Below, piece after piece: positions 1 through 32,227 of a stretch of DNA of 32,227 nucleotides (positions within the stretch are counted from its first letter, which is position 1; every line of letters begins with the position of its first letter). The DNA comes from Candidatus Woesearchaeota archaeon (GTDB lineage: Archaea > Nanobdellota > Nanobdellia > SCGC-AAA011-G17 > UBA489). Under the pieces are notes generated by a model that saw only the letters and a list, made by a program, of their open reading frames with translations, was not told the origin of the DNA and made no database searches. A program made the translations under genes and the position numbers. Location of the stretch: the NCBI GenBank assembly GCA_018302985.1, contig JAGVZA010000002.1, forward strand, positions 1 to 32,227, written 5' to 3'.

Positions 1-375
1 GGTTTTAAGGCCATCGAATGTCTGATATATTTGGGCATTTTGAGGTTCTTTTTGAAATTTGAGTTTTAATTCCATCTCAGGTATAATTTTCTTTATTTCA
101 TTTTTTTCATTTTTAATTTTAGCTTCTTTTTCATCTAGGTATTCTAAAATTCTTTTAGGGTTTGCTGGAGAAAAATATTTGGTGTCTGACTTGATAATAA
201 ATGAGACTAGTCCCTTTTTAATCAATTTTTCTAGTATAGGGTAAACTTTCGCAGCAGTAATTTCTGCTTTTTTTGAGAGGGGTCCTATAGTGCTCTCACC
301 CAAGTCCAAGAGTGCAAAATAAACCTTGACTTCTCCTTTACTAAATCCTATGTCTTCAAAGAGTCTATTATCCAT
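1..375 (-). CDS. TrmB-family transcriptional regulator, 3' part cut by window edge
   Basis: The reverse strand is open for 125 codons from the ATG at 375 to the window edge, so only the N-terminal half is present. The protein starts MDNRLFEDIGFSKGEVKVYF and has the TrmB winged-helix pattern (AKVYPILEKLIKKGLVSF near residues 45-62), followed by a charged helix (EKEAKIKNEKNEIKK) typical of the TrmB linker coiled coil. TrmB proteins usually bind operators near sugar or stress genes; the effector domain lies outside the window. A minus-strand TATA-like ATTAAATA near 395-403 puts transcription start almost on the ATG, so the message is probably leaderless. It diverges from the methyltransferase at 469. 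Confidence 0.85.
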   Translation of the reverse strand, partial: MDNRLFEDIGFSKGEVKVYFALLDLGESTIGPLSKKAEITAAKVYPILEKLIKKGLVSFIIKSDTKYFSPANPKRILEYLDEKEAKIKNEKNEIKKIIPEMELKLKFQKEPQNAQIYQTFDGLKT

Positions 376-418
376 AGAATAATGAGCAATCAGCAGTATT
401 TAATGTTTTCTACAATAT

Positions 419-431
419 CCTCCTAGGGAGG
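419..431. promoter_or_regulatory. Short inverted repeat between divergent promoters
   Basis: CCTCC-TAG-GGAGG is a perfect 5-bp inverted repeat with a 3-nt centre. It lies between the minus-strand TATA-like element of the TrmB gene (about 395-403) and the plus-strand TTATAAAT (441-448) of the methyltransferase gene. It is GC-rich in an AT-rich spacer, which fits an operator for the TrmB protein, but its role is inferred. Confidence 0.35.
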
Positions 432-440
432 TAATAAAAG

Positions 441-448
441 TTATAAAT
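441..448 (+). promoter_or_regulatory. TATA box of the methyltransferase gene
   Basis: TTATAAAT begins 28 nt before the ATG at 469, the archaeal TATA-to-start-site distance, so the transcript is expected to be leaderless. No Shine-Dalgarno sequence lies directly before the start. Confidence 0.6.
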
Positions 449-468
449 CTAATAAGTACTAAAGTAAC

Positions 469-1311
469 ATGACAACTCAAGTAAAGACAACAAACTGGAA
501 TGAAGCAATAGAAGGATTCATGAGGAATTACGCTGTTGACAATACTACTGTTGGAAGTTACACTGTTGAACATTATCTTATTCCCAGTAATGATTTAACA
601 GATAGAGTTTTCTTTAAAAGATTTGTAATTGACCCTATCTTACGACTTGAATTTAAATCACAAGAAGAGAGATACGACAAAGCGATGTTAGATTATGGAT
701 GTGGGAATGGTAGATTTGCTGCAATGCTAGCTCATTGGCTAGGTCCTCATAAACTATACGCTGTTGACATTAGTGATCAAGCAGTTCATCAAGCAGAAAG
801 AAACTTGAGACCATATGTTGGTCCACAATCCTGTTTTAAGGAGAGCGCATCAGCAACAGTTAGAAAGATTGAGGATCATGATTTGTCTTTTATCGAAGAT
901 GATTCTTTAGATCTTGCAATGTTGAATTTTGTAATGCAGACTATTAAATCTGATGAAGAAGTTAAAAGAATAGTAACTAGTATTCGCCCTAAGTTAAGAA
1001 GAACAGGAAGATTAGTTGTTATGGATACTCATCCAGATACAGTAGATGCACAATTTTTTTCCTTTAGAAGAGAAAAGCCAGCTACTCTGGAGGAGAATTG
1101 TCAGATAACAACTTGGTTGACAGGCATGACTGCACCTATCTATGACTATTGGAGATCAAAAGGACATTATCTCTCTTTGTTAAAAGAGTCTGGTTTTGAA
1201 CACATCAAAGTCCATGAACCTGTTATTATAGGACATGAAGATGAAGAAGCATGGAGAGATGAAAGAAAGGTTCCTCCTTATTTGATCTTAGAAGGCAGAA
1301 AAGCACAATAA
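469..1311 (+). CDS. Class I SAM-dependent methyltransferase
   Basis: A 280-aa protein with a Rossmann methyltransferase core. Motif I is MLDYGCGNGRFAAML (residues 73-87), followed by an acidic strand end (YAVDISD) and a motif IV-like segment (LDLAMLNFVMQTI). The C-terminal part (LTGMTAPIYDYWRSKGHYLSLLKESGFE) resembles small-molecule methyltransferases of the Methyltransf_11/25 type. The substrate cannot be read from the sequence. The gene stands alone behind its own promoter and diverges from a TrmB regulator that may control it. Confidence 0.85.
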   Translation: MTTQVKTTNWNEAIEGFMRNYAVDNTTVGSYTVEHYLIPSNDLTDRVFFKRFVIDPILRLEFKSQEERYDKAMLDYGCGNGRFAAMLAHWLGPHKLYAVDISDQAVHQAERNLRPYVGPQSCFKESASATVRKIEDHDLSFIEDDSLDLAMLNFVMQTIKSDEEVKRIVTSIRPKLRRTGRLVVMDTHPDTVDAQFFSFRREKPATLEENCQITTWLTGMTAPIYDYWRSKGHYLSLLKESGFEHIKVHEPVIIGHEDEEAWRDERKVPPYLILEGRKAQ

Positions 1312-1441
1312 GAAAGAAAAAGAACAAGAAAATCAGAGATCGTACTCATTTCTCAAAACAATCTGTCTTCACCAATGAAAGAAAACAATCATAAGTGCTC
1401 CAGTTTCTATATCAGGAAATAATCATTTTTTCTCAACAGTC

Positions 1442-1449
1442 TTTATAAA
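1442..1449 (+). promoter_or_regulatory. TATA box of nrdR-nrdJ
   Basis: TTTATAAA lies about 100 nt before the nrdR ATG. Start-site spacing predicts transcription from about 1470, so unlike most genes here this operon should have a leader of about 75 nt. That leader coincides with the inverted repeats at 1473-1512. Confidence 0.55.
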
Positions 1450-1472
1450 CAACCTCTAGTCTAATATACGAT

Positions 1473-1512
1473 CTGTTGTGCCATCGAAAGAGAGAGTACA
1501 CAACAGGTTGTG
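1473..1512 (+). promoter_or_regulatory. Nested inverted repeats in the nrdR-nrdJ leader
   Basis: CTGTTGTG (1473-1480) and CACAACAG (1499-1506) form a perfect 8-bp inverted repeat with an 18-nt loop; in RNA the stem extends outward by G-U, A-U and U-G pairs. CACAAC (1499-1504) also faces GTTGTG (1507-1512), making a second, mutually exclusive inverted repeat. The two GTTGTG copies start 32 bp apart, about three helical turns. The position at the predicted start site fits an operator, possibly for NrdR itself, or a switchable RNA leader. It does not resemble the AT-rich bacterial NrdR box. Confidence 0.5.
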
Positions 1513-1545
1513 GTTTATCAAAGCTACAAAAACAGGAAAAAACGC

Positions 1546-2007
1546 ATGCAATGTCCTTACTGCAGTCATGAAGAAACAAAAGTGGTTGATAAAAGAGAGA
1601 CAGACAGTTTGGAAGTAACTCGACGCAGACGAGAATGTTTGAAGTGTGAAAAAAGATTCACAACATATGAACGTGTTGAAATTGATTTGCGTGTCATCAA
1701 AAAAGATGGACGTCGCGAATCCTTCAATAGAGAAAAAATAAAAAATGGGATGTTGCGCGCATGCGAAAAACGTCCAGTATCTTTAGAACAAATGGAATCG
1801 GCAATTGACAAAATAGAATCAACCTTGAGAGGAAGAGCATCAGACGAAATTAAGAGCGCTGTTATTGGTGAACTAGTCAGCCGAGAGTTAAAAAAATTAG
1901 ACAAAGTAGCTTACATCAGATTCGCATCTGTCTACAAAGACTTCGCAGATATTGAGTCTTTCGCAGAAGAAGTAGAACAACTCATACAAGTAGAAAGGAA
2001 GGGGTGA
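1546..2007 (+). CDS. nrdR: Transcriptional repressor NrdR
   Basis: A 153-aa protein of the usual NrdR length. The zinc ribbon is C3-x2-C6 and C31-x2-C34 (MQCPYC and ECLKC) with the RRRR stretch before the second pair. An ATP-cone follows from about residue 49 (VIKKDGRRESFNREKI). NrdR senses ATP/dATP and represses ribonucleotide reductase genes. The ATG at 1546 is chosen because NrdR proteins begin with M-x-CP-x-C; an upstream GTG at 1510 would add 12 residues and lies inside the leader repeat. The stop is 5 nt before nrdJ, so both are co-transcribed. NrdR is mainly bacterial and patchy in archaea, so transfer is possible. Confidence 0.95.
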   Translation: MQCPYCSHEETKVVDKRETDSLEVTRRRRECLKCEKRFTTYERVEIDLRVIKKDGRRESFNREKIKNGMLRACEKRPVSLEQMESAIDKIESTLRGRASDEIKSAVIGELVSRELKKLDKVAYIRFASVYKDFADIESFAEEVEQLIQVERKG

Positions 2008-2012
2008 AGTGA

Positions 2013-4553
2013 ATGAAAATAGAAGGTACGCGAAGTATAATGATCCAACAAAAAAAGATTGAAGCAACAGAAAACCAGTTAAAAGTTATTAAGGACAAAT
2101 ATTTGAAAGATTCTCCTTCTGTAGAAGCTTGGTTGGAAAATATCGCGGAAAATATCGCCCTTGCAGAAATCCTCTATGCAAATGATGAACTTCGGTTAAA
2201 AGCATTCGAAGGAACACGACATACTATTGTCACAGCTGATGGCCCTGGTGCAGTTAAACCTAATATGGTCTTATTCCATCAAGGATTAAATCATGATCAA
2301 CGTCATGAAAATCACAGAAAATTCATCGAGAATCTCTATCGCCTAGCTAAAGAAAATACGCAATGTGCAGATATTGTACGTGAAACTGCTGATCGTTTCT
2401 ATAATTTAATGGCTAATTGGGAATTCTTGCCAAACTCTCCAACGTTAATGAATGCTGGAAGAAAATTACAACAGTTATCAGCTTGCTACGTTTTACCTGT
2501 AGGAGATTCCATTGAAGAAATTTACGAATCTGTGAAGAATATGGCTTTAATTCATAAGAGTGGTGGAGGTACAGGATTTGATTTTAGTCACTTGCGTCCA
2601 GCAAAAGATACAGTCTTTTCTACCAAAGGAGTAGCTTCTGGTCCTTTATCTTTTATGAGTATTTTTGATAAGTCTACTGAAGTTGTAAAACAAGGAGGAC
2701 AGCGCAGAGGTGCTAATATGGGTATCATGCGGTATGATCACCCAAGTATTCTCGACTTTATCCACTGTAAAAGAGACAATGGTTTCCTAGAAAATTTCAA
2801 CATCTCTGTTGCTCTTGATGCAAAATTTATGGATGCGGTCAAGAATAATAAAGAATATGACTTGATCAATCCCAAAGACAAAAGCGTATCAGGAAAATTA
2901 AATGCACGTGAAGTCTTTGATAAAATGTGTAACAATGCATGGGTTTCTGGTGATCCAGGATTCGTAGTCATTGATCGTATCAACAATTCAGACTCCAACC
3001 CCACACCTGCACAAGGACAAATTGAATCCACTAATCCTTGCGGTGAACAGCCACTTTTACCCTATGAGCCCTGTAACTTGGGCAGTATCAATTTGTCTAG
3101 ATTTGTTTTAGAAGATGGTTCAGATATGGACTGGAACAGATTTAGAGAATGTGTACACACTGGTATGCACTTCTTGGATAATGTTATTGAAGTCAACAAC
3201 TACCCTATTCCAGAAATTGAAGAAATTGCTAAGCGCAATAGACGTGTTGGTCTAGGTGTCATGGGGTGGGCAGAATCCTTAGTCAAATTAAACTTACCCT
3301 ACAACTCTGATGCAGCAATGCAAAAAGCAGAGGAAGTAATGGCTTTCATCAATGATGAAGCACTTAATGCCTCTTGTAACTTAGCTAAAATGCGTGGCGT
3401 CTTCCCAGGATTTAAAGATTGTATCTATGATAAAAATGGAAGTTTCTTCCGTGGTCAAGATGTAGAGCCAAGAAATAGTGCTCGTACTACTATTGCTCCA
3501 ACAGGAACTATTGGTATTACAGCAGGCTTGCAAGGAGCAGGCATTGAGCCTTTCTTTGCTATTGTCTATGTAAGGTATAATGCAGCAGGTATTGATGCCT
3601 TGAAAGAAGGTAAAAAGCCAGCAGAAAAAGATACTTTCTTCGAAGTTAATCCTTATTTCGAAAAAATAGCACAGCAGCATAATTATTTTGGCTTGAAAAA
3701 AGAAGAATTATACAAGAAGATTGATGACAATCACAAAGCTGTCTTAGGTATCAAGGAAATTCCAGAAAAAATACAAAAACTATTTTTAACGTCACATGAT
3801 TTGACGCCTATGGATCATGTCCGCATTCAGGCAGCTTTCCAAAAATACTGTAACAACGCAGTATCTAAGACAGTCAACCTAAAGAATGAAGCGACTGTTG
3901 ACGATATCAGAGAAGTGTATATGAAAGCTTACGAAAGTGGTTGCAAAGGAGTGACTATTTATCGTGATGGCAGTAAGTCTTTGCAGATTCTTAATTTAGC
4001 AGAGAAAAAGACAGATGCGCAAAAAGAAAAGCCTGTGATAAAAAAAGAAAAGCACCTTATGGAGATGTCATCCTATTATATGATTGAGACAGGCCATGGA
4101 CCAATGCACGTACACATCAACTATGATCAGCAAGGCCCAACAAAAGTCTTTGCTAATATTTCCCCATCAGGTACAGAAGTATCAGGATTAACAACTGCTT
4201 TGGCTATTTTAATCTCGAAATACTTGGATATGGAGGGGGATGCAGTAAAACTCTTGAAGCATTTGAATTCCATTAAAGGAGATCGTCCCTTTGGCTTCGG
4301 TCCAAAGCGTGTAGATTCCATCCCTCATGGTATGGCAAAAGCATTGCGAGATCATTTAGTCAAGACTGGCAAAATGAAGCCCTTTGAGAATGGACAAACT
4401 CTCTTAGGAAGTTCTCCAGTGGTGCAAAAGCCAGATAATGGTCTTTTTGTCTTGGCATTGCATTGTCCTAAATGCTATTCAACGAATGCAGAAATGGTTT
4501 CTGGATGTTCAGAGCCTACTTGTTTTGACTGCGGCTACAGTAAATGTAGCTAA
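2013..4553 (+). CDS. nrdJ: Adenosylcobalamin-dependent (class II) ribonucleotide reductase
   Basis: An 846-aa reductase that converts ribonucleotides to deoxyribonucleotides with a thiyl radical generated from vitamin B12. Visible motifs include SACYVLPVGD (redox Cys), GGGTGFDFSHLRP, NPCGEQPLLPYEPCNLGSINL split around the radical Cys, PTGTIGITAG, and SGCKGVTIYRDGS. A TSCPD-like domain (about GHGPMHVHINYD to the 780s) precedes a C-terminal Cys-rich tail (HCPKC, CFDCGYSKC) that carries electrons from thioredoxin. No N-terminal ATP-cone is seen; dATP control may rest on NrdR. There is no intein. The Shine-Dalgarno-like GGAAGGGGTGA precedes the ATG at 2013. A T-rich stretch follows the stop. Confidence 0.95.
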   Translation: MKIEGTRSIMIQQKKIEATENQLKVIKDKYLKDSPSVEAWLENIAENIALAEILYANDELRLKAFEGTRHTIVTADGPGAVKPNMVLFHQGLNHDQRHENHRKFIENLYRLAKENTQCADIVRETADRFYNLMANWEFLPNSPTLMNAGRKLQQLSACYVLPVGDSIEEIYESVKNMALIHKSGGGTGFDFSHLRPAKDTVFSTKGVASGPLSFMSIFDKSTEVVKQGGQRRGANMGIMRYDHPSILDFIHCKRDNGFLENFNISVALDAKFMDAVKNNKEYDLINPKDKSVSGKLNAREVFDKMCNNAWVSGDPGFVVIDRINNSDSNPTPAQGQIESTNPCGEQPLLPYEPCNLGSINLSRFVLEDGSDMDWNRFRECVHTGMHFLDNVIEVNNYPIPEIEEIAKRNRRVGLGVMGWAESLVKLNLPYNSDAAMQKAEEVMAFINDEALNASCNLAKMRGVFPGFKDCIYDKNGSFFRGQDVEPRNSARTTIAPTGTIGITAGLQGAGIEPFFAIVYVRYNAAGIDALKEGKKPAEKDTFFEVNPYFEKIAQQHNYFGLKKEELYKKIDDNHKAVLGIKEIPEKIQKLFLTSHDLTPMDHVRIQAAFQKYCNNAVSKTVNLKNEATVDDIREVYMKAYESGCKGVTIYRDGSKSLQILNLAEKKTDAQKEKPVIKKEKHLMEMSSYYMIETGHGPMHVHINYDQQGPTKVFANISPSGTEVSGLTTALAILISKYLDMEGDAVKLLKHLNSIKGDRPFGFGPKRVDSIPHGMAKALRDHLVKTGKMKPFENGQTLLGSSPVVQKPDNGLFVLALHCPKCYSTNAEMVSGCSEPTCFDCGYSKCS

Positions 4554-4610
4554 TCTTTTCTTTTTAAAGCATTGGCTAGATAAATAATCCACAACTCTGA
4601 TCTAGATATA

Positions 4611-4745
4611 TTAAATATTCAAGATTCCTATCAGTCCTATCAAGATAAGATAGACAGCTATTGCATAGTTCAAGACTCTCGGGAATACTAAGATAATAAC
4701 CCCGAAAATAATAGATAAAATGGGTGCTAAATAGATTACAGCCAT
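4611..4745 (-). CDS. DUF3096-like 44-aa membrane protein
   Basis: This very short gene encodes 44 residues, MAVIYLAPILSIIFGVIILV then FPRVLNYAIAVYLILIGLIG then ILNI. Two hydrophobic helices are split by FPRVLNY, the pattern of the DUF3096 family (usually 45-55 aa), whose function is unknown. Support for translation is good: GGAGGTG stands 8 nt before the ATG, and a TATA-like element on the reverse strand (4788-4797) is at a suitable distance. A longer overlapping reverse-strand reading frame is not credible by composition. It diverges from the 330-aa gene at 4897. Confidence 0.82.
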   Translation of the reverse strand: MAVIYLAPILSIIFGVIILVFPRVLNYAIAVYLILIGLIGILNI

Positions 4746-4787
4746 AAAATTCACCTCCAAACTTATAGGGATATAAAGTTGTCATAA

Positions 4788-4797
4788 TATATAAAAA
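4788..4797 (-). promoter_or_regulatory. TATA box of the DUF3096 gene
   Basis: On the reverse strand this reads TTTTTATATA. The expected start is near 4766, giving a leader of about 20 nt that carries the GGAGGTG ribosome binding site at about 4752-4758. Confidence 0.5.
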
Positions 4798-4815
4798 TAC
4801 CTCTCTAGATAGGTA
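4798..4815. promoter_or_regulatory. 18-bp imperfect palindrome between divergent promoters
   Basis: TACCTCTCTAGATAGGTA matches its own reverse complement at 16 of 18 positions. It adjoins the TATA box of the DUF3096 gene and lies about 28 bp before the plus-strand TTTATAAG (4843-4850) of the 330-aa gene. This is the layout of an operator that could control both genes; no regulator is encoded next to it. Confidence 0.4.
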
Positions 4816-4842
4816 ACTATAAAGTAGTAACAATAAGGAAGG

Positions 4843-4850
4843 TTTATAAG
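4843..4850 (+). promoter_or_regulatory. TATA box of the 330-aa gene
   Basis: TTTATAAG is followed by an expected start near 4870, leaving about 25 nt before the ATG at 4897. Confidence 0.5.
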
Positions 4851-4896
4851 GTAAAAGCAACAGTATGGTCTCTCTAGTTCTAATGCTCATGCTTTC

Positions 4897-5889
4897 ATGC
4901 GAAGTAAAGCAGCATACGAACAATTACGCACTACAGTCAATCATGCATTAAAATCAGAAAATATTGCATTGAATCTTTCTTGGCAAGAGATCAGTAATCT
5001 TTGTGAAAATACCAGATTTGTTATAAGTGATGCATTAAATGAACCTCATTTCCAACATACTGGAGGCTTTAGTTATTTTGGAGTTAGAGAATTTAATGAT
5101 GGCTTATTGAATGATAGACTTGTTCCAGCAGCAAGAGACAATCCAGGAACGCCGGGATTAGTTCGCCGTGATGTTCATGATAGGGAGAAAGTATTTGAAT
5201 TTGATTATGCAGCATTTCTTCAAGCTTTTGCTAGAGCACAAAAACAAGGACATGATAAATCAGAAGCTTTTCGACAAGCATTTTTAATCTTCAAAGATGA
5301 TACTGAGTCTTATTTAACATCTCCTAGAGGGAAACGACTAAACTATGCAAAATTTGTTGAAACTGTTATGGATTATGGACAAGATAGACCTACTGAAGAA
5401 ATAACTTCTGATGCCGAGATGATCGCCCAAGATGAATCTATAAGAATATTCTCTCAAGAAAAAATAGAAGAATTTCAAGAATGGCAAATGACTGGTTCTA
5501 GAGCTTATAGTCATGGAAATATCCTATTAAATAAAATTGCTCCAGAAGAGCGAAAGTTTTTGTACGGGCTTTCGAATAAAGATGATCCTTATGATCGTGC
5601 TGTTCAAGAAAAAACTCTTGGACGTATGGAAACAGAAAGAAATCTTGCATTACATTATATATTGGGGAATTATGAGTTAGAAGATAAAGTTACAGCAAGT
5701 ATAGTAAAAGCTGTTGCTGATCTTACTCAACAAAGAGATAGAAGAAAAGAAAGACATAAAAGTTTAATAGAAACTAAAGCACCAAGTGTTGTTATTGAAA
5801 TAGAAAGGGTTCGCGTAGAAAAGACACAATATACTTTAAATGCAGTAAGAAAAAATAGAAGATGGTTAGAAGAGATTCTAAGTCGATAA
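4897..5889 (+). CDS. Unknown 330-aa soluble protein
   Basis: No family is recognised. The protein has no signal peptide or membrane segment. The N-terminal third contains aromatic and Gly-rich stretches (FQHTGGFSYFGVREFNDGLL); the middle is acidic and helical with several FxxAF-type repeats (YAAFLQAFARAQ, EAFRQAFLIF); the C-terminus (residues about 270-330) is a long basic charged helix (QQRDRRKERHK, IEIERVRVEK), probably a coiled coil or nucleic-acid-binding tail. The ATG at 4897 has no obvious Shine-Dalgarno; the next upstream ATG (4865) is in another frame. It is followed 66 nt later by thioredoxin, which has its own ribosome binding site. Confidence 0.75.
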   Translation: MRSKAAYEQLRTTVNHALKSENIALNLSWQEISNLCENTRFVISDALNEPHFQHTGGFSYFGVREFNDGLLNDRLVPAARDNPGTPGLVRRDVHDREKVFEFDYAAFLQAFARAQKQGHDKSEAFRQAFLIFKDDTESYLTSPRGKRLNYAKFVETVMDYGQDRPTEEITSDAEMIAQDESIRIFSQEKIEEFQEWQMTGSRAYSHGNILLNKIAPEERKFLYGLSNKDDPYDRAVQEKTLGRMETERNLALHYILGNYELEDKVTASIVKAVADLTQQRDRRKERHKSLIETKAPSVVIEIERVRVEKTQYTLNAVRKNRRWLEEILSR

Positions 5890-5955
5890 CCCATCACCGA
5901 TATTCTTTTAAACAAATAATTCTAGCAAGTTTTTATCAAATAAGGAGTTGATACT

Positions 5956-6267
5956 ATGGTTCAAGAAGTCACAGCAGCTACATTCCAAAAAGAAGTCTTG
6001 CAGCAGCCAGCCGCCTTAGTAGATATGTGGGCAGAATGGTGCATGCCTTGTAAACGTCTAGCTCCTATTTTCGAAGAGTTAAGCAAAGAAATGAAAGAAG
6101 TCAAATTTACAAAGTTAAATGTAGAAGAATTCCCAGAATTGGCGCAAGAATATGGCGTGATGAATATCCCAACTATGCTCGTCTTCAAGAAAGGAGAAGA
6201 AGCTGGAAGAATTACTGGTTTACTGCCTAAAGATGAAATCAAAAAGAGAATACAAAGTTTCTTATAG
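5956..6267 (+). CDS. trxA: Thioredoxin
   Basis: A 103-aa thioredoxin of standard length. The active site is WCMPCK (C29 and C32), with Met where most thioredoxins have Gly (WCGPCK); the cis-Pro loop NIPTMLVF and C-terminal helix are present. It reduces protein disulfides and is a plausible electron donor for the NrdJ C-terminal cysteines encoded 1.4 kb upstream. AAGGAGTTGA precedes the ATG with good spacing. The stop is 8 nt from the converging NUDIX gene. Cytosolic: no signal peptide. Confidence 0.93.
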   Translation: MVQEVTAATFQKEVLQQPAALVDMWAEWCMPCKRLAPIFEELSKEMKEVKFTKLNVEEFPELAQEYGVMNIPTMLVFKKGEEAGRITGLLPKDEIKKRIQSFL

Positions 6268-6274
6268 AGATCCT

Positions 6275-6742
6275 TTAAAAAAGCGCATCTAGCGCACTAT
6301 TAGCATATATTTGCACATGTTTAGTAAGCTCAAATTTAGGATCTTTTAATTCGTCGCTTGTGAACCATTTACATCCTTCACTAACTTCTTTTGTGATTGG
6401 TAGAATAAGTTTATCAGTCTTAGATTTTGCAAAGTAGACAAGGACTACATGTTCGTGTGAATCACTAATGCGATGACGATTTGTAAAAACAGGAGGGATC
6501 AAACCTTTATGATTATGATCCATAACAATAGGGAGATTTGTATGATTAATAATTTCAACATCTAAACCAACTTCTTCTTTTACTTCTCTTACAGCAGCCT
6601 CATTAGGATCTTCGTCCAATTCAATATGACCACCGACACTTAACCAGATTTTATATTTATCATGCTTTCTTAAAAGAACTTTACCATTATATACAATAAA
6701 AACTTCGACACAGAAATCAATTTTATCATGAATATGAGGCAT
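6275..6742 (-). CDS. NUDIX hydrolase
   Basis: A 155-aa protein with a perfect NUDIX box G-x5-E-x7-REVKEEVGL at residues 38-60 (GGHIELDEDPNEAAVREVKE), which binds the metal for cleaving a nucleoside diphosphate linked to another group. The substrate is not predictable: MutT-like housecleaning, ADP-ribose and RNA-cap-like substrates are all possible. A clear minus-strand TATA element lies at 6773-6784 and places the start about 10 nt before the ATG. It converges on thioredoxin with an 8-bp gap. Confidence 0.92.
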   Translation of the reverse strand: MPHIHDKIDFCVEVFIVYNGKVLLRKHDKYKIWLSVGGHIELDEDPNEAAVREVKEEVGLDVEIINHTNLPIVMDHNHKGLIPPVFTNRHRISDSHEHVVLVYFAKSKTDKLILPITKEVSEGCKWFTSDELKDPKFELTKHVQIYANSALDALF

Positions 6743-6772
6743 TGATATAGGAAAAGGGGTTTGTTTAAAAAT

Positions 6773-6784
6773 ATTTATATAAAT
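6773..6784 (-). promoter_or_regulatory. TATA box of the NUDIX gene
   Basis: The reverse strand reads ATTTATATAAAT here, about 31-42 nt before the ATG at 6742, giving an expected leader of about 10 nt. Confidence 0.5.
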
Positions 6785-6818
6785 TGACGAGTATATTAGA
6801 TTATGACTTTTCTAGTTC

Positions 6819-7826
6819 TTATTTTTTGACTTCTTGTGCAAACGTCTTCGCTACAATCAACGGAAATAAAATAGTAGCATCACCAAAGACTTTGATCGAT
6901 TGTGCTCCCGGTAAGATCTTGCCCCAGCTAACAGCTTCATCTGGTCGTGCTCCAGCATCAGAGCCGTCAAACTCTTGTGCAGTATTGATATAAACAGCAT
7001 AGTCAGCGCCATTTCTCATCATATTGGAATTTAAAATATGGTGTTTAACAACTCCTCCACCTAGAATTATTAAACCAGTTTTTTTTGCTTGAATAGTAAT
7101 GTCATGCAGTTTTCTAATGTCTTGAATATCATCAATTTTGAAGTCAGGATTCTCATAGGAATAGAAATAAAACATATCTCCCATGCTGCCATCAGTCAAT
7201 GCAGGACAGAACACAGGAATATTATTTTTGTATGCCCAATAGTAAATAGAATCTTTGTTATTGATGGTCTTGCCCAAGCGTAAAATTAAATCACTAGGTG
7301 AAAAGACTTTGCCAGTTTTTCTTTGCTCTTCAGCCATCGTTTTAATGAGGGGGATAAAAAAATCTTCAAAAGCACAATAACGGGAATTAGGAATAAGTAC
7401 ATTGCCTGCGCGATTAATGCCTTGCTCTCGTAAGGTTTTTCCATCTAAAGTAAAGTCGCCAATAAAAAAAGGTTTGATGCATTTGATAATATCTTCCTCA
7501 ATGCCGCCAGCAGTAGTAACCAGCACATCTACCATTTTATGTTCAACTAAAAAGCGAAAGATATCTCTGAGTCCAGAAGAAACCATATTGGAAGTATAGC
7601 CAAGATAGATGGTGCACTTGTCTTTCCGCATTTGTTTGATGAGCTCAATAGCTTTTGCTAAATGAGTAGCTTGAAAACCTGTAGTCAAATAACTTTCCAG
7701 AAGTTTGTCATAATTCACACCTTTATTAAAATCATAGCCATGCACTTCTGGTAATCCTTTAGGATCAGGACTATCTGCATCTCGAAGAACATTCTCTTTG
7801 CCAGTGTCTTTAGGTGTGGTTTTCAT
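6819..7826 (-). CDS. dys: Deoxyhypusine synthase
   Basis: A 335-aa enzyme that transfers the aminobutyl group of spermidine to a lysine of translation factor aIF5A. The nearly invariant segment [20 protein letters not shown] contains the catalytic Lys (K261), followed by [20 protein letters not shown] and EAVSWGKI. The N-terminal NAD-binding region ([27 protein letters not shown]) is intact. A minus-strand TATA-like GATTATAAGC near 7849-7858 supports the ATG at 7826. This eukaryote/archaea marker is one of the best indicators that the window is archaeal. It needs spermidine, but no polyamine genes are visible here. Confidence 0.97.
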
Positions 7827-7938
7827 AGGAATTACTAGAAAAAGTGTGCTTATAATCTTAACTGGACATTCTGACTGAATCCATCTATCTAAGGCTGAAA
7901 CGACATTTAAAAAGGTTTCTGTATATGCTAGTTAGTAT

Positions 7939-8877
7939 CTACATCTTTTCCATGATTGCGCCAACAAAACGATTTGTGGAGTAAAGTTCAGACTTTGGAA
8001 AAAAGCCCCTAACTGTTTCATCGAAATATGCCTTGCTTGGTTTTAAAGTCATACTATTGACAATAAAGTCACCAGATCTCACAACACCAGGAATTATTCT
8101 TTCTAATAAGGGGGGCACATGCTTGACTTTTGCACAAAGTTCCACAGAGTGAGTTTGAGAATTAAATCTAGGTTCTTGTTCTAAATTTTCTGCATTAAAT
8201 CCTAATTGTTCGAGAGCTTGCATAAAAAGTGGAGAGCTTTCTAGACCTCTATATTGATCCATGATAGAAACCATATCTTCTAATTGTAATTGGGCTGAGA
8301 CATAGACTCTATCTCTGGAATTAGTCGTTTGTCTTAAATGGTCTAAAATAGGCTGTATGTGAAAATTTCCAAAGGTTGCTCCAAAATAGATAAATGCTTC
8401 TTGATGCCCAATGAATGGCCTAATCTTGGTAAAATCTCTAATAAAATCACCAACATACCCTCTAACCGGTAATCCTAACGCAGAGAGTGTGCTAAGTGCA
8501 GAAGTAAGTATAGTCTCGCTAATATCTATCCCGTGATAAGCGACTCTTTTATTTTGACGTAAGGCCTCGCTTAGTAAAATACTGCTCTTATCGCCAGAGC
8601 CAGGTCCGAAATCTATATAGGCAAATGAATCTGGCAACGATCTTATAATTGAAGGAGCATAGCGCTGTAATAAATCCATCTCTTGACTATGCATACCTGA
8701 AGCGTATGTTTTATTGTGAACTAGAGAGAGGTAGTCTTGTGCCTGTGCTATGGATAAATAATGAAATCTTGGCTCTGTTAAGTCCCATGTTCTATGCTGT
8801 CCAGGATTCTGTGTTTTCAGCTCGTGGAGAATGCCTAGTGCAGAATCCACAAAAACTAATTCTTTTGTAACTACCAT
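7939..8877 (-). CDS. EgtD-like (DUF2260) SAM methyltransferase
   Basis: A 312-aa protein with a class I methyltransferase core. Motif I is YIDFGPGSGDKS (residues 87-98), followed by YHGIDIS and IYFGATFGNF, which matches the FLGSTIGNF signature of the histidine N-alpha-methyltransferase family (Methyltransf_33, EgtD-like). The N-terminal sensor helices and the C-terminal NRFVGAIMEKM end also fit. EgtD makes ergothioneine precursor trimethylhistidine in bacteria; here the acceptor is unknown and no EgtB-like gene is visible. The ATG at 8877 is preferred over 8892 because the TATA element at 8901-8910 puts the transcript start near 8880. The gene diverges from the Lrp-like regulator. Confidence 0.75.
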   Translation of the reverse strand: MVVTKELVFVDSALGILHELKTQNPGQHRTWDLTEPRFHYLSIAQAQDYLSLVHNKTYASGMHSQEMDLLQRYAPSIIRSLPDSFAYIDFGPGSGDKSSILLSEALRQNKRVAYHGIDISETILTSALSTLSALGLPVRGYVGDFIRDFTKIRPFIGHQEAFIYFGATFGNFHIQPILDHLRQTTNSRDRVYVSAQLQLEDMVSIMDQYRGLESSPLFMQALEQLGFNAENLEQEPRFNSQTHSVELCAKVKHVPPLLERIIPGVVRSGDFIVNSMTLKPSKAYFDETVRGFFPKSELYSTNRFVGAIMEKM

Positions 8878-8900
8878 AAAGTGGATATACATAATATCAT

Positions 8901-8910
8901 ATATATTAAA
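8901..8910 (-). promoter_or_regulatory. TATA box of the EgtD-like gene
   Basis: The reverse strand reads TTTAATATAT, 24-33 nt before the ATG at 8877. The upstream ATG at 8892 is too close to be transcribed from it, which decides the start. Confidence 0.5.
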
Positions 8911-8942
8911 TATCTGATAAAAAAGTTAATGTAACCGAAAAA

Positions 8943-8950
8943 TTTATATA
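8943..8950 (+). promoter_or_regulatory. TATA box of the double Lrp-like regulator
   Basis: TTTATATA begins 31 nt before the ATG at 8974, consistent with a leaderless message. It is only 33 bp from the divergent TATA box of the EgtD-like gene, so one bound regulator could affect both. Confidence 0.55.
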
Positions 8951-8973
8951 AGAATATTTAGCTTTAATTAAAT

Positions 8974-9921
8974 ATGGAGCAACTAGATAAAAAAGATATT
9001 GCAATACTTCAAGAATTAGACAAGAATGTGCGAGCATCCTATGCACAAATTGGAAGAAAAACGAAGATAAGTAAAGAGACTGTGCAGTATAGGTTAAAGA
9101 ATCTTGAAAAGAAAAAAATAATCACTAGTTATTGGATTATCCCTAAATTGGGAAATAAATCTTATCTGTATAAGGTTCTCTTCAAAAATAAGAATATGGC
9201 TAAAGAAGAGCATGAAAAATTTATACACTTTCTGATGAATCATAAAGCAATCTCATGGATAGCATCAACAGAAGGCAATTGGGATTATATTATTACAAGC
9301 ATAGTTTCTGCAGATCATCAATTCTCAATAATGATGAATGAACTTTTGGCTCTTTTTGGATCAAAATTCAAAGAAAAACATGTAATCAAAGGTACAGATC
9401 TAATTAGTTTGAATGAAAAATATCTTTATACAGATAGTAAAGAAATCATAGTGCGTCATAATTCTTTGCTAGAAGATAGTCCTTTTCAAGACAAAAAAGA
9501 TAAGGACTTAATCAATGCATTAGCAAAAGATGGTAGAATATCATTTAGAGAAATAGCTGAAAAAATGAATCTCACTCCAGAAGCAGTTGCATATCGTTTT
9601 AAAAACCTCATGAAGAATGTTATTCTGACTATAAAACCTAGAGTTAATCATGCTCTATTGGGATTTGCATATTATCATCTCTATCTAGAGTTAAATGAGC
9701 CAGGAATGTATAAAAAGATTGCAAGCTACTATTCCTCTCATCCAAGATGCGTGTTTATAATGCAATATATTGGCATTTGTGATATGCATTTAGAGCTTGT
9801 TTTAAATCCAAAAGATACACATACGATAATTGATGAGTTAATTGCTCACTTTGGAAATTATCTAAATGGCTATGAGTTAATTAAAATAGTTAAAGAGCAT
9901 AGAATAAGTATACAACAATAA
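8974..9921 (+). CDS. Tandem Lrp/AsnC-like transcriptional regulator
   Basis: A 315-aa protein about twice the length of a normal Lrp/AsnC regulator. The first AsnC-type HTH is near residues 4-52 (LDKKDIAILQELDKNVRASY, then TVQYRLKNLEKKKIITSYW); the second near 170-220 (DKDLINALAKDGRISFREIA, then EAVAYRFKNLM). Each is followed by an alpha/beta region resembling the RAM ligand domain, so the protein is a covalent two-copy version. Lrp proteins respond to amino acids or other small metabolites. Divergent placement suggests it controls the EgtD-like gene and itself. A T-rich stretch at 9948-9964 probably ends the transcript. Confidence 0.82.
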   Translation: MEQLDKKDIAILQELDKNVRASYAQIGRKTKISKETVQYRLKNLEKKKIITSYWIIPKLGNKSYLYKVLFKNKNMAKEEHEKFIHFLMNHKAISWIASTEGNWDYIITSIVSADHQFSIMMNELLALFGSKFKEKHVIKGTDLISLNEKYLYTDSKEIIVRHNSLLEDSPFQDKKDKDLINALAKDGRISFREIAEKMNLTPEAVAYRFKNLMKNVILTIKPRVNHALLGFAYYHLYLELNEPGMYKKIASYYSSHPRCVFIMQYIGICDMHLELVLNPKDTHTIIDELIAHFGNYLNGYELIKIVKEHRISIQQ

Positions 9922-10021
9922 CTCCTAGGATGAGTTATATAGAGCGATTTTTGTTTTCTTTTTAAATATTATAATAATTTATACAAAAAATTTAAATCAC
10001 TAATCTTGTAAAATCAGTTCT

Positions 10022-10525
10022 ATGAAAAAAGTTCTTGGAGTAGATGTAGGGGGAGTCATTATAGCTAGTAGACAAGGAGACAGAGACACATTTTTCAATG
10101 GCAACCATTTGGAAGCTGCAGCATCTCCTTATGTGTTTGAAGGACTAAGAAAATTAGTAGATGAAGTCTTTGGAGAAGAGCATGCGCATATTGTTTCTAT
10201 GTGTGGACCAAGAACACAGCAGAAGACAAGAGAGTGGTTGGAGTATCATAATTTTTTCGAGAAAACAAATATGAGAAGAGGAAATGTGCATTTTTGTCTG
10301 GAGAGAAAAGATAAAGCAGATATTTGCAGAGCATATGGTATCACCACATTTATTGATGATAAATTAGAAGTGCATCGGTATCTGTATGAAGCAGGTATAC
10401 CAGATTTGTATTTGTTTAATCCTGATCCTATAGAAGTAGAACAATTTCAACCCTATCTGCAACACGTGCAGCAAGTAAATGATTGGCAAGAAGTAGTAGA
10501 AAAAATAATAAAATCAACAAAATAA
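10022..10525 (+). CDS. HAD-like phosphatase family protein
   Basis: A 167-aa protein with HAD-type features: motif I VDVGGV (nucleophile D8), motif II Ser in IVSMCG (S59), a Lys in ERKDKAD (about 96-98), and motif IV FIDDK (D112, D113). Motif I has Gly rather than Asp at the second DxD position (D-x-G-G-V), as in the DxGG/DxGN subgroup of HAD hydrolases. No large cap domain fits in this length. The substrate is unknown. A TATA-like element near 9988-9998 suggests a leaderless start. The next gene follows within 46 nt but may have its own promoter. Confidence 0.72.
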   Translation: MKKVLGVDVGGVIIASRQGDRDTFFNGNHLEAAASPYVFEGLRKLVDEVFGEEHAHIVSMCGPRTQQKTREWLEYHNFFEKTNMRRGNVHFCLERKDKADICRAYGITTFIDDKLEVHRYLYEAGIPDLYLFNPDPIEVEQFQPYLQHVQQVNDWQEVVEKIIKSTK

Positions 10526-10570
10526 ATGTACGAAAGCTTTTTAAGGCATCTTTTGGTTGCACATCTACTA

Positions 10571-11482
10571 ATGATTATAGCGATTACAGGTTTAAAGGGG
10601 TCTGGAAAAACTACAGTAGCCCAGTATCTGCAGAAAAAGGGGTTCAATCATATTGTTATTCCTCATTTCTTGTCAGAAGAAAGACTGCCATTGGAAAAAA
10701 TAAATACCGAAATAAATCATGTAGCGGAATATATTACTGATGTCGATCAAATTGACCTCTTAAAAGAAAAAGATGAGGTATTATTGGTTCGCATAGATGC
10801 GCCAGCAGAAATTCGTGTAGAAAGATTGACAGAACAACACAAACAGCAAAATGGTAAGGGGAGTTCATTTGATGATGTCTTAGAATTTGAAAGAAATTTT
10901 CTCGAAGATGAAGAAGTAGTCAAACAACAATTATCTCCTGTGTTAAAAGCAGCAAACATTGTCATAAAAAATGATAGTGATAAAGAATCCTTGCAAGGAA
11001 AAATTGATCGCATGTTCGCAGATATAACCAAAAAATATACTTTAAAAAAACCATCAGAAGACGGATTCTTCATGGAAATTGCGCAGGTCGTAGCTAAAAA
11101 ATCTTATTGTGTAAAAAGAAAAGTAGGTGCGGTGTTAGTCAGGCAAAAACGTATACTCGCATTAGGATTCGATGATACTCCTCGTCATATTAAGCACTGC
11201 AATGAAAATGGTTGTCCTGGCTGTAATAAAGAAGGATTGCAAATGCAATGTCTCTGTAATCATGCAGAAGAAAATGTTATAGTCCAAGCAGCTTATCACG
11301 GCGTCAGTACACAAGATGCAACAGTATATACTACAGAAAGTCCTTGTATTCGTTGTACACAAATCTTGATCAATGCAGGTATCAAAGAATTAGTTTTTAA
11401 TGAAGAGTCTCCTTTGAATGAAATGACTTATGCTTTACTCAAAGAAGCAAATGTGAGCTTAAAGCCAAGAAAAATGGTATAA
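10571..11482 (+). CDS. P-loop kinase-like domain fused to dCMP deaminase
   Basis: A 303-aa fusion. Residues 1-150 resemble a dephospho-CoA-kinase/nucleotide-kinase fold with Walker A GLKGSGKTT (7-15) and a nucleotide-kinase-like VRIDAPAEIRVERL. Residues about 165-300 form a zinc deaminase: CNHAEEN (H231, E233) and PCIRC (C259, C262), plus an insert with extra Cys (CNENGCPGC, MQCLC) seen in dCMP deaminases. The enzyme would make dUMP for dTMP synthesis. Yeast Dcd1 has a similar N-terminal P-loop part. The ATG at 10571 is chosen because P-loop proteins start as MIIAITG; an upstream ATG at 10526 directly abuts the HAD stop and would add 15 residues. Confidence 0.87.
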   Translation: MIIAITGLKGSGKTTVAQYLQKKGFNHIVIPHFLSEERLPLEKINTEINHVAEYITDVDQIDLLKEKDEVLLVRIDAPAEIRVERLTEQHKQQNGKGSSFDDVLEFERNFLEDEEVVKQQLSPVLKAANIVIKNDSDKESLQGKIDRMFADITKKYTLKKPSEDGFFMEIAQVVAKKSYCVKRKVGAVLVRQKRILALGFDDTPRHIKHCNENGCPGCNKEGLQMQCLCNHAEENVIVQAAYHGVSTQDATVYTTESPCIRCTQILINAGIKELVFNEESPLNEMTYALLKEANVSLKPRKMV

Positions 11483-11483
11483 T

Positions 11484-13250
11484 CTATTGCAGAGAAATAC
11501 TTCTAGGCAAAGGAACTGCTTGTTGAGGTATGCCTGCTTGTCTTTCTAATGCTGCCTCGACAAATCCAACATAGAGTGGTGCAGGATCTAGTAAGCTTGA
11601 TTTAAAGCAAGGATGAGATTGTGTTGCAACGAAGAAAGGATGCTTAGCTTTTGGTAGTTCAATAAATTCCATAAGTTTTGTTCCATCGTCTCGTTGATGA
11701 TAGCCTGAAAAAAGTAATCCTTGTTTGGTTAGTGCAACAATATGTTCTGGATTTTGTTCATATCTATGGCGATGACGTTCTAAAATAGTATTGTGCAGAG
11801 GTGTTTTTCCTAAGCGAAAAGTATCCATGTCACGCACATGACTTAACTGTGCTTGATCGTGAGTAAAGCGTCCTGTTCTGTTGTACAGGTCTAGAACTAT
11901 GCTTCCTTCTTGAAGTGTTGCGGCGTAAGTTCCTAAGCGCATAGTCCCGCTTTTGTCTTTCACAGTGCGTTGTTCTGGCAGCATATCGATGACTGGATAA
12001 GGAGTTCTTGGATCAACTTCAGTCGTATGTGCTCCTGTTAAACCACAAACATGTCGAGCATATTCAATCACTGCTAATTGCATGCCGTAACATAATCCCA
12101 AAAAAGGAATGTTCTGTTCGCGTGCATATTGGATGGCCATCATCTTGCCTTCAACGCCTGTAGCTCCAAAACCACCCGGTACAAGAACGCCGTCAAATTG
12201 TTTGAGCATGGCTACTTGTTCAGGATGTTGTTCAAACGTCTTAGCATCTAACCAGGTAATAGAAACGCCAGCGTGAAGGTGTGCTCCGGCATGTTTCAAG
12301 GCTTCATTAACAGAAATATAAGAATCTGCGATATGATAATTGCCGTTATCTACATATTTACAGACCATGGCAATGTTGACTCTTTTTTGAGGTTGTTCTA
12401 ATCTCCTGACTAATTCTTCCCACGCGGTCCAGTCTGGTTGTGTTTTTTGTTGTAATGCTAATTTTCGCAAGATCTTCTCTCCAAGTTTTTCTTTTTCAAA
12501 GTTAAGAGGGACAGAATAAATAGTTTTAATATCAGGAGCAGAAATAACATAGTCAGCGCCAATATTTGCATAAGTTTCAATCTTTTTTTTGCGTTGTTGA
12601 TCTAAAGGTTCTCTTGCTCTGCATAAAATAAAATCAGGAAAAATACCATGTTCTGTAAGCAGCTTGATGGCTAATTGTGTTGGTTTTGTTTTCATTTCAG
12701 GCATATGGTCTGGTATAGGTAAATAAGTAATCAGGAAGTAGAGCATGTCTCCAGGTCTTTCTCGTTCTAAACCCTTCATGGCAAACAGAAAAGGAATATT
12801 TTCATAGTCTCCTATGGTACCACCAATTTCAATCAGACAAATATCATATCCTTGGCTTGCTTGCAGGACTCGACGTTTAATTTCTTCAGGGATGTGCGGA
12901 ATAAACTGTACAGTCTCTCCCAAATAATCACCAGCAACTTCTCGATCAATGACTGCTTTGTAAATCTGTCCAGTAGTCATGCAATTTTGTTTAGGTAATG
13001 CTACATTGAGAAAACGTTCATAATTGCCTAAGTCTTGGTCTATTTCTCCGCCATCATCTGTCACCCAGACTTCACCATGTTCTGTAGGTCGAAGAGTTCC
13101 AGCATTCAAATTGATATAAGGATCAATCTTAATTGCAGTAACTTTAAAGCCATACATCTGAAGAATCTTTCCAATAGAAGCAGTAGCAATCCCCTTGCCG
13201 ACGCCACTCATGACGCCGCCAGTAACCACAATAAATTTGGTTGGGTTCAT
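11484..13250 (-). CDS. pyrG: CTP synthase, glutaminase triad Glu replaced by Cys
   Basis: A 588-aa enzyme that aminates UTP to CTP. The synthetase domain (1-265) has VVTGGVMSGVGKGI, DPYINLNAGT and EHGEVWVTDDGGEIDQDLGN. The type 1 glutaminase domain has the oxyanion region VPGGFGATG and nucleophile C387 (GLCYGMQ). The normal triad HPE is HPC here (QSHPCF; H546, C548), so the catalytic Glu is missing; the TGC codon at 11607-11609 is unambiguous. The sequence near the P-loop looks more like eukaryotic CTP synthase than the E. coli type. The ATG at 13250 is used; a TTG directly before it is less likely. A TATA-like ACTTAAAAAG lies about 25 nt upstream. Confidence 0.95.
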   Translation of the reverse strand: MNPTKFIVVTGGVMSGVGKGIATASIGKILQMYGFKVTAIKIDPYINLNAGTLRPTEHGEVWVTDDGGEIDQDLGNYERFLNVALPKQNCMTTGQIYKAVIDREVAGDYLGETVQFIPHIPEEIKRRVLQASQGYDICLIEIGGTIGDYENIPFLFAMKGLERERPGDMLYFLITYLPIPDHMPEMKTKPTQLAIKLLTEHGIFPDFILCRAREPLDQQRKKKIETYANIGADYVISAPDIKTIYSVPLNFEKEKLGEKILRKLALQQKTQPDWTAWEELVRRLEQPQKRVNIAMVCKYVDNGNYHIADSYISVNEALKHAGAHLHAGVSITWLDAKTFEQHPEQVAMLKQFDGVLVPGGFGATGVEGKMMAIQYAREQNIPFLGLCYGMQLAVIEYARHVCGLTGAHTTEVDPRTPYPVIDMLPEQRTVKDKSGTMRLGTYAATLQEGSIVLDLYNRTGRFTHDQAQLSHVRDMDTFRLGKTPLHNTILERHRHRYEQNPEHIVALTKQGLLFSGYHQRDDGTKLMEFIELPKAKHPFFVATQSHPCFKSSLLDPAPLYVGFVEAALERQAGIPQQAVPLPRSISLQ

Positions 13251-13308
13251 CAAAAAAAAAGCAAGAGTAGCTTTTTAAGTATGTGTGTGTTTGAAAATAG
13301 AAATAAGA

Positions 13309-14988
13309 TTACATCTCTTCAAGTGAGGTAATTCCTAAAATTCCTAATCCATTTGACAAAACTATCTTTACAGCAGTAATCAAAGCCAAACGTGCCTTCT
13401 CAAGGTCTTTATCGTCTTGTAAGACAGGATGAGAAACATAAAAGCTGTTGATCATTTGAGCTAAATCTAGTAAATATCTCGCAAGAATATGAGGCTTATA
13501 CTGATGGCTAGCATCTAAAGCAACATCAGAGAAACGTCCAAGATGTTTGATAATTTCCTGTTCAGTCTTGTCATACAGACTATAAGTAATTTTACCAGCA
13601 GATAATTTCTTTTTGCGCAAGATAGAGCAGAGGCGCGCGTGAGTATATTGCAGATAAGGTCCGGTTTCTCCTTCAAAAGAAGTGAACTTGTCTATGTCAA
13701 ATAGAATATCTCTAGATCTGTCATTGCATAAGTCTCCAAAGATAATTGCTCCTACTCCAACATGTTGTGCAACAGCATCTTTGTTTTTCAGCTTAGGATT
13801 TTTCTCTTGGATAATTTTTTTTGCTAGATTTATAGTCTCATCCAAAACATCAGTCATGAAAACAGTTTTGCCTTTTCTAGTGGAAAATTTCTTGCCATCT
13901 GATCCGAGATAAAGTCCGTGATCAACATGTGTACAATCTTTAGCCCAAGTATAACCTAGCAGTTCAAGAACTTTGAAGAGTTGTTGGAAATGGAGTTTTT
14001 GTTCTCCCCCAACTTCATAGAGCATAGTATCAAAGTTGTAAGTTTTCTTCCTATACAGAGCAGCTGCAACATCACGAGTTAAATACAGAGTAGCTCCATC
14101 GCTTTTGCGCAAAATCGCAGGAGGCATAGTATACTTTTCTAAATTGACAATTAGTGCGCCTTCACTCATTTCTGTAATGCCTTTCTTTTTGATCAGTTCA
14201 ATAGTACTCTCTAGTTGATCATTGTAAAAGGCTTCGCCGGAATAAGCTTCAAACTCTACTCCCAAGAGCTTATACACTTTCTTGAACTCCACTAAACTTA
14301 AATCTTTAAAAGTCTTCCAAAGAGCTAATGCTTCCTTATTGCCATCTTCTAATTTTTTAAACCAAGCTCGCGCTTCATCTTCAAGCTCTGGTTTCTTTTC
14401 TGCAACGTCATGGAATTTTACATAAAGGTCTAGAAGATAAGGGATAGGATCTTTCTTGAGTTTTTTTGCATCTCCCCACAGTTTAAATGCAACTATGAGT
14501 TTGCCAAATTGTGTTCCCCAGTCTCCAAGATGATTAATGCGAATAACCTTATAGCCTTGTAAAATTAATAAATTTCTCAAAGCATTGCCTATAATAGTCG
14601 AGCGTAAATGTCCAATGCCGAAAGGTTTAGCAATATTGGGAGAAGACATATCAATAACAACAGTTTTTCCTTTGCCTAGGGTAGATCGGCCATACTTTTC
14701 TTTTTCTTGCAACACAGTAGTGAGCACATCTTGAGTCAATAAGGTCTTGTCTACAAAGAAATTTAAGTAAGCTCCTTTAGTCTCAATTTTCGTTAAAAAG
14801 TCAGCCTTGATCTGTTTGCTTAAGTCTTGTGCTATTTGGTTAGGATTCTTCTTCAGCTCTTTTGCTAAAGAAAAGCAGGGAAACGCGTAATCTCCTAAAG
14901 TAGGATCTGGAGGTATTTCTATCAGGTCTTTCACATCTTTTTTCAAATGTTTGCGTAATAAATCTACTAGAGCTGTCTTAAAGTCCAT
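13309..14988 (-). CDS. argS: Arginyl-tRNA synthetase
   Basis: A 559-aa class I synthetase charging tRNA-Arg. It has the N-terminal Add1-type domain, the HIGH-like PFGIGHLRST (about 122-131), SDGKKFSTRKGK in the KMSKS position as is usual for ArgRS, and the DALR anticodon-binding C-terminus ending GILGITSLEEM. Length and order are typical. A TATA-like TTTAAATAG near 15010-15020 supports the ATG at 14988. It lies upstream of pyrG on the same strand, separated by 58 nt that contain the pyrG promoter and a T-run. Confidence 0.96.
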   Translation of the reverse strand: MDFKTALVDLLRKHLKKDVKDLIEIPPDPTLGDYAFPCFSLAKELKKNPNQIAQDLSKQIKADFLTKIETKGAYLNFFVDKTLLTQDVLTTVLQEKEKYGRSTLGKGKTVVIDMSSPNIAKPFGIGHLRSTIIGNALRNLLILQGYKVIRINHLGDWGTQFGKLIVAFKLWGDAKKLKKDPIPYLLDLYVKFHDVAEKKPELEDEARAWFKKLEDGNKEALALWKTFKDLSLVEFKKVYKLLGVEFEAYSGEAFYNDQLESTIELIKKKGITEMSEGALIVNLEKYTMPPAILRKSDGATLYLTRDVAAALYRKKTYNFDTMLYEVGGEQKLHFQQLFKVLELLGYTWAKDCTHVDHGLYLGSDGKKFSTRKGKTVFMTDVLDETINLAKKIIQEKNPKLKNKDAVAQHVGVGAIIFGDLCNDRSRDILFDIDKFTSFEGETGPYLQYTHARLCSILRKKKLSAGKITYSLYDKTEQEIIKHLGRFSDVALDASHQYKPHILARYLLDLAQMINSFYVSHPVLQDDKDLEKARLALITAVKIVLSNGLGILGITSLEEM

Positions 14989-15050
14989 AAAAATGCAAAC
15001 CTATGAAACTATTTAAAGATTCTTGTCAGTGTACAGGACAAAGCAATGAA

Positions 15051-15085
15051 ATAAAAAATAAAGAAAGAGTAAAAAAAGAAAAAAA
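15051..15085 (-). terminator. T-rich terminator after the TrmB gene
   Basis: Directly after the TAA stop the reverse strand reads a run of T with scattered C and A over about 35 nt, including TTTTTTT. Archaeal RNA polymerase terminates at such T-tracts without a required hairpin. Confidence 0.5.
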
Positions 15086-15913
15086 TTATTTACTGGAGTT
15101 TGTCACTTTGCCTACATCGTCCATTTCTTTCCAGTTATTCTCAAACAACTGTTCCATGGCTGATGCGAAGTAGGGAGTATTCACCCACACACCAACATCA
15201 TAGGTAGGATGGACATCATCGTCGTTTAAGACCATGAACATTAATTCCTTGCCATCTACGATGCAAAAACGTGCATTGACGTCTGTAGTGTGCTTCACGT
15301 CTGCAATTTTTTGAATTTCTTGAACTGCAGTTGCGCTTTCTTTGGAGATAGGTGCTGCGATCTTGATCTTCACACCTTTCTTCTTTAAGCGTTCCAATTC
15401 AGGCTTTAGTGCTTCAACTTTACGCATCAATCCTTTAGACGTCGTCATAATGACTACAGATTTTTGTGCGCCCTTGATCATAGTTTCCAAGTGCGTGTAG
15501 ATATTATGTCTTCCTCTAATAGCACCAGATAAGTCAGAAGGTTCAATGAACTCAATACCTGTTTTATGTAAAGTGTTCAATTCTCCTAAAACATCTCCGC
15601 CTCGCAATTCTTCTAAGCGTTTGACACGGACATTGGCGCCGTTGACAAAGTACTTTTTGACGCGTTCAACAACTTCTTTAGGTTCAACTGCAATATAGCG
15701 AATAGGTTTGCCTAACTTAGTGATAATAAATCCCTTTTTTTCCAAGCTTTCCAAAACATCATAAGCTCGTGATCTAGGAACATTTCCTATTTCAGATAAT
15801 TCTCCGGCGGTGGACACGCCTCGTGATAACAATGCTGTCCAAATGCGAACTTCGTATAAATTAAGTCCGAAAAGATTGCGGAGCTTGTTTAAAAAATCCT
15901 CCTTTACAATCAT
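15086..15913 (-). CDS. TrmB-family transcriptional regulator
   Basis: A complete 275-aa TrmB-type regulator. The N-terminal winged helix covers about residues 10-75 (LYEVRIWTALLSRGVSTAGE, PRSRAYDVLESLEKKGFI). The C-terminal half has the TrmB effector/PLD-like region (IRGRHNIYTHLETMIKGAQK, SVVIMTTSKGLM, DVNARFCIVDGKELMFMVLN). Ligand and targets are unknown. It is one of two TrmB proteins in the window. GGGAGGTTG precedes the ATG, but a TATA-like element near 16027-16037 implies a leader of about 90 nt, long for this genome, and the ribosome binding site can be held in a hairpin at 15920-15932. Confidence 0.88.
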   Translation of the reverse strand: MIVKEDFLNKLRNLFGLNLYEVRIWTALLSRGVSTAGELSEIGNVPRSRAYDVLESLEKKGFIITKLGKPIRYIAVEPKEVVERVKKYFVNGANVRVKRLEELRGGDVLGELNTLHKTGIEFIEPSDLSGAIRGRHNIYTHLETMIKGAQKSVVIMTTSKGLMRKVEALKPELERLKKKGVKIKIAAPISKESATAVQEIQKIADVKHTTDVNARFCIVDGKELMFMVLNDDDVHPTYDVGVWVNTPYFASAMEQLFENNWKEMDDVGKVTNSSK

Positions 15914-15919
15914 ACAAGC

Positions 15920-15932
15920 AACCTCCCAGGTT
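15920..15932 (-). promoter_or_regulatory. Hairpin covering the TrmB-gene ribosome binding site
   Basis: On the reverse strand AACCT-GGG-AGGTT forms a 5-bp inverted repeat whose 3' arm contains the AGG of the Shine-Dalgarno GGGAGGTTG. A third copy, AGGTT, lies just upstream (15935-15939 on the plus strand as AACCT), so an alternative pairing is possible. Translational control is an inference. Confidence 0.35.
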
Positions 15933-16109
15933 AAACCTCTCTTTTTTTCTTACCAAACAGGAACAAGTACTTTTTGCAAGTGCTATACCTTGTGTAGTAA
16001 TGATATAGTGATAGTATTTTGAGCGAGTATATAAACATTATTATTATGCAGTTGTTATATTCTATACCGACATGGTAGTGATTTGCACCAACTAAGGGAC
16101 AAAAAAGAA

Positions 16110-17801
16110 TTATAATATTGGTTTTTTCCCTTTTTGCACGTGGAAAATGCGTTCAATATCTGCTAAACTATTGATGTCTTCAACTTTTTTTTCATCAACT
16201 CTAAGTCTTTTAAATCTAGGAAATCTAAGTGCATATCCAGATCCATACGTCGGACTTTTCTGTACCTCTTCATAAGCAACTTCAACAACAATTTTTGGTG
16301 TCACAAAAACTTCTCGTCCTTTTGTTCCAGTAATCAACGGTTTCAAGAGCTTAGTCAAGGCTTCAAAGGTAACTCCTTCTTCTTCTTTTTCTTTCACACC
16401 CGTACTCACTCTACCAACTTCTAACAAATTGCCTTCTTCATCTTGACATGCAATAACATAAGAAGAAAGTGCAGCAGCTCTTTTTCCTTCACCATAAGAG
16501 GCTCCAACAATTACTAGATCAAGAGGTTCTAACACTGGTTTTAGCTTGCACCACCCTCCCACATAACGTCCAGGTTGATACAAAGAAGTGACTTTTTTGA
16601 TCATTAAACCTTCATTGCCTTTGGCTAAAGACTTATCATAGAATGCTTGTGCTTCTTTAATGTTGTCTGTTACTAATTTTTCTGTGGTTTTGATCTTCAG
16701 AGGAATAGGTGTTACAATTTTATCCAAAAGTTTTCTGCGTTCATGTAAAGGTATATCCATGCATGTTTTGCCGTTGTAATACATAACATCAAAGACATTG
16801 AGTTCGACAGGTAATCTTTTGGCCAGTTGTTCAATGTCGTATTTTCTTTTAATTCTTTGAGAAATGCTTTGAAAAGGCAAAGGTGTTTGGGTTTTAGGAT
16901 CAAATCCAATAGCTTCACAATCAAGAATAAAACTTTCTCCCCTGACAGCTCTAGCAACAGAGTCTACCACTTCAGGAAATTGTTTTGTCACATTCTCCAG
17001 GCGTCTAGTGAACAAAGTAATCTGGTTGTTCTTCTTATGAATTTGTAAACGAAAGCCATCGAGCTTATATTCAAATTGTGCAGGTTTGTCTAGTTCTTCA
17101 AAAGACTGAGTTACATCTTTCACAGGGATAGAAAGCATCATCTGCATAGGTCTTCCAGGCTCTAGACTTACTTTATCCAGCTTTCCTTCTTTTGCTAATT
17201 GCGCTACTGTACCGTAATCTGCTAAAATGTCTGCGGCATGTTCAATACTCTCTACAGACAATCCAGTAGCTTGTGCAATGCTGTCTCGTAAAATCCCTGC
17301 CGCTATACCTACTCTTAATTCTTCCAAGACTGTACGAGTAATAAATCTTGCTTCGTCCGAAGAACTCGAAGTGAGTAATTCAGCAACCAAACTAATTTTT
17401 CTGTCTACAGTGCCTGCTCCTTCTAGAGTTGCTAATTTGCGAATATTAGCGATAACTTTTTTGACTGTGAGTGCATGGCTTACTAAAGTGGATTGAGTTT
17501 TTTTACCAATGAGATCACTAGCTACTAATCCTAAATCTCCTTGTTTGCTCCAGAGCTGCTCAACTTTTTCAGCAGATGTTCCAGAAGCAACATGGATAGC
17601 TTTCAACACGAGTCGTGAGCTAAAGCCTATCTTGCGTGCATCCCAAGGAGCAAAGACATGGCCTTGTAAGAGATAGACAACATCAACAACATCTTCTGCA
17701 GGAACTTCTTTAAGAAATTGAGCTACTAAAGCTGTTTTTTCTAAACGTTTAGTCGTTTTTTCAAGCTTAAGATAAAGATCCACTAGTCTTTGATACTGCA
17801 T
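16110..17801 (-). CDS. lig: ATP-dependent DNA ligase
   Basis: A 563-aa archaeal ligase that seals nicks, chiefly between Okazaki fragments. The N-terminal DNA-binding domain is present (VVYLLQGHVFAPWDARKIGF; ARFITRTVLEELRVGIAAGI). The adenylation motif I is EYKLDGFRLQIH with nucleophile K246; motif III-IV-like SFILDCEAIGFD, motif IV EGLMIK and motif V WCKLKP follow. The OB-fold ends with RFPRFKRLR (motif VI). Length is standard. The TATA box at 17823-17831 is 22-30 nt from the ATG, so it is probably leaderless. Confidence 0.97.
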   Translation of the reverse strand: MQYQRLVDLYLKLEKTTKRLEKTALVAQFLKEVPAEDVVDVVYLLQGHVFAPWDARKIGFSSRLVLKAIHVASGTSAEKVEQLWSKQGDLGLVASDLIGKKTQSTLVSHALTVKKVIANIRKLATLEGAGTVDRKISLVAELLTSSSSDEARFITRTVLEELRVGIAAGILRDSIAQATGLSVESIEHAADILADYGTVAQLAKEGKLDKVSLEPGRPMQMMLSIPVKDVTQSFEELDKPAQFEYKLDGFRLQIHKKNNQITLFTRRLENVTKQFPEVVDSVARAVRGESFILDCEAIGFDPKTQTPLPFQSISQRIKRKYDIEQLAKRLPVELNVFDVMYYNGKTCMDIPLHERRKLLDKIVTPIPLKIKTTEKLVTDNIKEAQAFYDKSLAKGNEGLMIKKVTSLYQPGRYVGGWCKLKPVLEPLDLVIVGASYGEGKRAAALSSYVIACQDEEGNLLEVGRVSTGVKEKEEEGVTFEALTKLLKPLITGTKGREVFVTPKIVVEVAYEEVQKSPTYGSGYALRFPRFKRLRVDEKKVEDINSLADIERIFHVQKGKKPIL

Positions 17802-17822
17802 AGAGAAAAATACAGAAGTGAG

Positions 17823-17831
17823 TTATATATA
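17823..17831 (-). promoter_or_regulatory. TATA box of the ligase gene
   Basis: The reverse strand reads TATATATAA just before the ligase start at 17801. It lies 18 nt past the stop of the upstream small-protein gene, so the ligase has its own promoter. Confidence 0.55.
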
Positions 17832-17848
17832 GATTTTGCTATGGTTAT

Positions 17849-18190
17849 TTATCCACAGACGCATTTATTGCCTAGACGTAATCCAGTTTGTCTGCAGCGG
17901 TAGCCTTGTACACAATAACCAAATCCTTCTTTTTCTTGACAATCTAAAAGGTCATTGCTTTCTCCACGTTTGCCACATTCATCTCCATACATGATGTTGC
18001 CTACTGGATCTTTTGGAGGTTCTGGTTGTGTGAAGCGATAAGCAGTTCTGGATAGTGCTTCAATGTTGGGTTTACTGAATGGAATATAATTAGGATCATG
18101 CCAGCCAGATGCAAAAAATGCCAAGAGTAAAACCAGAAACAAAAGTAAGAAAAAAAGCCAACGATGATGCACTCGATGTTCCTTTCCCAT
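17849..18190 (-). CDS. Membrane-anchored Cys-rich small protein
   Basis: A 113-aa protein of unknown family. A basic N-terminus (MGKEHRVHHRW) is followed by one strong membrane helix (about residues 11-28, LFFLLLFLVLLLAFFASG). The remainder should lie outside the cell and ends in a compact domain with six Cys (DECG, LLDCQ, GYCVQGYRC, NKCVCG), a pattern that suggests three disulfides. No lipobox or Cys right after the helix is seen, so it is a membrane anchor or uncleaved signal. It lies upstream of the ligase on the same strand. Confidence 0.78.
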   Translation of the reverse strand: MGKEHRVHHRWLFFLLLFLVLLLAFFASGWHDPNYIPFSKPNIEALSRTAYRFTQPEPPKDPVGNIMYGDECGKRGESNDLLDCQEKEGFGYCVQGYRCRQTGLRLGNKCVCG

Positions 18191-18253
18191 GCAAAAAAGA
18201 AAGAGGAAGTTGCTTTTATAGATTGTGTTTAGTAAAGCTAGGCAACAACAACC

Positions 18254-18261
18254 TTTTTATA
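18254..18261 (+). promoter_or_regulatory. TATA box of the nitroreductase gene
   Basis: TTTTTATA begins 29 nt before the ATG at 18283, which selects that start over the ATG at 18271 and over a longer upstream reading frame that overlaps the Cys-rich protein gene. Confidence 0.55.
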
Positions 18262-18282
18262 CGTAGAAAAATGCAGTTCATC

Positions 18283-18954
18283 ATGGATCTAGAGAGGTGT
18301 TTGGTAGAAAAAAGAAGTTGTAAATCCTATCTAGACAAGTCCGTTCCCATTGAGCTCATTGGAGAAATGCTGAAAGCAGGAACTTTTGCTCCTTCTGCAG
18401 GAAATTTGCAAAATTGGCAGTTCATCGTCGTTCGCACTGAAGAAAAACGCTTTGCTATTGCAGCTGCTTGTCATAAGCAAGACTGGATGCGTGGTGCTCC
18501 TGTGCATATTATTATTTGTAACGATGTAAAAAAAGTAACTGACATGTTCTCCAGAAAAGGAAAGCTCTATGCAACACAAGCCTGCGCTATTGCGGGGCAG
18601 AATATCATGCTCAAAGCAACTGACGTTGGCCTATACACTTGTTGGGTAGGATCTTTTGATGAATATGCACTTGCAAAAATCCTCAAGTTACCAGATAATA
18701 TCGTTCCAGAGATGATCATTACCATAGGCTATAGTGATCAACTGGAACAAGGCATGGATCGTGTCCCTGTAGAGCGTGTTACTTTCTTTGATGAGCATGG
18801 AAAAAACGTTGTAGAAAAATCTTTCTTCCCCTTAAGTAAATATGGAGAAAATGTTGCTAAAGTCTTAGAAAAAGCAACTGGCATTAACCAACAGCAAGAG
18901 TCATCAGAGCAACATAAACCTCTAGAAAAACTTAGAAATTGGTTCAGAAAATAA
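18283..18954 (+). CDS. Nitroreductase-family FMN oxidoreductase
   Basis: A 223-aa nitroreductase starting MDLERCLVEKRSCKSYLDKS, where RS-C-K-S-Y replaces the common RRSxRxF FMN-binding start. APSAGNLQNWQFIVV (FMN site), the central helices (LYATQACAIAGQNIMLKATD) and GLYTCWVGSFDE are typical. These enzymes use NAD(P)H to reduce quinones, nitro groups or flavins; the physiological substrate is unknown. A C-terminal tail of about 35 residues is rich in charged residues and Gln. The start is set by the TATA box 29 nt upstream. Confidence 0.88.
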   Translation: MDLERCLVEKRSCKSYLDKSVPIELIGEMLKAGTFAPSAGNLQNWQFIVVRTEEKRFAIAAACHKQDWMRGAPVHIIICNDVKKVTDMFSRKGKLYATQACAIAGQNIMLKATDVGLYTCWVGSFDEYALAKILKLPDNIVPEMIITIGYSDQLEQGMDRVPVERVTFFDEHGKNVVEKSFFPLSKYGENVAKVLEKATGINQQQESSEQHKPLEKLRNWFRK

Positions 18955-19052
18955 TTAAACTCTAAAATATTTTTGAAGAAATCTAAAACCAAACGTTTTT
19001 ATACAAAAGAGCCTTCTAATGACTTACAAATTCCTTAAGGAGGTAGATTAAC

Positions 19053-19376
19053 ATGTCAGAAATGATGCAAAAAGTCGGAAGTTGGGCTTTTGTTCTCGGT
19101 CTGATCATCGCAGTGGTGATGGCTTTTATGGGAACAGGAAGTACCACAGTATGGATATTAGCAATATTAGGACTGATTGTAGGTCTCTTAAACGTTAGCG
19201 GCTCAGAGTCGCAATTGTTCTTAGTGGCTGCAATAGCATTTTTAGTGAGTGCATCCAGTCTTAGTTTGGTCTGGGAAGCATTATCACCCTATGTGTCAAA
19301 CGTAGTGATATTCGTTGCACCAGCAGCAGCAGTTGTTGCTCTAAGAGCATTATATGATGCAGCAAAGGAACATTAG
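19053..19376 (+). CDS. Small polytopic membrane protein
   Basis: A 107-aa hydrophobic protein with three to four predicted membrane helices (about residues 10-27, 31-48, 53-73 and 80-100). The sequence is rich in Gly, Ala, Val and Ser with almost no charges after the first eight residues. No known family is recognised. It has an excellent ribosome binding site, AAGGAGGT, 9 nt before the ATG, and a TATA-like TTTTTATAC near 18995-19003. A long T-rich tract follows the stop. The strong translation and termination signals suggest a well expressed single-gene transcript. Confidence 0.8.
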   Translation: MSEMMQKVGSWAFVLGLIIAVVMAFMGTGSTTVWILAILGLIVGLLNVSGSESQLFLVAAIAFLVSASSLSLVWEALSPYVSNVVIFVAPAAAVVALRALYDAAKEH

Positions 19377-19419
19377 TTCTTTTGTTTTTCTTTTTTCTTT
19401 ATTTTTTCTCTTTTTTCTT
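19377..19419 (+). terminator. Long T-rich archaeal terminator
   Basis: Starting right after the TAG stop, about 43 nt consist almost only of T with single C, A or G breaks, including several T5-T6 runs. No hairpin precedes it. This is the clearest plus-strand T-tract terminator in the window. Confidence 0.6.
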
Positions 19420-19480
19420 ATAAATAATCACTCTCAAAGAGGTTACAAAGTCATATAAATAAAAATCTCTTAAAAAAAGT

Positions 19481-19897
19481 ATGGTTGATCACTTAGCAAT
19501 TCTCAAAAAGCACTGGTTAGAAAAAATTCTTGCTGGTGAAAAAACTATAGAATCACGCTGGTACAAGCAAAAAAGAACACCTTATCAGAAAATCAGCAAA
19601 GGAGATCATATCTATCTCAAAGAAACAGGAAAGCCAGTCACTGCTCAAGCAACAGTCCAAGAAGCTCTTTTTTTTGATACACTTACAGAAGAAAAAATAA
19701 GAGAGATTCTCACTAAGTACGGAAAAAAGATTGGTATAGGTCTAGATTCTGTTCCTCGACTGCTAGATCGAAAGTATTGTATTCTCATAATGTTAAAAGA
19801 TATCCAACAAATACAGCCTTTTGCTATTAATAAGCAAGGCTACGGTGTGCAGGCAGCTTGGATTACTGTAGATAATATCCAACAAATAAAAGTTTAA
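19481..19897 (+). CDS. ASCH-domain protein
   Basis: A 138-aa protein whose N-terminus, LAILKKHWLEKILAGEKTIE followed by SRW, matches the ASCH fold, related to PUA and thought to bind RNA or modified nucleosides. The GEKTIESRW motif and the following GDHIYLKETGKPV barrel strand are diagnostic. Several archaeal and bacterial ASCH proteins act in RNA metabolism or as amidohydrolases on modified cytidine; the role here is open. It starts about 105 nt after the previous gene and converges on the SGNH gene with a 2-nt gap. Confidence 0.82.
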   Translation: MVDHLAILKKHWLEKILAGEKTIESRWYKQKRTPYQKISKGDHIYLKETGKPVTAQATVQEALFFDTLTEEKIREILTKYGKKIGIGLDSVPRLLDRKYCILIMLKDIQQIQPFAINKQGYGVQAAWITVDNIQQIKV

Positions 19898-19899
19898 AA

Positions 19900-20556
19900 T
19901 TAAGGAATAACTTTCTGTTGAACTAAAAAATCCTTTACTAACTCAAAAATAAACTTATGTCCTTCTGTAGTGGGATGCACTCCATCTAATAAAAGCTTCG
20001 AATAATTACGTTGTTGTTTGAAAGGAATATAAATATCAATGAAAGGAATCTTGTTCTTTTTGCAGACTTCAGCACAGTTTGCATCATAGAGTTCAACAGC
20101 AGTAGTCAGATAAGAGCAACCAGCTTTCCAAGGAATAGGATCTACTTTAGTGTCATCCACAGGTTTACTTCCTAGAAAAAAGATTTTAGAAAGAGAGGTA
20201 TACTTTTTTGCCTGTTGAATAAGAGCAGAGATATTTTTTACATAAGTGTTCAAAGGTATCTGATGCTTCTTGGTCTTATTATCAAACATAGAGTCATTAA
20301 CGCCTACAGAGAACAGAAAAATAATGTCCTCTTGTTCATCTTGTAACTTTGTTCGTTGTTCTGTTTCAAAGGTAAAGCGTTCAAGAATATCTTGCGAAGT
20401 ATCTCCAGAAACACCCAGATTATAAATAACATAGTAGAGATCAAGATTTGCTAATTGTTGTTGATCAAGATATTTTCTTAGTCTTTGCACCCAACCGCCT
20501 TCAACATCCCAAGCTCCATAAGTAGTGCTCGTGCCAAATGCGAAGATAAGGGTCAT
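19900..20556 (-). CDS. SGNH/GDSL-type hydrolase
   Basis: A 218-aa lipase-like SGNH hydrolase. Block I is IFAFGTSTTYG with nucleophile S10 (GTS instead of GDS), block II Gly is in YNLGVSGDTSQD, block III is VGVND (N87), and block V is DGVHPT (D191, H194). It probably removes an acyl or acetyl group from a lipid or sugar; no signal peptide is seen, so it should act inside the cell. Its TATA element (reverse strand CTTTTTATAG) lies inside one copy of the 19-bp direct repeat at 20578-20596. Confidence 0.85.
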   Translation of the reverse strand: MTLIFAFGTSTTYGAWDVEGGWVQRLRKYLDQQQLANLDLYYVIYNLGVSGDTSQDILERFTFETEQRTKLQDEQEDIIFLFSVGVNDSMFDNKTKKHQIPLNTYVKNISALIQQAKKYTSLSKIFFLGSKPVDDTKVDPIPWKAGCSYLTTAVELYDANCAEVCKKNKIPFIDIYIPFKQQRNYSKLLLDGVHPTTEGHKFIFELVKDFLVQQKVIP

Positions 20557-20577
20557 AGAAAAATCAAGAGAGTAGTG

Positions 20578-20596
20578 CTATAAAAAGTTATGGAAA
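20578..20596. repeat. 19-bp direct repeat, copy 1
   Basis: CTATAAAAAGTTATGGAAA is identical to 21132-21150, in the same orientation. The pair brackets the GNAT gene. This copy carries the minus-strand TATA box of the SGNH gene. Confidence 0.75.
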
Positions 20597-20651
20597 CAAA
20601 TGAATTCATAACAAGAAGAATTAAAAGTAGGTACTATCTATGAAAATATAG

Positions 20652-21113
20652 ATGAAAATCAGAGAAATTAAAAAAGAAGATAGGCAAAAATGGATTAAAT
20701 TAGTCCAATTGACAGATAACAGAAATAAAGAATGGGCTGAACAAAAATTGGATAGCTATTTAGACTCAAAAAAGAAGAAAAGATTACTCATAGTAGAAGA
20801 AAATGGTAAATTAATTGGTTTTGTTGGGATAAAAGGAGAAGATGTAGAAGAAAACGTTTCTGAAATCTTAAACAAAGAGTATGTACTAATAACTTGGATA
20901 GCCTTAATACCTAAGTATAGAAAAAAAGGTCTTGGTTCTCAGATATTAAAAGAATGTGAAAAATACGCAAGAAAATGGGAAAAGAAAGGCATATGGTTGG
21001 GATGTAAAGAAAAAGTTATTCATTTTTATGAGAAAAACGGATATCATAAAGAGGGCACTTTCATAAATGATGACGGACGAGAAGAATACTTAATGCTAAG
21101 AGAAATAGGATGA
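20652..21113 (+). CDS. GNAT-family N-acetyltransferase
   Basis: A 153-aa acetyltransferase. The core has strands around LLIVEENGKLIGFVGI, then ITWIALIPKYRKKGLGSQIL with the acetyl-CoA loop (R/Q)-x-x-G-x-G/A as RKKGLG, and the C-terminal HFYEKNGYHKEG typical of small GNATs. The acceptor is unknown. The gene is Lys-rich and AT-rich and is inserted between the ftsZ terminator and the SGNH promoter, flanked by a 19-bp direct repeat, so it may be a recent arrival. A weak promoter is expected before 20652; no strong ribosome binding site is seen. Confidence 0.86.
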   Translation: MKIREIKKEDRQKWIKLVQLTDNRNKEWAEQKLDSYLDSKKKKRLLIVEENGKLIGFVGIKGEDVEENVSEILNKEYVLITWIALIPKYRKKGLGSQILKECEKYARKWEKKGIWLGCKEKVIHFYEKNGYHKEGTFINDDGREEYLMLREIG

Positions 21114-21131
21114 AATTGAAATAATAAAATA

Positions 21132-21150
21132 CTATAAAAAGTTATGGAAA
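21132..21150. repeat. 19-bp direct repeat, copy 2
   Basis: Identical to 20578-20596, 554 bp apart and in the same orientation. It lies between the GNAT stop and the T-run of the ftsZ terminator. Confidence 0.75.
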
Positions 21151-21152
21151 AT

Positions 21153-21204
21153 AAAAAAAGAAAAAAAAGCCGATGCCCGGGTTTAGAAATAGATGGGCAT
21201 CAGC
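21153..21204 (-). terminator. Hairpin plus T-run terminator of ftsZ
   Basis: On the reverse strand GCTGATGCCC (21204-21195), a 16-nt loop and GGGCATCGGC (21178-21169) pair over 10 bp, then eight T, one C and seven T follow. The stem contains one G-U wobble on the ftsZ strand but an A-C mismatch on the other, so it is shaped for ftsZ-strand RNA. It looks like a bacterial intrinsic terminator, uncommon in archaea where T-runs suffice. Confidence 0.7.
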
Positions 21205-21210
21205 AAGAGT

Positions 21211-21243
21211 CAAAGGGCAGAGATTTGGGGGGTTGCCCATTTG
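21211..21243 (-). other. Second stem-loop between ftsZ stop and terminator
   Basis: On the reverse strand CAAA-T-GGGCA pairs with TGCCC-TTTG (9 bp with one bulged T) around a 14-nt loop containing CCCCCC. Its 5' arm ATGGGCA is also perfectly complementary to TGCCCAT in the 5' arm of the terminator stem, so the two structures can compete. Confidence 0.55.
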
Positions 21244-21260
21244 ATTGCTAAGTCTCAACC

Positions 21261-22376
21261 TCAAAAGATTCTTTGTCTTGGTCTATTAACTGGAGCAGAA
21301 GCACCGATCATGTCGATGCCTAAGTCGTCGCTCATAGCCATTTCTTTTGCTGCTGTTTGTTTCTTGGATGAAGTTCTTCCCATCACGTAAGGTGAAGTTA
21401 CACCAGTCATGATAGTCATAACTCTAACACGTCCGTCCATCTTAGGGTCAATTCTTGCACCCATGATAACGTTCGCATCAGCGTCCATAGATTCAGTGAT
21501 AATTTCACCAATCTTGTTAACTTCATCAAGCGTTAAGTCTTGTCCACCTGCAATATGGATCAAAGCACCAGTGGCACCTTGATAGCTCACATCTAAGAGT
21601 GGATTTGTTAATGCCCTTCTTGTAGCTTCTTCTACACGTGCATCAGTATCACTTTCACCAATACCGATAACTGCTACATCACCATTGGTCATGATAGCAC
21701 GAACGTCTGCATAGTCTAAGTTGACTAAGGACGGTACCGAAATGGTTTCGACAATACCTTTAATCATAGTAGAGATTAATTCATTCGCAACTGCAAATGC
21801 TTGTTGGATAGGTAAATTACCTGCGATTTGTACTAGACGATTGTTGTCAATCACGATAACAGTGTCACAAGCTTCTCTCAATTGTTGTAAACCGAATTCA
21901 GCTTTGTCAACACGTGCACGTTCTACGTCAAATGGCATAGTAACTGTTCCGATAACTATTGAACCAGCTTCTCTTGCTAATCCAGCTACGACTGGAGCAC
22001 AACCTGTTCCTGTTCCGCCGCCTAATCCAGCGCAGATAAAGGTCATGTCACAATCTTTTAATTGTGCTTTGATTTCATGCAGACTTTCTTTAGCTGCTTC
22101 AGCTCCTTTTTGTGGATAACCTCCACAACCTAATCCTCTGGTTAATTCTCTTCCAATAAGGATTTTATGATCTGCATCTGTCATATTCAAATGTTGTAAA
22201 TCTGTATTTAGAGCTACAATCTTTGCTCCTTGGATGCCTTTTTTATGAAGCCAAGAAACCATATTGTTTCCACCGCCACCACATCCTACTACTGTAATAT
22301 TTGCTTGACCTACTTTGAGGCCATCTATTGTTGTTGAAGGCATACCCTTCATTGCATCTGAAATGAGACTTTCCAT
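21261..22376 (-). CDS. ftsZ: Cell-division GTPase FtsZ
   Basis: A 371-aa FtsZ that polymerises into the division ring. It has VVGCGGGGNNMV (about 30-40), the tubulin signature GGGTGTG (119-125), the NxxDxA-type GTP contact region and the T7 loop NLDYADVRAIM. The C-terminus ends in NRPRQRIF, a short tail that may bind membrane-anchor partners. Residues before 22 form a short N-terminal extension. A purine-rich AAAGGGGGAAAA precedes the ATG. The TATA box lies about 85 nt upstream, giving a leader of about 60 nt, unlike the leaderless genes around it. Confidence 0.97.
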   Translation of the reverse strand: MESLISDAMKGMPSTTIDGLKVGQANITVVGCGGGGNNMVSWLHKKGIQGAKIVALNTDLQHLNMTDADHKILIGRELTRGLGCGGYPQKGAEAAKESLHEIKAQLKDCDMTFICAGLGGGTGTGCAPVVAGLAREAGSIVIGTVTMPFDVERARVDKAEFGLQQLREACDTVIVIDNNRLVQIAGNLPIQQAFAVANELISTMIKGIVETISVPSLVNLDYADVRAIMTNGDVAVIGIGESDTDARVEEATRRALTNPLLDVSYQGATGALIHIAGGQDLTLDEVNKIGEIITESMDADANVIMGARIDPKMDGRVRVMTIMTGVTSPYVMGRTSSKKQTAAKEMAMSDDLGIDMIGASAPVNRPRQRIF

Positions 22377-22450
22377 GTGTTTTTCCCCCTTTGCGTTCCC
22401 CAGGTTTTGTTTCCTTGTTTGTTTTTTGTTTTTATTGTATATTCTCGAGC

Positions 22451-22487
22451 ACCATAATATTTATATGGTAGTTGAGTATGATACCAT
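22451..22487 (-). promoter_or_regulatory. ftsZ promoter with TATA box inside an inverted repeat
   Basis: The minus-strand TATA element TATAAATA (22458-22465) sits inside ACCATAATATTTATATGGT (22451-22469), an inverted repeat of ACCATA and TATGGT. A further TACCAT (22482-22487) faces ATGGTA (22465-22470). A repressor bound to these half-sites would block TBP. No regulator is adjacent. Confidence 0.5.
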
Positions 22488-22557
22488 CTAAGAAACAAAA
22501 TAAGACTTACTGATTCATGATGTAAGTTTTGAGAAAACAAGTTTCACTAAGAACTAA

Positions 22558-22642
22558 GAAACGCCAATTTCGAGGTTCACGATTTATAATGTGTTTCAAC
22601 CGCCAAGTTGAAATGATATATTGTTTTTTTCCCGCCAAGGAA
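22558..22642. repeat. Three hairpins sharing the loop CGCCAA
   Basis: Within the 381-bp spacer between ftsZ and gatD lie three inverted repeats with the same six-nucleotide centre: GAAA-CGCCAA-TTTC (22558-22571), TTTCAAC-CGCCAA-GTTGAAA (22594-22613) and TTCC-CGCCAA-GGAA (22629-22642). Stems are perfectly complementary but differ in sequence, while the loop is constant. Centres are 39 and 32 bp apart. On the reverse strand the loop reads TTGGCG. Neither the ftsZ nor the gatD transcript is expected to contain them. The rest of the spacer holds promoters, a smaller ACTTAC/GTAAGT inverted repeat (22505-22527) and a 7-bp tandem ACTAAGA. Confidence 0.7.
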
Positions 22643-22717
22643 TGAACAAACGTATAGATATTTTCTATTTCTTAACTTATATATAAACATTGTTTTACTT
22701 CGATAACTATATTGCAC

Positions 22718-22725
22718 TATATAAA
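22718..22725 (+). promoter_or_regulatory. TATA box of gatD
   Basis: TATATAAA predicts a start near 22747, about 10 nt before the ATG at 22758. A second TATA-like run lies upstream at 22677-22687. Confidence 0.45.
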
Positions 22726-22757
22726 TCATTAATTAACTACGTGTGTTTGCACCTCTT

Positions 22758-24068
22758 ATGCCTAAAAAAGATGAGTTTACACCAGGTGATAGCGTTCTTC
22801 TCACTACAAAGGAAAAACAATATGTTGGTGTTCTTATGCCTTCACCGAATGCAGAAAATGTAGTGCTCAAATTAAAGACTGGATATAACATGGTTCTCAA
22901 GAAAAAGTCTATAACTGCAGTCAAAAAAGAAAAAGCTACTGTTATTGTTCAGGAAAAAACTAAGTTGCCTAGTGTTCAACATAAAAAAGAGCTCAAGACT
23001 ATTGCTATTCTCCATACTGGTGGTACTATTGCATCAGAAATAGATTATGCAACTGGCGGAGTCGTTGGTCGATTCACACCAGAAGAAATCATTGCCAAGT
23101 ATCCACAACTCACAGAAACAGCCAATGTTCGTTCTCGTTTACTTCGTAACATGTCTTCAGAAGATATGAGATTTCCCCATTATAATATCTTAGCAAAAGA
23201 AATTCAGAAAGAGATCAAAGAAGGGGTTGACGGTATAATTATTACCCACGGTACTGATACTATTGCCTATACTTCTGCAGCTTTAGCCTTCGCTTTGGAA
23301 CATCTTCCTATTCCAGTTATTTTAGTAGGAAGTCAGCGTTCTTCTGATCGTGGTAGTTCGGATGCAGCATTAAATCTCTTGTCAGCATTTCGCTTCATTA
23401 GTCAATCAGATTTTGGAGAAGTAGGGTTATGTATGCATGAAACCAGTAGTGATGAGAGTTGTGTCTTATTACCGGCAACAAAAACAAGAAAATTCCACAC
23501 CAGTAGACGAGATGCTTTTAAAACAGTCAATGCTAGACCTTTCGCTCGTATTACTAAAGAAGGAAAAATCACCTGGATTAATCAACAGTATCATAAAGTA
23601 GACAAAGCAAGAAAGCTCGTTGTTAAACCCTTCAAAGAAGATCTCAAAGTAGGATTACTCAAAACACATACACATATGTATGCAAAACAGTTTGAAGTCT
23701 ATTCTACCTTCCAGGGTTTAGTTCTGGAAGGAACTGGTATGGGTCATTTACCTATTAACACCCTAGATAAAGAAACCAAAGAGCATGAGAAGATCTTCAA
23801 AGTCATTCAACAATTGGCTAAAAAAATACCAGTAGTCATTACATCACAAACCTTATTCGGTCGTATTAATCTGAATGTCTATTCTCCAGGTCGTGTGCTC
23901 AAAGAGGCAGGAGTCTTGGGAGATTATCTCGATATCTTGCCAGAAACAGCTTTCATCAAGCTAGCTTGGTTGCTCAGTAATTATCCTAAAACTCAGGTAG
24001 CAGCTCTCATGCATGAAAATCTGCGTGGAGAAATAACTAAGCGATCTTTACATGAAGATTTCTTGTAA
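22758..24068 (+). CDS. gatD: Glutamyl-tRNA(Gln) amidotransferase subunit D
   Basis: A 436-aa asparaginase-like subunit of the archaeal GatDE complex, which turns Glu-tRNA(Gln) into Gln-tRNA(Gln). The N-terminal barrel (FTPGDSVLL, GVLMPSPNAENVVLKLKTGY) marks it as GatD rather than a plain asparaginase. The amidase region has HTGGTIAS (nucleophile-type Thr near 87-90) and ITHGTDT (163-168). The ATG at 22758 is preferred over a GTG at 22743, since GatD begins close to the FTPGD segment. The partner gatE is not in the window. GatDE is archaea-specific and supports the assignment. Confidence 0.94.
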   Translation: MPKKDEFTPGDSVLLTTKEKQYVGVLMPSPNAENVVLKLKTGYNMVLKKKSITAVKKEKATVIVQEKTKLPSVQHKKELKTIAILHTGGTIASEIDYATGGVVGRFTPEEIIAKYPQLTETANVRSRLLRNMSSEDMRFPHYNILAKEIQKEIKEGVDGIIITHGTDTIAYTSAALAFALEHLPIPVILVGSQRSSDRGSSDAALNLLSAFRFISQSDFGEVGLCMHETSSDESCVLLPATKTRKFHTSRRDAFKTVNARPFARITKEGKITWINQQYHKVDKARKLVVKPFKEDLKVGLLKTHTHMYAKQFEVYSTFQGLVLEGTGMGHLPINTLDKETKEHEKIFKVIQQLAKKIPVVITSQTLFGRINLNVYSPGRVLKEAGVLGDYLDILPETAFIKLAWLLSNYPKTQVAALMHENLRGEITKRSLHEDFL

Positions 24069-24125
24069 TAGTTGAAAGAGATCAGAGAAGCAACCTTTTT
24101 ATAAAAGAGAAGAGTAAGAAAATCC

Positions 24126-24920
24126 ATGAAAAAAAAGAGTCTCTGGTATCGTTCTCGCGGATTAGAAAAGATGGAGAAAAGATTTGGAAAGCAAGTCATA
24201 GAAAAAGATATAGCCTTAAAATTAAAAACTGAAAAAACAGTAAGAGTTCTAGAAATAGGATTTGGAGAAGGCAAATGTTTATTGGAGTTAAGAGCTAAAT
24301 TTCCTAATAATAATGTTGAGTTATATGGTGTAAATAATAAAAAAACAGGAAATATGTATAAGCAAAGTGATTTTCTCAAAAATGCTAAACTCTTTGGAAT
24401 GGTAATACCAAATGCTAATCTGCCAAAGCCATATTTTTTCGATGCGGGAGAAGGTTTGAGGTTTAGATCTAATTTTTTTGATATAATCATAAGCCAAGTT
24501 GCATTTCATTATATTGGCAATAAGGCAAAAGTTCTTGAAGAGGTATGGAGAGTTTTAAAAGTAGGAGGAAAGGCCTACCTTCATATAGATTCAAGCTACG
24601 ACACAGGTTCTCCAGATTTTTTAAAACTAAATGAAGAAACACCTAGATTTGTAATCTATAGAAAAGAAAAGATCGTTAAATTAAGTCAATATCTAAGGAA
24701 ATTTAGGAAAAAAGGATTTAAAATCTCCGGCACTATTTTTAATAAAAAGAAAGATAAACACACTTTAATCATGGAGAAGAATAAGCACACTCTCTTAAAG
24801 CTTAACCTGAAATATGATGGAAACTCCACTCTCTATTTGACTAAACTTAAAGATAGCGACAAATACAAGAATGATAGTTCAATTTGGTGGGGTACACGAA
24901 GTATTTTTAAGACCAAATGA
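24126..24920 (+). CDS. SAM-dependent methyltransferase
   Basis: A 264-aa class I methyltransferase. Motif I is VLEIGFGEGK (41-50); YGVNNKK ends strand 2; FFDIIISQVAFHYI and VLEEVWRVLKVGGKAYLHID are the later motifs of the Methyltransf_11 group. The C-terminal 80 residues are very Lys-rich and of no known fold. The substrate is unknown. A TTTTTATAAAAG TATA element lies about 30 nt before the ATG. The next gene starts 14 nt after the stop, so the two are probably one transcript. Confidence 0.85.
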   Translation: MKKKSLWYRSRGLEKMEKRFGKQVIEKDIALKLKTEKTVRVLEIGFGEGKCLLELRAKFPNNNVELYGVNNKKTGNMYKQSDFLKNAKLFGMVIPNANLPKPYFFDAGEGLRFRSNFFDIIISQVAFHYIGNKAKVLEEVWRVLKVGGKAYLHIDSSYDTGSPDFLKLNEETPRFVIYRKEKIVKLSQYLRKFRKKGFKISGTIFNKKKDKHTLIMEKNKHTLLKLNLKYDGNSTLYLTKLKDSDKYKNDSSIWWGTRSIFKTK

Positions 24921-24933
24921 ACTAAGGAAAACC

Positions 24934-25578
24934 ATGAAAAAAGAAGTATATTACGTTAAATCGCTTGAAGAGGACTTCGCAACAAAAACTCTACAAGGAA
25001 AAAAGAAAGTAACCTATCAGACAGTAAATGATATTGTAAAGACAAAAACTATTAAACTTAATACTAAAAGTTTTGGCAGAAAGAGAAGATTATCATGTAC
25101 CATTTTAAGTGAGAATTATACTAAGACTTATAGGCCGCATGGCATAATTTTTCAAACGCAACAAAAACCAGATTATGTCTTTCCTTTTGATATAGTTTTA
25201 TTGAGCAACACAGAGAACATTATTGTGCATTATTATCGTATAAAAGATAAGCTTCATATTTATTATAATCATGACTTAATCAAAGGATTCGAGAAGTTTG
25301 TTTTTAAAAATATTAAGAGCATGATCGAAAAATATCCTTCTCCGATGTTTGTATGGAAAGAAGTCAACAAATTTAGAAAAGCTCATGGATTTAAAAAGCT
25401 CAAAAAGCAAAAGTATAGATTAGTAGAATACAATGAGGCTGTCTTTCACAAACCGATTAGAATAAGACCTATCGCTTTGTATGGGTATAGAAAAGAAACA
25501 CGAGAGCATGCTAAAAAATTAGGTCTACCTTATTTCAAATCTGCCAAAGAGTTTTATAAAAGAGTAACAGATAAATAA
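24934..25578 (+). CDS. Unknown 214-aa basic protein
   Basis: No family is recognised. The protein is rich in Lys, Tyr and Phe and has no membrane segment. A Val/Ile-rich core (YVFPFDIVLLSNTENIIVHY YR split by a turn) is followed by charged helices (FKNIKSMIEKYPSPMFVWKE) and a C-terminus with a helix-turn look (REHAKKLGLPYFKSAKEFYK). The start ATG at 24934 is chosen because it follows CTAAGGAAAACC and leaves 13 nt after the methyltransferase stop; a longer frame from 24871 would overlap that gene. Its coupling to the methyltransferase suggests a joint function. Confidence 0.75.
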   Translation: MKKEVYYVKSLEEDFATKTLQGKKKVTYQTVNDIVKTKTIKLNTKSFGRKRRLSCTILSENYTKTYRPHGIIFQTQQKPDYVFPFDIVLLSNTENIIVHYYRIKDKLHIYYNHDLIKGFEKFVFKNIKSMIEKYPSPMFVWKEVNKFRKAHGFKKLKKQKYRLVEYNEAVFHKPIRIRPIALYGYRKETREHAKKLGLPYFKSAKEFYKRVTDK

Positions 25579-25640
25579 AGAAATAAAAAATCCAATAAAC
25601 GAAAAGCTTATATATCAATAATGGATAATATTATTCGAAA

Positions 25641-26213
25641 ATGGATAATAGACTTAAGATCATCAACTACTTAGGAAAAAATACTGGAAAGAATTTTAGT
25701 ATGCATGAACTCAGTAAGATTGTTAATATTCCTTATGCAAGTTTTTATAGAACAATACAGCAAATGAGAGATATCCTTTCTACGGAGTCAATAGGAAAAT
25801 CAAAAATAGTACACCTAAAGACAGATAATCCTGTTCTTAAAGCTCATTTAACCATAGCTTCAGATGAAGAGAAAAGTGAATATCTTCAGAAAAAACCCAT
25901 CATTAAAAAGATTGTTAGTGAACTCAATACCAAAGATATCATTTTGCTGTTTGGGAGTTATGCCAAAGGTAAGGAAACAGAGAAGAGTGATATAGACCTG
26001 TTAGCGATTAACAAAGATGGAAAGCAATCAGTATATTTTGCGAAATACGAGTTATTATTCAAGAAAAAGATTCATCCCTTATTCGTAACAAGAAAGGAAT
26101 TTGTTAGTATGCTTCAAGATAAAGAGGAAAATGTTGGAAAGCAGGCGCTAAAAAATCATATTATCTTGAATAATCCTGAGAAATTTTGGGAGTTGGTATT
26201 GCATGGAATTTGA
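25641..26213 (+). CDS. HTH-domain nucleotidyltransferase (MNT-like)
   Basis: A 190-aa two-domain protein. Residues 1-60 form a winged-helix-like module (MDNRLKIINYLGKNTGKNFS, HELSKIVNIPYASFYRTIQQ). Residues about 85-160 are a minimal nucleotidyltransferase with GSYAKGKETEKSDIDLL (G105, S106, D117, D119). Such MNT domains act in antitoxins that modify HEPN toxins or in substrate nucleotidylation. No HEPN gene lies next to it; instead a pilin-like gene begins 3 nt after its stop. The TATA-like TTATATATC before the start is near 25606-25613. Confidence 0.83.
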   Translation: MDNRLKIINYLGKNTGKNFSMHELSKIVNIPYASFYRTIQQMRDILSTESIGKSKIVHLKTDNPVLKAHLTIASDEEKSEYLQKKPIIKKIVSELNTKDIILLFGSYAKGKETEKSDIDLLAINKDGKQSVYFAKYELLFKKKIHPLFVTRKEFVSMLQDKEENVGKQALKNHIILNNPEKFWELVLHGI

Positions 26214-26216
26214 AAA

Positions 26217-26852
26217 ATGAAAAAACAAGGAAAAAGAGGTCAAATTTATTTACTCGCAGCATTAATTCTAGGATTAATTATATTCTTAGTAGTCGCCGAA
26301 ACCAATCTAGTCAAAGAAACAGTCATAGAAGATGATTTCGAATCTTTAGCGAAAAATTATGAAGTCGAAAGTGCAAAATTCATGAATAAGTTGCTGGAAA
26401 CAGGTAGCTCCAGTATTCCTCAGGAATTCTTGAAATTTACTATTGTCTTTTCCTCTTACGCTAAAACAAAAAATCCAGAATTTGGTACTATTTATGCTTT
26501 CATTTACGGCCCCCATTTGTATATAGGTAACTATTTAGATCAAGAAGTTCGCATCCCAAGTGCCCCTCCACAAAATCGAAACTTGCCAGGTTGTTATCAG
26601 GACTTGAATACAGAAATAGTCATTAGTGGTTTTAGGATGCCTACTCCAGTAGAAATGAATGCTTTGGATGATTGCATGCTAGATCTTGCTGTCCCAGGCA
26701 ATAATCGTCTCACTTTTTTCATAGAAGACATAGAATATGAGGTAGACTTAGAACCTTCCCGTCCTGAGATTATTATTGTCAGTCGTGAGGAAGTAGCTAA
26801 TCAAAGAAAAGTTTTTGTCAAAGGCAATTTTAATAAAGGAAGAAATGTTTAA
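26217..26852 (+). CDS. Pilin-like secreted protein with class III signal
   Basis: A 211-aa protein starting MKKQGKRGQIYLLAALILGL. A basic KRGQ cleavage-type site precedes a hydrophobic helix (about 9-27), as in archaeal type IV pilins and related DPANN proteins. The rest (residues 28-211) is a soluble domain rich in beta-type segments with two Cys (PGCYQDL and DDCMLDL). Function is unknown but an extracellular or pseudoperiplasmic role is likely. The gene starts 3 nt after the nucleotidyltransferase stop and overlaps the converging wHTH gene by 4 bp. Confidence 0.72.
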   Translation: MKKQGKRGQIYLLAALILGLIIFLVVAETNLVKETVIEDDFESLAKNYEVESAKFMNKLLETGSSSIPQEFLKFTIVFSSYAKTKNPEFGTIYAFIYGPHLYIGNYLDQEVRIPSAPPQNRNLPGCYQDLNTEIVISGFRMPTPVEMNALDDCMLDLAVPGNNRLTFFIEDIEYEVDLEPSRPEIIIVSREEVANQRKVFVKGNFNKGRNV

Positions 26853-27184
26853 ACAATTTGCTTAAGAGCTTCTTTCGTAGATTTTTCTCGAGAGGTTAAT
26901 TGTTCAAGAATTAAATGATCATAAAGTTTCATCAGTTGTTGTGCGACAAAACTTTCTTGATTAATCTTGTAGAGGGTTGCTCTTCCAATTTTACGGGTTT
27001 TGATAATAACTCCTTTCTTAGCTAAGAGTGGAATTAAAGTGTTTAACGTGCCCCAACTTACCTGAGCATTCAAGAGATCAGTAAGCATATAGTCAAATTC
27101 GCGTCCCTCTATGAAATATTGTAAGACCCTCATACGAGGAGTGTCTCCAACATAGTCTAGAAAGATAGATGTTTCTTTAGTCAT
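26849..27184 (-). CDS. Winged-helix transcriptional regulator
   Basis: A 111-aa DNA-binding protein. TPRMRVLQYFIEGREFDYML then LTDLLNAQVSWGTLNTLIPL form the helix-turn-helix; KKGVIIKTRKIGRATLYKIN is the wing; the C-terminal helices (QQLMKLYDHLILEQLT) probably dimerise. It resembles small archaeal ArsR-like wHTH proteins. TATA box TTTAAATA (reverse strand 27213-27206) is about 29 nt before the ATG, so it is leaderless, and an 18-bp palindrome (27224-27241) lies just upstream. It points away from the pilin-like genes at 27612. Confidence 0.83.
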   Translation of the reverse strand: MTKETSIFLDYVGDTPRMRVLQYFIEGREFDYMLTDLLNAQVSWGTLNTLIPLLAKKGVIIKTRKIGRATLYKINQESFVAQQLMKLYDHLILEQLTSREKSTKEALKQIV

Positions 27185-27223
27185 AAGAATACAATGATCC
27201 CTACATATTTAAACCTTTCGTTA

Positions 27224-27241
27224 TTATACATTGATGTACAA
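27224..27241. promoter_or_regulatory. 18-bp palindrome upstream of the wHTH gene
   Basis: TTATACATTGATGTACAA has arms TTATACAT and ATGTACAA that pair at 7 of 8 positions around TG. It lies 10 bp upstream of the TATA box of the wHTH gene and 45 bp before the divergent gene at 27287, an ideal place for autoregulation and control of the divergent operon. Confidence 0.5.
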
Positions 27242-27286
27242 TGAAGTTGAGAAATGATTATTAAGGAGTATTAAAATATAAAAAAT

Positions 27287-27574
27287 ATGGAAGAGGGAGA
27301 CATCATAAAAAAACACATTTTACAGAAGTTAGTGCGTGCTAATATCTGGGGCGGCAAACACACACCCATCGATTTTGTTAAAAACGGAATACCTTCACAT
27401 TATCAGAATACTCACAAAGGAAGAAAGACTGTTGAAAAAGTAGTGAAAGAGCTTGCGAATGATGAATGGATAGTTGTTATGACTAAGAAAACAGGAAAAG
27501 GATCTGATGATCATATTTCACTGAATCCAAGAAAAGTAAGTGAAATAAAACAATATCTCATGGAAAATAAGTAA
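27287..27574 (+). CDS. Small conserved-looking 95-aa protein
   Basis: A 95-aa soluble protein with a helical start (EEGDIIKKHILQKLVRANIW), a central GGKHTPIDFVKNGIPSHYQN segment, and a wing-like end (DEWIVVMTKKTGKGSDDHIS, LNPRKVSEIKQYL). This layout looks like a small winged-helix or nucleic-acid-binding protein, but no family is named with confidence. TTAAGGAG lies about 20 nt before the ATG, and AAAATATAAAA directly before the start is too close to be its TATA box. It ends 37 nt before the first of three paralogous pilin-like genes. Confidence 0.72.
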   Translation: MEEGDIIKKHILQKLVRANIWGGKHTPIDFVKNGIPSHYQNTHKGRKTVEKVVKELANDEWIVVMTKKTGKGSDDHISLNPRKVSEIKQYLMENK

Positions 27575-27611
27575 GAAGTAGATTTAAAAAGGTAAAGGTG
27601 ATCTCTTAAAC

Positions 27612-28067
27612 ATGCAGAAAAAAGGTGATAGTCAGATTATTTCTTGGGTGTTATTAGTGGGCTTTGTTATTGGGTTAGCCGCTATAGTGACTATGTGGGT
27701 CAAAGATCGCGCGGAATCCTCAACTCAAGACCAAATTGATCAAGCGGAACAAGAATTACGCTGTGCTGAAACTACTCTGAATGTTGCTGTAGATTGTATA
27801 ACTCCTACTAATGATATAACTGTCACTAACACTGGAAAATTCACTCTGAAAAAAGTAAAGTTTCGTCAACTCGATGCCAGTAGTGGACAAACCAACATAG
27901 AAGATATTGCTTCAGTCTTGCCCAATGGCTTGCCTCCACAGCAAACGGAAACTTTAAATACAAACACCATCGATACGTTACTAGCATTTGAAGCAATACC
28001 AATCATTGCTCTCAACGAAAAAGAGGTTGTCTGTGTTACAAAAAAAGTTACCCATATATGTCCATAG
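27612..28067 (+). CDS. Pilin-like secreted protein (paralogue 1)
   Basis: A 151-aa protein beginning MQKKGDSQIISWVLLVGFVI, with the KKG-type class III signal and a hydrophobic helix (about 8-28). The ectodomain has paired Cys (LRCAET, VDCITP, VVCVTK, HICP) and a beta-sandwich-like pattern (ITVTNTGKFTLKKVKFRQLD). Three such genes follow one another (27612, 28033, 28497) and share the N-terminal helix and the IxVxNxGxxxLxxLKL-type strand, so they are tandem duplicates. Surface filament subunits or pseudopilins are likely. Confidence 0.75.
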   Translation: MQKKGDSQIISWVLLVGFVIGLAAIVTMWVKDRAESSTQDQIDQAEQELRCAETTLNVAVDCITPTNDITVTNTGKFTLKKVKFRQLDASSGQTNIEDIASVLPNGLPPQQTETLNTNTIDTLLAFEAIPIIALNEKEVVCVTKKVTHICP

Positions 28068-28482
28068 AGGAAAAAAAGGTATTTCTCCTTTAATTGCTAG
28101 TGTCTTAGTTATAGGCATGGTTGTCGTGACTGCTTCTATTGTCTTCTTCTGGGGCAAGGGCTTCACTGAAGAAATTATTGAAAAAGAAGGTGCTGTCTCC
28201 CAGCAAAGATTGAATTGTGCTACTGATGTCAAGATTAATGTCCTCAGCGAAAGTAGTGGATTATTAACGATAGAGAATGCTGGCAGTGGTCGTGTTGATG
28301 CGTTCAGTTTGGTAGTAGACGGAGTAGCAGAAGAACAAATTGTATCTATAGAGCCAGGCAATACTCAGCAAATAGCATCCAGTGTGCAACCAGGACAAAA
28401 AGTAGATATCATTCCAAAAATCAGAATTGGTGCCGGAGTCTTCCAGCCATGTTCCAGTCAAAAAGTAACCTACAAAGTATAA
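28033..28482 (+). CDS. Pilin-like secreted protein (paralogue 2)
   Basis: A 149-aa pilin-like protein with KKGISPLIASVLVIGMVVVT as class III signal and helix, then an ectodomain with two Cys (LNCATD, QPCSSQ) and GSGRVDAFSLVVDGVAEEQI. The start is uncertain: the frame opens at an ATG at 27988, deep inside the previous gene, but GTG 28033 follows AGAGG at 6 nt and leaves the expected short N-terminus; TTG 28027 is also possible. With GTG, the gene overlaps paralogue 1 by 35 nt, which suggests translational coupling. Confidence 0.72.
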   Translation: MLQKKLPIYVHRGKKGISPLIASVLVIGMVVVTASIVFFWGKGFTEEIIEKEGAVSQQRLNCATDVKINVLSESSGLLTIENAGSGRVDAFSLVVDGVAEEQIVSIEPGNTQQIASSVQPGQKVDIIPKIRIGAGVFQPCSSQKVTYKV

Positions 28483-28496
28483 GGAAGTGAAAACAT

Positions 28497-28961
28497 ATGA
28501 TCAAAAACAACAAAGGCATTACACCTTTAATTGCTACAGTATTATTAATTGGATTCACAGTAGCTTTGGCTGCAATCATTATGACTTGGGGTACTGAGTT
28601 CATTCGCGGCACAACTGATAATGTGGACAAGCAAAGAGATACTGCATTACTTTGTACTAGCCAATTAGAATTTCAACTCCAAGTGGATTGTACAGGTGGC
28701 AAAGTTTCTGTAGACAATCGTGGCGCTGTTGATATTACTGCTTTAAAATTACGATTACACAAACCTGATGGTACAGTAACTGTGGAAGACAAGCCAGGCG
28801 TTGCTGCTTTCGGTAAAACTCCTTTTGCTGTTGCTGATTTACATACTTTAAACAAAGTCGATGCTATTGCAACAGTCAAGGCTAAAGACAATACTGAAAT
28901 TGTATGCAGTAGTGCTGTCCGTGAAGCAACTGTTAATTGTCCTGCTCCACCTACTCCTTAA
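28497..28961 (+). CDS. Pilin-like secreted protein (paralogue 3)
   Basis: A 154-aa pilin-like protein. MIKNNKGITPLIATVLLIGF gives the class III signal and hydrophobic helix (about 9-29). The ectodomain has four Cys (LLCTS, VDCTG, IVCSS, VNCPAPP) and the strand VSVDNRGAVDITALKLRLHK shared with its neighbours; it ends in a Pro-rich CPAPPTP. AAGGAAGTG stands 8 nt before the ATG. It follows paralogue 2 by 14 nt and precedes the glycosyltransferase by 34 nt. Confidence 0.78.
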   Translation: MIKNNKGITPLIATVLLIGFTVALAAIIMTWGTEFIRGTTDNVDKQRDTALLCTSQLEFQLQVDCTGGKVSVDNRGAVDITALKLRLHKPDGTVTVEDKPGVAAFGKTPFAVADLHTLNKVDAIATVKAKDNTEIVCSSAVREATVNCPAPPTP

Positions 28962-28995
28962 GCTTGCAAAAGACAAAAGAGATTCTTAGAGACTC

Positions 28996-30042
28996 ATGGT
29001 GAACATTTTATATGGCGTTTCAGGAGAAGGATCTGGACATTCTTCTCGAAGCAAGGAAGTATTAAGTCACCTCGCCAAAAAGCACAACGTTCATGTCATT
29101 ACTTATGGAAAAGCCTACCCTTATCTCAAACAGTATTTTCCAACAACTGAAATTTATGGACTTCATCTCGATTTTAAGAATAATAAAGTGAGTTATGCTG
29201 GAACCTTCAAGAAAAATATACAAAACTTAATAACCTCATCGCAGAAATTCAAAGAATTGCGAACCTTGCTGGAGCGTTTCAAGCCTGATGTTATTATCAC
29301 TGACTTTGAGCCAACCTGTTATTATCTTTCTAAGCTCTATCATCTTCCTTTGATTTCTCTAGATAATCAGCATAGGATTACAAATCTTGCCTTGGACGTT
29401 CCAAAAAGATATAGAAAAGAATATCTCTTATGTAAGGTAGTTATTCTTCTTTTCATTCCAAAAGCTGATGCTTATTTTGTGACTTCTTTCTTTAAGGAAA
29501 AAATTACGAAAAAGCAGACTTTTTTATTTCCTTCTATTTTACGAAAAGAAGTAGTAGATCTTCAGCCAACACAAGGCAGTTCTATCCTTGTATACCAAAC
29601 TAGCACTTCCAATCAGCGGTTGCTTACTCTTCTACAGCAAATGCCAGAACAGTTCATAATCTATGGGTATGATCAAGATAAAAAGAAAGGAAATCTTACT
29701 TTTAAGAAATTCTCTACACAAGGCTTTTTAAAAGATTTGGCGGCTTGCAAAGCGGTTATAACCAATGGCGGATTTACACTGATGACTGAAGCATTGCACT
29801 TACGAAAACCAATACTCTCTGAACCTATTCAAGGGCAATTTGAGCAAATCGTAAATGCTTATTATGTGGAGAAATTAGGCTATGGACTTCATAGGGATGT
29901 TGTCGAGAAAAAAGATGTTCTTTTGTTTTTGCAGCACCTGCCTATCTATAGAAATCATTTGCGTGCCTATAAAAATAAAGATATGGGTGTTTTGTTTAAG
30001 ACGCTTGATAAAACTATTAAAAAATTGGGTAAGAAGATTTAA
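28996..30042 (+). CDS. GT-B-fold glycosyltransferase (MJ1255-like)
   Basis: A 348-aa protein. The N-terminal domain opens with NILYGVSGEGSGHSSRSKEV, the Gly-rich acceptor loop of MurG/GT28-like enzymes; KPDVIITDFEP is the second conserved strand. The C-terminal donor domain has KAVITNGGFTLMTEALHLRK then PILSEPIQGQFEQIVNAYYV, closely matching the sugar-nucleotide binding loop of the family. It transfers a sugar from a nucleotide donor. Placement among pilin-like genes suggests glycosylation of those proteins or a surface lipid; this is inference. It has no membrane helix. Confidence 0.85.
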   Translation: MVNILYGVSGEGSGHSSRSKEVLSHLAKKHNVHVITYGKAYPYLKQYFPTTEIYGLHLDFKNNKVSYAGTFKKNIQNLITSSQKFKELRTLLERFKPDVIITDFEPTCYYLSKLYHLPLISLDNQHRITNLALDVPKRYRKEYLLCKVVILLFIPKADAYFVTSFFKEKITKKQTFLFPSILRKEVVDLQPTQGSSILVYQTSTSNQRLLTLLQQMPEQFIIYGYDQDKKKGNLTFKKFSTQGFLKDLAACKAVITNGGFTLMTEALHLRKPILSEPIQGQFEQIVNAYYVEKLGYGLHRDVVEKKDVLLFLQHLPIYRNHLRAYKNKDMGVLFKTLDKTIKKLGKKI

Positions 30043-30067
30043 AAGAGAAGAGAATTATAACAACAAC

Positions 30068-30592
30068 ATGAAATCAAAAAAAGGCGATCTCTGGGTCTCA
30101 GCAGTTCTCTATTTAACTTTAGGAGTTATTGCTATTTCTCTTATTCTTGGTGCGGCTGTCCCATTTATCAATAAAATCAAAGACAGAAATACAGTCACAC
30201 AAACCAAAGAACTCCTGTTCACTTTAGATGAAACTATCAGACGTGTTGCTAATGAAGGTCCAGGATCACAACGAGAATTATCTCCGTTTACTATCGGTGC
30301 TGGTAAATTAAGTATTTATCAAGATGTAGAGCAAATCAATTGGACGTTAGAAACTGAAGCGCTTATCCAAGAGCCAAATATAGGCATTAAGGAAGGAGTC
30401 TTAACACTACTTTTAGAAGAAACAAAGACAGAAGGAAAATACAACTTTATTATGAGTACAACTTATACTAATATTGATCTCAATTTAACTTCACAGCTCA
30501 ATAATCCTTTTGCTGGAACTTTCTCAGTATTAGTGCGTCATTCTGGAAGATTTACTGCTAACAAACCAGAGATTGAAATCCATATCAACTAA
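30068..30592 (+). CDS. Pilin-like secreted protein with class III signal
   Basis: A 174-aa protein starting MKSKKGDLWVSAVLYLTLGV, with KKGD before a hydrophobic helix (about 9-32). After a charged helix (DRNTVTQTKELLFTLDETIR) the ectodomain (GSQRELSPFTIGAGKLSIYQ onward) is rich in Thr and beta strands and lacks Cys, so it is a different branch from the three paralogues upstream. The ATG at 30068 is chosen; a longer frame from 29882 lies inside the glycosyltransferase gene. It starts 25 nt after that gene and ends the cluster. Confidence 0.78.
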   Translation: MKSKKGDLWVSAVLYLTLGVIAISLILGAAVPFINKIKDRNTVTQTKELLFTLDETIRRVANEGPGSQRELSPFTIGAGKLSIYQDVEQINWTLETEALIQEPNIGIKEGVLTLLLEETKTEGKYNFIMSTTYTNIDLNLTSQLNNPFAGTFSVLVRHSGRFTANKPEIEIHIN

Positions 30593-30636
30593 AGAAAAGT
30601 TATAGAGAGAATAAAAATAAAGAGCTTATAACACAA

Positions 30637-31563
30637 TTATAATTTTACAATTTCACCTTTCTGTACTTCAAAAATAGCTGTTGGTAACAACGTTCTATGA
30701 TCTGATGTGATCTCAATACGTCCAGAGACTCCAGTATATTCTTGGAGTTCTTCCATCTTCTTGATTATCTCTTCTTTATTTTTTGTTTCTTTTAGCAATT
30801 GAAGGAGGATCATGGTGGCATCATAGGCTTGTCCAGCAGGTATGCCTGGTTTTTGCCCATAGCGTTCTTCAAATTTTGTTATGAAAGTATCAGCATAAAA
30901 GCTGGGGGCTATAAATTGAATGCCATCTGAAAATTCCTTTGTTTCACCAGCTAGATAAGAATCTACTTCAATACTAAAGAGTTTTCCTTCATATTTTAAT
31001 TCCTTTATTGTTTTTGTAGCGTGAATAAACTGATAATAAGTTCCTAAAAATAGTGCTTCTGGTTTTTTGTCTATGAGTTTCGCAACACTCGTTTTTACAT
31101 CAGTCGCATCTGTTTGTACTATTTCTTTAGCTACAATAGTTCCACCCAATGCTTCAAACTTAGTAGCAAATGCATCAGAGACCTCATGTTCCCAGTTGTC
31201 CAAAGTGCCTAGTACTCCTACTCTTCTTATGCCTTGATTAAAGACATAATCTGCCATCCGTTCTGCTTCAAGAGTTGCATCCATCCAGATCATAAGCGGG
31301 TTTCGCGGATTAGGTCTATTTTTAGTGGGAGCATAACTTGGAGTTATAACTGGTATTCTATCTTGCTCTACTAAAGGTGCGATGACAGCTACTTCACTTT
31401 GTAAGAGGGGTCCTATAATAGCATCAACTTGATCAATAGTTTTGAGTTTTTGATAACTGCTTAAAGCTTTTTTATTGTCTCCTTGTGAGTCTTCAAATAT
31501 AATCTTGATATGTTCATCATTATTTTCTTCTAAAGCAAGCTCTATCCCTCTCTTCGCATTTTC
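30637..31563 (-). pseudogene. LivJ-type substrate-binding protein, N-terminus lost
   Basis: The reverse strand is open from the GAA at 31563 to the stop at 30637 (308 codons), beginning ENAKRGIELALEENNDEHIK, which is where the LivJ-type (Leu/Ile/Val-binding, PBP type 1) fold enters helix 1. Lobe features follow (VDAIIGPLLQSEVAVIAPLV, IPVITPSYAPT, GVLGTLDNWE, YDATMILLQLL). A TAA at 31564-31566 ends the frame on the 5' side, so the signal peptide, lipobox and first strand (roughly 40-45 residues) are missing. The first usable ATG is far inside (31293). At 31562-31566 it meets an opposed fragment of a second such gene. Confidence 0.85.
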
Positions 31564-31783
31564 TTATCCTGTTGCTGCTCGGTATGATGCTGTGTATATA
31601 ATCGCGGAAGCTATAGACTTTTGTAATTCTGATACTAATACAGAATGTATAAGAGATTATATCTATGCAATAAAAGAGTTTAAAGGAGCCCTAGGTGCAT
31701 ATCATTTTGATGAGCATGGAGATGTTGTGGGCGTGATTCCTTCTAGAGCATCGATTCAAGATAGAAAGATTGTGGTTGAATAG
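31562..31783 (+). pseudogene. C-terminal fragment of a second LivJ-type protein
   Basis: The plus strand encodes YPVAARYDAVYIIAEAID and, after a short variable part, IYAIKEFKGALGAYHFDEHG DVVG-type sequence, which is the last third of a LivJ-like protein (AYDAVxLLAEAI, then GxxGxxxFDExGD). It differs from the C-terminus of the reverse-strand gene, so it is a paralogue, not the same gene read twice. Only about 73 residues remain and there is no start codon. The apparent ATG at 31475 lies in antisense of the other fragment. Confidence 0.82.
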
Positions 31784-31796
31784 AAATAATCTAAAT

Positions 31797-31877
31797 TCAT
31801 CTCAAGCTCTTAATAGCATCAGCTTTGGTGATAACTCCTATAAATTTGCCAGCCTCTTGTACAAGCAGGATAGAGTA
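31797..31877 (-). pseudogene. Remnant of a CBS-domain protein
   Basis: The reverse strand encodes YSILLVQEAGKFIGVITKAD then AIKSLR and a stop. This is the C-terminal strand-helix of a CBS domain (V-x-x-x-GxxxGxITxxDxI). The frame is closed by TAA within about 10 codons upstream and has no start codon, so it is a leftover of about 26 recognisable residues. It lies tail-to-tail with the LivJ fragment, 13 nt from its stop. Confidence 0.6.
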
Positions 31878-31933
31878 CAAGAGCAAAGATACTGAAGAGT
31901 AAACCTTTTATGCTCTCATAGTAAGTAAAATGT

Positions 31934-32227
31934 ATGCTTTCCATAAAAAATCTCAATGCAGGTTATGAAGAGTTGCATATTTTACATGATGTCAGTCTCA
32001 ACGTCAAAGCAGGAGAAATAGTTGCGTTAATTGGCCCTAATGGTGCTGGAAAAAGTACTATCATCAAATCTATTTTTAATATTGCTAAAGTCATGTCTGG
32101 AAAAATAATATTTAAAGAAAAGAATATCACTCATCTGAAGACCCATGAATTAGTAGAGTTAGGCATCAGCTATGTCAATCAGGGAAGAATTAATTTCACA
32201 AACTTAACAGTAGAGGAAAATCTAACT
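31934..32227 (+). CDS. livF: Branched-chain amino acid ABC transporter ATPase LivF, cut by window edge
   Basis: The first 98 residues, starting MLSIKNLNAGYEELHILHDV. Walker A is GPNGAGKST (34-42), and the Q-loop region reads YVNQGRINFTNLTVEENL, matching the LivF-specific (P/N)-E/Q-G-R-x-x-F-x-x-L-T-V-E-E-N-L pattern. LivF pairs with LivG to drive LivHM uptake of Leu, Ile and Val or related compounds. A weak CTTTTATG TATA-like element near 31905-31912 suits a leaderless start at 31934. No livH, livM or livG lies between it and the LivJ fragment, unlike the usual order J-H-M-G-F. Confidence 0.85.
   Translation, partial: MLSIKNLNAGYEELHILHDVSLNVKAGEIVALIGPNGAGKSTIIKSIFNIAKVMSGKIIFKEKNITHLKTHELVELGISYVNQGRINFTNLTVEENLT

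Follow-up and report, generated by a model that had tools for sequence, protein, structure and literature searches.

The window, by which we mean the whole stretch of 32,227 nucleotides analysed here, corresponds to contig C15 in the draft genome (1.04 Mb) of Candidatus Woesearchaeota archaeon. It encodes on its - strand an FtsZ protein of 371 amino acids (21261..22376; PF00091, PF12327), whose nearest relatives, at 77%, are found in Woesearchaeota assemblies. A second ftsZ copy, 48% identical, is present in the same genome (G000:C5:6942-7949, - strand) and in most relatives. The ftsZ gene is preceded by a Shine-Dalgarno-like GGGGG (22385..22389, - strand), and it is followed by a hairpin, GGGCA-ACCCCCCAAATCTC-TGCCC, in its 3' untranslated region (21215..21238, - strand) and by a terminator-like hairpin and a run of eight T residues (21161..21204, - strand). 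Here we describe an array of hairpins that lies between ftsZ and the divergent gene gatD, and we consider which molecule, which strand and which function its conservation reflects.

The hairpin array upstream of ftsZ

The hexamer CGCCAA occurs three times on the + strand of this intergenic region, at 22562-22567, 22601-22606 and 22633-22638, flanked by perfect Watson-Crick stems of 4, 7 and 4 pairs, respectively. The middle stem comprises 9 pairs if G·U is allowed. The whole window contains ten copies of CGCCAA where 5.4 are expected, and the seven copies outside the array all have stems of at most 3 pairs. When the + strand from 22488 to 22672 is folded, the three copies form the hexaloops of hairpins H3' (22551..22578), H2' (22589..22619, also matched by the single-hairpin model R2 at E=7e-4) and H1' (22621..22649), and a fourth hairpin with the loop UGAUUCAUGAU forms at 22502..22530. 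The folded stems of H3' and H1' exceed the lengths originally reported, each containing an internal loop. This + strand fold has a z-score of -2.19 vs -0.30 for the - strand of the array, which folds no better than shuffled sequence. This additional hairpin occupies the place of the first CGCCAA hairpin in other families. Its loop is also conserved but differs in sequence (AUCANNANUCA in the ftsZ sense), and it comes first in the antisense RNA of the window's family and of several more; it was noted at loci L062, L064, L066 and L068.

The comparative analysis covered 450 nt upstream of each of 80 named ftsZ loci that were fetched for this purpose. Sites with UUGGCG, the complement of the loop, were taken irrespective of their flanks, and the control was obtained by shuffling 3' flanks among sites. 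The 81 ftsZ loci compared, which come from draft genomes of Woesearchaeota and their DPANN relatives and are not independent events, contain 129 distinct upstream UUGGCG sites. All of them lie on the ftsZ-sense strand; the opposite strand has none. The mean stem at these 129 sites was 4.33 bp, vs 0.86±0.10 with shuffled flanks; UUGGCG elsewhere in the same loci had a stem of 0.76 vs 0.58 shuffled. Held-out loci provided 22 new sites, with a stem of 4.91 vs 1.28±0.41. Exact UUGGCG was present at least twice in 45 of the 81 loci. Conversely, a search of the arrays for stems of 6 bp or more, with no requirement on the loop, gave 100 hairpins, of which 80 have UUGG in the loop. The original prediction, made from this one locus, held that three CGCCAA hairpins stand upstream of ftsZ on different perfect stems that change in sequence and stay complementary around a fixed loop. 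The fold and the comparative tests confirm this observation as real and far beyond chance.

The loop is not identical in every lineage. Variants include UUGGGC, UUGGAC, UUGGCA and UUGAGC, all four of which retain UUNR, and the loops of the antisense strand read CGCCAA, GCCCAA or GUCCAA. One family has CGGCUAA loops, some of which depart from the YUNR consensus considered below. A variant loop is usually shared by all hairpins of one genome (24 loci with the same loop, 4 mixed).

To follow the array beyond these loci we used a model, R1, made of the promoter-like block P2 (see below) and the first hairpin. Within the order, R1 matched 79 of 103 genomes, in almost every case at a single site; within the class it matched 82 of 281, of which 35 lie outside that order. 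The window's own match is weak (E=0.002). Where R1 and ftsZ positions were matched by hand, R1 lay directly upstream of ftsZ on the opposite strand in 31 of 32 genomes. The exception is genome G019, in which the match (C27:18944-19025, + strand) lies on a contig other than that of ftsZ. In 26 loci the next gene past the array is gatD; in others the neighbours, named by eye from their translated starts, are diphthine synthase, a nitroreductase, an HTH protein and others, some of them convergent. Because this neighbour varies while ftsZ stays, the array belongs to ftsZ and not to gatD. A scan of the window's own genome with the single-hairpin model, which had been suggested as a search for further copies, gave no clear site besides the ftsZ locus. 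Some R1 matches outside the ftsZ locus (L179-L181) were weak, as was one match of the single-hairpin model (L183), and none of them revealed a convincing array. In one genome a CGCCAA hairpin is found away from ftsZ inside a long inverted repeat (L182, near 1857; G177:C2:20357-20380, - strand), adjoining a gene that by eye resembles methionyl-tRNA synthetase. A search of viral contigs for FtsZ relatives yielded none.

Strand and candidate promoters of the predicted RNA

Pairs that deviate from Watson-Crick geometry distinguish RNA from DNA and one strand from the other. On the strand antisense to ftsZ, the non-Watson-Crick pairs that lie inside stems with good pairs on either side comprised 44 G·U, 7 A·C and 29 others; counted per locus, G·U was preferred in 29 loci and A·C in 3. 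With a looser hairpin finder the antisense strand gave 38 G·U vs 12 A·C, and the sense strand 10 G·U vs 41 A·C. The same finder applied to the ftsZ 3' untranslated region, where the RNA strand is known, gave 37 G·U vs 18 A·C on the expected strand. A DNA cruciform or operator would accumulate wobbles with no strand preference, and the excess of 44 over 7 falls on one strand only; the selected molecule is thus, as judged from these substitutions, an RNA that carries CGCCAA loops, is read from the + strand and runs away from ftsZ. The wobble bias shows selection on the antisense hairpins, the sense hairpins carrying A·C mismatches, and mutation that is biased by strand could contribute to the excess of G·U. 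Taken with the fold, these data make a conserved structured RNA on the + strand very probable. Folded RNA and extruded DNA had initially been offered as equal options; the RNA half of that proposal stands, and the DNA half does not, since the strand bias requires RNA. The accompanying suggestion of an unannotated small RNA, on the strand with the CGCCAA loops, gains from both the wobble bias and the fold, and its transcription would follow from the promoter motifs described next. A sense-strand element of the ftsZ 5' leader, our first reading, was dropped because the G·U wobbles occur only on the other strand.

The block between the array and ftsZ aligns almost without gaps among relatives and has no RNA consensus fold in RNAalifold. 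On the + strand it reads CGAAA-NN-TTTATATA, resembling an archaeal BRE followed by a TATA box, and we designate this candidate promoter of the antisense hairpin RNA P2 (CATAATATTTATATG in the window, consensus of relatives CGAAANNTTTATATA; 22453..22467, + strand). Over 44 loci the P2 motif scored 9.86 in the antisense direction vs 7.45 in the sense direction and 7.15 in shuffled sequence; P2 in the window itself matches only modestly (9 of 12). A fifth hairpin considered at this TATA-like sequence was rejected for lack of an RNAalifold consensus and because the block reads as a promoter. The spacing from P2 to CTTAGAA is gapless, and an invariant AGAA (columns A48 G49 A50 A51 of the aligned relatives) follows P2 by about 25-28 nt, with the first hairpin next. 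The likely 5' end of the RNA is accordingly set by spacing only, about 25 nt from the TATA box, at CTAAGAAAC (22488..22496, + strand). The predicted antisense hairpin RNA thus occupies 22488..22672 on the + strand; its 3' end, which is uncertain, may lie in the U-rich stretch 22656-22676.

A second BRE-TATA motif, P1 (AACAATGTTTATATA in the window, consensus AGAAATATTTATATA; 22680..22694, - strand), is separated from ftsZ by the array and points toward ftsZ, with a predicted start near 22657. Over 58 loci P1 scored 10.5 in the sense direction vs 9.07 antisense and 8.76 shuffled. The distance from TATA box to first loop is mostly 41-58 nt for P1 and mostly 42-54 nt for P2, being longer in families with an extra first hairpin, including the window's own. 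Between P2 and the ftsZ Shine-Dalgarno sequence no promoter signal was found (motif score 8.07 vs 8.01 shuffled). Since P1 lies beyond the array and no promoter signal lies nearer, the ftsZ mRNA most likely has its 5' end ahead of the array and includes the hairpins, as UUGGCG loops, in a leader of about 280 nt (22377..22657, - strand). The original prediction placed the hairpins between the promoters of ftsZ and gatD and held that neither transcript should reach them; for the ftsZ transcript this is probably wrong. On motif evidence, the directional P1 and P2 at fixed spacing may mark an antisense gene that has its own promoter and overlaps the leader it would control.

The type of ribosome site and of 3' untranslated region in ftsZ goes with the presence of the array. 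In array-bearing loci the ribosome site is usually GGGGG, and the 3' hairpin has CCCCC in its loop, the window's own having a C-run complementary to its GGGGG; ftsZ loci that have no array mostly have GGAGG and no C-loop. In distant lineages the 3' loop is (U)CACCCCCAA, which we take to resemble the 16S tail. Pairing of the GGGGG with the C-loop is plausible from complementarity, and the corresponding duplexes are slightly better within than between loci, a marginal difference (p=0.027). Inspection of the ftsZ Shine-Dalgarno sequence and 3' untranslated region by eye showed no fitting complement of the CGCCAA loop.

A possible countertranscript of ftsZ

The analysis thus gives a structured + strand RNA with an invariant loop on drifting stems, conserved promoter motifs and spacing, and linkage to ftsZ. 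We consider it reasonably probable that this RNA is a countertranscript that kisses the UUGGCG loops of the long ftsZ leader and so lowers FtsZ. P1 would start the ftsZ mRNA just before the first hairpin and P2 the antisense RNA just before the last, the two convergent promoters facing each other across the array and each RNA folding into the same series of hairpins. The mRNA would expose UUGGCG loops and the antisense RNA the complementary CGCCAA; the loops would kiss first, a longer duplex would form after, and FtsZ output would fall, whether through transcriptional collision, through attenuation at the third hairpin and its U-run, or at translation. The antisense RNA would in this manner act as a dosage brake on cell division. 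Production of both RNAs, their kissing and the consequent drop in FtsZ are what we infer from the array. The stems would be free to drift because a cis-antisense pair is complementary whatever its sequence, and the loop would be fixed because fast pairing needs its sequence and shape. YUNR U-turns speed the pairing of sense and antisense RNAs (PMC6562991). UUGG is an instance of YUNR, so that in most of the hairpins one of the two partner loops fits this U-turn, and the stem, held-out, fold and wobble tests point to stem-loops that are stable and whose loops are complementary.

A symmetric kissing model would call for tighter constraint on the mRNA partner loop than is seen, given the A·C mismatches of the sense hairpins. 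The data are also compatible with an antisense RNA that has another target or a protein partner, and the stability bias toward the antisense strand leaves room for this. In particular, P2 may drive a stand-alone small RNA whose CGCCAA loops bind a protein or distant mRNAs in the manner of CsrB/RsmZ, its adjacency to ftsZ reflecting co-regulation only. Such a sponge would account for identical loops on different stems in two to four copies, for loops that change together within a genome, for the P2 motif, and for a G·U bias confined to the antisense strand. However, UUGR is fixed on the sense strand across deep lineages, a pattern explained by a U-turn and less obviously by a C-rich protein site, relatives keep P1 beyond the array with no other promoter signal for ftsZ, and no second array was found in the window's own genome. 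We regard the stand-alone RNA as unlikely, roughly a one-in-five proposition. A sense-strand ftsZ leader acting in cis as a protein site or ligand switch, with no antisense RNA, is improbable: P1 does place the array within the leader, and the GGGGG and C-loop suggest post-transcriptional control, but the sense stems favour A·C, the sense strand of the window folds no better than shuffled sequence and P2 points the opposite way. A DNA-level element, cruciform or palindromic operators, would suit inverted repeats between divergent genes and is very improbable, given strand-asymmetric wobbles, arms unrelated in sequence and a single orientation at all 129 sites. Equally hard to credit is a gatD 5' leader, suggested by the position of gatD downstream on the same strand in the window, for the array persists where gatD is absent or the next gene is convergent, and a separate TATA-like box serving gatD lies near 22717.

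Returning to the countertranscript of ftsZ, a broader version, which we advance only tentatively, is that an ancient chromosomal antisense counter for division exists in DPANN archaea, that its plasmid-like UUGGCG/CGCCAA hexamer, repeated three times, evolved independently, and that it works together with a 3' C-loop masking the ftsZ GGGGG. A deeply conserved structured RNA tied to ftsZ is in any case a named and testable candidate regulator of DPANN division. If the mechanism is true, one kissing-loop hexamer has arisen convergently in plasmids and archaeal chromosomes, and the rules of fast RNA pairing become testable across domains. A literature search gave no text match for UUGGCG together with antisense RNA and no paper on a DPANN ftsZ antisense RNA; the study of archaeal antisense mechanisms has been described as in its infancy (PMC5867862).

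The array was at first thought to resemble no described element. Rfam 15 covariance models gave no match to it at their gathering scores, which agrees with that view; Phe_leader and anti-hemB scored weakly, below cut-off, on 3' untranslated region hairpins. A text search for an Rfam family named ftsZ-DE returned nothing. The layout, which is shared by ColE1, R1 and ColIb-P9, and the hexamer are nevertheless those of plasmid antisense copy control. In ColE1, RNAI and RNAII are transcribed from convergent promoters, the antisense RNA can pair with the 5' portion of its sense partner, and each has three stem-loops. The array is likewise predicted to have convergent promoters, an antisense RNA against the beginning of the sense transcript and stem-loops in the two RNAs; unlike ColE1, it is chromosomal and archaeal, precedes the protein gene ftsZ, takes no part in plasmid replication and repeats one loop sequence rather than presenting three different loops. 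The CsrB/RsmZ sponge RNAs repeat one loop on a number of hairpins whose stems differ, as does the array, but its loops (CGCCAA, GCCCAA or GUCCAA) contain no GGA.

StfZ, a cis-antisense RNA near the 5' end of ftsZ in E. coli, lowers FtsZ when overexpressed (PMC9628754). The predicted RNA resembles it in its position antisense to the ftsZ 5' region; StfZ is bacterial, is produced as isoforms of 366-552 nt from three promoters and has no known conserved CGCCAA array. For the Inc RNA target of ColIb-P9, the title of Asano et al. 1998, as cited in PMC10724649, gives the loop motif as 5'-rUUGGCG-3'. No leader peptide or pseudoknot partner was found at the array, which unlike ColIb-P9 and R1 has three to four tandem hairpins and belongs to a different domain of life; homology is not implied. 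The array nonetheless shares with ColIb-P9 Inc RNA and R1 CopA-CopT (IncI, IncB and IncFII; PMC10724649) a UUGGCG target loop and a CGCCAA loop of the same polarity in the predicted antisense RNA, and the loop kissing of these systems is what we propose for the ftsZ leader and its antisense RNA.
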